From Cladocopium goreaui (Eukaryota > Sar > Dinophyceae > Suessiales > Symbiodiniaceae), in assembly GCA_947184155.2 (NCBI GenBank), contig CAMXCT020000489.1:180513-244512 (forward strand): a DNA stretch of 64,000 nt, in the 5' to 3' direction. How positions within the stretch are numbered: the first letter of the stretch is position 1; each line of letters opens with the position of its first letter. Shown here in pieces: positions 1 to 64,000 of this stretch. A program made the translations under genes and the position numbers. The notes beneath the pieces are model-generated. The model was not told the origin of the DNA. It did not search any database and saw only the letters and a program-made list of their open reading frames with translations.

Positions 1-1147
1 ATCCCTTGGGTAAGAGCATGTGCAACATGAGCAGTCATGGCAGTCATGAGCCTTTCACTTGGAGCATTGATCACCGAAGATGCTGTGTGACACGTGTGAG
101 TCACTTCTTAGACACTTCCTTTGAGTCTGACATAGTCTGACAGTCTGCAGGTCAAAAACATTTAAATGTGGCTGAGATACCACTGATGCCACTACTCTCA
201 ATTTACATGGCTTTCATCACACGAATCCATGGATATCAAATCGCTCAAATGGATTCAACGGTCAACTAATCTTGTGTCGGGAGACGCTGGAAGGATGTCT
301 GCAATTCCTGTGCATACACTAGTCACATCTAGTCACATCTAGTCACATCTAGTCACTATATGTAGAACACACACACAGCTCGGGCAGGGACAACGACTGC
401 CCACACACCACAAAGGACAGAACGAAAACGCATAGACCGCACAAGAATCGACAGAAGGAACAAATAGTCAACTTTAAATTGACTTTAAATACAATGTGGA
501 AGAAACATGTGGAAAAGGGATGAAAAGGGATGAAAAGGGCCACTCTTGTGGACAGCCAAAACTACTCACACGAAACTGAACACGAACTCTGTGTGCAAGA
601 CTTTGCCTTGTCAGTGTGCTCCTTGTGCCAGCGCTGGCGCTTCTGGTGCCACCAGCCCCACGTCTGACCAGCTCTATTCCGCTTTCGCTTTCTGGACCTA
701 AGATCATCGATGGGCGCTGGACCGTGGATGATTCACCTTCATGTTTTGCAACGTTGTTCCCATTCCTTTACATCGAGACTTCAGACGTCACATCTTGTGC
801 AAATACGCCAGCACAAAATTCATACTAAGCAAATCTAAGCACGGTAAAAATACTGTATAGCTTGGCTAGCTTGTCTGCGGTGAATCTACCTTCCAATGTA
901 CCTTCAAGATTCCTACTGCAGAATCCGACACTAATAACATGAAGATACATGAAGATAAGTTGCGACTCGTAGTTGACACTATCCCAGCCGTGGTTGTCTC
1001 TGTCAGTCTCGGCCTGTTACAGTAGCCGGAACAAAGAATCAATGCATTTCAACACAAACAACAAAATCAGAACTATCAACTTGCTTTGACTTACTTGATC
1101 ATTCGGTCGTCAGTAGTCTCTTCGTTGGAAAAGGATGGAAAATGCAC

Positions 1148-1183
1148 CTGTTCGACATCTTCTTCCTGTGCTTCGTAGGAATC
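1148..1183 (-). CDS. acidic mini-exon (12 codons)
   Basis: On the minus strand a 36-nt open stretch is bounded by a splice acceptor ending CAG before GATTCC and a donor GTGCAT. It reads DSYEAQEEDVEQ, phase 0 at both ends, with 6 acidic residues of 12. Its character matches the exons at 1533-1574 and 1897-1976, so I infer they belong to one acidic, probably C-terminal, part of a minus-strand gene. A unit this short could be chance; the support is the repeated combination of AG|G acceptor, GT donor, phase 0 and acidic content in neighbouring units. Confidence 0.4.
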
Positions 1184-1532
1184 CTGATCCTCTCAAGGAT
1201 GAGATCGTGAAACGAGAACTGCCACAGATGAGGCACTGTACGCATATGAATACAACAATATACAACATAAATAATCATAAATATTGCTGAAGTATTTCTT
1301 GATGCATTATGATGTCTTTAATGTACGTGTCCAAGAGAAAATAAGTGAAACAAGGAATAGGTCCGCAGTCTGCAGAGCTAAAATATGTAGACCAAACATC
1401 CCCAACCAAATTGTCCGATGTGGTCTGCTGTCAAGACATGTCGGTTTCCCATGCTTTCCTGTCCTGCCTTAGGATCTCTTAGGATCTCTTAGGATGTCTT
1501 AAGTCAAGTCTAACCCACAGTGTGGTTCCGAC

Positions 1533-1574
1533 CTCGATCTCCTCAGCGACTTCCTCGAACTCATCAGGATCATC
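1533..1574 (-). CDS. acidic mini-exon (14 codons)
   Basis: A 42-nt minus-strand segment lies between an acceptor (GCAG before GATGAT) and a donor (GTCGGA). It reads DDPDEFEEVAEEIE, phase 0 to phase 0, with nine acidic residues. No family is recognised. Composition and splice pattern agree with the neighbouring mini-exons. The tandem decamer AGGATCTCTT lies just beside it at 1471-1500. Confidence 0.42.
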
Positions 1575-1896
1575 CTGCAATGATCTGCAGTCTGCAAGGA
1601 CTGCACTGGGTCCATCGATGCTTTATGATGCTTTCTTGGCAGGATCACTTTCAATACCGCTAAAATATCAATGACACAACAATCGAACTGCATGATGAAT
1701 TTAGTGCTGTCACTCGCTCTGACAAAGCACTTCAAAAACTGTGAAGAAAACTCGCAACTAGTGAGGTGACAGAAAGCTGAACAATTAAATCACATTGTCG
1801 CAAAATGTCGCGAACATGCCCATTGTGACACATGTGACACAAGGTTCGGCATTTTTAGACTGCATCATTTACAGCATCCTATTGTGGCAAGCCTGT

Positions 1897-1976
1897 GCAT
1901 CCTCGTGGGTGTCGTCATGGTCTTGGTTCTCATTCTCATTCTGCATGTCAAACGTGACGTCCGTGCCATCACCAGC
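1897..1976 (-). CDS. acidic exon (about 27 codons)
   Basis: After a clean acceptor (TCCATGCAG before GCTGGT) the minus strand reads an acidic, Asn/Asp/His-rich peptide starting AGDGTDVTFDMQNENENQ and ending DDTHEDAQ. The likely 5' splice site is GC-type (CAG before GCTTGC), allowed in dinoflagellates; without it the frame runs to a stop 18 nt on. The antisense plus-strand frame here (Ser/Phe/Trp-rich) looks like a shadow. Function unknown. Confidence 0.42.
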
Positions 1977-2255
1977 CTGCATGGAGAAATGAGGAGAAAC
2001 CACCGGTTGAACAGTTGAACGATGAGTTGCACTGAGTTGCACAATTTGAACATTCTGGGAGTATGTGGGAGTATGGCATTGAGTATGGCTTCAACACGAC
2101 CTGCAGAGCTCACAGAACTCTCAGTAACCTCTTGGGATCGAAATCTAGCCTCCGACACAATCACCTTAATTTAATGCCCTGTAAATGTCATAAATATTAA
2201 TATGTATAGATATATATATGATATATGTATATGTATACTCATATACTGTTCACAT

Positions 2256-2448
2256 CTATATTTCAAGTTGTTTTTTCTGTGTCTTCCGGTTCGCCTCTTG
2301 CTCGTCTTGCTCGTATGTGTCGTCCACATCGCCTTCTTGGTAGCTTTCTTCACTGTAGACTCCATGGTTACCGAGCACACCTTCATCGTCCCATTCTGCT
2401 GGGAACTCCACTGAGACCATGGCTCCAGTTTTTTGGAATGAACAGAAA
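2256..2448 (-). CDS. acidic open segment, probable exon(s)
   Basis: A minus-strand frame stays open for about 64 codons and has the same acidic, Tyr/Gln-containing character as the mini-exons downstream (fragments SVEFPAEWDDEGV and YQEGDVDDTYEQDEQEANR). Internal AG|G sites before GTGTGC and before GCGATG suggest it may be two exons. Boundaries are uncertain. An AT-rich stretch borders it at about 2477-2510. No domain recognised. Confidence 0.35.
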
Positions 2449-4135
2449 AAGCTGAAAAAACGAAAATATTGGAAGAATATATATATATATAATATATAAG
2501 ATAATATAAAATGATATAGAATGTGAACGAGTCCACGGTGCATCTTCCACAAGACTTCAGAGGAATTGCAACAGGGTTTGACTTCTTCAGACTGGGTGAT
2601 CTCCATATCTCATGTGGTCTGTCAGACATCTGAACGCCTTGTTTGTCAGGTGTTTGCTACAATGATTTGAGCAAATTTGGGCTTTCTTGTCTATGAGCAA
2701 GAAAAAAACTGCGCAAACAAACTTTAGCAAGCATTCAGCTGACAATGTTTTGATTTCGACATGGGTTTATCCAGCCACCAAACACACCTGCGCATTTCCC
2801 CACTTTTTCTTTTGGGAGCAAACTTTGGTCCTTGAAGGTATCCAACTAAAAAGTGTATATGTGTTCAACGCAGTATTGGCCAATAGCAGGAGATCAGAGG
2901 TTGTTCCCTTACACACTATCTCAGATTTTCTGCATGGCAAGATGGCGTGCGACCCTACTTTGGTTCATGGAGTTGTACGCCATCGTTGCAGCGCGGATCA
3001 AGTCTGTAAGAGCTGTTGAAGACAGGAATTCGACATCCAAAAACGACAGCTTTCCACATTTCGCACATTTCGCACATTCTTCGCTAGGTTTCAGCGAGGT
3101 TCAGCGGATCCATCGATCCATGGACAGTGTTTGCCCAGCCACTGAGCCTTAATGAGACACAGCACGTTCCACATCGTTCCACTAGTAGTTTCATGATGTT
3201 TCACGACCATTCACCTGTCTAGAAGATATTATTTCAACATCTTGTAACATGTTTCACCAAACCAAAAGGACACTGCTATTGAGCAGTGTGAGCTGATCAG
3301 ATTTTCCGCTCTGCCAGGAAACTGACATCAGCAGGAAGCGTCCATTGAACGATGGAACGCTGGAGCTTTCTATGATTTTCTATGTCTGTTTTATGTTTTT
3401 TTTTTAAGGCTAAACTGCAGTCATCGACTTCAGGGTCGACGTTGTGCTGAAAGGGCGGATTGCCTGCAAGAGACAGGCCAAAGAAGTAATCAAGACACAT
3501 TGCAAACAGATTGAGACGCACTAAAACATACTAAAACCATCTAAATCATTCTAAAACCATAGTTGATTTTTCATGATTTGTCATGATTTATCCACTTTCT
3601 ATGTCTATAATTCATTCTATAATCCAATTGTCAGCGCAGATCAGAGCAAACCTGACATGATACATCAACTCAGTAAATCCATGGTAAACGCCTTGGACAA
3701 ACAGAACATAACAGAACAAACCGACTTGGCGACTCGTGGAACGCAAATAGCATAGATTTGATCCTGATAGGAGCTTTCACCATGTTTCACCATGTTCATG
3801 CCGTTCTCGCGTCTGGATTCCTGCCATCCATATCCTTCACGTTCTATCAGGTTGACGGGTCGACAATTTTCTCCATTTTCTTCTACATTATTCATCAAGT
3901 TTCTACATTCTTCAATTTGTTCAATCATTCTTTCACTATTCTTCCACCAATCTTCCTATCACTGAGTTCCCAGACGTCATCGGCTCAAATGGTGTCGCCC
4001 GAGGCTCCGTTCGAGCCACGGGCTCATGCACCTGCCGGAACTGCCCTGGAACTGCCCTAGACCTGCCCTTTCTGAAGGACCGGGACCACCGAGACCACCG
4101 GGACCAGCGGGATCACTGTCATAGTTATTATAATA

Positions 4136-4225
4136 TAGATATACCAGTATGATATATATATATATATAATATATATATATATATATCTATTATATATAAT
4201 ATGTGTATATATATATATGTATATG
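4136..4225. repeat. TA-rich microsatellite
   Basis: Runs of TATATA interrupted by short AT words. It generates spurious Ile/Tyr-rich frames on both strands. Confidence 0.9.
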
Positions 4226-7207
4226 TAGATATCATAGGTATTCATAGGTTATCATCATAATCACCAACTCTTATCATGTGTCATGACACCGTGAACTTTT
4301 TGGTTCCAAAGTTCGGGAGACCAAAATCTCAAATTTGAAGGGATTCATGCCAATGTGAAGTATTAAGTATTGCATTGGCAGGCTATGTTTTCCAGCTCTG
4401 TGTCGGACCGTGTACAAGACCGCTGTTGACTGTTGAGGAGTTTGCTGAGAAGGTACACAGCAGCTGTTCTCCCGTCTGTGCATGCTTTTGAGTGGTGCTT
4501 CATATCACTACATGATCCACATGTCAAGAAAGTTCAAGAATCCCAACATACTCCAATTAAGAAGCAAACATCTGAACTGACTTTGCCTTCTTCTACTCTG
4601 TTAGATATGCAGTGTCCAAGCCAGTGAGCTTGGGAGCCAAAGATATCCCTGCTTTATGATAAAAGAGAATGCATGAGAAACACCTTGGCCCAGCATTTTG
4701 CTTTACAATATAGAAAAATCGAGAGTTTGAGAAGAACTCTGCTCTCGTGGTTGTGAACAGTTGTGAATATGTTGCGGAACATGTGCTCTCCTGTGTCAGA
4801 ACGGCGCCTGAGTAACAGGCTCAAAAGGGGGCCGTTGCTCCATTCGAGTCACTGGCTCTTGCACCGCTTGCACCGCTTGCACCTGTGCCACTTTTCTGCA
4901 GATTCAACATGATTCAGCATGATTTCACTATATCAACCAGTGCAGGAACCGAAGCTGAACCTGCAGATGAAGCGGCCTTTACAGAACCACACGACTCTTT
5001 CAGGATGAATATGGACTCTTTTAAAAAAAAATCACATGAACAAAGACCCTTTCTTCAAAACACCAGCAAAATTATGTTCATCTTGTGACTGTGCTGACAG
5101 TTTGAACAGACTCGTTACAACTAAGATCAAATAAGTATGAGTCACATAAGGTAAAAGACAGTTATCCTCCTTTTTCTTTCAAACATGTATAATATATTTA
5201 CAATCACTGTATATACATACATTGCACATAATTATATATACATTATACACCAAGAACAAGTTGTCTGCTTCGGAGACGGCCTGTGGCTCAACTGGACGCT
5301 CTGGTGGCCTGGAATGGGAGAATGACGTTTCAGCGTGCACGATTGCAGTGCATTGCAGTGCATATGTAGGAATGAAATGGAATGAAATGGAATGAACCTG
5401 TCCATCCTGTCCTTTGAAAATTTCAATGCTTGTCCAGCCTAATTTTCTCCCTTCCGTTCAGCATTTTGAAATGACGAATCACTGCGCTTCTGTTTCTGTC
5501 CAACAAAAGAACAGATGGTTTATGAATGGTTTATGAATGGTTTATGATAGTTGCTAAGAAACATGTCCTAAGACATGAAGACACAAAACCAGACGGCCCT
5601 GAGGATATGGGGGACATCGACAGCACCCCCTAGCATCGCCCAGCCTTCCAGTTGCCACTCTTCCTCTCAGCTCGTCATGGCGGCTGCCCACCTCTCACTC
5701 GCTTCAGCAACTTCGATCAACTTACTGTACCATCAAATACCATCAGTATTCAGAAGGCATAAGAAGGCACTTGATACTTAGGTGTGCTGGATTTGTATCC
5801 GGTATGTAGACACACATATGCTGCAATGATGTGCATTTGCACGTACAGCATGGAAACCGTTGGAAAACCGCACATCCGGAAGATCCAGCAAAAGCAAACC
5901 TGCAAAAGTGTGATAGTGTCATTATGGAAAGTGACAAGTGTCCTGCACTGCTGAGATTCCTGGGGTTTCTGTCTGCTCTCTGCTTATGTCTGCATGACAT
6001 TCTTATCTTACCATCAAATCATCAAAAATCATCCAAAACTATCAAATACTCTGCTTATATTTATATGCTGTTGTTTACATCAAACCTCTGCATATCTTAC
6101 GTCCATGTCTAGGCTGCCCTGCCTGGCCGATCACCGACTGGGTGTCTCTTAGCTTGCGACGTAAGAAGTCAAGGTCCTAGTTCCAAAAAAAATTCCCAAA
6201 GTTTCCCAAAGTCAAAGCAACTCAGCTTTGCTCAGCTTTACACTTTCCACATCTTTCCACTTATCCAATTGGTTCACTGTTCATGTTCAGTTCACATTAG
6301 CTTTCATTGTTTTTCCTGTTTTTTCATTGTTCTAGTTCTTTTTTACATTTGTACATTTTGCCTATGCTGTATACTTCTGGATAATGTTGTTCTACTTTGC
6401 TCAAGGCAACAAAATGGCTGCCTCTGCAGTGGTCTCATTCTCCCGTTGCCGTTGTTCCAGGAGGTTTTGCCTCAGTCAACTAACCCAGTTCAGTGGGTAA
6501 AGTGGCTAAATGCCCCAGTCAATCTGTGGTTTTTTTCTGTGGTAAATCTGTGGTAACCAGAACCTTGGGTCGCAAACAATAGATTGTTCACAGCAGACGC
6601 CGAGACCTCAGCCAAGCCATGTAAGCCATGCCAACAACAAACACAACTAGAATAGACTATATATATATTATATACATATATCAATTTACTACTATACATT
6701 AGATATAACTGATATAATATGGACAATTTATGAGAATTTCATGTCGACTACAGGGCTTCTGCAATTCAAAGTCATTGAGTTGATGCTTCTCAGATCTAGC
6801 CATGATTGCCATATATTGCCATGATTGAGTCATCAAGCTCCAGCGTACTCACTGCTACCCTCCGAAACAACGACAATTCCTGACGATGTCGCCAAGATTT
6901 CGCTACTGCAGGCGACTGAGCATCGAACACCAGACGAATGATCGCAAACCTTGCGTTTGTGCAGGCACTCAATACATCTCAATACTGTACCCTATTTTGT
7001 GGAAAACCAACGGTGTGTACAGCCCACTTTGACAGCATGTTTGTATGCGAGGAACAGTTTAAAGGTCTGGTTGAAATTGGTACGGACTTGACAACAACGC
7101 TGTTTTCCAGATTGGCGGACACTGTATATAAGTTCGTAAAAGTATTGAATCTTATGCTGACTCTTGCCATGCTGCCGACAGATTTTCTCCAAGCAATTGT
7201 AAACCCC

Positions 7208-7229
7208 ACAGAGAGAGAGAGAGAGAGAC
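7208..7229. repeat. (GA)n microsatellite
   Basis: About eight GA dinucleotides in a row (CT on the minus strand). It underlies the low-complexity peptides in all overlapping frames. Confidence 0.85.
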
Positions 7230-7691
7230 CCAATAAGCAAACAAAATGATATTCATAAAATTTCATTAGCCTCGCTCATGTTTGCCACCAGTTCCTCTTC
7301 TTGCAGCAAATAAGAAGGTACCTCATTTCTGTGTAGCCAACTTATGAAGCTTCAAAAAGTCATCCTGTTTTTGGATTTTTCCCCTTTTTTTTTGGATTGC
7401 TAGACATCCAGCTATCGGTGCGTGGCGGACCCCAGCAGCAACAGTCCAGGATGAGCCCGACCAAGAAAAAACCATCCAACATATCCAATTCGCTGCATGA
7501 ATTGTGAATCAAAAAAGAACATACAAGTACGAACTGAAATATGTACATATATATATATACATAAATTCATAAATATAGGTATACAGTAAAAATCAACAAA
7601 TGCAAATATATTTTTTCAAGTCAAATTTAGACAAGAAAATGTAAATTGAAAATTCTCCTTGATCTGTCAAATTCTGTCACTGCTTTCCTAC

Positions 7692-7754
7692 ATGGTTCGC
7701 GTAGCCCGCCTCCCGAAAGGATGTTAACAGCAAGGAGAAGTGGCCTCGCAATTC
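7692..7754 (-). CDS. probable exon (21 codons)
   Basis: The minus strand has an acceptor GTGCAG before GAATTGCG and a donor GTAGGA, enclosing 63 nt that read ELRGHFSLLLTSFREAGYAN plus H, phase 0 at both ends. The exon opens with the same GAATTGCG as the coiled-coil exon at 20715-20771 (ELRANLDAQ), so the two may be related repeat exons of one gene. No family is recognised. Confidence 0.42.
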
Positions 7755-9122
7755 CTGCACCGTGACGCGCGGTGATACACAATTCCATGCAATTCCAAGG
7801 CGGTAAACAAAGGTGATCCTACGAGATACAGAAAGACTCATTGATGTGATAGTCAGAGCTCTACAAAATGTAAATCTGACAGTACCTGACAGTGTACTGG
7901 TCTTTACAATTTCAGGCACAAACCCAAGCTGTAGGCACAAACTCTTATACCCACACAGAGCTTCAAAGTGAAACAATCTTGGCGCGTACTTGCTTATTAC
8001 ATGTCCTACCAGTCCTATCACTGCAAGTATTATAAGATATAATTAAGATATTCTAAGATATTATATAAGCTGGATGTGGGTTTGTGTCTATTTCTATACA
8101 CCGGCAGCAAGCTCTAAGGATCTCCAAGGGTTATATAAATTATCCCATCGCGGAATGTCGTCTCTGGAAACTGAGATTTGATATTCGAAAAATTCGACGC
8201 TCGACATATCTCGTCATGTAGTCAAACAGTTGAGCACCATAAAGGCAGGCCCAAAGCATTTCAAAGCGTGCCTCCAGTGCTGTGGCAAAGTCGCTTTTGG
8301 TCATGTTCTCATTCTGTCGCCTTGGGGATTTCTCTGCACGTGGAGATTGCACACATGACGTGGCATGGTGAAATGGTCCAATCGAATCCACTTGAATCTA
8401 TGGAAGCGATCTCTTCCCTGAACTATCTTGATGGATTATTAATCTTTGGCAGAAACAAATGCAGCAAAAACAAGCTCCGCCAGGCTAGACATACTTTGTT
8501 GATGCCCTGCTTCTAGGAATGCAACATCCTGGTCACCTGAAATCTTCCTTTTTTGGTTCCTTTGTTGAATAATAAACCAATACTGGCCTCTCATTGAGAT
8601 CATAATTTTACATATCACATCCTTTTCATTCCTTTTCCATCTTTTCCCTAATTTGGTTGTTTTTTGGTGTTTTTTGGGTGATCAGCAGTGTAGACTCGCC
8701 ATGACCTGCACTCCGTGCTCCAGAATTTTTTGCCAAGGTGTCGGCTTCAGGGAGCTGGACACTTCCACCTACGCAGTGAAGGTCGAGGTCGTATGGTTTC
8801 CATAGCTTTCGGCATTGACTTACATACCTTATGCGCAAATATGTATCGCATTGTATCGCAATTTATATATAATTAATATCTAAACATATCTAAACATCAA
8901 TCAATTTAATCTTACAGTGTATATTCTTCTTAACAACTATATACATTCTTCTGTACATGGATCTATAATGATCTATATGGTATCATATGGTCCCGTACCT
9001 TATGTTGCACTGTAAAAAATCTCAACGTGAGCGGTGCGAAGACAGCCTATGTATATATCTCTATATTATATATATATGTATATATTATGTATTACATATT
9101 GTATATTGAATGGATATGAAGG

Positions 9123-9177
9123 GAGCGGCCTTCGAGCGAATGTCTTTGATCTCGCTCATCAAAGGCGCAAGGTCCAC
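9123..9177 (-). CDS. probable helical exon
   Basis: From an acceptor AAG before GTGGAC the minus strand reads VDLAPLMSEIKDIRSK in phase 0, a charged amphipathic segment. A GC-type donor (AAG before GCCGCT) would close it. The frame is open further upstream, so the exon may start earlier. The antisense plus-strand frame is also open; the minus strand is preferred because it matches the neighbouring exons in type and orientation. Confidence 0.3.
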
Positions 9178-10770
9178 CTTCGATGCCCAGCCCCGGTTTC
9201 GCAAAGCTGCAATTTCTGGTCGTCAAAGGCTTCCACGGCCTAAAGTGCTTTCAATATCTTCCAATGCTTCCAAGCCCAACATTCTGACCACTACATAGTC
9301 ACTACATCGCATTAGTCAGTGTGGCAGGGATTGTGCGTTGTGTTGGGGCTTCTGTGTTTGGGCTTCTGAAGCTCCGATACAGGAAGCAACCTCCAAAATC
9401 TTAGCATACGCGGAAAAAAAAAGATGTACAGTTGGTGGCCAAACCAAAAGTTGGCAAACAAACTACCGTGAACCAAACAAAGCACAAAATGAAGCGCTTC
9501 TTAGATGCTGAGCGGTGTTCACGCGCTCTGATCCCCTGCACTGTCAAATCGCTCGCATGCGAACCTTCATCACCTCGTGTCGAATGGAATCCACCAAATT
9601 TGTCGTCACCTGAAAGATGCGAATCCGTCTTGTGATGTTCTTTGGCTATGCTACAACATGATACAACATGATACAAGTTGATACAAGTACAACCACGCAA
9701 TAGGCTGTTACATGTTGTCAACAAATCTGACCAAATCTTCAAAGACCTCTTAAAGACTCTTACACTGGACACGGGACAGACTCCACATCTCAAACATGAA
9801 TCGGTGTGTCAGTAATACCAATCGTCCCATGACGTGGAATGATCCACTTTGTTGAGCCGTGGACATCCGACGATTGGTAGATATTGGATGATATTGGTAG
9901 AGATATTGGTGTTCTCCATGCTGAATTCACGGTTTTGGTTTCCTCATGTCTCATGAAACTCGGCATCTCGAGCTCCAGAGCTCCAGGCCAAGCGCAGGTC
10001 TTGAACAACTCCCTGGAGCTCTTCTGCCCGGACCTTGTCCTGACTAAAAATGACCATATTCGTAAGAGAGGTTCAATCATTTTAATATAGTTTAATCTTT
10101 GCTTAGAAGATAAATTTTGGCGAATGGCTAAAACATGCTGAAACCGTTCTGAATTCCTCTATATATGTTACAATTTCTTGCACTGAAGAACCTTTCTGCC
10201 TGGCTGACTGACGAGCTTTGACTGTCTACCCAACTGGCCGATTTCTTGACAGAACGTCATGACATGTAATACATGCAAGAGACTGGAAGATGCATAAAGA
10301 TGCATAAAGTCAAATACCTCCAACACTTCACACGACTTCCATACGTTTGCATTAAAGTCCGGCAGAGTTCGTCAACACGTCTTGGCAAAACGGCGAGATC
10401 CCAAGAGCCTGCAGCCCATCTTGCTGCCTGGGAGCAGAGGCAGCCAACACTTCGTCATGTTGGATTTCACTTCACAATCTTCACAGCGACATTCCGGATT
10501 TCGACATGTTTTAACATATTTTAACCATGTACAGAGACCGAACCACTCGATGCTATCTTGGATTCGGGATTCAGATGTATTCAGATGGGAATCTCGCTCA
10601 ATTGAATGCTAGGCAGAAACGCTTCACACCATGGATCGATGTGACAATGTGACAACGTGCATCAAAATGTACACCTCAACAGAATTTGACCCCGTGCAAG
10701 TTGAGCACATCACCCGTGGAGCATCTCTTTCACACCCTTCACTTCCTGCATGACCTTGTGGGAAATATGG

Positions 10771-10808
10771 AGTCTGGATGAGTCTGGATGAGTCTGGATG
10801 AGTCTGGA
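10771..10808. repeat. decamer tandem repeat AGTCTGGATG
   Basis: Nearly four copies, period exactly 10 bp. Confidence 0.95.
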
Positions 10809-11249
10809 CATCAACATTGATCAAAAATCGAAACTTCGCAATGGCAAGAAATCATCCCACCTATGGGGAATTCATGGGAATACACACAGAAACGATCGTA
10901 GGTTTTTTTTAAATGATTTTTTTTGATGTTTTTTTGAGACTCGCAAGAGCCATGCGACGGTCAGGTTGCAAGACTATGCTTTGAACATCAAGCTAGACCG
11001 TTAGCAACAAAGAGAGGGCTTACATGAGAAGTGTAGTTAGATGTCTTGGTTTGTAGTAAATGCTTTTGAACCAATCAGGAGAAGTCTCGCTGCCTCTACA
11101 TGAAGCGGCTCTTGTCGCTCCTGAAAAGTTGCGCTTTTCTCGGTAGAAATGTGTGAAATATGCCATGCATTGCCATGCTATGCCAGACTGAAAAAATCTG
11201 CACTGTTGAACACCTCGAACCATCGGAATCCTGATCCAAGCAAACTAAC

Positions 11250-11350
11250 AGTAACTGACACTGGACTTTGTCCAAAGCTCCGCGGTCGACTCTATCTGAA
11301 AGGCTCTGGTCCTTGATGGCTTGGAGGGGCGACAAATCCACTTCCTTTGG
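11250..11350 (-). CDS. probable exon(s), charged helical peptide
   Basis: The minus strand is open through a charged segment with pieces KEVDLSPLQAIKDQSL and DRVDRGALDKVQ. Two AG|G acceptors lie inside (AAAG before GAAGTG, CAAG before GACCAG), so it may be one exon of about 100 nt or a shorter one. The peptide resembles the coiled-coil exons further upstream. End points are approximate and the function unknown. Confidence 0.35.
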
Positions 11351-12019
11351 CTCCCACATGACAAAGGTCTTAACCTAACCCAGAGGAAGAGGGGGCCACG
11401 AAAGGTTCGAAAGGTTGAACCACAAGGTACACAAAATATGGCCGAAAGATGCCGAAAGCAAGGCAAAACAGCCAGCAACTTCTCGAATACATCAAACATG
11501 TTTAGGCGCGGAAACTTGCAGACCACTGGGCCCACAGCGGTTGCCAATTCTTCTTGTAGCTGACAGAACTCCCTCACCCTGCATCGACATGCATCGACAT
11601 GTATCGACATCAATATCTGTGCATGTTGCGCTCATGTTCATGAACATGAGCGCAACATGCGCAGAGAGTGTTGGCATTTGTTGTCTTTGTTGATGCCTTG
11701 GGATTTGCATCAGAGCCCTATGACTGCAAAGATCTGCAGAGTGGCCATGCAGCACCTAGTCTGTCTGAAGTCGCTGAAATTGCTATGGAGCCTTTGCACC
11801 TGCGGTGAAGACAGTTTTCTGACAGTCAATGGCTGGCACCATGGGAACATTGCAATAAACGTGAAGCCGTGAATGCGTATAGATCACTGGAGAACTAAGA
11901 ACCCACTGCCATAACCATCATGTAATGTTTAACTGTGCTACGAGTATGTCATGGTATCAGGTCATGGATGTCATGGCTATGCCAGCTATGCAGTGCCAAA
12001 TATGCAAGACGTCGCAGCA

Positions 12020-12150
12020 TGTCGTAGCATGTCGTAGCGCCTCCTCCGTCAGCGGCACCAAATCTTCGCAGTTGACCCGGTTCTCACGCACTGCCTGACG
12101 CAGTGCACGAAGCGCCGGCTCCACCTGGCCAATGCGCTGCGATTTCTCGA
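12020..12150 (-). CDS. probable exon, helical peptide
   Basis: A GC-richer patch reads on the minus strand a continuous helical peptide with segments SQRIGQVEPALRALRQAV and NCEDLVPLTEEALRHA. AG|G acceptors occur before GTGGAG and before GCAGTG. No domain is recognised, but the amphipathic pattern fits the coiled-coil exons between 12 and 25 kb. Exact borders cannot be fixed. Confidence 0.4.
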
Positions 12151-12454
12151 ATTGCACAAATTCATTGATTAATCATACGCATTCATAGAACATTCAGAAA
12201 CCAAATGAATCCAAGTTTGAATCATTCACTGGATGACTTGATGTAACCAACGTTGCTAAAATCATACTATCTGATATACACATCAACACCCGCACACACA
12301 CACATCTTTACTTCTTGATTGATACTCTATCATAAACATCTGTAACCTTACCTCAGCATACCTAAGCAACATGCTTGGGACACAGCGTTTTCGCTGGCCG
12401 TGCTATGTTGATATGGTGTTGTGCATTGTTGTGCTATGGTGTTGTGCGGTGTGC

Positions 12455-12545
12455 TATGCTGCGCCTGCTCCAGGTTTTGCGTGACATGTGTAAAGTCACA
12501 GTCGCGACGCAATCGGTGCATCTCCTCGACATGTGGGGGCTCCAC
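12455..12545 (-). CDS. probable coiled-coil exon
   Basis: A minus-strand frame reads VEPPHVEEMHRLRRDC then FTHVTQNLEQAQHS, hydrophilic and helix-prone. The acceptor would be ATAG before T, weaker than the AG|G seen elsewhere. The downstream edge merges into a TGTTGTG-type repeat. Function unknown. Confidence 0.3.
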
Positions 12546-13009
12546 TATTCTTAGCCTATACAACCATTCAAATGGCATCAAATGACACACCTCAACCTGA
12601 ATACAAATTCCCAGTCATTTCCACTGTGTCATGGCCTTTCAAAGTCAAATCAGAGCTAGATTTCTAGGACCTCTGAAAAACCATTCGGCCCATCACTCCT
12701 CCACAAGCTTCTCTCCAAATTCCTAGCCACAGTGAATGACATCTAGAAGAATTCACAAAGAGATTTGCGAAGCCCATACAACGACATGAAACGTCATGCA
12801 AGGACATGCAAGGACTGCTTGGTGTGTTGATTTTACCTGTAAGAGCTTGGAACATACTACCTGTTTGTTGCACGATGATGGGCCCTCGGGGCCTATTTAC
12901 GTATCACTCCATCCTTCTCATGTAGTTTTTGGATTAGTAATTTGAACATACGTCGTAGTTATTGAGATATTTGATATTTCATATATTTCATACCAAAAGG
13001 ATCCAACAC

Positions 13010-13140
13010 TTTGGCTGTCACGACATGCTGAAAAGTGCAGAAAATCTGCGGGAGCCTCATCAACACGCTTTCGGTCCTCAAAAGATATCGGTGCAGAACG
13101 GGTGAGTATTCGAAGCCAGTGGAGTTTACGAAAGTCTTTC
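13010..13140 (-). CDS. probable exon
   Basis: A minus-strand frame is open through KDFRKLHWLRILTRSAPI and EDRKRVDEAPADFLHFSA. An AG|G acceptor (TTTGAG before GACCGA) offers a shorter exon starting at EDRKRV. No recognisable domain. Same strand and spacing as the neighbouring exons. Confidence 0.33.
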
Positions 13141-13562
13141 ATTAATGAAATGCAAAAGAAGACACGCTTAGAACATCCTCCGATATGATGCGCATCATAT
13201 TTGCTGAACTCTCAGGACTGGCCAAAATGCAGAGAACAGATGAGAACAGTGCTCATTCAATGTACTGTAACTCAGTAGTGAAATTTGACAGAATCAATCA
13301 AAACATATTATACACATATGATCAAAATAATCAGATCTTTGACGATTTTTGAGGCTCACACTTGCAATGCACGCATGATGGGTGTGAAGTCCACCTCTCG
13401 TCCCAAAGGAAACTTGAACACAACTTGTTCACTCTCTTGGACTTGTAAAATCCAGCTTCAAAAAGGAACATAACGAAACATGATGGTGAGTCCCCTATGG
13501 TGAGTGATAATGATATGCAAACAACATTAAACAAATATTCAACATATCAAATATCAAACAAC

Positions 13563-13653
13563 GTCTGTCATTCTGATCTTTTGATCTCTTGGCCTCAAGA
13601 TTCCGGACAGTCTTGGGCACTTCGGCGCGTGTCTCGCGCAACTCCTCCAGGAC
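13563..13653 (-). CDS. coiled-coil exon
   Basis: A clean acceptor (TCTACTCAG before GTCCTG) begins 91 nt reading VLEELRETRAEVPKTVRNL then EAKRSKDQND, closed by a donor GTTGTT in phase 1. The heptad pattern and charge indicate a coiled coil. With the exons at 17.4-23.6 kb it suggests a long filament- or motor-like coiled-coil protein, but no head domain or family-specific motif was found. Confidence 0.48.
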
Positions 13654-14710
13654 CTGAGTAGAAAACGGACGAAAACGACGAAAATCGACGCGCACGAAAC
13701 GCACATGTTGCGAAGCAAACACATTTGCCGCATGACAAGATATGACAAAAAATTGACAAAAAATTGACAAGGTATGAAAACGATTGGACAAATATGGACA
13801 AATTGTTCTGCCAAAAAGAACAAAAGTCATAGAGCAGGAGGCAATTTCTCAGGCAAACCCTGAGGGGGCAATCTGTATGGCACATCAGGACTGAAACATC
13901 CTGAAACTGAGGCCACTGACACGTTGCACATCACTGTGCAGTGGGCTGAAGTCCACCTGTCACGATCTGACTTTGACATCCGCCGTATACACACCAGCTG
14001 TACACACCATCGCCTGCGGGCTAATCTGTTCTCGCAAACACAGGCTCAAAGGAGTGATTCTCACGGGGCCTACAGCTACATTAGACCTGCTTGACATAAG
14101 GCACCTATTGACCTATATAATTGTTGTGACAGGTTGTTTCTGACTGGTCTTCATCATGATTTCGCCCAACTTTTGAGTTTATTTCCATGGTCTCCAAAAT
14201 GCATGTTAGTCTTAGTATGTCGTAGTCAACTTTTGACGCTTTCTTCCGGGAACCAGATGAGGCCTTGTTGATGGCTGCCTTCGTCTGTGTCATCAACTCC
14301 CATGCCTAGCCACAGCACAAAGAGGACTGAGACGCAAACATGGACAAAAAAAGGCAGAGGCGAAAACTGCAAAGGATGGTGGCGTGATGTGGCATTGTGT
14401 CTGGCATATTCTGGCATTGTGTGACTTTGTGATCGCGGTACCATGGCTCCTGAATTCCGTGCAGTGCACTGGAATGAAATTTCACGTGAGAGCAATCAAA
14501 GAATTAGCATAGTCCAGCAAAGCCACGAATCAAACGAGGTCTCTTGTAGTACTTCCAACTCTAAATGCGGATTCTCTCTTGGAGTGCAAAGGCTACCATG
14601 GAATGGACGAGCAAAACAGAGCTGCCACTGGTTCATACAATTCATACAGAGAGCAAAGTGCGACTTTCTCATTACGACGTGAGGTACTTTGTCAAAATTT
14701 GTGGGTCCAA

Positions 14711-14765
14711 CTTTCATCAACTTCCATCAACTTCCGTCAACTTCCGTCAACTTCTGTCAACTTCC
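14711..14765. repeat. decamer tandem repeat CTTCCGTCAA
   Basis: Five and a half imperfect copies, period exactly 10 bp, followed by GTGTCCAACC-type repeats to about 14832. Confidence 0.95.
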
Positions 14766-16393
14766 CACTTTTCAGGTCCAATTGTCTAATTGTGTCCAAC
14801 CGTGTCCAACCGTGCCCAACCGTGTCCAACTCACAGCCAGGGCGACATTTTGCATCGTCTGCGACAAAGCTGTGACGTCGGCGCGCTTGACCACCATCTC
14901 ACGGCCTGGTCACGATGTTCACACCATGTTCACTCGATGTTCACTCGAAATTCACTGCCACTGCGACCAGTGCGATGTTTGTTTTGGTTGATTTGGATTG
15001 GTTACGTCACACTGTGATTCTACTGCAACAATCTGTAGCAAGTGATCTCCCACTTAAAAGATCTTCAAAGCTGAGATTTGGAGTTCCATGCTTTGCAAAT
15101 GACTTGGAGTTAACACATTCTCTCGGCCCATGCAAGGTGCAAAGCCTTTGAGGATGAAGCGTTGTGCAAATGTCGCGTCGTGTCCCGTTGGTCAGCTGTT
15201 ATACGTTATACCATTCTACGTCCTCTTTTCTGTTTCGCCATTTCCTTGCAGAATTTCAAGGTTTTGATTATGATCAGCGAACTCAGCCAGGCTTGGCCTT
15301 CTTAGATGTGCTGACGTCTGACGTCTACCTGGAGTCTACCTGAGAATCTGAGATACCGGACTCATTTCGACCTCCTGAGAGACTGAGGCGAGTCCTTTCC
15401 TGCCAAGACATGGCCAGACTGATCTTCCTGATTTTCATGCGGTAGGGACCGTAGGGACCGTAGGGAGGGACAAAATGGGACAAAGATGGACAAAGAGTTT
15501 CATGGCTGTGAGAAGAACTCTTGATCCTTGATTCATCCAGCTTCTCAAAGGACTATCAAGAAGATTTCAAAAATCTATCCGTTCAAAACAGAAGTGCTAC
15601 TGTATCAAGATCAATCAAGCATTTTGCAATTGAAACATGTGCGGCGATGGATCTTGCCTCACTTGCTCCAAACTTGCCAGTGCTGATGACCTGTCAAGCA
15701 TCAAACACGGTAAGTGGGGCTGGCAAAACCATGAGACACTGGGGCTCACTGGGGTACCAAGTAGATCCAAGTAGAGAGACAACTGGAGCAGTATCGAGCA
15801 GATCCGAGTCCGAGCAGTTTCTTGTGGATTTTTCAACTAAAATATCTTGACTATTCTTGACTCAAACCAGGTAGGAAAGCGATTCCCTTTCGAGCACTGG
15901 TCCGATTCTCTTGCAAACAACTTGATTTGCTTTGATCGTGCCAATCATGCTGCATGAACGAATGCATCAAGGCATAGATCTTCACAACCCCAAATTTCCT
16001 CAAAGTTTGTGACAGGACGATGCTTGTCAAAAGTTCATGCTCTTCTCCAGCCAAACTCTGTGCATCTGGTGTCATGGGAAGTACAGGAGCTTTTCTTTCA
16101 CCTTGAAACACGCGTTTGCTGGGTCTAAGACTGTTCGGTCTGATGCCGCAATTGCAACTCCCGCCTTGCTCAATCTGGTCAGGACATATCTGGTGATTTT
16201 AAATTCTACAGTGAACATCGATGGATATCAAAGGACAATATTCATTTTGTCTCGTGGAAATGTCATATCTTTCATTATCTTTCTAACACTCAAGGTGCGT
16301 GCATGCTTCCAGCTGCATATTGTGACACAACTCACATTGAACCGGAAACTTCAATTCTTTTGCCAATTAATTAACAAAGCACAAACTACTTAC

Positions 16394-16446
16394 ATTCCTA
16401 TCATTCCTATCATTCCTATCATTCCTATCATTCCTATCATTCCTAA
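16394..16446. repeat. 9-bp tandem repeat ATTCCTATC
   Basis: Nearly six perfect copies. Being a multiple of three it reads as Ile-Ile-Pro repeats in one plus-strand frame, which extends a spurious ORF. Confidence 0.95.
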
Positions 16447-17416
16447 GTCAGAGTCAGAATACGGTAAGAATAGTCAGAAGATGTCAGAAGAGTTCGAGCA
16501 CTCGCGAGTTGCGTGGGCTGAGGAGGTCACAAAGCTGCTTGGTCGTCGTGAAGCTTTTGCAAAGCGCTCATGACACCTGACCTAACAAAACGTGACAGGT
16601 GAGCTGCTCCGTAGACGCCACACACTGTTGGCACGGAATGTAGCATGAAGAAGTATGAAATGTGAAATAACATGAATCAATTCGTTCTTGATTGTACATG
16701 CTGATATGATGCATAACTCATTCTGGGGGATGCCAACAAAGGGATCCTTGCCTCAAGATATCCCAAACAAGGCGAACCGCACAGAACTTTAGATGCGGGG
16801 ATGAAATCTTGCACAGGGCTGTAGGAACCACACACTCATAAAATAGTGAGCAATGCTTAAGGACCTGAAACAAGGAATCATACTTTCAAGATCTTTCAAG
16901 GGGAAACTATCTCAAAGAAACGACAACGGCAGGGCGTTTCAGGCAAAAGCATGCAAAAGCCTGAATAGTACATGACCACACAAGGCTTCCACACTGCTTA
17001 GACTCATGTCACAGCACATCCCAAGAAACTGACTTGGAATACACAAAGAATGCCCATGTTCAGATCTGATGCTGAAAGATAATGTGCGTTAAAGTTCCGG
17101 AAGACTTGCTTAGCATTTCTCCATCCGGGCTCCCAAGCAAATCTGTAGCACTCTTCAGCCTTATCAAAACTTGGACAGGGATCATGGCAAGCTGCACGGC
17201 TGCAAGGACTGGACTTTCTTTCTGGTTTCCCATCCACTGTATCTTGTCAGACTGGATCCATTGCATGCCGAAAACAAATCCGCGTTGGTTCAACGATGCA
17301 CGGCCTCCGTTGCAAACGTCGATATATCCCATGTACTTCCCATATACTTTGATGCTCTCTGATGCTCTCTGATGCTCTCTGAGCGACTGACGCGTCAAGG
17401 CATGAGATCACTTGAC

Positions 17417-17460
17417 CCTGCTGCAGCTTGATGTCCCTCAACAAAGTTAGCTGCCCAGAC
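17417..17460 (-). CDS. small coiled-coil exon
   Basis: Between an acceptor (GCTGAG before GTCTGG) and a donor GTCAAG, 44 nt of the minus strand read SGQLTLLRDIKLQQ. It follows the exon at 17564-17618 (upstream in the gene) with an intron of about 100 nt. Helical, no family. The GATGCTCTCT decamer repeat lies just downstream at 17351-17381. Confidence 0.4.
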
Positions 17461-17563
17461 CTCAGCACAGTCACAGCCCAAGGAGTCTGTGCCCGTGCCG
17501 ACGTGTGCCAATATGTGGCAACATTGTCCATCTTTGTCCTCAAGATCCTCAAGTCTCTAACAC

Positions 17564-17618
17564 GTCCACAGATGAGAGCGCTTGAAGTTGCTCCCTGATG
17601 TCTTTCAGCTGGTCCGGC
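17564..17618 (-). CDS. small coiled-coil exon
   Basis: The acceptor TTTCCAG before GCCGGA and donor GTGTTA enclose 55 nt reading PDQLKDIREQLQALSSVD, entering in phase 2 and leaving in phase 0. The heptad spacing of Leu/Ile is that of a coiled coil. One of the better exon calls in this region. Confidence 0.48.
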
Positions 17619-18344
17619 CTGGAAACACAACCGAGTCTTTCTGTTGCCGGGAACAAAGACAGACACTGACAGACACTTCGATGCCGTTCTGTGAAGGACC
17701 AGGACAATGGGGATACATGAGGAAACAATGGGAAACACATGGACATAGGGCACCAGGACAGGACATGCACAAGCGACCTGACAAACACGAGCAAACTAGA
17801 ACCTCCGACAGAGCCTGCCAGTCCATCACATGACATTGTAGCATTAGGTATATAACCCTTCGGCCAATTCTGATTATTGTTTCACAACAATAAGACTATA
17901 GTTTGACAACATTTACAGTAACAACTGTATACAACTGTAACAACTAGTTTCATTGTTTCAATTTGTTTCATATCATTTAAAAGTGCTACACTCCCCTGTT
18001 TGAGTGCCCAGCGAGGTGAGCGCAGACTGCCTCGCCTCTGTCCGGACTTTTCACACAACTGTTTCGGATGTTTCAGAGGCTTTGCAAATTCAGATTCGTC
18101 CCAAAGACTAATATCCTGTGACGTTCACTATGATGTTTCGAAGCTCGATATGAGGATTCCCACAGAAGTGATTTGCTCTGGAATTACTTCGGCAAGCGTT
18201 TTGTCTAGGCACATTGAAGCATCTGGAAGACAGCCAAACATAGAACCAAAGAAAGTACTAGGTACTTCAAGTAGCATGAATACAGATGACTGTCTGGCTG
18301 AATGATGCTGAATGTACATAAAAAAAATATAAAAATACCGTTGA

Positions 18345-18548
18345 TACACAGCGTCGATCTCTGAGTCACCAAACCTTGATGTCTTCCAACGCATTGCGGA
18401 TCTGTCCTGCAAAAGGCATTGGTACTCTAAGCTGAGACACTTGAAAATCTCGAAACATTTCGAGAGTAATATTTCAGCCAAGGTTCCTTGCTCCACGCTG
18501 ACGTCGCGCAGTGGCTCTTGCGTAGCAATGTTTGAGGCATGGATCCAC
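18345..18548 (-). CDS. probable exon(s), unknown protein
   Basis: After an acceptor CTGGGCAG before GTGGAT the minus strand stays open for about 68 codons: WIHASNIATQEPLRDVSVEQ, then GTLAEILLSKCFEIFKCL, then LSLEYQCLLQDRSAMRWK. An internal TTTTGCAG before GACAGA could start a second exon. Codon use looks coding, but no domain is recognised. Decamer repeats GTGTCAAGTA (18582-18611) and GACATGGCTA (18651-18680) lie upstream of it in the gene's direction. Confidence 0.45.
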
Positions 18549-18581
18549 CTGCCCAGTTTTGCAAACTTTGCAAACTCAGAT

Positions 18582-18680
18582 GTGTCAAGTAGTGTCAAGC
18601 AGTGTCAAGTACGCCAAACGTTCCAAGGAGTTTGAAAGCTTTTTTGACCAGACATGGCTAGATACGGCTAGACATGGCTA
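18582..18680. repeat. two decamer tandem repeat islands
   Basis: GTGTCAAGTA in three copies at 18582-18611 and GACATGGCTA in three copies at 18651-18680, each with period 10 bp and unrelated sequence. Confidence 0.9.
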
Positions 18681-19905
18681 TTCGATTAATTAAAGGTTTT
18701 CCAACATGGAAGTTTCATGGAAGGCCACGGAATATCATGGAATATCACTGGTTGCAGGCGAGAGACCCCGAGACATTGACACGCAGATCGTTGAAGCCCT
18801 CCACTGTCAGCCGTTTCATCTCCTGGGCTTCGACTCTTCACACTTAGTGACATGATGTGACATGGTGGAGAGATGAGGTGACAGGGGGAGGATTTCTGGA
18901 CCTGGTCAGTGGACATCGAATGATTTCATCATATCATCATATGAGTCATATGAGATGTGTTCAATTGTTTCATCTTCGGAACTCCAAATATCTCCAGAGA
19001 TCTCCAAAAATGCAGAGCTGCACCTCCATCTGTTGAATCACTTCGGCCACTGGCTGTGTTGCCTGCGAAACAGATCTCCGCTGATTGCATGAAACAAATT
19101 GCTGAGGATCTTTGGTCTTGAAAACGCCCATGCCCAGACCATCTTCAAACTTCGAGCATCTGGCATTTCAGGACTTTTGGATCCTTCTTTGACTTCTTTG
19201 GGTTGAACATTTAGCAGCTACAACAGTAAAGCCTTTAAGCATATCTTGAAATATGTTGAAGTTTCATGATCTGGTGACCGCGGGGTGACCACCGTGACCA
19301 GCTCAGTCCGATTTTGCCTCTACCCGTGGCTGCAGCTGCTGCTCACGCTGAGCTTCTGCTACGGCGCGCACTGCCTGGAACGGACGTGCGGAGCTTCCTT
19401 AAACTGAAATCGAACTGAAGGAAAGGTTCTTCCAAACATTGAACTGCAAAATGCAACAATTGTGAAAATCACGTGAAAATACACCACATGACATAAAGCA
19501 TTTGCAAAATGAAATCAAAGCTGTGAGCTGCCGGCCTCTTCAAGAAGCCGGGAGCTGGCCTGCAAATCCTGAAAGTGATAAGCGATGTGACAAGATCAAA
19601 TTCAATGTATCAGTCGGGTGAAAGATCAAAGCTGCGGGTGACTAGGGTTAATATAGATGAATATAGAGCCTTATGATATCTTATGGACCTGTTCGTAGTA
19701 GCAGTGCAAAACTTTTTCTGGGTTCGGCGCTGTAATCTGCCGCACGGTGGAGAGATCCATCTGTGGCAGAAGGATCCACCCATGGGAATGGCAACAGATA
19801 ACCACACAGGACCAATTGAAGTTGCTACAGAATGGTACAAATACATACAAATACCATAATGCGAGAAAATGGGATTTCTAAGGACACTCAGAAAAGATCT
19901 TCGAC

Positions 19906-20028
19906 ACTTTTCGAAATGGCTTTTTGGGACAAATCGAAACAGCTTTGCGCCTTCTCAAGCAGAGAAGACTGAGTGTGATCCAAGTGGTCTAGGCGAGCAT
20001 GAACCTGCTGATGGCACGATTGAGAAGC
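19906..20028 (-). CDS. coiled-coil exon (41 codons)
   Basis: The acceptor TCAAACAG before GCTTCT and donor GTCGAA bound 123 nt, phase 0 to phase 0. The peptide runs ASQSCHQQVHARLDHLDH, TQSSLLEKAQSCFDLSQK, AISKS. Its VHARLDHLDH core resembles VWSRLERLDQ in the next upstream exon (20143-20231), so these look like repeated coiled-coil segments, each on its own exon. Function unknown; a structural or tethering role is only an inference. Confidence 0.5.
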
Positions 20029-20142
20029 CTGTTTGAAGAAAGAGTGGAATTCAATAGAATTCCAGGATAGTCGGGAGTCCGCCTTAAAATATCTTAATCT
20101 TGATGCATCTTGAAGCATAAAGTTTCGTTTAAATTTCATTGA

Positions 20143-20231
20143 CGATGCAACGATTCATTGATCCTCCAACTCCCGTCCTGGTCCATCTGAATTGCTTGGC
20201 ACTGGTCCAAGCGCTCGAGGCGAGACCAGAC
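20143..20231 (-). CDS. coiled-coil exon
   Basis: From the acceptor CATTGCAG before GTCTGG the minus strand reads VWSRLERLDQCQAIQMDQ then DGSW. The donor is uncertain (GTTGGA in phase 1 would end it near SW). Similar in its first ten residues to the exon at 19906-20028. An AAT/AAC trinucleotide run follows at 20303-20347. Confidence 0.42.
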
Positions 20232-20302
20232 CTGCAATGGTCTGAACACCGTCAGACTCCTTTTCTCAAAGATGTTCAAAGATAATGGTAAAAAGAGGAG
20301 GT

Positions 20303-20347
20303 AAGAATATAATAATAATAATAACAATAATAACAATAATAATAATA
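20303..20347. repeat. (AAT)n/(AAC) trinucleotide run
   Basis: AATAATAATAACAATAAT-type run. It yields an Ile/Leu-rich spurious frame on the minus strand. Confidence 0.9.
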
Positions 20348-20714
20348 TATAATAGATGAAATATGTGAACAGAATTGAACAGATAGCAAAGACATGCAAA
20401 GACCAGAAAGACCAACTGTACTTGCTTTGGCATGTTGTCATTCTGAATCTCCCAATGATTTTGGTGCACATCTGTGCACACTTTGCAAGACGCATTAGAG
20501 GTTTACAACTCAGCTCTTGTCATGCTAGGGGACAACTCAATCAAAACAAACACAAGTTCGATCTATTTGATCATAGTTTCGCGTCATGCACCTAGCGGCA
20601 AACAAAGGCAGCAAGAACTAGTCAGCTATAGTCAGCTGGTTCGTCCCTAGGATGGCCATCAAGCCAGCGAACAGGTCCAACTTATCAACTCCTTTGCCAC
20701 ACCTGGTCTCTCAC

Positions 20715-20771
20715 CTGGTGCATGGGCTCAAGCAATGATTGCAATTGCGCATCAAGGTTGGCACGCAATTC
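20715..20771 (-). CDS. coiled-coil exon (19 codons)
   Basis: A textbook small exon: acceptor CTCAAGCAG before GAATTGCG, donor CAG before GTGAGA, 57 nt, phase 0 at both ends, reading ELRANLDAQLQSLLEPMHQ. It is clearly amphipathic. Starts with the same eight bases as the exon at 7692-7754. Together with the exons at 19906-20231 it indicates a minus-strand coiled-coil gene with very small symmetric exons. Confidence 0.5.
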
Positions 20772-22094
20772 CTGCTTGAGGAGTCTTGGGGTGGACATGT
20801 CTGTGCCCAAATTTGTCTTCCTGGATGAAGCAGCCTGATTGGTCAGGGCCTTCATTCTTGATTTGTTGATATATTTTGACATTTCATGGACGATCAACTT
20901 TGAAGGATGGTTTGAAGGATGGTTTCAGATGTATCCGGATGAGTCACCAAAGGTTCTGACGATGTTATGATGTTCTGCTGGTGCTTCAGTCCTGGAGGTG
21001 TTCGCCCTGGGCCCGTGCTGCTGATGGTGCTGAGGCTGAGGAATTGCGGAGGTCGTTCATCAAAGTCTCAATCGACTCCTGGCAATGGAGACTTGCCGTA
21101 CTTTCCCGTTGCCATTCATCCCGTTTATATCCGTTTATAAAGTGAAGATTAATAACAAGTGCTCATGTTGGTACTACATGGTACTGATTAATTTCATTGC
21201 GGTTTTCACAGTGCTTTTGGTTTTTCTCCTTAAATTTCAAACTCCAAAGCCAAACTGTGCGCCTTGAGTGAGCGCAACTCCTGGATGCCCTGCAGCTCCT
21301 ATCACTTGAGACGACTCGACTGAGGTGATAGGTTTTCAGTCTCCGGCAATGGTAAAAAATGTCACAATATGTGTATATATATATATATGTGTGTGTGTGT
21401 CAATTTGCTGGAATAATTTGGACACACATTGAAGTTGATTCTGCTCAAGTTGCATGGATGTCTATGGAGGCATGGTCGAAGCGATTGTGAAACAATGTCC
21501 GGTAGTGGGTTCATGCAAATGGAGCTCCTCTGATACTGAGGACCGCCGCTCTATCTCCTGGGTGCAAGGCTACAAACATCAATGCTGTAAGATCATGTAA
21601 GATCTGCAAGTACAATTCAAGGAAGGAAACACGTCGAAATATATCGAAATAACATGCAATAAGAACTCTGTCTTTCGCGGACTGTTGAAAATCCCAAAGT
21701 GTTGGAAGCATGTGCGCTGATGTGCGCTGCAATCTCCTGTTGGATGGTGACTGGCTCGGAATTGGCACGCCAATCTCTTCGGCCCTTCAGACTTTCACCA
21801 AATCCAAGTTGCTCCAAGTCATCAGATGTCATCAGTCAGGGTTACTGGTTACTCTGAAATCAGGTGAGTCCGTGGATGTAGTCCAACGCAGTCTATGCTG
21901 TCAGTGTTTGATCGCAGTTGGTGCCTCTTCAATGAGGTGAATCTGCTGGCCTTGGTATGGACACTCGCTGAACAGGTCGAGGTAGACCACGGTGCTTCAT
22001 GGCTTCAGGTCTTGCAATGTGCGTAGAATTGATGGTCACATAGCACCAAGATCCACCAAGTAGAGCCGATGTTTTCTCTCACTCTGGCAGTCAC

Positions 22095-22260
22095 AAGTTG
22101 GACAGCCCAGCTCCGTGACGAAATGGGTACTTGAGATCCCCGACGCAAGCCGCCCACTTCCGTTCGGACCTGGCCGCTCTCCAATACAGCTGTCTTACGC
22201 CCTGTGCGTCTCCAGATCTGATGTTCATCCTGTTCGCATCTGTCCGCTCCTCTTGCAACC
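22095..22260 (-). CDS. probable exon, frame undecided
   Basis: A GC-richer patch with two competing open minus-strand frames: one includes SGQVRTEVGGLRRGSQVP, the other GVRQLYWRAARSERKWAA followed by GDLKYPFRHGAGLSNL. AG|G acceptors occur before GGCGTA and before GTCCGA. I cannot decide the frame by eye; a codon-usage test would. No domain recognised in either. Confidence 0.35.
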
Positions 22261-23102
22261 CGCAACTTTATCTGGTGTACATCTCTTTCAATGCTGATCT
22301 ATTGAAGAAGTATCAACACTACAACCGCGAAGCGGCTCAACTTAACATCCTTTGAATCAGGGCGCCATCGTTTTCCTGTTGCATGAAACAATTTTAGCTC
22401 ATGTTTTTGTCTTTACTTAATGTCGAACATCGCTTTTCCAACACTAAGTTTGCTTCAATGAACTTTAAGATGTTAAGATGTTTATACATGTTTCATAGTT
22501 TTTGAAACCTGAGCAATATTCGAACACATTTGTTTGAAACGTTTGAAATCCAGTGAGCTGAACATGTAGCTGAAAGAGCCGCATGTGTTTTTGTGTGTGT
22601 GTGTAGCCGGAGCGGCCACACTATACACTTAGGGGATACGATTTTGCCACATATCATGCTACATGCCAAAGACAAGTTGCACACAACTCATGTGTTCTCA
22701 AAGCAGTGATTTGCAAATTCAAACTACGTCCATTGCTTTGAGTCGCTTTCCATACAGGGTATGTCACAACATGAATCATACTGGCCCCCCTATTCACAGT
22801 TAAATCCATTGAAATCCTTTTCTAATCTTTCGTGCGGAAATGCCAGCTTCATGTGGAAGCGTGAAATTACAATCCCAAGATCTCTCAAGTTTCAACAAGA
22901 AAGATCTCTTAGTTTCCCAACATCAGAGCGCAGCTCGGAGATGATTTGGTTCACAGCGTCCGCAATCATCACACACAATTCCTGCGGATATACAGTCCGG
23001 TTTTACATTGGGTCTCACACGACAAAAGTCACCCACACCACCTTGTGCGAAACAGGAACATGATGATGAACAAATTAAGAAAATAGAAAGGTATGTAAAT
23101 AT

Positions 23103-23247
23103 GATTATAATATGTATATATATATGTATATGTATATGTATAAATATATATATATATGTATATATATATGTATATGTATATATGTATATGTATATATAAT
23201 TATATGTATATACATATATGTATACATATATTATATGTATATGTAAT
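23103..23247. repeat. (TATATG/TATA)n microsatellite
   Basis: The longest AT/GT microsatellite of the window: alternating TATATA and TATATG words for about 145 bp. It gives long spurious Tyr/Ile/Met-rich frames on both strands. Confidence 0.95.
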
Positions 23248-23524
23248 GTATTCAAGGCGCAGTCCTCTTTGTTTTCAGCCAGGGTCGTTTTCAGGTCGAG
23301 GCCTTGATGCAATGCTGCGGTCGTTCGTGGCGGTTGACCAACAATTGCCATGTCTTAAATCCATGGAGAATCCATTGTCAAATTGTACATTCTTTTTTAA
23401 ACATATATACAGCATTACATCAGCTGATGTCCGATGTCAACAGGCATTCTTAAATCTCAAGACAGTAAGACAGTACTAAGATCAAGGTGCCACGATGGAC
23501 AATGGAAACTTGGACAATGGAAAC

Positions 23525-23636
23525 TTGGCCATGCGTTCTGTGCTTTCCGTGCGTTGTCTTGTTGCACAGTCTCTTCCAGTGATGTGCTGAGGCTCAAGCG
23601 TAGCTGCTCCATTTCCAGACCAAGCCCTGCTAAGAC
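23525..23636 (-). CDS. coiled-coil exon
   Basis: After the acceptor CACAGCCAG before GTCTTA the minus strand reads VLAGLGLEMEQLRLSLST then SLEETVQQDNARKAQNAW. A donor GTGCAA after LEET would give a short exon; a GC donor after the W codon a longer one. The pattern is a coiled coil. Just downstream the 9-bp word GGACAATGGAAACTT repeats, as often beside these exons. Confidence 0.45.
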
Positions 23637-24432
23637 CTGGCTGTGAGGTTTGGTTTCTGGTGGAGATAGCAGCATTGCATGTTGCTGGACCATGCTGGAC
23701 CTCTGGCACGGCTCACCAAGACACTAAAACAAGAATGCTCACTTAGGTGACAGCTGTTACAAATGCAAGTCACACTGTTCAAGACAGACACGGCTTAATC
23801 ATGCCATACTGCACAGGGCTTGTCTCTGTCAGATTTTGTTGAACCAATTCTCTACACCGGTTCTCTCTACTGCACGAACCCGTTGTTCCGATTCTTCTGA
23901 TTCTTCTGCGTTCTGCGTTCTGCGTTCCTGCCTGAGTCTGTGATCCCATGCGTTCTCGCGAAGCTGTTCCCATTCTCTGGGATGAGCCGTCATAGGAAGC
24001 CTCCAAACATCTCCAAAGTCTTGAAAGAGGCAGAATGTGGACACATGGGAAGTCAGATTCAGTCAGTGTCACCGCAAAAAAGTTTGATTTGTTTGTGAAA
24101 CCCTCAGAAGACAACTGCACAAAATGGCATGGGTCTAGGTCTTCCGGATAAAGCCATGGCAAGCGGCCCGCCTGCCCATTCCCATAAGGCGTCTGAAACC
24201 TGGAGGCAAGAGATGTACGGCAGGGCCGGAAAGGAGCAGCAAACTGTGGCAACATGCGGGAAAACAACGTTTTCTGCAAAGGTCAGGTGCATTATGTTAT
24301 CCCGATTCCCCCTTGAAACAAATTGGGCGTGGTAGGTCAATCCAAAACATATCCAGCACTTCCTGAAAGACTTTCCTGAAAGACTTTCCGGACTCGTTTC
24401 CCAGACTCGCGACACGGTAAAATCGGGTAGTG

Positions 24433-24569
24433 ATGCAGTTTGCCCAGGAGTCGGCCGAGCTGAAGCGCATTGAAGCGCTGAGCTGCCCACGTGTCGATGC
24501 GTTGCCACTTGTGGCGCTCTTGGTTCACTCGGCTGATGTCCAACGTTCGAATGGCTCCGCCTTCGCGGC
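24433..24569 (-). CDS. probable exon, helical basic protein
   Basis: The acceptor TTCGGCAG before GCCGCG leads into an open minus-strand frame GREGGAIRTLDISRVNQE, RHKWQRIDTWAAQRFNAL, QLGRLLGKLHH. A shorter alternative in another frame (AAKAEPFERWTSAE, donor GTGAAC) is possible. The longer frame has better codon structure. No family recognised. Confidence 0.42.
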
Positions 24570-25441
24570 CTGCCGAAACGACATGGTTCACTCGCAGAGA
24601 AATGTCACCATAGCAATATAGCTATAGCTACACAATGCACATCACAATATGTCACAATATGAATTATACATATGTGTCAACAGATGTAGTGATGCAATCA
24701 TACCGAATCATACCGTATATTATCGTATATCATGTATATTTACACTCATGACTCATGACTTTTGTTTTGCTGTAAACATACAGCTCTACACATGCTTTGT
24801 ATCCAGTATTACCCAGCAACCTACTCAGTGGATCCACGCCCCTCACCTGGCTGTTTATGGGACATGGAGTAGAACCTCAAAGCGACAGGTGTGATTCATT
24901 GTGATTCCAACTGTAATATATGATTTCACATGGTTGAGCTTCTACTGCAATTCATTACGTCATTGCAAGCAAGGCCATGTTGGTTAGCAGTTCCGAAAAC
25001 GTCTGCGTGTGACAGCCTTCCTAAAGCTGCTGCGTTTTTCTTCTCCCCGTCAGGGACCCCTGCTCTGCTTCCTGAGAATCCTCTCCTCTTTGCCGTAGTG
25101 GATCCTCCGATGCAGGTTGAAAGCAACATCTTCCATGAATCTTCCATGATAATAACAATAACAATATTTTTAGATTATATACATACAAACTAGATGTAAC
25201 TAGTAATAATATTGTAACATATTGTAACTATTTGCAACTTGTAGTAGTTGCATTGCGGTGCATTGGTCCGTGGCGGCCAATCTTTTTTATCAATTTTTGT
25301 CATTGATGGGAAAGACTGGACGGCAGCCAAACAGTCAACTGGAAAAGAAGTAGTGCTACCATGTGCTTATGTATTGACAAATTGATCTGCATTTCAAAAA
25401 ACTGTTGACAAACCACTTAATTGCTTTGGTGTTGAGGCAAC

Positions 25442-25510
25442 GTGACTTTGGAGCCTTCAACTGGTGCTTGGCCGAGACGGAGGCCACAAAGTGCCGGAAG
25501 TGACCCGGAC
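25442..25510 (-). CDS. small probable exon
   Basis: The acceptor GGTGCAG before GTCCGG and donor CAC before GTTGCC bound 69 nt, phase 1 to phase 1, reading GPGHFRHFVASVSAKHQL then KAPKS. Good splice signals and matched phases; function unknown. Confidence 0.4.
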
Positions 25511-25599
25511 CTGCACCAATGCCTTCGCTTCGCGGCTTCGGGAAGGAGGATAGAAGGTAAGAATTGGTAAGAACACATTTTAAAAAGAACACAGAAGGG

Positions 25600-28500
25600 A
25601 AGAGAGCGAAGAAAGCACATCTCTCCATTCTAACAATTGGCAGGACACGGCTGGCTTATGAAAATATTTGCAACTGTGCCATGTTCCAAATAACATTCGG
25701 AGCGTATCATTTCGAATATTTCAATTTATCAAAAGATTCTTGATGGATCGATTATGATCAATTTCATTCTTGATGGTTCTGTCAGTTTCTGCCCTGTGTG
25801 TTGATGTATCGCGGCCTGCATCCGGAGGTGGTGCGCTGCAGCCATGAACCAAAGAAGCCTCTTTGGGCTCTCTGGTTAGGCGTCCTCGGGTTCCAGCATG
25901 ACTGAGCCCTCAAAAGGTTGCGTGGGGTCAATGAAAATTAAAAATATTTAAAAATTATCCAACAAATTGAGAAGTTGTCTCATTACAGACTAAATCAACT
26001 TGTGCGCACTTGACGACAAAAAACATCTTCCGAGAATTGACTTTCGCTCGCCCAGTTCACCGTTACAAATCTTCAAACCACTGTCGCTGTAGAATATCAT
26101 GTCATATCACACCAACTCACAACACCCCAAACTGCTCAAACTGCTCAAACTGCTTGGCCGCACCAATTGGCACCATGTCTCGGCCACGACTCATCCAGTG
26201 TTCCAGGATCCCCCACCACGTGCAGAGGCGGGTCGCTGTGACATGGCACAGGACTAGATTCTGCGGAGCGCAGCTGCAAAATGAGCTGTGTAAACCATGT
26301 GCAGTTCAGATAGTTCAGCAATGCTCCAGCAACGCTAGACATGCATACATATGCTAGATTTTGTGAATGGTACACATTCTTTCTCGCAGCTATGACATGG
26401 TCTAAGGCCTATCCCCACCTCTGTGCAGAAGTCGTGTTTCATGATCTACAAGCAACTGTGTCGACACCTCTTATCACTAAAAGCTTGAACCGTTTCAATC
26501 GCAGCCTAACATTACAGGGGTCGAACCCAGCATGTATCTAGCGCTGATACAGTAGGACACAAAACAACTTTGTTGCCGCCACTGGGCTTGCGAGTAAGAT
26601 GCAGTACGATAAATGCCGAGATGTAAAGAACTGACATGGATTCGATTTGTCTTTTAATTTTTCAGCAAGTACATCAAGCATCATCAAGCTGCATTGTTCA
26701 ATTCTCTCAAAATCTATAGGAAACAGAAAGCAGCCGGCGGCATCGGCTCTCACAGCCTTTTTTGATCTCGCCATTTCATGGGAGAACCATCTGTACAACA
26801 AAATACAACAAATATATCTATGTCATCTGATCCGACACGCCGCTGACAGCATGTCAATGACACAACATGAGTTTACATGAGTTTACACTTTACTTTACAC
26901 TTTACTTTACACTATTTGACCTTTTACTCTGCCCTTCACATCCCTTTATCCTACTTCTGACCTAAAGTTTTACACACTAGCGCCTATGCCAGCCATGTGA
27001 TATTGTGGTCTGCTCTTCTCGTTCTCACACGATGGCATCCACACAAACCAGCCAGTGTCAATTGAAAGCCAATCTGCCCTCTACTGACGCACCTAAAACA
27101 TGATATTGCAATGTTACATCCTTCACAAGTGAAAATGCCATCTTTGAAAGCGCCCCTTTTTCTGAACGTCAGATCATGATCTGTAGAATCTGTAGGGTTT
27201 ATTTCTCTTGGCGTCCTCGGCGTCGTAAAAAAAAAGCTGAGATGCTTCCGCACCTGGCAGCGCCTGTGAAGCTGTGAAGGCTTGAATTGAACGACTGAGA
27301 AGTTCATTAGTCCTCCTGTTACACAGTAATTGTAAGATCCGTGCAATACAGGGTGTCTCTCATCACAATGGTGAGTGCTCATGTCCAAGCTTCATGTTCA
27401 TGTTCTCTTCTGAGCACTGCTGCAAAATGCTGCAAAGCTTGGACTCTTCGCATCAGTTTAATTCAAATAGACATTGACTCATTGACTCATTAGAATCATC
27501 AGACATTGAAATTCGATGAAATTCGTCAATGTGTAGCTGTATAGCTATCTGGCTGAGCTGTCTAGCTTTATTTGTTTACAGTTGTGTGGTTCCAGTTGCG
27601 TTCCAGCCTCCTCTGTGGTTTCATTCCTGTTTTCCAGGATATTCTTTGACTTTGTAATTACCAGTTGGTCATCTCAAATCTGCTTCATCCCTGCTTCTCT
27701 CCAATATAACATCAAATCAAAATGGATCAAAATGATTCAAAACGGATAAAACATTATAAAACTGCATGTATTTTAGGTCTCAGGAAGTCTACATTGTCAT
27801 ACGTCATATAATATGTATAATATCTCACAGTGTCGTAAAACACAGTCGTCCTTGTCCCCAAGCTCAAAGATCTGAAAAAAATGGAGCCCAGGATGTCGTG
27901 TTTCTACAGCCGACTCAGGGTCCTACGCCGCACCGCCCTTTGATCCCTTAAGGATCTCAGTTGTGGCCTGCAGGGCTCCAATTTCAAGCTCAATCATTCA
28001 TCACAGTCAGAGAGATCATCGTAAATCATCGTATTAAAATCAGATACTTTTTGGACAGGTAGGTAGGATCAAAAGAAGCTCTGCCAGTAAAACATGTTAC
28101 AAATATTTACAAATGCCTTCCACACCTTCCACCCTGTCGTCCCTAATTGCATCCAGGCGGCTGCTCTGACAAAATACGGTTCTGTGAGCTGTCAGCCATC
28201 AGTCCTGAGAAGGCATGGGGATGGGTACAAGTCTTGAATTACAAGAGTATCACCATAAAGAGATCAAACATTGAACGGATTGATGCCAATAATGATAGAC
28301 AATTATTGAATATTATTGATACATATTGTACCTGTCCCTTGATTGCATCAAAATGATCTGTGCGTGCTTGGAAACTTCGCTGAGCTCCGTTACAGCGCTG
28401 GAGGATTCACCATCTCAGATCGAAGCTCCCTGAGAGAATTGCGGAAATTGCAGAAGATCAATAGCTATCATACAATATCATACAATATCATACAATATCA

Positions 28501-29460
28501 TACAATATGTCAATATCATTCAATATCTATCAAGATCTCATAAGATCTCAAATACACTGTAACGTTCGTGGTCCAAGAAATCCACGTATCTCCATGTGAC
28601 GAAATGAGTTCACACAAACTCATCAACTCCGTGGCCAAACAAATGCCAAGAAATGTGAAGAACTCATAAGAACTCATAAGAACTCACATCAAAACATGTC
28701 AACTTCATGTCAACTTCATGTCATCTTCATGTCATCTTCATGTCATCTTCACGTCATGTCCCACTTGCAGCTCAGCTAAGCTACCCAATGGCGCCAGATT
28801 GCGGGCCCTTCTTGCCTCCGCTCCTTAGATGGTCAAAATCCAGAGCTTTTGTTCAGTTGGGGTGTGAGAAGATTAAGAAGCTCCAGGTTTCATTCCAGTC
28901 ACAGTCGTCCTACTGTTGCATCCTGTGTTGCATTCTGTTGTTCTAGGCTTGTTCTACTGCTGTGGCATTCTGATACATTCAAGGACCTGAGGACAAGACG
29001 CAGCCGACAAATTGCTCTTCGAGCGCATGCTCCTGACGCAGATACACAGTCACAGCATGGTCACAAGTTTTTTCTCCATGTTTCAGTATATATTTCATTA
29101 ATTTTCATTATCTTTCACTAACATGGCTTTACACAGATTCCATGTTTTTTCTAAGATCTGTGTTGCCATGTGTTACTGACCTGAGCCACTGAGGCTGGAG
29201 CTGTGGGCCCGGCAAACCTGACTTCCCCGGCATCCGGCAAGATCCGGCAAGGCAGAGCATATCTGGAACAGAAAATGCTGATGTACGGAGTATACGGAGC
29301 ATACGGAGCATGTCACTTGTCAGAGACATTGCAGGTTCATATGATACATATTCTGACCCTGACAAGGGCTTACTGATGAAACTGAAGAAACCCTGATTCT
29401 CCTGGATCCGCTGCAACTTCGTCTATTCTGACTCCTAAACCAAGGCAAGAACTCTTCATT
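25600..29460. other. intron-like DNA, no supported gene
   Basis: No frame is convincing. The stretch holds decamer repeats TACAATATCA (28471-28508) and AACTCATAAG (28661-28687), the 11-bp repeat TCATCTTCATG (28698-28758), and a CTTTACTTTACA repeat near 26880-26912. Possible plus or minus exons near 26.2 kb, 27.2 kb and 28.4 kb could not be given splice sites. Confidence 0.5.
28698..28758. repeat. 11-bp tandem repeat TCATCTTCATG
   Basis: About five copies with A/T variants, period 11 bp. Confidence 0.9.
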
Positions 29461-29504
29461 GTCTCCTTGTTCTCGATGGCATTCTGCCGTGATGCACCTT
29501 ATCG

Positions 29505-29719
29505 AAAGTCAACGGAACAGCTTCAGCTTGAGCTGCAACTCCTTGGAGCTTCAATCTTCGTTGATCTTCGTTGATCATGTTGATCTTCATTGTGTGAATT
29601 TTGAGGCCATCACTTCGCACAGCGTCCCTTAGCAGAATGCCGTCTTGCCAATTATGAAGGATTGCAAAACTTAAAGCTGAAAACCTCCGTTTCACTTCAC
29701 CCCAGTTCAACACCAGATC
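29505..29719 (-). CDS. probable exon(s), unknown protein
   Basis: The acceptor TTTTCTAG before GATCTG begins an open frame of about 70 codons: DLVLNWGEVKRRFSALSF, AILHNWQDGILLRDA, later RLKLQGVAAQAEAVPLTF and DK before a donor GTGCAT. The middle (about 29555-29590) contains a tandem repeat TTGATCTTCG, so the real structure may be two exons (29719 to about 29625 and about 29560 to 29505) separated by a repeat-bearing intron with donor GTGCGA. No domain recognised. Confidence 0.45.
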
Positions 29720-29818
29720 CTAGAAAATATTCATCAGGGCTTGCAATGGCTTTGAGACTCCTACACATCCCAAGTCATTCCAATCTGAAGCTGCCTCCCT
29801 TCCTAGCATGAGCCTCAC

Positions 29819-29915
29819 CGTTCCGGCCATGTGCTTCGCATTTTGTCTGCGGCACCAGGCTTAAGAGCTGTAGCACTGATACTCCTTCCCAATGCAGGAG
29901 ATGGCGCAGGGTCGC
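29819..29915 (-). CDS. probable exon (about 32 codons)
   Basis: The acceptor TTTGTGAG before GCGACC and a strong donor GTGAGG enclose 97 nt reading ATLRHLLHWEGVSVLQLLSL, then VPQTKCEAHGRN, leaving in phase 1. About 100 nt upstream of the exon at 29719. Leu-rich helical segment; no family. Confidence 0.47.
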
Positions 29916-31105
29916 CTCACAAATGGCGCAACCAGAGCTGATAAGATCAGCAATGAGGTTACACAAATGTTACAAGCGTGTTTGTGACTACAAAATATAT
30001 CAAAATATTATCACTGCAAGATATCATGTTACATCAGTATGATGCATCTCACGCTGTCAAAGGTAGTTGATTGCTGGTATGCTCTTGGAATCCTGCGCTG
30101 CAAGCTAGAAGCTGGAAAACATTATCATTCACATCCATTTATATAAGGGAATCCTCTTAGGTTGCGGCTTCCTTGCGATGGAGATTTTTGCACCTTTTGC
30201 CCTTGGGCCATGCATGGGGGCCACAGAATCGGATGGATGCGGTCAAGAATGGTCAAGATATAAAGTGATCAAATATCGATCAAATCATGGGGCTAAACGG
30301 ATCTAAACGGTCAAGAATTCTCGCAATGCAACATCTTAAGTTCAACATCCCTGCTGGCGTGCATGTGTCTTAACTTGGAAAGACAAATGATGAAAAGAAA
30401 CATGAAGCAAACACTGGGCTAAGTACGGGAGACGCTTCTTGCCGGCTTCGAGCCTGTGCTCGAATGCTTTGAGATAGAGAGCACGCAGAAGAACCATCCG
30501 ACAAACTGAAAACATCGGAGTTTGGCAGTTTGGCCTGACTCCGATCTGCTGCTTGGCGAGCCTGAACACAACTGATGCAGAGTTGAAGATTGAGAAAGGA
30601 ATGGAGGAATGGAAATTGGAGAATAAAACATAATAAAATATAATTTGGAGTATTTCTTAATATTTCTTATTTTATATATATATATATTTTTTGGCAATCC
30701 GCTGGCGCTATAAGTCAGGCTGATGGCTTGCAGACAAACAAGTGTCACTCGTAAAGAAGACTGAATGTGTCAGTGGTTTGTCTGGTGACCAGATTTTAGG
30801 AATATGATTCGGTTCGAAAGATTCTAGCAATTGCCCGTAAACAGCTCCAAAACAAGACGACGATTCTGCACATATACATCTGATCCGACGAATTTGAAAT
30901 TGAAAAGTAATCATGTAATCTGACATAACTAATACAACTATACGTAACTGACACAACTAACACCAGTCAATACTGTCAATACTTCTACACCTCCGCAATG
31001 TGCCTCGTGGATCCTCATCCTGCTCTGGCTCACTGCCAAATTTACTCTCTGAAGCCTCAACTTCTGGACTCTGATGTGCCTGGGCGCCAGGGCGAAGCCA
31101 AGCCG

Positions 31106-31245
31106 AGCATCAAACAAATCATAACATATTAATATATCATAATATATCACAATATATATATATATCACATGTATATATATATACATATGATTGTGTATAT
31201 ATATAATATACGCATATATATCATTATATATATATATATGTATAT
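31106..31245. repeat. AT-rich microsatellite cluster
   Basis: Repeated ATATATCA and TATATA words. Confidence 0.85.
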
Positions 31246-31667
31246 CATTGTCAGCATCATTTCAGTATCATGTCCAGCAAAACTTATGATCAGTCATACG
31301 GAGTCATATGCCAGGACTTCAGCCACTGTTGCACATTTGTAATCACTGAGACAGCGAATCGGCTGGTGACTTTGACCAACCCTAGGGCCCTAGGGGATTG
31401 AAAATTCAGGCAAGGCTGACCTGTGTTGGATCCCAAACTTCTCTCATTTCCATGTCCATTGTGATGCTATAGCTGCTATTGTGATGCTATATTTGCCGTG
31501 TTTGCCCAGGTATTATCGTATTATCCTTCTTGGAGTGCGACGCCACTGGAAGCAGGACTTGTGATTTCAATCCTTGAAACCATTTGAAACCTCAAGCTAT
31601 CCTCAAGCTGTTGGCTGAGGACATAGGACCAACACAGGACGAAATGCCCGGCTGTCCTTTTGACAGA

Positions 31668-32536
31668 TCAACTGCTGCTGCTACTGCTGCTACTGCTTGA
31701 GCTATCACTAACACGCCCACGTTTCAGCTTTTGAAAGGTCCTTTCGACCTTTCTCACATCTTTCTCAGCTTGCTTCAGCTTCTTTTTCTCTTTCTTTTCT
31801 TCCTTTTTTGCCTTCAACGCCAGCTTTTCCTCTTTGGTCAGCTTTGGTTTCTTCGACTTCTTTGGTCTCTTTTCTTTCTTATCTCTCTTGTCTTATCTTT
31901 ATTCTCAGTCTTTTCAGTCTTTGCTTTCTTCTCAGTCTTTTCTTTCTTGCCGTTCTTGGTCTTCTCTTTATCTAAGTCGTTCCGCAGCTCCTTGAATTCT
32001 TCGGCAGAGGTCCACACGAAGTCTCCTGTGTGCGTTGGAAAGTCCGGCCGCTTGTTGAATTGTCCACCGTTGAACTTCGAGGCAGAACCAAAGCCCACCA
32101 CCTGCTCTTCAGGAAGACTTCCATGCTCGGCCATTGCACGTTTTGTACGAAGTGCCAGCTGAATGACCTGAGAATCAGGGTTGAAAGCGTTGTCGTGTGC
32201 TGCAGACGACAGAATCGCTTCTTGCACGTGCTTCGGTTGTTCGTCGAACCTCATGTCATGCAAGCGACCTGCCGCAAGTGCATCCTTTCGACCAGGCCTC
32301 AACTTACCAGCAAAGCGTGCCTTCTGCGCCCAAGCCTCTTCAATTGCTTTGGCTTTCTTTACTTTGTACTCTTCTCTCATAGCCTGTTCTTTGGGTGAAA
32401 GTTCCATGTCAATTTTCGGCATCGGAAAAAAATTGATTTCCTTGGCTTCGGCTTTGTCGATCAAGGCCTCCGGAATGTCCCAACTGGGCGTGGCATCAAG
32501 CGAGTTCCGGGGCTTCGGCTGCTTCGCCTCTGCCAT
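31668..32536 (-). CDS. Lys/Glu-rich protein with serine tail, apparent frameshift
   Basis: The largest coding stretch left of the retroelement. ATG at 32536 begins MAEAKQPKPRNSLDATPSWD; the frame is open to 31838. From about residue 195 it becomes almost pure Lys/Glu/Thr. Near 31887-31897 a 2-nt surplus breaks the frame: skipping it, another frame continues through KKSKKPKLTKEEKLALKAKK and a KEEKKEKKKLK stretch to SD plus eleven serines and TGA at 31668, giving 288 residues. The span is 869 nt, two over a multiple of three, as expected for one 2-nt insertion. Without repair the product ends 31 codons later in RDQRSRRNQS. The charged tail suggests a nuclear or RNA-binding disordered region, but no domain is recognised. 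An AG|G site lies 12 nt before the ATG (GAACAG before GGCGTG), so there may be a 5' exon. Confidence 0.7.
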
Positions 32537-32619
32537 ATCCACGCCCTGTTCGCATTTCACATAGATCACATAGCGAAAATCAGAAGCTTGAAGCAAAAGG
32601 CCACCGACATGAGAACGAC

Positions 32620-35360
32620 AAGACTGGACCAGGCTCTACCTTTGAAACAGGGTGCAACTTAGACTCACCTGATCAATTTTTTCCATTTGTGAATTTGTGG
32701 ATTGCCCCTCTCAGGTTGCAAGACTGACACTGAGCTGCCAATTCGAGGGATAGCTTTCACTTGGATCCCGACCATGACAAATTTCCGCTGCCGGTTGTTC
32801 AGCTTGCTCAGGAGAGAAATCCTTCACGTTTTGTCAAGAGATTCCAGGAGTGCTTCAGCAGAAGCTGTAATACGTCTAATCTACAGATTTGCAACTCTGC
32901 TGTAAGATCTGTAAGACTATGCATCTAAAATTTTCAGATCTCATTTTTTTAATCTACAGTGCGTTGCGGGACCTTGGCCGACGGTCAGCCACTTAGCCGC
33001 GCCTGAAGTGGTGTGCCTGATCCTTTCCACCTGTGAGGTTGAAGGCCTCCTGTGAGAATACTGTGAGAAGACTGCGAGGACACAGGACGGATTCTCTAAA
33101 GATTGTCCAAAGATTGTCCAAGTTGAGGCTGCTTTATCAAGGCTTTCAAATTCTCTCAGTGGTTTCAATATGTTTCAAAATTTCAAAAATGCATGTGAAT
33201 TGAAGACACTGAGTCCCTGAGAGGTTTTTTTGTTTTTTTTGGTACCATTGATACAAAAGAAGTGAATGGAATGTATATATATATATATAATTGAGCATGG
33301 GAAACTTCAACTTGAAACTTCCCACAACTGCTTTCTAGTGCAAGGACTTGGTACTTGATGATGAGTTTCCATGTCGCTCCTGTGATGCCGACAACATTGA
33401 GACTTGGTCCCGATCTTCGATGGCACGAACAGGGTGCCTTTCACACGATGGGATGGCAGGGTGAAACTGGATGAAGCTTTTGCACAAGAAAAGGAACCAC
33501 ATGGAAAATAAAACAAAAAAAAAACTCTTAACAGATCGATCAAATAAATACACATCTGCCATCAACATTCCCGACCAAACCCTGCCGATTTTATGCGACT
33601 CCAAGGCCAGCACTTGGTTTGCGTACAACTCGTAAAATTCACCTCTGGAGTCAATTGTGACAGGATCACTAGATCAATGCTCGGACGCATCTGAAGACGT
33701 GTTCTGCGAAGTGAAGTCATTGGCTTGTGCCTTCTGCTTGGCAAAACACACACATGCTCCTTTTATCTCCTTTTGGCCTATACTTTGAGACCAAGTTTGT
33801 TGGTTCACTTCCGCAAACCACGCAAAGCAAGCTGGATGACCACTAAGATCACTACGTCAAGATACTTGATGAACTTTCCACATCTTGTAAGCTTTTGAAT
33901 TCAAATGAATTCAAAGATTGGAGAGTGAGTTTACGTTCATGATCGCTTGGTCGCAGACATGGCTGTATGCATCCTTGCCCTTTCGCCAACGAGCCTGCAA
34001 TGTGGTTAACACAGACTCAAATGGCTGAAAGCTTGACTCAGGATGACAGATTTCAAGACTTGATAAACATATGGCATATATGGACCTAACAGAATACACC
34101 TACAACAGCATGAAGCCTTACCATCAGTTCCAGTTACCGCGGACACGTTCCCATGCACACCAACCATGTATGTGAGATGCATTTAAAAATGTACAACGAT
34201 TCTTCTCCAGGATTTTATAGTCTATATACATGTAACATGTATGTATACACACTATATACATAAGAATAAGAAAAACATAGGAAAAAACATGAAAAAATAT
34301 AAGCCTTCTGAGGCGATCGAACACCGGATTGCCCAAAACTGATTTGCGGCGTGCCATGGCCACGCCCATAGCTCCAGCAGTGGCAGCCTATCAAGGTACG
34401 GCCAGGTACGGATCATGTTTTGCATGTGACTAGTTTTGCACATTTTTGCACTATGGTGAGTGGGGAATCTATCGATTGACATCAAATCATATCATCTGGT
34501 ATCATCTGGCATCATCTGGCACTTAGGGCTCGCATTGAACCCTGTTTTAACTTCGCTCGACTGTGCCTAGCTTTGGAACTTATACTTACAAGTTCCCTCC
34601 TGTCGCAGTGCCTACTCTCCCCAGACTCTCCCATCTGCAAGCTGAGAGAAGGACGCGACAGCCATAGACATCCACAGGGGCAGCTAAACCCCTGGCGGAC
34701 AACAAGTTCGTTTGCTGCAATGTACAAGAACTAATTTTAACTAAATATTCTTTCATGTTCTTTCCACGTCTTTCTTTTCTATGCAGAAATGGCAGGAGCA
34801 AACATAGTGCAAACACGGACAAACAAAACCATTGTGAAATCGGTGAAATGCCGTATTGGACAACTACATGATACTACATGCCTCTCATCTACAGAGGCAG
34901 CAGTGGTCTGCGGACGTGCCTGGTCGGGAGGTGAAGGCCAGATTTCTTTGTCACACGTATCAGTGGAATTCAGTGGACAGGTTCGTGATGTTTCGTGTCT
35001 AGGTGTAGTTTCAACATGTTTCAACATTGGGCATGTGTGGAAATCGCTCTCCAACTGGTTTTGGCATTTTTAATGATTTGAACGAGTGCGAAGCATCATG
35101 GGCCAATGAAGCTTGGCTAGGTACACTGTCTGCATGAGAAGTACCACCCCAAAACTGCAAAGCATCATGGGCCGGTGCCACTGCCAGTGGAATGAACCCT
35201 GCCGAGCCTTTCGCATGATTTTGATCCTTTCATGCAGAGCAGCCAAAATGATACAAACGAAATTTGACATGATAGCTTGCACAGGAAAAGAACTTGATGA
35301 ATGACTGGATCCAAACTTTGAACTCAGCATGGTTTCCAACTGAGTATGCCAAACGCCGTG
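32620..35360. other. mostly intronic DNA with possible tiny exons
   Basis: A 30-nt minus-strand unit at 32973-33002 (AAKWLTVGQ between AG|G and GTCCCG) and one at 33581-33642 are candidate exons. Otherwise there are short repeats, T- and A-runs and no supported gene. A plus-strand frame at 34789-35073 (94 codons) lacks supporting signals. Confidence 0.45.
33581..33642 (-). CDS. small probable exon
   Basis: The acceptor CTCCAGAG before GTGAAT leads to EFYELYANQVLALESHKIGR on the minus strand, closed by a donor GTTTGG. Reasonable codon structure, no family. Confidence 0.36.
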
Positions 35361-35369
35361 ACAACAGAC

Positions 35370-35408
35370 CTGAGATGCCCTGAGATTCAACCTTTGAGCC
35401 TTTGTCTC
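35370..35408 (-). CDS. candidate mini-exon (13 codons)
   Basis: 39 nt between an acceptor (TTGCAAG before GAGACA) and a donor (CAG before GTCTGT), phase 0 to phase 0, reading ETKAQRLNLRASQ. Similar in size and phase to the mini-exons at 1.1-1.6 kb. Confidence 0.33.
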
Positions 35409-35801
35409 CTTGCAAACCAGAGATGAGTCTGACTCAGTCTGACGTGGAAAAAGAAGCCAAATATGTCCAAGGGGTACTGTATCAAGGGGTTGTGGCTGCT
35501 GTGCATTCAGCAGATTCGTTAATTTTGCCAAGGATCAAAGGATTGTTTTGCTCTTCTGGCGAAACGTCCTTGCAGATTGCTTTGCTCTTCTGCTCAACCA
35601 AGCTACAAATATTAAATGCCAAAGGACTGTTAATCATTGGACCAAAACAACGTGAGATGTCTGGCATCCACTTCCAACACACAAATCTCTCTTGTGAATT
35701 CTTGTGAAACGTTGTAATTTGCGATTGTTGGCTGGGAAGATACTATAGCGCTGCTGTTTGATCGGAAGACTTCCTACATCCACAGACTCAAGACAGTACT
35801 G

Positions 35802-35983
35802 TGAAACTCCACCCGCTGTGCCTCTTCTTCCCTTGGTCCCAAGGCGAAATTGAACCGACTGGACTGCATATATCGCAGCATCGCAGGCTCTCCGTGATCC
35901 CATGCTTTCCCGTCTCCATTTCGGTCTGAGCTCATTACTTGGGCACCAATGGTGCCAGTTTGGTTGCGCTCCGTGATGGCCGC
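35802..35983 (-). CDS. probable exon (about 60 codons)
   Basis: After the acceptor TTTCCCCAG before GCGGCC the minus strand is open in phase 0: AAITERNQTGTIGAQVMSSD, RNGDGKAWDHGEPAMLRYMQ, SSRFNFALGPREEEAQRV. A donor GTACTG lies near 35802. Codon structure and charge look real. It follows directly the exon at 36010-36190. No domain recognised. Confidence 0.5.
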
Positions 35984-36009
35984 CTGGGGAAATGGATCTA
36001 TCACAATCT

Positions 36010-36190
36010 ATCGCAAGCAGCATCTCTCCCCGCACATGTTAGGCACCCCAACTGCTGCATCTGCTTCCGTCTCTATGGGTTTTGCGGATTTTTGCGGTGC
36101 ATTCAGAATCTCAAGCTCTCGCCGTTCCCAAGTCCGGGAAGTGGCCTCGTGTCGACCAGGGATTCGCCGCCGGGGCCATACCTCGGGCGT
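36010..36190 (-). CDS. probable exon upstream of 35983
   Basis: The minus-strand frame includes PEVWPRRRIPGRHEATSRTW, ERRELEILNAPQKSAKPIE and TEADAAVG, followed by a donor GTGCCT. Splicing to the acceptor at 35983 keeps phase 0 and gives an intron of about 50 nt. The decamer repeat CATCTGACAT (36224-36257) lies immediately upstream. Product unknown. Confidence 0.45.
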
Positions 36191-36223
36191 AGCACAGCGA
36201 CAAAACACATCGTGAACAAAACT

Positions 36224-36257
36224 CTGACATCATCTGACATCATCTGACATCATCTGA
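36224..36257. repeat. decamer tandem repeat CATCTGACAT
   Basis: Three and a half copies, period 10 bp, next to the exon at 36010-36190. Confidence 0.95.
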
Positions 36258-38989
36258 AGATCCCTGAAATGTCCTGGGAGCCAAAACGCGAACCCCCACT
36301 TCAGCGGATCCGCATGGGCAAAGCCACCTTTGGCTGCTGGATTGCCTCAGCGGAACACAGAGACACAGGGGATTCAATTGATTTCAATAGATTTCACCTC
36401 TTTCCTGCTGGAAAGAAAAATTCTACAATGAAGTGGCTGGAGTTTCCTCAGCATGGATCTCCGCTCTCAAATACTCAGTCAATCGGGATCACCGATCTTG
36501 CAGCGTCAAATAGAGGAAGAATATGGAAGAATGCAACATATCCAACTGTCAAATGCACCCCATGAACTCGAGATCCTCAAGAATTCGTTTCAAAGAAAAT
36601 GTATCCAACAACACGAGGCTTTTTGAAAACAGATCATATTGTGAACTTTGTGAACAATCACAATCATTGAAGATCCACCTTGAAATAATCCTGGCATCAA
36701 AAAAACGCGTTGATAGGAATTTGATTCATGGGAATAGGAAGGTAACCAGCAAGAAACCCAAAGTTTCAAGGATTGCGATGGATGCTTGCAGTACTGTTTT
36801 TCCAAACTGATGCCACGGGACGTTCTGTACGCTTTGCAGCTGACCACACTTCATCTGGCCTTGAATTCCGTTTTTTTCTGCAAGTGGAATCAATCCAAGC
36901 ATAGATACATATGGTACATGAGATGAGATGAAAAATACATAGAAATATAATGAAATGTATTGCATTGCAGCAATACTGCAAGTCGATGATGTCTCTGCAT
37001 TGTACAGGATCACGTCATTTTGTTGGTGCTTCCACCATTTCATTTCGACCATTTTCTGCTTTCGGCCATGTCTCAGTATCTCTCAGTGTTCTCTCAGTGT
37101 GTTTGCATTGGACATCATTGGACACCCTGGGTTTCTGGCCCCAAGGGCTTGATGGACGGATCATTCCTCGGGCTTCGCGGCTTCTGCGGTCACGGTGCAA
37201 ACTGCCCAGCTTCGTCAAACCGTCAAACCGAGTCAAACCTCTCTTTGAGTTGGTGTCACTACGTGTCACTACGTGTCACTCTTTGAGATTAGGATCTTGG
37301 TGATTTCAAAGCATGAGCCAAACATGTTGTGCAAGCTCTTCCAAAATGGCCCACAACATTGCAAAGTCATTGAATGTGACTTTAAGTTGCAATGATCTAG
37401 GGATACAAGTAAAGTTTAGTAAAGTTCCAGTAAAGAAAAGACCACATGGCCAAGGCTATGGATGCTATGGTTCCCCGCGAGACAAATTGCGGCATTGCCA
37501 GCAGCATTTGTCCTCAGTGACTGTGCTCCTCTTGGACCCCACACTTTGATGCGTTCGTGTAATCAATTAACATCCATTGACATGGAGCCCCGGTCAAATC
37601 TCAATCGACTCAATCCTCTAAAAGAAATTCTCAGTTTCTGAATCAAACCGTCCTGGGATAGTAAATATGGGATGTATTGGGATGTCATGATGACAGTTTG
37701 CCGTTGCGAAACGGATCCACAAACAGCCTTGGATTTGTATGAAGCGTGCAATGTGACATAGAATGAATCCGTGCTTCTCCAAAAGCACAAAATCAAGTGG
37801 CAAATAGTGGCAGCATAACAAGAGTAAGTTAATCTAAACTCAATATCTAAGCCGCAAAAAAAATGTGGATATTCAAAGTATGTCCAACATGTCCGTTTAA
37901 ACGAGTGTCCATTTCGCTCCCTCTTCTGGAAGTACTCCACCATGGCATTGGTGAGGGACCTTGCAAAGCCGCAGCTTGAAAAAATGTCACGGAAACAAGA
38001 GGTTCTGATGTGGGTTGAAGATGTAGTTTCACATTACAGGTGTTTATGATTCTTTATGATTCTTTATTTGAACATTATCAGATCAGTTTGCATAGTCCGT
38101 CGCATCTGCGCATGTCAAAATGTGGCATGGACGCATTGTAGAAACTCAGGAAACTGTTCGAGAACACCGAAACCCACCACAACTGACAAACAAGGCAACA
38201 ATGAGCAATCAGTGGCTCTACAACGCATAAGCTCTGGACTTGCTAATAAAAAGGAAGTAGAAAGGCAGCTCTGCTCCCATATGCACTGGACACCTTAGTG
38301 TGGTGAGCACTGACTGCAGAAAATTTGCTCTGACCTGAGCACTCCTGAGCACCTCAATGCCAAGGCACAAATCGCAGGGGGATACATCTTGAATCAAAAG
38401 CCGGTGCCTGGAAGATCTGGAGGCAATGAATGGAAATGATATCATATTTTGAAATATTTTGGCATACTATATGCATATAGGTGTGCCCCACGTCGAGCGA
38501 TTTGCATGAGATGTATCTGGATGGCCCACTATGAAAGTCTGATGTAGCCATAGTCCGAACACCTTCACCTGAATGTGTTCCCAGACCAGTCGAAAAGCAA
38601 ATCATATCATGGCCGTCATGGTTCAAAATGGTTCAAACATTTCAAACCTATCAAGTCTTCTACCATCTTCTAATATCTTCTAAGAATCTTCTACCTCCTT
38701 TGTTTTTAATCCGGGTCAAAATGGGTCAAACATGTCCATGTCCTCAGGACTGCATGGCGGCACACCGAGACCTCAGGGTAACGTCGGGTAACGTGTCACC
38801 TCTCACAGCCGCCATGGCATGCCTGGCATGCCCTGAACCAAATGATCTAAATCATTAAAAAAATCATCTACTGTAAATCATTCTAAATCTATTTCATTCT
38901 ATTTCATTCTATTTCATCTACAGTATCCAGATATATCCAGATTCTGTTCCGTGTACTGACAGGTTCTGACAACAGAAGCTTAGGAGGAT

Positions 38990-39008
38990 GCTCTCTCTCT
39001 CTCTCTCT
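38990..39008. repeat. (CT)n microsatellite
   Basis: About nine CT dinucleotides. Confidence 0.85.
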
Positions 39009-42000
39009 GTCTTTGCACCAGCCCAGTCTGCCCAGTCTGTAGTGATGAGAGAACAAGGAGATAAGATGACCGTCGTCTTCACAGACAGTCCGCTGTCTAG
39101 GACTTCAACGTTGCGCCAAATCCTCATGACATCCCTAAAATCAAACCCTGTGCAGCGCATTGCTACTCTTTTCTGTGGCCCTGACCAGCAGAGTCTGGAC
39201 ATCGATGGTTTCAGCACTTAGATGATCCTCACTTGATGTGACTTGCAGTTGACAGTCCCGACAGTCAATTGCCTTGATCATGTCGGAACCTCCCAGGCTC
39301 GCAGTTGATCACCGTCCTTGTCATGCATTGACCAAATGCGTGCCTTGGAAGCAATGCATCGAACGTTTCTGTCACCACAAAAATCAAATCCTTTGATATC
39401 CTTTGACACACTGAATTCTTGGGAGGTGGCTCCCAAGGTGATAGCTAACTCAAAAAAAAACTAATCTTTAGATACACTTAAATACAATTTAATACCTACA
39501 CCTTTTCAATCAAATATATCAAATACAATTTAGATATATTTAGAATTATTTAGATACCTTTCGTATTCCCGTTGTGACCTCGCTCTGCACTGAGGACCAG
39601 CATTTGTATTTTTCAAGATCCGCTCCATGGCATCAACCTGCTTCTGGCCTTGGCGTCGCGTGAACGGCGTGAACGGCGTGAACAACCCATCCCAAAGGCC
39701 CAAAGGCCTCGGGGCCGATGGCCTGGGAGGATGGCGCCTGGGATGGCCTGTGGCTTCGGTACACTTTTTGGCTCAGCTGCGAACGATAAACTTCGCGCCT
39801 TAGGACAAAAAATGAACAAAAAGGCTGGAAAACATTCTCGTTTTAGTTTGACGTCAGGCGCACCTTCAACCTTCTCCATTCTAATCCGATAAGTTGAAAC
39901 AAGTTGGAGCAGGAAACAAAATGTTCCGTATGGTTCCTGGTGTCCATACACTGTCCGATTCCTGTGATATCTGTGATTGTATCGGACTTGAATCTAGGAT
40001 ATCTAGGGCTTCAGGCCACCCTTTCCCTCCTCCTGGTGGTGGAGGGCCGACCATGTCGATCTGGACAGAGGCCAGAGGCGGGGAAGAAATGTGAAGAAAT
40101 GTGAAGAGTGCACAATGCAATGGTATCAAAATGTATCAAAATGTATCAAATCTCCAGTGTCAGAAAGTGCGGGCTCGACTAGACATTGCAAGCTAGGCAA
40201 ATCATGCTGCAAGCTGTCCCCTGCTCATCCCTGCTCCCTTTATTCCGTGTGTATGTATTTCATGAAAATTTCGTGCACTTCTTCTCCAACATCTTCATAC
40301 ATCTTCATACATCTTCTATAGAGATGGTGAACCAACATGACATGGTATAGTCCTGTACCAGGCAAGGCAAAAATACTGAGCGCCACTTCTGCAGATATCA
40401 AACTGTCTTAGTGGCCGGCCAAGAGTTCATCGATGTTGAACTTTGGGTTGTACCAAATCATTTCCTCCACATCAGCGAAGCTCTCTACATCTCTCTACTA
40501 GCGCCCCTGAAGCTGCTTGGTTTCCAGAGAGCCGATGTTTCTGGGTCCTAGCTTCAACAAATAATGCATTGGTGTTCTATGGACAAAATGTGGACAGGAA
40601 ACACAAGGTCCTTCTCTACAGAGTGAGGACTTCCTAAGTCAGCAGGTTTATGCCCTTGGATGTCTACACGAGTGAATGATGTTGATGTGTTTAAATCTTC
40701 TGAACGAAACCTGGTTCTGTCTCATTCTCTGCACGGATATCTTGTCTACTCTTGTTTGCTTTTGTTGTCTTCCTGATTTCCTGATTTTTTGCAATCTTAA
40801 GTGTGGATCTGAACATGCTCAAGAGCTGAGAGCCCCCGACGCAGCAAAATTCGCAAGACAGCGCCACACGCGTGGCCACAGGCGATCATATGGGCAGAAT
40901 GGACCCTGGTGACAGTTCATCACTCCGGTGTGCAGAGCAAACGCGCAGCAAATGATTGATGACACATGTTTGCTGCAGCAAGATACAGAATTTGATTATC
41001 GGCTTGGGAAACCTTCCGCTCAACCATTCGGCAGAAAGCGCAGAGCCCAATCGTGATATCAATGACTGAAGAGTTGAAGTCAAAAAAAACACACGTAGCA
41101 TCAAAGCATCCATAGTTTGAGCACTGGGACTGCTGGCACAATCACATTCATCAGTTCAACATATTTCATATGACTTCATCATCACTTCATCATCACTTCA
41201 TATCACTTCATCTATTCTGCATCGGTACCAGTTTGGTCACCAGCTTGACATTCAATGAGACCATCCCCGTGGGTCCGCACTTCAACTCATCCAAAGTTTG
41301 GCAAATCAAATGCCAATCCTGGAAGGACCAAACCTGAGTCGTCCAAATGTGTCATCACAGACACAAAAATCACAAAAAGTAAAACTGCAAAAACACTAAG
41401 TAAACTGAACTATCTGAACTATACTAAACTTCTTCACTCAAGGCATGCTGATGTGTTTTTGGACATCCAAGGAGCAACACACAATTACAAAAGTTCCGAC
41501 ATGTCCGCAGTGACTCGCATTGCCATGACCGGCATCGGCATGTTTCATGGTTTGATGAGTTTGATGTCCAGTGCTCCTGAGCCCCAGCATCTAGACCTAC
41601 TGCTGAGTCCATGTTCATTTTGCTCCTGGATCGAATTTGGACAATCAGTGAATCGGTGCACTGGCAACGTCCACAAATCAGCAAATATCAGCATAGTTTT
41701 CTTTCACTCGCTGCTTTGCCAGCCCTGATTCAACTCTGCCCATATATTAATATGACATGTTGTGAACTTTGCCATGTTGAAGCCGACAGAAAGTGCAAGA
41801 CCTCCCCCCAAACCGCCTCCCAAAGCCAGGAAAATCGATCATGACCTGGAGGACTGACAGCGCTGGTAACGACATATTTTTTTCGAAAAAACCAATGGAC
41901 CTCAATGTAAATTCTGACATATTCTGACCTTCGTCCTTCGGGGATGGGAGACACTTTTAACGCAAGCCTGTTTCCGCCGCCAAATTTCAAATGAGCAACA

Positions 42001-42590
42001 CTTTGCAGCAGCTTGGCAACAGGTCTGCTGGGCTGCTGGAAACTGAACTGAGCTGCCGAACTACGGAGAAACCTTTCATGAAGAGAGGTCGACCTAGCTT
42101 TACCCACCTTGATGCATGAGACTTCAATCTGTGAACACTGCACGTGGCGGCTCTGTCCTAGTTTTTTGGGTGGCCTTTGTCAATGCGTTTTCCTTCAAAA
42201 ATGAGCTGTCTGGACCCTGATGGGAGAAAGGGAGAATAGTTTCTTGACTGTGAATGCACAATTCCTGCAAGCTGGAATGGGATTGCAAAGCAGACTGTGA
42301 TCGCCACATCCAAATTAGAATCCAACATCATCAACTAAAATCCGGGATTCATCAACAAATCCGAAATCTGATAAGATCTTACAAGAATTCAACATAATTC
42401 AACTTGCTTTTTGATTTCGAAATTTTCGAAGCTTGTTTAAGTTTGTTTATATCGTGAAACCCCAATCTTCGGTCTGAGGAGCAGGACGTCCAGGAACTGG
42501 TGAGAGGAGGTTCCAGGCCATGCAGCAGCATCGCGAAGGGACCTTGCCTTCGAGTGAACTGCAGTGACTTGTACAGAATCTACTGATGAT

Positions 42591-42870
42591 ATTCATAATA
42601 TTTCATAATATTTCATAATATTTCATAATATTTCATAATATTTCATAATATTTCATAATATTTCATAATACTATATATATAAAATATACATATAGTATAT
42701 ATATACATATAATATACAAGTGTCAACACTGCTCTTATAGACATGCTATGAATATGATAGCTTTAGTATACCTGTCATATTTTAGCTCATAATGTATCAG
42801 CAATTATCAGCATACACATATAAATCATATATATATAATATAATATATATATAATAATATAAATATATAT
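42591..42870. repeat. (TTTCATAATA)8 array plus AT microsatellites
   Basis: 42591-42670 is eight consecutive decamers, seven of them identical, period exactly 10 bp. It grades into TATA-rich DNA with further AT blocks at 42825-42870. The longest decamer array in the window. Confidence 0.95.
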
Positions 42871-44412
42871 AATGTACCTCCAATAAACGCTTTGACACCT
42901 CGTCTTCAGCTGTTTGGCTTGTGGCTGCCACAGGCATCGGATCTCAGCCAGAAAAAATCCAATGATGCAACAACTTCCACAGGAAGGCCCTTGGGTACAT
43001 CTTAATGATCTTAGATGATCTTAGGATATGTAGTGGATATGTTAGGTAGATTTAGGTAGCAGATTCTGCATAAATCTCTGCGGCAAACATGTTTTCTCAG
43101 GAAGACATCTCCGGTGTACCAAACCGAACTTGATCCAACTTCATGGTATTTCACGGTGCTATTTTATCATTTTGCCTCTCTGAGTTTGCAGCATTGATCT
43201 GAAAAGTGTCCTTTGGCGTTTTGCCCCAAGGCCCAAGGCCAAGAAATGTTGCCGTAGTTACTTGCCGTCAGCCAGAGCTACAGAGCTACAGCCAAGACCC
43301 AAGAGCCCATCAAACTTCGATTCCCTACTGTTCGGTCTTGGAAAATGATGAAAAAATGTGCACAATCGGCCGTAAAGCGCCGTAAACAGATCTTTCGATA
43401 TCTTTCCGACAAAGTCCTTGATGCTGAAGCAGACGGTTTCAGTGCTCAGTTCCTGAAAGGATCATGCTCTGGTATCACAGTGTATCACAGTGTACCACTG
43501 TTCTCAAGGAAGACTACTGCCATGAGGACAGTGTCGAGGACTTTCAGGGGGCTACGGCACTGCTATGGTCGAAAACACTCGGCCATGCCTTGCGGTAGAA
43601 GTGACGTTCCTGCAGTACATGTCCACTCACTTTTGCCGGAAAAAGGGTGATGCTTCTCCGCAAAGTTGTTGCATTGCCTCTCTTGTTGAACCGGAAAGTA
43701 TTTGCGCTATTCTTCTATATTCAGTTCATTTTCGAGTAAGGGGCCATGTTACATGACCCATGGCATCTAAGAATGAAGCAGGTCAACAACAAAGTGGCGA
43801 TCAATGGCACAGCGCAGTCAACGCAGTGAACCCAATGAACGCGGAGAACGCAGTTGCCTTCTCTTTGAAGAGCTCCCCCCACAAGGCACACCTCGGTGTC
43901 ACAGTGCCACGGCATGCCACGGCATCCCTATTCCACAGGCTAGAGCTGGAGATGGAGGACGCTGGAGGCTAGAGGCGAGCGACACTTTGAAGAACCTCAC
44001 CGTATCCTCTTGGCGCTGCTTCAGGGGAATCCAAGTGTGAGATCTGGGAAGACATGAGAGAACAATAGAGAACATCTATCATCATCTATCCCTTTTTTTG
44101 CAAAACAAACAGTGTTTCTGGCCCTTCCCAAGCATTGCCCACTCCTGTTGCTGTTGCCGCATTGTGTTCAGCAGCTGGGAAACCCCACCGATCGGACGGC
44201 TCGTCCATAGCTGTAAACACCTCGCAAGAACACATTGATTTTTTGTTTGACATGTGGGTGGTCGTGACCATTCTTTTTTCTTCAGGACGCTGTATTTTTA
44301 TGTATTTTTCATGTTTTTTCACCGAGCCCGCCGAGCCCCACCAGAAATCATTACAGTAATCTATTATATATGATTACTTTTTTATTTTATGATATTACAT
44401 AAATATATATAT

Positions 44413-44644
44413 CAATTCAGTTCAACGACGTGCATATGATCAATGCACTGCACACAGCTGCTGCAATGTTTTTCCATCCTTGCAGGACGTGGGTAAGTCA
44501 GGATGGATGTATGATGGGAGATCGTTCCCACCGAATACAGAATCAAAAATCAGGCAGATCAACCTGTGCATCGCAAACGGCTGAGTGTTGATCAACTCAG
44601 ACATCCAAAAATGATCCATCCTTGAAATAAATGAAAACAGACCC
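44413..44644 (-). repeat. terminal direct repeat, outer copy (B2-like)
   Basis: 232 bp, identical by eye over its full length to 45057-45288. It ends the element on the 3' side, next to an AT-rich flank. Each copy contains five GATC sites and the near-palindrome around TTGATCAA. A retroelement relying on a recombinase would use such repeats to form its circular intermediate. Confidence 0.95.
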
Positions 44645-45056
44645 TGTAAACAGGCAAATCAGCCTGTTAGGTCACCTGAAATAAAAAGCAATGATCACTC
44701 AAAAGATCAGTACTACCGATACTGAATAGGATCGCCTGAGTCTGAAAGATCCAGGAGCATCAGAAAAATATATGAGCTCCACACAGCAACCGATCAAGTT
44801 GCACAAATCAAGGGGGTTTTTGGGAGGGATGGGACAACAAAGATCAGGGAAAAAGGGGATCAGATCTTGACCCAAAATGGCAAAGATCATAAAATAAATA
44901 AACCCGATCGGGTAAGACTGATCCATGTCGTCCCTCCCTCGATCGAGGAATCTCCAAAATACTGAACATCACAAAACAAGATGGAAACGCAACTGGTGCC
45001 AAGAACTCCAAATTGACCCACTTATTCCTAGCCTACCAAACCGTTAATAAGTGAAC
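44645..45056 (-). repeat. spacer between terminal repeats (A2-like), GATC-rich
   Basis: 412 bp separating the two 232-bp repeats; in the split-repeat model this is A2 and should match the element's lost 5' end (A1). It holds twelve GATC tetramers, the palindromes CCCGATCGGG (44903-44912) and CCTCGATCGAGG (44937-44948), and at its edge a 7-bp inverted repeat AACAGGC/GCCTGTT (44649-44668). No coding potential; the 75-codon minus frame here is not convincing. Confidence 0.8.
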
Positions 45057-45288
45057 CAATTCAGTTCAACGACGTGCATATGATCAATGCACTGCACACA
45101 GCTGCTGCAATGTTTTTCCATCCTTGCAGGACGTGGGTAAGTCAGGATGGATGTATGATGGGAGATCGTTCCCACCGAATACAGAATCAAAAATCAGGCA
45201 GATCAACCTGTGCATCGCAAACGGCTGAGTGTTGATCAACTCAGACATCCAAAAATGATCCATCCTTGAAATAAATGAAAACAGACCC
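45057..45288 (-). repeat. terminal direct repeat, inner copy (B1-like)
   Basis: Second 232-bp copy, beginning six bases after the Pol stop codon. Identity with the outer copy implies a recent insertion or homogenisation. Confidence 0.95.
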
Positions 45289-45294
45289 ACGCCG

Positions 45295-48261
45295 CTACCA
45301 GTTAGGGAACACTGGCTCAATCGACTTCCAGCCTAAATTTTCACCCACCTCCGTCTGAGCTCTGGACGGTGGATCAGCAGGATTGGAGTCAGTTGGAACC
45401 CTATCAACATAAAGAAAAACTTCGAGCTCAAGAGCTAATTTCCAAAATATCCCTACCAGTTCGCAAAGGTCTTCTTTTGCAGAGTAGCCCTTGACCAAGG
45501 AGCCCTGAACTGGTTCAGAGTCAACGAACATCAAAGTCCAGGAGCCACGGATCCAAGGCTTAAACGTTTCAAGAGCTACTACTGTGGCAAAGAACTCTAC
45601 CATTGCGATCTGAGACTTCCTAGGGAGCCACCTAGAAATCATTTTGGAACTAACTTCGCAGCTAAACTGTACTGGCTGCATCCCGCGCTTGAAGAGCACC
45701 CCGCCTATCCATGGTTTCAAAAGAGCACTAGTGCCGTCAGGAAAACTGCCATCAGTAAAAATGACAAAGTCAGCAGGGCGAGCGCCGAGCAAAGAGATAG
45801 GTCTTGGCGGCCCGTCGCTGATAAGCGTCCTCCAATGGTGTAGTGCCAGAACCAGAGCTTTGTTCAAGTCGGACCTGTGAAAGGAGGAATACTGTCTTTC
45901 TGAAAGCACCCTGAGGAAAGCGCGACCAATCTTTCCCCACAGCTGAGAAGCGCCGAACATCAGCTTCCCTCTCAGTTTGCCAGCTTGACCTGGCGGCAGC
46001 AAGCCAACTTCCAAAATAGTGTCGATCTCAGAAGTCAGCTCCTCCTTTCTGGATGGCTTGATCCTCAAACAGAAAGCTGCTAGGTCATATGTGACCCCTA
46101 AAATAGTGGGGTCGCTACAGAGCTGCAACTTCTTGCGATCAAATTGAGCTCCTAACCACCAGTGAACTTTCTGTGCGACCGTATGAGCGGAGCCGCATGT
46201 GGTCACAGTTTCGAACCCGTACTTGTCATCGTAAAAGTTGAAAGCCGCGACCCAAAAGAGCCTTCTCAAAATGTCAGTGATTGCCGCAGATCTACGGTTG
46301 TAGTTAGAAACAGCCGCCACTAGACCGAACGAGTGGCCAATCATTACAAAGAAAGAAATGTTTCCAGTGGTTGGTTCCTTCAGCGAGATCATGCTCCACC
46401 GGCGGTGATCGGGCCGGATGGGGATTTGGCGATATGCCTTCCGCTCATCCAAGACCCAACCTTGGAGATTTGTGTCCTCAGATACATTGGATCTCAACCA
46501 CCTCAATGCTGCAACATTGACGTCCGTGGACGGGAGCTCAAGCTTCTCCATGATCCTGGATGCCATATTGATCCCATTCGTAGTTGCACTGTCAACTCCG
46601 CGGACCTTGTTTTTCTGCACCACCTCGAACCTTTGGGTAGGGATCCAATCAGTGACCCCTAAGATCTCATCAACTTCTTGTCTGGAGAAAAATGGCCCGA
46701 GCGTGACCTTCTCTTCGACATCTTCCATAGTGGCTTCCCAGACCTTGGCCGTGTGTTCAGTCACCGCCGATCTGTTCACGTTCTTGATCACTTTGGAAGA
46801 GAACTCCCAGGCCCTTTCACAGAGCTCGGATTCACTCAGAGCGTCTTCCAAGTCAATGAGCAGAGGCCACCGTTGCGAGCGCTGGATGTCACCTACAATT
46901 GGAAAACCAAAAAGCAAATCATCCACCAGACGTTGATCCACGCAGTGGGCAGCGGCGAGCATATGCCTCCAGAGAGCCACATGTGTGCAGGTGCCGAGCT
47001 GAAGCGGCTGCCCATCAGGAACTCCGCGCAAGAGGCGCCGCAGGTGCGGATCCCGCACAAAACTGAGCTCGCGATCAGTCTCCGGGAGCAAATAATGCGC
47101 CTGAGCTGACCAGAAAGCAAGAGCTCCTTCGCGGTGTCCCAGAACTTTGTGGGGATGAAAAACTACCATGGCAAGAGCCTCTTGCAGATCCGGTTCAAGA
47201 GCCGGATCCTTGGTAAATGGATGCACCAGATCAAGGGCGGCGCGAACAGCTGTCCCTGGCTCCATTTCTGTCTGGAGCAAGGGTGGCATCGCTGATCTCT
47301 TCAGTTGATACCCTGCAGCGACCGCCTTCTGAGCGGTCAATTGTTGTTTGTGAGCTTTCCAAGGAACAGCTTGTCCCACAGGCCTCTTGCGATCGCCGCT
47401 AGCTTGCGACCACCGAAATGTCGCGAAAAGCGGGTCAGAACTCTTGGCTACAATGGTGTCAGCCCAGAGTTCGCACAGAGCTGCAGGATAAACTTGAGCA
47501 AGTTTGGTGCGAAACACTTTTGCCCCCTGGATCTCCACCATGCCCGTCAGCGGTTCATGATTGTGTGGCCTTGTGTCGCGATCGCAGCAAAGGGCGACTG
47601 GACCCAGATCTGCCGACGACAAAATTGCCGTAGGCTTTTTATGTTCTGATCCAAAACGGCACATATCCAGTTCGAAACGGCGAACGCCGCTCAGCTGAGC
47701 TATCTCCACAATGGGCGGCATTGACCAAAGGAAAGAGCCCGCTGGATTCTCGAGGGACCAGCCGACACCATGAGAGTGGCACAGCTGGATGATGTCCGCC
47801 GTAAACTGCATGAACTTGTTGCCCATCAAAACCTTCTGACGATCGCTGTCTGACAAGTGTGGAAGGCCCCACAAGTGCTGCTGATCACGCAGTGGTGGAG
47901 GTCCCCCGTCCTTCTTCCGAGCAAGGCTGAAAGACGAACAGGGGGTGCCAAAATGAATAAAAACAATAAAGCCATGGACAATGAGCTTCTTCAAATGATC
48001 CTGGACCTGTGGATCCAGCACGTCCACAGCTTCTAGCACAAAACTGTTGAGCAAAATCTCAATGGGCGGGAGGATCTTGGTGCCGCGAGCACTGATTGCT
48101 TGCGATAGCCCCGCTTCCCCCGCGAAAATTTCCAGAAAAAGACCACTGCCAGTCGGAATCTCCAGGGATCCCCAAAACGGTGCTGGCTTAACTGTCAGAT
48201 CAAAAGAATGAACTTCATTTGTGACGCCAGCTGCCGCGGGATCCCGCTTGTGTGAGCCGGC
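45295..48261 (-). CDS. Pol: C5 DNA methyltransferase, reverse transcriptase, RNase H
   Basis: An open frame of 988 codons from the codon after the Gag TGA to TAG at 45295, six bases before the inner terminal repeat. Residues 42-57 hold C5 methyltransferase motif I (FLEIFAGEAGLSQAIS), 105-112 motif IV with the catalytic Cys (GTPCSSFS), 170-175 the motif VI position as ENPAGS rather than ENV, and about 201-213 CRFGSEHKKPTAI. The domain is compact, with no clear motif X. Reverse transcriptase follows: LDERKAYRQIPI near 605 and the YxDD box as FYDD near 676. RNase H has FTDGSF near 837, MVEFFA near 889, FVDSE near 914 and DSNPADPPSR near 953. No ATG exists before the methyltransferase, so synthesis by readthrough of the TGA or from a Gag-Pol polyprotein is inferred. 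No internal stop: the copy looks intact. Confidence 0.92.
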   Translation of the reverse strand, partial: AGSHKRDPAAAGVTNEVHSFDLTVKPAPFWGSLEIPTGSGLFLEIFAGEAGLSQAISARGTKILPPIEILLNSFVLEAVDVLDPQVQDHLKKLIVHGFIVFIHFGTPCSSFSLARKKDGGPPPLRDQQHLWGLPHLSDSDRQKVLMGNKFMQFTADIIQLCHSHGVGWSLENPAGSFLWSMPPIVEIAQLSGVRRFELDMCRFGSEHKKPTAILSSADLGPVALCCDRDTRPHNHEPLTGMVEIQGAKVFRTKLAQVYPAALCELWADTIVAKSSDPLFATFRWSQASGDRKRPVGQAVPWKAHKQQLTAQKAVAAGYQLKRSAMPPLLQTEMEPGTAVRAALDLVHPFTKDPALEPDLQEALAMVVFHPHKVLGHREGALAFWSAQAHYLLPETDRELSFVRDPHLRRLLRGVPDGQPLQLGTCTHVALWRHMLAAAHCVDQRLVDDLLFGFPIVGDIQRSQRWPLLIDLEDALSESELCERAWEFSSKVIKNVNRSAVTEHTAKVWEATMEDVEEKVTLGPFFSRQEVDEILGVTDWIPTQRFEVVQKNKVRGVDSATTNGINMASRIMEKLELPSTDVNVAALRWLRSNVSEDTNLQGWVLDERKAYRQIPIRPDHRRWSMISLKEPTTGNISFFVMIGHSFGLVAAVSNYNRRSAAITDILRRLFWVAAFNFYDDKYGFETVTTCGSAHTVAQKVHWWLGAQFDRKKLQLCSDPTILGVTYDLAAFCLRIKPSRKEELTSEIDTILEVGLLPPGQAGKLRGKLMFGASQLWGKIGRAFLRVLSERQYSSFHRSDLNKALVLALHHWRTLISDGPPRPISLLGARPADFVIFTDGSFPDGTSALLKPWIGGVLFKRGMQPVQFSCEVSSKMISRWLPRKSQIAMVEFFATVVALETFKPWIRGSWTLMFVDSEPVQGSLVKGYSAKEDLCELVGIFWKLALELEVFLYVDRVPTDSNPADPPSRAQTEVGENLGWKSIEPVFPNW

Positions 48262-48264
48262 TCA
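48262..48264 (-). other. in-frame TGA between Gag and Pol
   Basis: Gag and Pol lie in one frame separated only by this TGA, whose context reads CAC TGA GCC. The open frame on both sides totals more than 1400 codons. It may be a programmed readthrough codon, as in gammaretroviruses, or a point mutation in this copy. Confidence 0.85.
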
Positions 48265-49551
48265 GTGGTTGCCCACCATGGGGTGGGAGGCGCCACATAC
48301 CATGCACAAATGCTTGAACCTGCACTTGTCGGCGAGCGCGCACCCCATGGAGGAATTGAAATAATGGCATCTCTTCGGCCCTGCGACCGACTTGGCCGCT
48401 TGGGCGATCGCCTTCCACTCAGTGTCCGGAATGCGTTTGTCTTTGTCGATCTTTGCATCCTTTGAGCTGGCTTTTGGTTTCTTGTCGAACTGCTCCTTCT
48501 TGACGAGCCTGGCTTCTTTGGCCTCTCTGAGAAGCTCTTTGTTTCGAAGCCGCTGCTTCTTCCTCTTGTTGGGAGACGGCTTGTCAAGTTGGTCGATCTC
48601 GACCTTGTCTTGGGGATCCTCAAGATCTTCCTTCTTCTTCTGATCGAACTTGGAGAGGACCGCCTTGGTGCGAGCGTCATTCCACAAATATTTGTGGTTG
48701 TTGAGCACCTCTTTGAGAGCATCTTCAAAAGTGGGATAGAGCTGCCGTTGCTCGGCTTGCAAGCGATGGATCTTCTTCCTGATCAGGGCGTCCGCGGCCA
48801 TGAGATTGGGCAGCCCTGGACATTCTGACCTAAACTGCTCGAGCTCCTGCAGATATCGCAATGGACCTGCTGCACGAGAGTACGTACAAATGTTCAGGTA
48901 TTCCATAGCCATGAACAGGGCGTGGATGCGGTTGAGCAAGGTCTGAACGTCCGTCACCTGATCAGGTTCATCTGCCTTCGAGATCGTGAGCAGATCCTCT
49001 GCGTTCTTGCTGAGACCCGCTTTCTGAACGATGCTGTCGGCACGCGTCCTGATCTCGGCAACCGTGTAGTACGGCATCATTCCATGAACAAGGAAGTCGC
49101 GGCTGACCTTCTCGACAAACTTTTTGTGTGGCTCCTTGGCGTCCAGAAGGATCACATCTGGATGAGCTGCCACGAACCTTGTGCGGAACTCCGCATGGTC
49201 CTCTTGAGCCATCTCCGGAACTTTGTTCGGATCTTCTTCCATGCGGGCACGTCTTGTCGCAAATTGACCTTGTAGAGCGTGACACGCGTGCCAAACTGCC
49301 GCGAGCTGCATGAGAGAAAGCTCCCGAGCTGCTTCGTCGGTGCCGAGCTCGGCTGACGGGATCATGGTCTTGAGTGTGTTCTTGACCACCGTGGCTGTAT
49401 CGCCGAGCATGGCGAACACTTCAACTGACAGGAGACCCTTGTCAGCGCTCGAGCGGCACAAGGCTTCGCGCAGCCCCATACGCCCAAAGATCTGCCTGAG
49501 GGCGATCTTCGGCGTGTGATCTGCATCGGCATATGTGGTGCGATCCACCAT
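48262..49551 (-). CDS. Gag-like protein with CCCH and second zinc finger
   Basis: ATG at 49551 (MVDRTTYADADH) is preferred over the GTG eleven codons upstream; the product is 429 residues. The first 300 residues are helical and unrecognised, as usual for Gag. A basic stretch follows (KRKKQRLRNK, VKKEQFDKKPK). At the end come a CCCH finger (C395, C404, C410, H414: spacing C-x8-C-x5-C-x3-H) and a second cluster (C416, C419, H423, H429) whose last histidine is the final residue before the TGA. CCCH fingers bind RNA in many proteins, so packaging of element RNA is a reasonable inference. Gag-like proteins with such fingers accompany dinoflagellate retroelements. Confidence 0.82.
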   Translation of the reverse strand: MVDRTTYADADHTPKIALRQIFGRMGLREALCRSSADKGLLSVEVFAMLGDTATVVKNTLKTMIPSAELGTDEAARELSLMQLAAVWHACHALQGQFATRRARMEEDPNKVPEMAQEDHAEFRTRFVAAHPDVILLDAKEPHKKFVEKVSRDFLVHGMMPYYTVAEIRTRADSIVQKAGLSKNAEDLLTISKADEPDQVTDVQTLLNRIHALFMAMEYLNICTYSRAAGPLRYLQELEQFRSECPGLPNLMAADALIRKKIHRLQAEQRQLYPTFEDALKEVLNNHKYLWNDARTKAVLSKFDQKKKEDLEDPQDKVEIDQLDKPSPNKRKKQRLRNKELLREAKEARLVKKEQFDKKPKASSKDAKIDKDKRIPDTEWKAIAQAAKSVAGPKRCHYFNSSMGCALADKCRFKHLCMVCGASHPMVGNH

Positions 49552-49584
49552 TCCGAAAAGAAATCTTGGAAAAATTTTGAGCAC

Positions 49585-49775
49585 AAAAACGAGCTGCTAA
49601 AAGAAACACAATGAAATAAGAACAGGTCATGACCAATGCGATGCTGAGTGAACACGTGCACTCACGACCACACTAGGACCCGGGGTGATGGAGCGGTGGA
49701 TCAGCCCTCCCCCTGGCGAGCAGCCGTTTTCCTGTTAATTTGCATGTATGATTGATAGAAAATGAAAAGGATCTG
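49585..49775. other. gap between recombinase and Gag
   Basis: About 190 bp (225 bp to the Gag ATG) with no open frame. It is GC-richer in the middle (49675-49730). It could hold a promoter or leader for Gag; no specific signal is recognised and it shows no similarity by eye to the terminal repeats. Confidence 0.5.
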
Positions 49776-50531
49776 TCACATACCGGCTCTTGTTTTGCAG
49801 AGCTGGCAGATCATGCCAGGAGCCTGGCTGCCAACTGATACTGCATCTTGGAATCTGAGCCTGCCACAGATCGAGGCCTCCTCGTTCAACTTCCGATCAA
49901 AAATATGGCACTTAAAATCACAAGTGACTAGAGCGCGCTCAGGAATGGAAGCCTTCACGATGAACTCCTGAACTAAGGGCTCAGAGACCTCCGCGTCTTC
50001 GTCTTCGATGACGAACTTCTCAGGATCTGGCACCCAACTGTCACGGAGCTTGGCGGCCATATCTTTCACCATTGCGACCGACAGTTCTTTTCTCTGTCGA
50101 GCGTACTTCAAGACGAGCTGCTTTGGGTCTTTCCAGTTCGCCTGTAGCCCGACGATCTTGTCGTCTACATTGGCCTTGACCGCTTGTGCGAGCATCGTGA
50201 CCCGCATAGAGTGCCAGGTGATCTCCTGGATAGCTTTCTCAATCTCGTCGACCTCATTGGTGTCGATGTAGTTGGAGCGCACTGATTGCCCCAAAGCATT
50301 GAGCATGAAATGCTTGAGCCATGCCAAACTGCGGCTGTAGGTGATTGCCTTGGTGAACCGCTTCTCGTTCTCGAGCTCCCAAATGAAATAGTCTCTGTCT
50401 GAAATGAAAGGTTGAAAGATCTTCCAACCCTCGTCCAGCCAGTCACGACCAGCCACAGAGCATTTGGGCACGGCGAACCTTAAGCCATGGGCATGGCATT
50501 TGGGGGTTTCATTTGCATTTGGGGGCTTCAT
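49776..50531 (-). CDS. tyrosine recombinase, N-terminally truncated
   Basis: 251 codons, the C-terminal half of a tyrosine recombinase. The HxxR box is at residues 107-110 (TWHSMRVTMLAQAV), a Trp at 133 (GLQANWKD) sits where His/Trp is expected, and the nucleophile is Tyr143 (LVLKYARQRK), 36 residues after the His. After the catalytic domain comes a Cys/His tail (CDFKCHIFD, ICGRLRF, MICQLC) like those in dinoflagellate recombinase-type proteins. The N-terminal half with the first catalytic Arg is absent. Homology seems to start near residue 17; residues before it come from the adjoining minisatellite, which supplies the ATG, and an in-frame TAG lies three codons upstream. Recombinases of this type integrate the circular cDNA. 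As it stands this copy should be inactive. Confidence 0.78.
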   Translation of the reverse strand: MKPPNANETPKCHAHGLRFAVPKCSVAGRDWLDEGWKIFQPFISDRDYFIWELENEKRFTKAITYSRSLAWLKHFMLNALGQSVRSNYIDTNEVDEIEKAIQEITWHSMRVTMLAQAVKANVDDKIVGLQANWKDPKQLVLKYARQRKELSVAMVKDMAAKLRDSWVPDPEKFVIEDEDAEVSEPLVQEFIVKASIPERALVTCDFKCHIFDRKLNEEASICGRLRFQDAVSVGSQAPGMICQLCKTRAGM

Positions 50532-50880
50532 AGTTGGCTACCCTCTGTTGAATGCTATGGGTTTCTTCTTGCCACCTTCTGTGGCACAGACTGCTCCTAT
50601 TTGCTGCAATGCAAAGGGGCTTCATAGTTGGGTTACCCTCTGTTGAATACTATGGGTTTCGTCTTGCCACCTTCTGTGGCACAGACTGCTCCTATTTGCT
50701 GCAATGCAAAGGGGCTTCATAGTTGGCTACCTCTGTTGAATACTATGGATTTCTTCTTGCCACCTGCTGTGGTACTGACTGCTCCCACCTGCTGCAATGC
50801 AAAGGGGTTTCATAGTTGGCTACCCCCTGTTGAATTCTGTGGATTTCATCATGCTATCAGCTGCAGTAGTGCTCTGATGT
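50523..50880. repeat. 93-95 bp minisatellite, four copies
   Basis: Units start at 50523, 50617, 50712 and 50805 with GGGCTTCATAG (GGGTTTCATAG in the last). Each contains TTCTTGCCACC and TTTGCTGCAATGCAAAG or variants; the fourth copy is degenerate after about 45 bp. Periods of 94, 95 and 93 bp do not keep a frame, so the plus-strand open frames across it are not genes. It abuts the truncated end of the recombinase. Confidence 0.93.
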
Positions 50881-50889
50881 CAGAACCTT

Positions 50890-52180
50890 TCTTCTTCAAA
50901 TAAAGCAAATCCAAATCGATGTTTCAAATTTATCAGCACTGTCTTTCAAATACCAATTTTTTTTTCAGTGTTCAAAAACATTTTGCGCCTGCTCAAATGT
51001 TTTTAAACGAGCAGGAAAAATATTGCAAAAACATTCAATTTTCACAAACTGGCAGAATCTGCTCTGCATTCAACAACTTTGCATTACAACAACTTTGCGT
51101 TAAAACGTCATCATAGTCGAGATATTTTCGTTTGCTGAAACATTCGGTATCTCCACATAGAAGCTGTAGGATTTTTTTGAATGAGATGATTCCATTCCAG
51201 CTGGTTGATGGTTGATAGTTGTATAAGAAAACAATGCATTTTGATGTGACAGCGAATGATTTCATTGTGAACCCACATGATGCTAATCTGACACCAGAAT
51301 TATTGATGTTTGCTTCGCAATTCGATTTCATGCACAGAACAGCATGAAGTTGATAGTGTGTTTGTTGTCAGATGATCATGTTGTCAGATCGTGCGTCGCA
51401 AAACAAGGGGATGAATGGTGAAACGTGTCCTTGGCTGACAGCCAAGTGAACAAACACTTGATGTACCAAGTGATGCATTTAGTTTATGGACCAATTATAT
51501 GATGACGTCTAACTAACACCTGGCCACACGGGCCCCACCACTCGGGAATCGCCAGGATGCAGTTCCTTAGATGACCAGATTTGGGGTGGAACCTGAATGG
51601 GACAGTGTAGACACTGCGTTTTTTTGTTTTCATTGGTAGAACTTTAGGGCATCGACTGAAAAGGAGGTGTTTGATCATTTTCACATGACGTAGGCAAAGC
51701 ATGAATACAGTAGCTTTGAGAAAGGTCTCAGGGAACTGCAAAAAACAAACTTTCAACTGCCAGTTGGAATGTGTCAGATGGGAATGTGTCAGATGGAATG
51801 TGTCAGAGGGGAATGTGCCAGTGGTTGAGGATATCAAGAAAAGGCAATCTATGAGCCTGAGTCGAAGACACAGCGACCTCAAGCTCAGGCTTCACAGGGG
51901 GCAACGGGGCAACGGGGCAACCTCAGGCAAGCAAACATGTCTGGCATGCCTCGAAAAAACACAATGACTGCACGAAAGAAGACTTTAACTAAGGTCAGTG
52001 CATCATCACAGGGTTTATTATGCCTGAGGCCAGCCAATCCAATAGCCTTTCCATGTGGAATAATCTTCAACTAATATCCTATAGTAGTCTAATCACAACA
52101 ACATGCAGTGGCACTTTTTTCCTTGAATCAAAATTCAGCCCAGGCTGCTCAAAAATGTCATCTTGCATCTATCAACTGAC
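50890..52180. other. non-coding DNA with one candidate exon
   Basis: AT-rich to about 51480. A minus-strand unit near 51527-51583 (acceptor CATTCAG before GTTCCA, donor GTGTTA) reads through ILAIPEWWGPCGQ and may be an exon. A tandem repeat GGAATGTGTCAGAT lies at about 51770-51829. Otherwise nothing seen. Confidence 0.5.
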
Positions 52181-52190
52181 ATTCAGACAA

Positions 52191-52685
52191 CTAATCGTTC
52201 ATAGTGTCCAATTGTCCAAGAACGAAAAGGTATTCCTGGGCATCCGCAAGGAACAACTGCACTTGCTGAAACTCATGTGAATTGCATCCTTGATCCCTCA
52301 GGCTCTGTGCGAAACGGATTCCAGCCAGCATGTCGTCACAAAGAGCTGCTCGGTAAGGGCAAAGGCGAGGTTCATGAAGACCCCCAAGCGCAGCCATTCG
52401 AGCAGCTCCAGTAGTTGGATATTCGTCCAAGACAAATGTGATTTGGTCCTCAGCTGGTATGGTTGTTGCCAGGCTAACCTGATCCTGGAGGCATTTGCAG
52501 GCTGTGAGCAAACTCCAGAGTTCAGATAGTGACACCAGCCGTTCTCCACAATAAGTCAAGATGGAAGCGACCACGTCTCTCAAATTATCCAAATCATCTA
52601 AGAAGTACCTTCGCTGCACATTGCCCATGTTCAGGGTCTTTGACAGAATGAATGTCACCATCATGACCTGCCATTCTTTAGCCAT
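52191..52685 (-). CDS. tandem paralogue 1, unknown function (164 aa)
   Basis: ATG at 52685 begins MAKEWQVMMVTFILSK. The frame extends upstream to 52820, but the extension is broken by an indel in the sister gene at 53483-54004, which supports the start at MAKEW. The protein is all-helical in appearance, with conserved blocks CGERLV, LLTAC, CLQDQV, LCPYR and EFQQ shared with the sister. No signal peptide, membrane segment or known domain is visible. 33 nt upstream lies a sequence resembling a relict spliced leader. The two proteins match at a little under 60% of positions by eye. Confidence 0.68.
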   Translation of the reverse strand: MAKEWQVMMVTFILSKTLNMGNVQRRYFLDDLDNLRDVVASILTYCGERLVSLSELWSLLTACKCLQDQVSLATTIPAEDQITFVLDEYPTTGAARMAALGGLHEPRLCPYRAALCDDMLAGIRFAQSLRDQGCNSHEFQQVQLFLADAQEYLFVLGQLDTMND

Positions 52686-52718
52686 GTTGAAGTTGAACAC
52701 CAGCTCAGGAGCAAGAAA

Positions 52719-52742
52719 CTTGAGCCAAATTATTGGCATCCG
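52719..52742 (-). promoter_or_regulatory. relict spliced-leader-like sequence, copy 1
   Basis: On the minus strand, 33 nt before the ATG of the gene at 52685, the sequence ends TTTGGCTCAAG, matching the last 11 nt of the dinoflagellate spliced leader. A GCCA further 5' also matches, with a 3-nt gap and mismatches near the 5' end. Retroposed dinoflagellate genes keep such relics. The partial match makes this a candidate only. Confidence 0.45.
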
Positions 52743-53107
52743 AATCACCACCGCCTGCATGTGGCCAAACAGAGCCCACATGTGAAAAGAGAGCAACCAA
52801 ACAACTGGCACCAGTGCCATCTGACAGCTGCCAGCCTACAGAAGAACAACTTGCCCTTCACTGGTTGAAGTGCAGATTCCACCCAGCATCCTGAATCAAC
52901 ACAAAGCTGGAAACGTTTGGACTTGTGGTCAGTTGAGAATGCGAACGAGATATTCGATTTGTGGAAATGTCATTTGACAAAGAAAATATCAGCAAAAACT
53001 GTCAGTTCGGAATGCAAGTTGTTCAAGCCGTCAGTTGCAAGTTGTTCAAGATGCCAGTTGACATGCTTAGTGCGCAAATCAGCCGTCGAAACAAACAATG
53101 CATTGAT
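52743..53107. repeat. duplicated flank, copy 1
   Basis: The DNA upstream of gene 1 (minus orientation) matches 54073-54415. The block 52935-53107 is identical by eye to 54241-54415 for about 173 bp; the rest differs only by a few substitutions and indels, including a 10-bp insertion in copy 2 and about 45 bp present only in copy 1. Confidence 0.9.
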
Positions 53108-53482
53108 CCAAGTTGAAGACGCAATGACCTTTAGTCTGGAAAGAGTGTACAATGTGTTGCCTGCAGTTCACAGCTTTTCGCACGAAACAGATCAACAGTG
53201 AAATGAAAACTTTCAGAGGGAACAACCTTAAGTGAACAAAACTGTTGACGCATCTCTTGCATGATGTTAGGTTGCGACATGTCACATGCTGAGATCTTAA
53301 ATTTTGCTTGATGGCATTTGCAAACAATCATGATAACTTAAAAGAGGGCATGGAAAAGTCAGTCTTGCAAATGACGTTCCACAACTAGACAACAAAATGC
53401 AGCACCATTTCTTTTTCCCATGATAAAAGTAAGCGACATCTGGCACTAAACCAACTGACATTCAGGCAACTAATCTAATCAT

Positions 53483-54004
53483 TCATGGCGTCTCACTGTC
53501 TGAGCATCCATCACCTGATTTCTTTTCCAGCTGCAACAAAATGCGAAGGAAAGCGTGGGTGTCCTGGAGGAAAAGTAGTGCTTGCTGAAACTCATCTGAT
53601 TGGACTTCTAGCTTGCACAGGCTTTTTGCACACTGGATGGCGGCCATCATGTCAGCATGAAGAACTGTTCGGTAAGGGCAAAGACGAAGTTCATCAAACG
53701 TCCCAAGCGAAGCAGCTGGGGCAGCTCCAGTACTTGGATTTCCGTCCAAGACCACTTTGATTTGGCCCTCAGATGGTATGATTTTTGCCAGGTTAACCTG
53801 ATCCTGGAGGCATCTGCAGGCTGTGAGCAAGGTCCAGAGGTCACTTAGACACACCAGGCGTTCTCCACAAACAGTCAAAACAGAACGAATCACTTCTCTC
53901 AAATTCTCCAACTCTTCTGAGAAGTCCTCTCGCTGCACATCGTTCATCTTCAGCATTTTTGACATAATGAAAGTCACCATCATGACCTGCCATTCTTTAG
54001 CCAT
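53483..54004 (-). CDS. tandem paralogue 2, unknown function (173 aa)
   Basis: ATG at 54004 begins MAKEWQVMMVTFIMSK and the frame ends at TGA 53483. It shares with gene 1 the blocks CGERLV, LLTAC, CLQDQV, STGAA/TTGAA, LCPYR and EFQQ, and differs through the middle and at the C-terminus, which is longer (KKSGDGCSDSETP). The first 16 codons and the upstream flank are nearly identical to gene 1 while the rest has diverged. A spliced-leader-like relic lies 44 nt upstream. No known domain. The pair arose by a tandem duplication with a 1.31-1.33 kb period. Confidence 0.68.
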   Translation of the reverse strand: MAKEWQVMMVTFIMSKMLKMNDVQREDFSEELENLREVIRSVLTVCGERLVCLSDLWTLLTACRCLQDQVNLAKIIPSEGQIKVVLDGNPSTGAAPAASLGTFDELRLCPYRTVLHADMMAAIQCAKSLCKLEVQSDEFQQALLFLQDTHAFLRILLQLEKKSGDGCSDSETP

Positions 54005-54048
54005 GTTTAAAGTTGAGCGTCAAAAAACACCAGCTCAGGGGCAAGAAA

Positions 54049-54072
54049 CTTGAGCCAAATTATTGGCATCCG
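54049..54072 (-). promoter_or_regulatory. relict spliced-leader-like sequence, copy 2
   Basis: Identical 24-nt sequence to 52719-52742, placed 44 nt before the ATG of gene 2. It was copied with the tandem duplication, so it is not independent evidence. Confidence 0.42.
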
Positions 54073-54415
54073 AATCACCACCGCCTGCATGTGGCCAAAC
54101 AGAGCCCACATGTGAAAAGAGAGCAACCAAACATAACCAAACAACTGGCACCAGTGTCATCTGACAGCTGCCCGCTTGCAGATTCCACCCAGCATCCTGA
54201 ATCAACACAAAGCTGGAAACGTTTGCACTTGTTGTCAGTTGAGAATGCGAACGAGATATTCGATTTGTGGAAATGTCATTTGACAAAGAAAATATCAGCA
54301 AAAACTGTCAGTTCGGAATGCAAGTTGTTCAAGCCGTCAGTTGCAAGTTGTTCAAGATGCCAGTTGACATGCTTAGTGCGCAAATCAGCCGTCGAAACAA
54401 ACAATGCATTGATCC
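54073..54415. repeat. duplicated flank, copy 2
   Basis: Partner of 52743-53107. The identical 173-bp block contains AGTTGTTCAAG twice and the motif GTCAGTTG common in introns of this array. Confidence 0.9.
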
Positions 54416-54651
54416 TGAAGACAAACCCTGAAGAAAAGTCAGCAAACAGTGAGTTCAACATGCAAAAGACACATGAGAAAGAAGGTATCCGAAGCAGTTG
54501 ACTGCTTAGAAGGTTGCGCGACGTCCGTTTTCCACGCAGCAAACTGGCAGCTGACATCAAACATCTACTACTCGCATCCAATACCAACTGGCATCAAACA
54601 TCTGGCTGAATTTCAAGGACATCGTCATCGTTCTCATCATCATTTGGACGC

Positions 54652-56637
54652 TCAGCCTGGGAGACCAGGACACACCATCAAGCCAAATCTGAACACAGCA
54701 AATCTTGGTTGAAAAACGTGCCTTTTAAGAAACAAGTTTTTAACCAAGAAAAACATTTTGAAGCTTAAAAGCCAAGGCACGGATTGCGACAAGTCATGCT
54801 GCAGGACGACAATATGTCTCAGCCTGTGATGCTGGCCTTGCAGATATCGTCTTGGCGCAGCATTTTCTGGCGTGGAATTGTACCGATGGTCCAAAAAACT
54901 GTAATGCTGCAACCTTGGGTCACGGCGCTTTGTTCCTTTGGCCCATCCAATCAAAAAATCCAAAGCATCTTTGTGTATGCCCCCTTTCAGATGGCATTGC
55001 TCTGCTTTCTTCACAATATCCTCTCGCTCTTTCACTGGCATGTGCTTCCTCAACTGGTTGCCAGATGGCTGCAACGATAATGATCTTCTCACATCATCAA
55101 TTTCAGCTGCAGGCACCAGCAAACAAACCTGATACGGTTGGGCATCTGACATGTACTTGTGCACGCCCATGACCAAGTCATTTGGATGAGGAGGTGGGGC
55201 CCCTGGCCAAGCAGTGATCTCTGCGTCCCCAATGTCTTCCATTTGATGTCGCTGAACGATCCGGAACCCATGTGGGGCGAGTGGGCCAGTAACACATGAG
55301 AATTTCAAAGGAATTTCCTCAGCCCAACTTCGCCAGTCTGCTGACTGGTCATGCTTCCAACAACTTGTCTTGAAGGTTCCGTTTTCAAACGAACAGCCAT
55401 TGAGGAACTTCTCATACAAATTGACCAGCTCTCTGTCTGTATTGAAAGCCTCTGCAGAGGTTTTCACCACCGCTTGCCCCCCGAGGGCATCGAGACACGT
55501 GTGCGTGTGCCCCTTGATGGGGAAGCAGATGTAGATTGATTCAAAAACCTGGAGGAGCCTCAGTTTGATGAAAAATCTCAAGACAACTGAATTTTTGTTG
55601 TCTCTGCTTGTGTTGTCGAGAGCCAAGCAAAGATGCCGAGCCAGTGCCTTGTGCTTGTCGTAAATTCCAGTGAGCAGCCGGCTGAGGCATTCAAGGTGGG
55701 AACATGAGTCTTTGGGAAGGTCGGGATCCGCTATTGCAAATTCCACTGAATGGAAATGGCACCAGCACATCTGGACATGCATGGCTGGCCTGATCAAGTC
55801 ACAGAATGCCTTGGTGAAGTTTTGGCATCGAGGAACTTTGTGCTTGGCTTGATCAAGCCCATCACTGCGAACAAACATCACACTGTGCTGCAGCAAATTC
55901 AAATCTGTCCCTGATAGCATCGCGGCCCTTGTTTGTCCGGCCTGTGCGTGGAAGTTGCTGTCAAGTTGTCTATCGCGCCAATTGCGCAATAGGTGCCCTG
56001 CGTAGTCCTCCATTGTGGAATTTCGCTCAGCTACTCCCATGTGTCGCTGGAGCTGTTTTTTGTACCACATACATTCATCGCAAACTCCATGCTGCCCTGT
56101 GCTTTTGCGGAAGGCAATGTGTTTCCTCGAAGCACGAAGTGCACGCAAGAATGTTGTCCAAGATGGTTTTTCTGTGTAATTGTTTTGCTCACACCAGGCT
56201 CTGCACATCTGATACAGCACAATAGGTTTTACAACCCCTAGGTATCTTCTCGGAGCATCACCCAATTGCGGCCCTTTCATGGCGTTCTGGAAGGGATTGG
56301 ATGTGACGATGGCCTTTGTAGCCATTGCTGCAAGCTTTCTTGAATCTGCCTCATTCCAATCATCCTTTGACATCTGGCACTCTTCATCTTCAGAATCTGA
56401 ATCTGGCAACTCACATCTGACATCACATTTTCCATCAGCTGACTCTGACCTGTGTTTGGGAGCGAAAACCAATGTTGGGCGGCCCAGCCCTTCAAAATCA
56501 AATCTGTCAGGCAACCACTCACCCTCGTTGTGGTACCGCAGCTGCAAGAACCGATGACAGAGATCCAGCTGGGGCCTTGCAACTGCATTCTGTACTCGGA
56601 AGGCTCTCTTGCGACGATCTGGAAGTCCATGTTGAAC
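54652..56637 (-). CDS. DDE-type transposase-like protein, main exon
   Basis: An open frame of 661 codons from an AG|G acceptor (CGCCAG before GTTCAA) to TGA 54652. Early residues read HGLPDRRKRAFRVQNAVARP; a region with a Cys pair (GVCDEC, residues 186-189) follows, then a DDE-like core: SDGLDQAKH (D259), ALDNTSRDNKN (D341, N342) and GHTHTCLDALGG (D383). This pattern, with the DN(x)xRxNKN and GHTHxxxD boxes, is that of the eukaryotic DUF7869-type family, which I take to be transposon-derived. Dinoflagellate genomes carry many copies. The last 45 or so codons are hydrophobic and poorly coding, so the true end may come earlier. Terminal inverted repeats were not found. It could also be a domesticated gene. 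Confidence 0.75.
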   Translation of the reverse strand, partial: VQHGLPDRRKRAFRVQNAVARPQLDLCHRFLQLRYHNEGEWLPDRFDFEGLGRPTLVFAPKHRSESADGKCDVRCELPDSDSEDEECQMSKDDWNEADSRKLAAMATKAIVTSNPFQNAMKGPQLGDAPRRYLGVVKPIVLYQMCRAWCEQNNYTEKPSWTTFLRALRASRKHIAFRKSTGQHGVCDECMWYKKQLQRHMGVAERNSTMEDYAGHLLRNWRDRQLDSNFHAQAGQTRAAMLSGTDLNLLQHSVMFVRSDGLDQAKHKVPRCQNFTKAFCDLIRPAMHVQMCWCHFHSVEFAIADPDLPKDSCSHLECLSRLLTGIYDKHKALARHLCLALDNTSRDNKNSVVLRFFIKLRLLQVFESIYICFPIKGHTHTCLDALGGQAVVKTSAEAFNTDRELVNLYEKFLNGCSFENGTFKTSCWKHDQSADWRSWAEEIPLKFSCVTGPLAPHGFRIVQRHQMEDIGDAEITAWPGAPPPHPNDLVMGVHKYMSDAQPYQVCLLVPAAEIDDVRRSLSLQPSGNQLRKHMPVKEREDIVKKAEQCHLKGGIHKDALDFLIGWAKGTKRRDPRLQHYSFLDHRYNSTPENAAPRRYLQGQHHRLRHIVVLQHDLSQSVPWLLSFKMFFLVKNLFLKRHVFQPRFAVFRFGLMVCPGLPG

Positions 56638-56744
56638 CTGGCGTGGGAGGTCATGTCATGCCAGGCCAAGACTTGCATTGAAAAATGAACGATTGAAAAA
56701 CCAACTGAAACAAATAAACGGGCACATAAAAACTAACCAAAGCA

Positions 56745-57425
56745 TTAATGCTGACGTGTTGCCCTGTGGAGCCGTGCTTTTGAAATGCCCAGAGCCCACA
56801 CAGCCGCTTTCTGGCAAATGCGCATCCCTTTGTCTGCCCCATGAAGAAATAGGCCAATTCTGACAGATGGTCTTTTTGACCCTTGCCTGACGCTGTAGTG
56901 TCGGGACGTCTGCTTGGCTACTTTTTCCTCATGACCAGAGTCTGAATCTGAATCAGCTGGATTGGAGGTGCTTGTGGATTGGCCAGCATCATCCACTTCT
57001 GAGGTTGACGTTGTTGAACCTTGACCATCGCCTGTACCTCTGGAAGGTCTTGCCAGCGCCTGTCTCGGAGTGATGGTGGCTGAGTCCGGATCAGGTTTGA
57101 ATATCCAGCGCAGTTCTTGGTCTTGAACTTCAGAAACTACATGTGACATTTCCTCTCTCCATTTCTTGACTTCATCTAACAATGGCTGCAAAAGCCCAAA
57201 GCAATTGTGCAGGCAGAATGCGCAACCAGTCTTGCAGCTACCCAAGCTGCGGTTGAATTTCTCCAAAAACAATGCCCATTTGGCAAACCAGTCAGTCTTA
57301 GACGACTGGGAGGTTTCCTTGGTCTGTGGATTACTCTTCCTTTTGTTGCCTCTTCGAGACCCACATGGCAACGGGTGTACGGGCACAACGAAGTACGGGT
57401 CTGGCTCTGTATCTGTGGAGCTCAT
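56745..57425 (-). CDS. transposase-like protein, first exon
   Basis: ATG at 57425 starts MSSTDTEPDPYFVVPVHPLP. The frame has 226 codons: a basic stretch (RRGNKRKSN), a Cys-rich segment (SCKTGCAFCLHNCFG), a disordered Ser/Asp region, then ICQKAAVWALGISKARLHRA, the segment that in related proteins leads into the transposase core. It must join the exon starting at 56637, but a canonical junction is not clear: exon 1 ends in CGTCAG before CATTAA, exon 2 starts after CGCCAG. The shared CAG would allow a non-canonical junction keeping phase 0. GTCAGC is a GT alternative but would break the frame. Confidence 0.62.
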   Translation of the reverse strand: MSSTDTEPDPYFVVPVHPLPCGSRRGNKRKSNPQTKETSQSSKTDWFAKWALFLEKFNRSLGSCKTGCAFCLHNCFGLLQPLLDEVKKWREEMSHVVSEVQDQELRWIFKPDPDSATITPRQALARPSRGTGDGQGSTTSTSEVDDAGQSTSTSNPADSDSDSGHEEKVAKQTSRHYSVRQGSKRPSVRIGLFLHGADKGMRICQKAAVWALGISKARLHRATRQH

Positions 57426-57429
57426 GGCT

Positions 57430-57870
57430 TTTCAGGTGGCAAGAGAAGCATCACTGCCACAACTTGAAGCCCAGCGCAGAAACTTTCAAATTTCAAGACA
57501 TTCTTTGAGGCTAGAACATCATATCCTGCCAACACTGCTTCAATGCTGCCTGTGCCAATGTTGCCTCAGTTTGCATCAATAGACACTTGACAAGACATCA
57601 GTGTGAAACAGTGCCAAAATATCAGTGTGAAACAGTGCAAAAACATCACCGCGAAACAGTGCCAAAACATCAACCACAACAGCATTGCCCACAGACTTTT
57701 CTAATTTTTTCCACGCCATCAAAATGACCAAAATTCCAGAAAGCGCAGCAGAACAAAATGAGCCCACCTCACTCAGTCCGTCAAACGTTGCCATTCACAG
57801 GTGGCATCTTCAAACTCAAATTCATCTGGCAACATCAGGTGCAATCTGGCATCTAGCAGCGTAATCAACT
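57430..57870. other. intergenic spacer between two minus-strand genes
   Basis: Contains a tandem repeat of about 24 bp (AGTGTGAAACAGTGC and variants, 57599-57665), read in one minus frame as repeated ALFHTD. A short conserved-looking minus frame at 57576-57794 ends in that repeat and is not supported. The region probably holds the 3' end of the large gene and the promoter of the transposase gene. Confidence 0.5.
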
Positions 57871-57878
57871 TCCATCTT

Positions 57879-58325
57879 TCAGCTGCTGTCACGGGTCAAC
57901 TTGATTGGCTTGTTGGCTTTCATGCTAACATCTTGGTTGCAAATCAAAAAAGCCTTCTTTGCCGTGAGTTTCGAATGTACCTTGTCGAATCCAAACCTCC
58001 ACATCCATGAGAATGCTGGGTGCAAGCTGATCTTGTCATTCATGAGGATCAAGTTCCTGGCTGCATTGCCTGGGGTGTAGCTTGTAGGTTCCTTGTCCTT
58101 GGGCAGGAAGAACCACGGCTTGCCTTGCTGAGCATCTGTTGAAACCTTGATGTCGAACCCATGGGTGCCATTTCCTGAGGATGGCTGGCGAACCGATACC
58201 ATGTGTCCTGTCACTGCGATGTCTGCCAAGTTGTGAGTCTTCATCAGCTCCTTGACCACAATGTAGAAAGATCCCTTTTGCACCCTTTGATCAGCTTCAT
58301 CCGCACCGGCATTCCCAACGATCAC
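57879..58325 (-). CDS. large unknown gene, last exon (E10)
   Basis: Starts at the acceptor CTTGCCAG before GTGATC, phase 0, and runs 148 codons to TGA 57879. It reads VIVGNAGADEADQRVQKGSF, later NLADIAVTGHMVSVRQPSSG and GFDIKVSTDAQQGKPWFF. Splicing from E9 gives EAWW followed by VIVGNAG. It is the C-terminal part of the 1147-codon model; no domain recognised. An intron of 532 bp rich in TGTCAGTTGAA-like words precedes it. Confidence 0.7.
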   Translation of the reverse strand: MIVGNAGADEADQRVQKGSFYIVVKELMKTHNLADIAVTGHMVSVRQPSSGNGTHGFDIKVSTDAQQGKPWFFLPKDKEPTSYTPGNAARNLILMNDKISLHPAFSWMWRFGFDKVHSKLTAKKAFLICNQDVSMKANKPIKLTRDSS

Positions 58326-58857
58326 CTGGCAAGGCCAAAAATCAGTTGAATCTGCTATGCGTCAATTGAATATACCAGTGTACAATGTCAGTTGAATGCC
58401 CAATGAAACTGTACAATGTCAGTTGAATACCAAACGAAGCTTGAAAGGTGCAGGGTGGAAGGTGCCAGTTGAAGATGTCAATGAGAGCTGTGGAGATGTC
58501 AGTTGAATGTGTCACATGAAACCTCAAGAATTTAGTGTCGCAACCTACCTTGAAGATACCAATGGAAACTGTTGAGATGTCAGTTAAACGTGTCATGTGA
58601 AACCTACAAGAAGGGGAAATATCAGCACAGCCTACCTTGAAGGTGTCACTCGAAACTGTGGAGACATTAATTGAATGGGTCATGTGAGAAGAGAGTGGGA
58701 AACTATCAGCACAATCTGCACATTGAAGATGCCAATGGAAACAACGGAGATGACAGTTGAGTTTGTCAGTTGAAGACGTCACTTGAAATTGTGGATGCGA
58801 GATGCAAGATGTCACATCAAGCAGCCTGTGAGATGAACACACACCCCAAACGGTCAC
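58326..58857 (-). other. intron with TGTCAGTTGAA-type degenerate repeats
   Basis: 532-bp intron (GTGACC...GCCAG). It contains many imperfect copies of GTCAGTTGAATGTGTCACAT and GAAACTGTGGAGATGTCAGT, spaced irregularly at about 50-60 bp. An open minus frame runs through it to 58342, so the E9 frame could be mistaken for a longer exon. Confidence 0.7.
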
Positions 58858-60052
58858 CCACCAGGCCTCAGTGAGTGTCCTGTCACCATCAGGAAATCCC
58901 AGTTGCAAGGCATGACCACCAGCTTCCTGGGTCATCCGTCCAGACCCAAGACCAGCGATTTTGGTACCCTTCCGCAAGATCAAGTCTTCGGACTTCACAA
59001 TGATAAACGCATGGCCATTGTCAGCAACAAGAAATCCAACACCACGATTATCAAAGGCCTTCACGTCGACATTGATCTTGTACTGTTGGCGAAGCTGTGC
59101 ATCCGACTCTGGACCAGTCAAAGAAACGGGCCCTGGATTCGATTCGCCACTGCCTTCTTGTGCATTTCCACTTGTCAAATTCGAAGGCCTTGGGTCTGCA
59201 GCGGGAGTGCCTCCACGTGCATCACCGCGCACAGATTGGAGCTTCCCAACCAACAAGGAGCCATACTTGTCATTGTGCAGTTTCTCCATGGCATCAAACT
59301 GCGCTTTCACTGACGGCAGTGCATGTGCGAACTCTGCTTTCAATGTTGGCTGCAAAGAAACCTGGGCACCATTGAGACAAGTCACGCGGAGCTTGCCTTC
59401 CCACGTTCTCGTTCCTTCGTATGCTTCCATGGCTCCAGGCACTGAGCGGAGGTAGGCCTTGTCATTGTCATCGAGAATGGTGATATCGGCTTCAATGGGA
59501 GCCACACTTTTTCCAGTCTCTGTGAAAAGCTTAAGTTCGTGCTTAAGCCATTTCGTGCCCAGGTGCGCGCCAACTCGTTTTTGTGAGAACTCACAGGCAC
59601 TCAGGCTCTTTTTGTCCCGCAGAAACTTCAGCATCACATGCCTCTGCACAGGCCCTCCCTCTGCTGCCATCAAGCAAGACCCCAATGCATGGTCTGCATT
59701 GTGGACGTGAAAGTCCAGGATGACGATCTCATCCTTTGGTCTCACCAGTGGAGGGGCTGCAGCTGGATTTGCTTTGCTAGTCATCATGAGTTGCTGGTAC
59801 ACGATCTTCCAGACTTCTCCACCTTTCTGGGCCGACCGGGTGGCAGCGCATACACGCATTCCATCTGCTCGTTCCGTTTCTGCTGCGCTCGAAGTGATTG
59901 GTAGCATCTCTGAACACAGCTCTCCCTCGGGCAACTTTCCAGTTCTCACCAGCTCTGAGCACTGCACAAAAACATTGGGCCCAGCGTCGTCGCCTCCCCA
60001 AAACATGAGACGTCCCCGCATCCCAAAGTCCCATTGCGTCTGGTTTGTGGTC
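58858..60052 (-). CDS. large unknown gene, main exon (E9)
   Basis: 1195 nt from the acceptor ATCTGAG before GACCAC to a donor TGG before GTGACC, about 398 codons. Notable segments: TTNQTQWDFGMRGRLMFWGG, DEIVILDFHVHNADHALGSC, SACEFSQKRVGAHLGTKWLK, AYLRSVPGAMEAYEGTRTWE and KINVDVKAFDNRGVGFLVAD. The middle third (about 59100-59250) is Gly/Ser/Pro-rich and probably disordered. No known fold is recognised and no catalytic motif can be named. Codon structure is strongly coding with no competing strand. Confidence 0.78.
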
Positions 60053-60152
60053 CTCAGATCAAGTCACTTGTCAACTGAAAAGGTTAGCAAACAAACGAAT
60101 GAATACTTCAACTGAAAATGTTCACAACAATTGCCGTAAGTACGTGACACAC

Positions 60153-60336
60153 ACATGACTGCTTTCAAGAAACTCCTCCATGGGCACACGCAAAGGCATG
60201 AAGAAAGGGACTTGCCGTTTGAATCCAGCCTCACGCATCTTTCGGACAATGTCCACCTCGTCTTCCATGGGATCACATTCACTATCCTCTCGACTGCGGT
60301 TTGGAAAGATGCACAAGACCACAGTAGTGCCCACAC
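60153..60336 (-). CDS. large unknown gene, exon E8
   Basis: 184 nt from the acceptor GTTGCAG before GTGTGG to a donor GTGTGT. Reads VGTTVVLCIFPNRSRED, DIVRKMREAGFKRQVPFF, MPLRVPMEEFLESSHV. Enters in phase 1, leaves in phase 2, matching E7 and E9. Confidence 0.68.
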
Positions 60337-60623
60337 CTGCAACAAGAAGAAGCATTGACTGACTGGAAAAATGCCATCATAAACTTTTCAATGTCATTCA
60401 CAGATCATTCACAATGCGCACAATGTGACTGCCAAGACACCCTGCGTTCGGCAGCAATTGGCCAATGATGGGATAAGCCCTTTGAGACTCAGAGCATTCC
60501 TGGCCTGGGGAATTCACGGCTCAATGACAGCGACCTCTTATGAAAAGATCCTTGCAAACATATTCACTCATTTGTGTCAAGGAGCATTTGGGATGTTGAA
60601 ATCCAAATGGAAAACCATGAGAC

Positions 60624-60895
60624 GCTTGCCATCAGGATCAGCCAGCGGCGGCAGGGAAGCCATCAAGCCCTCCAGGTCCCCAGGCAAACTCTCATTGTTC
60701 TCCACAGCCAACACGGGGCAGAAGAATTTCATGTGCCTGTCAACTGTGTCCCGAGCGTGCTGTGCAACTTTCAATTTCTTTTGGGTCGACAGCCAATCCA
60801 GGCAATCTCCAAGAACCTCATAGCCATCTGACACTGAGTTGAGCAGCTTCCAATCCAACTTCAATTTCGCCTCCACAGCGATCAACTTGGAAATC
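60624..60895 (-). CDS. large unknown gene, exon E7
   Basis: 272 nt from the acceptor CATGTCAG before GATTTC to a donor GTCTCA. Reads ISKLIAVEAKLKLDWKLL, GYEVLGDCLDWLSTQKKL, TVDRHMKFFCPVLAVENN. Phases 2 in and 1 out fit the neighbours. Helical; unknown. Confidence 0.68.
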
Positions 60896-61044
60896 CTGAC
60901 ATGCGTCAGTGGCTGCTCAACATGTTACATTCACCAAGTGAGTATTGACAGTATTGAGTCTAAATCACCAGTCATGTCAACATGCAGAAACAAAAGCAAG
61001 AAAAACAAGATGCCAGTTGGGTAAGCATTGAGCCAAGTTGCCAC

Positions 61045-61440
61045 TCATCCTTCTCGGCTTTCTCAATGACATCATCAACTTCTGCATCTTGCATCTCACC
61101 AGCATCTGTCAAACACTTCACATCTGGCAACATTGTGAGGCCAAATTCAAGTGGAAAGCTTTTCAAGCAATGGCAGAGCTGCTGGTCCAATGCGTCGCCG
61201 GTTTCAATGGCACTCTGGACCTCTTGGAAGCTTCGCTCATCAAGGTCTGCTTTGGCACAATGAATCACTGTTTGACGCCATGCCTGCACTACCATGCGGT
61301 AGCTCCACAGCTGGTCCACGTTGATCTTGGCCAAGTCACCTTTTGTTTCCATCTCACTTTCATACACGCTGACAATTTTCAGGATCAAGGCTTCATGATC
61401 TTCTGGTGTCAAATCCATTCCGAACTGCAAGGGCTTCGAC
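61045..61440 (-). CDS. large unknown gene, exon E6
   Basis: 396 nt from the acceptor TTGTTAG before GTCGAA to a donor GTGGCA. Reads SKPLQFGMDLTPEDHEAL, NVDQLWSYRMVVQAWRQT, MQDAEVDDVIEKAEKDE. Enters and leaves in phase 2. Acidic and helical; no family recognised. Confidence 0.7.
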
Positions 61441-61547
61441 CTAACAAGCGAAGCTTTGCTGGATAAAAAAAATGCACAAGACCCACAAAACCAAAAACCA
61501 AAACTAAAAACTGCATAAAATTAAACACAAACGCAAAGCCAAGCGAC

Positions 61548-62050
61548 GTGACCCGATCAGGCAACAGCTTCTTTTGCATTGCTGCAGCACCTCGCCTGGC
61601 AAATTCCTCAGCCTCATTCGGCATCATACCCTCTGCTGGGGGGCTCCCTGGCCATAAATGACGCCACGCCAACACTGCTTCAGTGAAGGCCGAACGGCGC
61701 TCCCCTCCACAAACAGAGGAATGGTGCATCATCATCTTGTAAGCCTGCGGAGTGACCCACATAAGCAGGTTCTTGATGGCAGTCACCTTGACTGTGCCAA
61801 TGCGGATCTCAGAACGGTTGCCATCTGGAGCAGGTTGCGAAGTCTGGCTGTCATCCTTCTTGGATGGAGCGCGTCTTCCCCTGCGTTTTTTGGCCAAAGG
61901 CGGTTCAACTGCGACCCCCTCTGCATCAACCTTGGTCTCGTAGCCTTTCAAGAGTCTGTCCAGCACATTGCAAAGCAACTTGCCGTTGCTCCTCCGTTCC
62001 ACAGGGTTATCCCAAGCGAAGATCTGCGAGTAGTCCGTCCCAACTTTGTC
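61548..62050 (-). CDS. large unknown gene, exon E5 with basic motif
   Basis: 503 nt from the acceptor TCATCAG before GACAAA to a donor GTCGCT. Reads DKVGTDYSQIFAWDNPVE, then a basic cluster AKKRRGRRAPSKK that looks like a nuclear localisation or AT-hook-like signal, then TVKVTAIKNLLMWVTPQAYK and GGERRSAFTEAVLAWRHL. Phase 0 in, 2 out. The basic cluster suggests a nuclear, DNA-associated protein (inference). Confidence 0.72.
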
Positions 62051-62230
62051 CTGATGAAAGCTGAGACATTGTGGCAAACAACATCTGGACATATCTGGAC
62101 AGCAACATTTGTCAGTCTAATCAAATTCCACCATTTTCAATAAGAACATTTTGATATGATGGGGCTACAAACGGCTGAAGGGGCAAAACAACATGAGAAA
62201 ACCCTCAGCATCAGCCCAAGTGGCAGCTAC

Positions 62231-62444
62231 TCCAAAGTGCGTCACCAGCACCATGTGCGTCCATTGAAGGCTGCTCACTGGAGAGATATATGCAGATTTC
62301 ACATTTTGGCGAAATGCCTGGCTGATGAGATCATCCTGTTCGACAAACAGGGTAGGCAAAGCGCAAAGGCCCTGGAAAATGCAGAGGCCATGGACATCTG
62401 CCTGAAGCTTCCCATCTCGGATAGCCTTGCGCATCAAACACCAC
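62231..62444 (-). CDS. large unknown gene, exon E4
   Basis: 214 nt from the acceptor GGCTGAG before GTGGTG to a donor GGA before GTAGCT. Reads WCLMRKAIRDGKLQADVHGL, FVEQDDLISQAFRQNVKSA and SSLQWTHMVLVTHFG. The frame stays open past the donor to 62165, so the 3' edge is a choice made for phase with E5. Confidence 0.6.
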
Positions 62445-62591
62445 CTCAGCCAGTTGACAAAAAAACAATGTCAGGAATTGATGAAAAAGCACTGTACTTG
62501 GCAATGACACGCGTTGAGAAGAATTCGGCCCAGGCGCACAAGCTTGACACTGAGGCCACGCTTCATACCTTGCCCAAACTTCAACTGGCAC

Positions 62592-62702
62592 ATTCCAGGC
62601 AAAGTGTCCCGGGAAATCAAAGATTCCTCCACACGAAATCCAGTGCTCAGGATGGAGTGCGCAATCCCAATCAGATTTCTAGCTTCGGCAGAGTGCCCCG
62701 AC
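62592..62702 (-). CDS. large unknown gene, exon E3
   Basis: 111 nt from the acceptor CTGTTTCAG before GTCGGG to a donor GTGCCA. Reads SGHSAEARNLIGIAHSILS then TGFRVEESLISRDTLPG. Joins E2 in phase 2 and E4 in phase 2. A later donor (GTATGA) exists but breaks phase with E4. Confidence 0.58.
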
Positions 62703-62773
62703 CTGAAACAGAATAAGGACAACTGACACTGCAACAACTGACAACTGACAAACAATCAATGCGTCCAAGCTAC

Positions 62774-62892
62774 CAGAGGGAAGCTGAGTCCCAACGCCAT
62801 TGATGAATGACAGTGACTCCCACTGCCCCTTCTACCATCTGCTGGCCAGCATTGACCTTGAGCTTGGCCCACTGCAGCGCTACATCTTCATC
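62774..62892 (-). CDS. large unknown gene, exon E2
   Basis: 119 nt from an AG|G acceptor (GCTAAG before GATGAA) to a donor TCTG before GTAGCT. Reads DEDVALQWAKLKVNAGQQ, MVEGAVGVTVIHQWRWDS, ASL. The same frame is open upstream to 62943 (FVFNPVTESCYWRLAK), so the exon may begin earlier, although no AG lies there. E2-E10 as listed sum to 3441 nt, exactly 1147 codons including stop. Confidence 0.6.
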
Positions 62893-62959
62893 CTTAGCAA
62901 GTCTCCAGTAACACGACTCCGTCACAGGATTGAACACAAAGGGTTAGTGGGTAAAAACT

Positions 62960-63100
62960 TCAAGCCCAAATGCAGCTAGGCTCTTTCCCAGACAAAACAG
63001 CATACATCTGGGCAATCTCTTCAACAACATCTGACATCTCCGTTGGCAACGGCAGGCTTGCTATCTTGGGCGTCAAGCACTCACGGTCATTGTTGGCTTC
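62960..63100 (-). CDS. probable further 5' exon of the large gene
   Basis: The acceptor TTGGCAG before GAAGCC begins EANNDRECLTPKIASLPLPT, then EMSDVVEEIAQMYAVLSG. The frame ends at TGA 62960. Its donor and the link to E2 are unresolved: the DNA between carries TGA and TAA in the two relevant frames. The start codon of the gene probably lies further upstream. Confidence 0.5.
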   Translation of the reverse strand, partial: EANNDRECLTPKIASLPLPTEMSDVVEEIAQMYAVLSGKEPSCIWA

Positions 63101-63482
63101 CTGCCAAGTAAAGGGGCAACAAATCCAGAATGCAAAGTAGCAGCACGGACCAAAAAGCACCAACTAACACCCATCAAAAACCAAATCTGTCCTCATGCAA
63201 CTTCAAGATCTGATCTTTGACATACTCACACCAAGGCGGCAACTCACTGCTGCTGCCGGCTGCCATGTTCAGAGACGATATGAAATGACTGGTTCAGCAC
63301 AAAAGCCACTGGTCATGAACACATCACACGGGCCCAAGGGGACACCACAAGTCAAAGAACACAAGGTGTTCCAAGATTCCAAGAAAAGAAAATCAAACCA
63401 AAACATTCTGGGTCAGTGTTTTCACAAATTGAATCAGGGGCTGCAGACCATAGGATTCTGGACTCTGAAGCTACTTACCCAG

Positions 63483-64000
63483 AATCCTATGGCAACTCCC
63501 AGTTGCCATAGGATTTGGCAGTGAAGGAATCCCAATATATTGAAATACAGAAAATCATATACCCTGGGAAATCCTATGGCAACTCTGAGTTGCCATAGGA
63601 TTGGGGCACATGCTGCCTACACCTCAGAATCCTACGGTTGGCAGCCAGGTGCCTTTTGAATTTCAAATCCCAGGTCTATGGCAACTCCCAGTTGCCATAG
63701 GATTGTCGGAAGTTGGCAGCAAACCCAAGTCCCAAATCTATGGCAACCCCAAATCCCAGGTCTACGGCAACCCCAAATCCCAGGTCTATGGCAACTCCCA
63801 GTTGCCATAGGATTGTCGGAAGTTGGCAGCAAACCCAAATCCCAAGTCTACGGCAACCCCAAATCCCAGGTCTACGGCAACTCCCAGTTGCCATAGGATT
63901 GTCGGAAGTTGGCAGCAAACCCAAGTCCCAAATCTATGGCAACCCCAAATCCCAGGTCTACGGCAACCCCAAATCCCAGGTCTACGGCAACCCCAAATCC
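63483..64000. repeat. palindromic minisatellite
   Basis: A tandem array of a word of about 22 bp (CCCAGGTCTACGGCAACC and variants) interrupted by hairpins with arms CTATGGCAACT and AGTTGCCATAG around a 3-nt loop. Two hairpins (63483-63515, 63570-63602) have perfect 15-bp arms; further copies are at 63676-63700, 63786-63810 and 63872-63896, the last with one arm mismatch. The word GATTGTCGGAAGTTGGCAGC follows three of them. It continues past the end of the window. All open frames here are repeat artefacts. Confidence 0.93.

Follow-up and report, generated by a model that had tools for sequence, protein, structure and literature searches.

A conserved in-frame UGA, probably read through at low level, between Gag and a methyltransferase-reverse transcriptase Pol in a DIRS-like retrotransposon

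How does a retroelement make its enzymes when a single stop codon stands between Gag and a Pol that continues in the same reading frame? The question arises from the minus strand of the window, the whole stretch of 64,000 nucleotides analysed here, where reading of the DNA and translation of its ORFs revealed a Gag-Pol element. Its Gag-like ORF of 429 aa (48262..49551, minus strand, delimited by the ORF itself and by its relatives) runs from an ATG at 49551 to an in-frame TGA (48262..48264), beyond which the Gag frame has 988 codons without a stop, up to the TAG that ends Pol (45295..45297). This confirms an earlier note on the same DNA, which had left the strand unstated. With its 988 codons, Pol exceeds every other stop-free run of the window when all six frames are considered, the runner-up having 667 codons, and no further copies of Gag, Pol or the recombinase described below were found in the 64,000 nt. 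Upstream of Gag, the minus-strand sequence TGTGTTTCTTTTAG at 49597-49610 ends 45 bases before the ATG, and could serve as an acceptor site for cis- or trans-splicing of an mRNA that starts with Gag.

The ORF is called Gag because of its position and its zinc-type motifs, two Cys/His patterns that occupy residues 395-429 (48265..48369, minus strand) and abut the stop. The first, C-x8-C-x5-C-x3-H, covers residues 395-414, and the second, C-x2-C-x3-H-x5-H, residues 416-429, so that its final His, H429, is the last residue ahead of the TGA, just where the earlier note had placed the boundary; the binding of zinc itself is suggested by the pattern. The eight motif residues do not change in 60 aligned Gags (60 of the 121 at hand), and single changes at these residues occur among Gags outside the alignment, such as P0148, P0166, P0179, P0181 and P0225. 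Comparison of the Gag fold with the PDB gave no match at E 0.001.

On the other side of the TGA, the frame enters a linker (Pol residues 1-42; 48136..48261, minus strand) that is open, in frame and devoid of Met, with pLDDT values below 50 for residues 1-26 of the predicted model. It is followed by a C5 cytosine methyltransferase region, with approximate limits at residues 43-273 (47443..48135, minus strand), defined by the motifs FAG, PC and ENP, which we take to act as C5 methyltransferase motifs, the Pro-Cys at Pol 107-108 presumably being the catalytic one. The sequence LEIFAGEAGL starts at codon 43 past the TGA, close to the 40 or so codons claimed before, and the absence of any preceding ATG also holds, as the first Met of Pol in the window copy is residue 146, downstream of P107/C108. 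Both P107/C108 and E171/N172/P173 are unchanged across 23 aligned Pol sequences. The Pfam family DNA_methylase scored above its cut-off in a single relative, P0006 (one of 23 and one of 50 Pols searched), and not in the window's own Pol, and no methyltransferase fold appeared among the 50 best rows of a structure comparison with the whole Pol model. Further downstream, a fold match places a reverse transcriptase with a YDD motif at about model residues 420-732 (46066..47004, minus strand), and an RNase H-like region, with approximate limits at residues 828-968 (45358..45780, minus strand), is suggested by a Pfam RT_RNaseH match under the cut-off (E 0.15) and by HIV-1 reverse transcriptase fold rows that reach Pol residue 968 with an rmsd of about 12. 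The Pol sequence matched no PDB chain. In sum, the methyltransferase, recognized by its motifs and by the Pfam match of P0006, and the reverse transcriptase, recognized by fold, lie in one Pol ORF.

A separate ORF upstream of Gag corresponds to the 3′ part of a tyrosine recombinase (49776..50531, minus strand), as deduced by comparison with relatives; it carries HSMR and VLKYAR boxes, and the H-x-x-R and Tyr boxes are kept in eight sequences, with no Pfam match for the ORF. The N-terminal part is absent, and the window copy is regarded as 5′-truncated because similarity to full-length recombinase relatives starts only at 50486. A tandem array of four 93-95 bp units (50522-50863) abuts the truncated 5′ end, and may mark how this copy lost its 5′ part. 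The order recombinase-Gag-Pol can be seen in a relative, P0241 (1,192 aa), in which a tyrosine recombinase longer than the one here is continuous with Gag in a single ORF. Past the end of Pol, two identical repeats of 232 bp, B1 (45057..45288) and B2 (44413..44644), flank a stretch (44645..45056) that would take the place of A2 in an A-coding-B-A-B arrangement; no A1 repeat was found within 42001-54000. The tyrosine recombinase ORF and the B repeats point to a DIRS-like element and not to a retrovirus-like LTR element. The element resembles a 5′-truncated DIRS-like retrotransposon of the SymbioDIRS-Dnmt3 kind, probably from a dinoflagellate.

The rest of the window shows other repeats and frames. 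A direct duplication with a spacing of about 1.3 kb (52191-54415) holds two related ORFs whose DNA is 76-80% identical, flanked by 99% identical blocks (52871-53109/54177-54415 and 52696-52803/54026-54133), as if the duplication had been partly homogenised. An open frame of 667 codons on the minus strand (54652-56655) matches DUF7869 (E 1.8e-17), and a direct repeat array of five overlapping 135-nt copies lies at the window's end (63664-63994).

The simplest account of the TGA would be a nonsense mutation in this copy, whose ancestor had a single Gag-Pol frame, and the 5′ truncation makes decay conceivable in principle. The earlier note had left the choice between such a mutation and readthrough open, and had proposed to look for the stop in other copies. 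Scans of viral contig and genome contig collections found no DNA relatives of the element, and the comparison was made with protein records, in which the identity of the stop and the frame are not directly visible for the 107 Gag relatives, among the 120 matches listed of 236, that end at exactly the same codon. The remaining listed Gags either end earlier (6), cross the site in the +1 frame (5: P0142, P0161, P0168, P0170 and the gene model P0227) or read a sense codon (2), a ratio of stop to sense that is biased because each of the three protein searches was restricted to a range of lengths and only listed matches were counted. For 15 of the 120 no motif was parsed, and these were assigned by eye; six of them end before the site, five are the +1-frame records just named, and four (P0148, P0166, P0179 and P0181) end at it with one motif residue changed. 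On the Pol side, 110 of the 120 relatives among the matches listed have at most 1,041 aa, that is, they come without Gag. Material suitable for alignment amounted to 60 Gags ending at the site and 50 long Pols. When 118 Gags and 113 Pols were compared by their longest source contig, ten pairs had exactly equal lengths, which suggests that both partners lie on one contig, although one of the ten may coincide by chance, since eight unequal pairs are within 0.2% of each other. The stop terminates nine of these ten Gags, and the remaining one passes it in +1. To the extent that protein records can show it, the stop is conserved among relatives, and neither a sense majority nor different frames for Gag and Pol, outcomes that the earlier note had named as refuting readthrough, were found.

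A quick maximum likelihood tree of 116 Gags (LG+G4), which includes the fragments P0067 and P0107 and four rows with long branches, adds the history of the site. A total of eight records with a sense codon required eight changes, all of them forced by branches with SH-aLRT of at least 95, and shuffled labels gave a mean of 7.8 changes, which indicates that the sense records are scattered as if by chance. Their nearest stop-bearing Gags are 95% identical in two cases (P0169 for P0107 and P0175 for P0016) and 82-87% identical in five others, whereas for P0067 the nearest (75.6%) is nearly tied with the sense record P0247 (75.3%). Being a scattered minority amid stop-bearing kin, the sense codons make the stop the older state by parsimony. 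With 107 of the 120 listed relatives stopping at this very codon and sense restricted to eight single tips, the nonsense mutation is rejected and deserves practically no credence, while the family is best described, on the sequences compared, as maintaining an ancestral in-frame TGA.

That the ancestral stop was TGA is deduced from two sets of records. Seven (the five listed Gags, P0114 and P0241) pass through the site in the +1 frame and read it as GAN, with E in six and D in one, which fits TGA, since the expected reading would be AAN for TAA and AGN for TAG; these frames were assigned by eye, and a sense codon of the form xGA is equally compatible with GAN. The eight sense records have W in five (P0016, P0067, P0183, P0246 and P0247), R in two (P0107 and P0236) and C in one (P0248), each a single base away from TGA, R and C being more than one step from TAA or TAG. 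A further search with 35 matches had yielded P0016, P0246, P0247 and P0248, which carry the motif and continue into Pol, as well as P0241 with its +1 crossing, and P0067 and P0107 were taken from the Pol search; the sense reading of P0236 is unsure because its frame breaks soon past the site. None of the eight holds a whole Gag together with a whole Pol: the part of the reverse transcriptase around LDERKAYRQ is absent from P0016, most of Gag is missing in P0067 and P0107, the end of Pol is not reached in P0107 (possibly truncated where its contig, of 4.3 kb, ends), P0246, P0247 and P0248, and the Pol frame is lost past the site in P0183 and P0236. Loss of the stop is thus confined to defective records, as would be expected if the stop were needed. 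Six of the eight continue from Gag into Pol without a change of frame, and three of these have Gags 47-48% identical to that of the window, which indicates that the shared frame is old too; in the window DNA this one frame has one stop in between.

The same residues bear on two readings in which the UGA would not act as a stop at all. If RNA editing turned UGA into sense, for instance into UGI, which is decoded like UGG (Trp), reverse transcription of the edited RNA would yield copies with W at the site; W is indeed the commonest sense residue (5 of 8), and nuclear transcript editing together with ADAR-like candidates has been reported in Symbiodinium microadriaticum (PMC5357065). However, TGG and CGA are plain transition neighbours of TGA as well, C needs a transversion, and the edits described in the consulted parts of PMC5357065 include at most one loss of a stop codon, which leaves editing only a slim chance. 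A host in which UGA is not a stop, either through a change of code or through selenocysteine, appears extremely improbable: one record does have C at the site (P0248), and UGA has been inferred to be partly read as Trp in the syndinean Amoebophrya (PMC6394959), but the sections of that paper seen give no such signal for dinoflagellate hosts, the Gag and Pol of the window contain one TGA against 1,417 sense codons, 31 of them for Trp, and reassignment would not be expected to leave just one UGA, placed at a constant protein boundary.

Other routes to Pol would respect the stop. Regulated splicing could remove the UGA from a fraction of the transcripts and so fuse Gag with Pol, and some eukaryote gene models (for example P0033, P0021 and P0257) indeed skip the stop. 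The skipped stretches nevertheless vary between models, as they would in automatic models forced across a stop, and over 90% of DNMT genes were described as intronless by de Mendoza et al. (PMC5890265), a figure that derives partly from intronless gene models. Splicing is consequently considered quite unlikely, and the models that connect recombinase, Gag and Pol were left out of account, as their skipped stretches differ, an example of how annotations can hide a conserved stop. Pol might instead be made as a separate protein, by internal or non-AUG initiation, from a shorter or trans-spliced mRNA, or by reinitiation after the Gag stop. Dinoflagellates trans-splice their mRNAs, and several relatives have a Met soon past the stop, P0002 starting with MGDQP, the sequence found right after the site in P0016. 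A weak promoter has also been described in the junction of the Tca2 element (PMC2194720, as far as consulted). On the other hand, the window copy offers no AUG ahead of Pol residue 146, and the recorded Pol starts vary from before the linker to past the first methyltransferase motif, as choices of gene callers. Moreover, a separate Pol needs no open linker in the Gag frame, and the window and six relatives have one, so that separate synthesis appears unlikely, if somewhat less so than splicing.

The in-frame stop that has been kept, the open linker and the lack of a Pol AUG in the window are best explained by low-level translational bypass, and we consider readthrough of the UGA the probable mechanism. 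Of the two readings of the earlier note, it is this one that the relatives favour. Most ribosomes would terminate at the UGA and release Gag, and a few would bypass it to produce a Gag-Pol fusion, keeping the ratio of enzymes low and letting the Gag part carry them into the particle; we infer the translational nature of the bypass, its rate, its signal and the particle alike.

A search for such a signal around the stop gave mixed results. A C directly after the stop is a known leaky context (PMC2194720 and PMC10085805, in the parts consulted), and was seen neither in the window nor in the seven +1-frame records; P0236 would have a C after the site, in a frame that breaks soon after. The comparison of the following bases that the earlier note had called for gave a partial regularity, with G next to the TGA in the window and a purine in six of the seven +1-frame records, and with bases further 3′ that differ between records. 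As for RNA structure, the 120 nt past the TGA fold with a minimum free energy of -46.0 (z of -2.9 with 60 shuffles and -2.4 with 1,000), which places them fourth by z and tenth by energy among 138 windows, whereas windows of 60 and 80 nt gave z values from +0.6 to -2.0 and, in a control by synonymous-codon resampling, 22% of 500 sequences folded as well as the 120 nt. The evidence for a stem-loop, from one DNA copy and unsupported by this control, is weak.

These results leave room for a variant, rather unlikely in our estimate, in which the UGA would be bypassed without any portable local signal, through a factor of the element or the host or through RNA editing of UGA to UGG; in murine leukaemia virus, the reverse transcriptase is reported to act on eRF1. 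If so, a whole dinoflagellate family of tyrosine-recombinase elements would ration a DNA methyltransferase-reverse transcriptase fusion by host-specific recoding. For readthrough itself, two fungal precedents have a UGA: pol of Tca2 is made from the gag-pol RNA, although 300 nt of the junction were insufficient in yeast (PMC2194720), and transposition of Tj1 and its kin reportedly requires the stop (PMC10085805), according to the sections of both sources consulted.

Should readthrough be right, stop-gated Gag-Pol expression, so far a feature of retroviruses and LTR retrotransposons, would come to include retrotransposons with a tyrosine recombinase, as well as dinoflagellates. The methyltransferase would then be made only as a minor Gag fusion, with the rate of bypass setting its dose and place, and the many natural copies, intact and decayed, make the rule directly testable. 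In the open-access literature searched, where a single paper uses the name SymbioDIRS, the matches listed include no stop-separated Gag-Pol in a DIRS-type element. Tca2 of Candida albicans is a Ty1/copia element. Its gag and pol share a frame and are divided by a UGA, as in the element described here, but it is an LTR element in which a purine spacer is present and a pseudoknot is predicted (PMC2194720, in part). A conserved in-frame TGA also separates Gag from Pol in Tj1, Tosmo1-3 and Tcry1 of fission yeasts, Ty3/gypsy elements with a strict GAA-TGA-CT context (PMC10085805, in part), whereas here a purine mostly comes next and the sequence beyond is variable; a UGA between gag and pol is thus already known in LTR elements from these two reports. 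Moloney murine leukaemia virus likewise encodes Gag and Pol in the same frame, on either side of a stop that is read through at about 5%, but this stop is UAG, followed by a purine-rich spacer and a pseudoknot, and the virus has no tyrosine recombinase (PMC2194720, in part).

The relatives by gene content are found elsewhere. DIRS1-like elements share with this one a Gag-like protein, a tyrosine recombinase and reverse transcriptase-RNase H-methyltransferase parts, but are described with inverted terminal repeats and with three ORFs, among which those of pol and recombinase often overlap; the term 'stop codon' is absent from the text of the report consulted (PMC3266345). Their methyltransferase is of the Dam (adenine) type, as opposed to the C5 type here (PMC5890265, in part). 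The closest resemblance is with SymbioDIRS-Dnmt3 (de Mendoza et al. 2018, PMC5890265, in the parts consulted), a likeness in described organisation: SymbioDIRS-Dnmt3 is a dinoflagellate retroelement, as the present one probably is, both have a C5 methyltransferase and a reverse transcriptase in one Pol ORF and a tyrosine recombinase encoded apart from it, and the B-A-B end repeats of SymbioDIRS-Dnmt3 may have their counterpart in B1 and B2 here. The main text of that report contains neither 'gag' nor 'readthrough', unlike the Gag-UGA-Pol arrangement presented here, and its authors proposed that the methyltransferase methylates the new cDNA.
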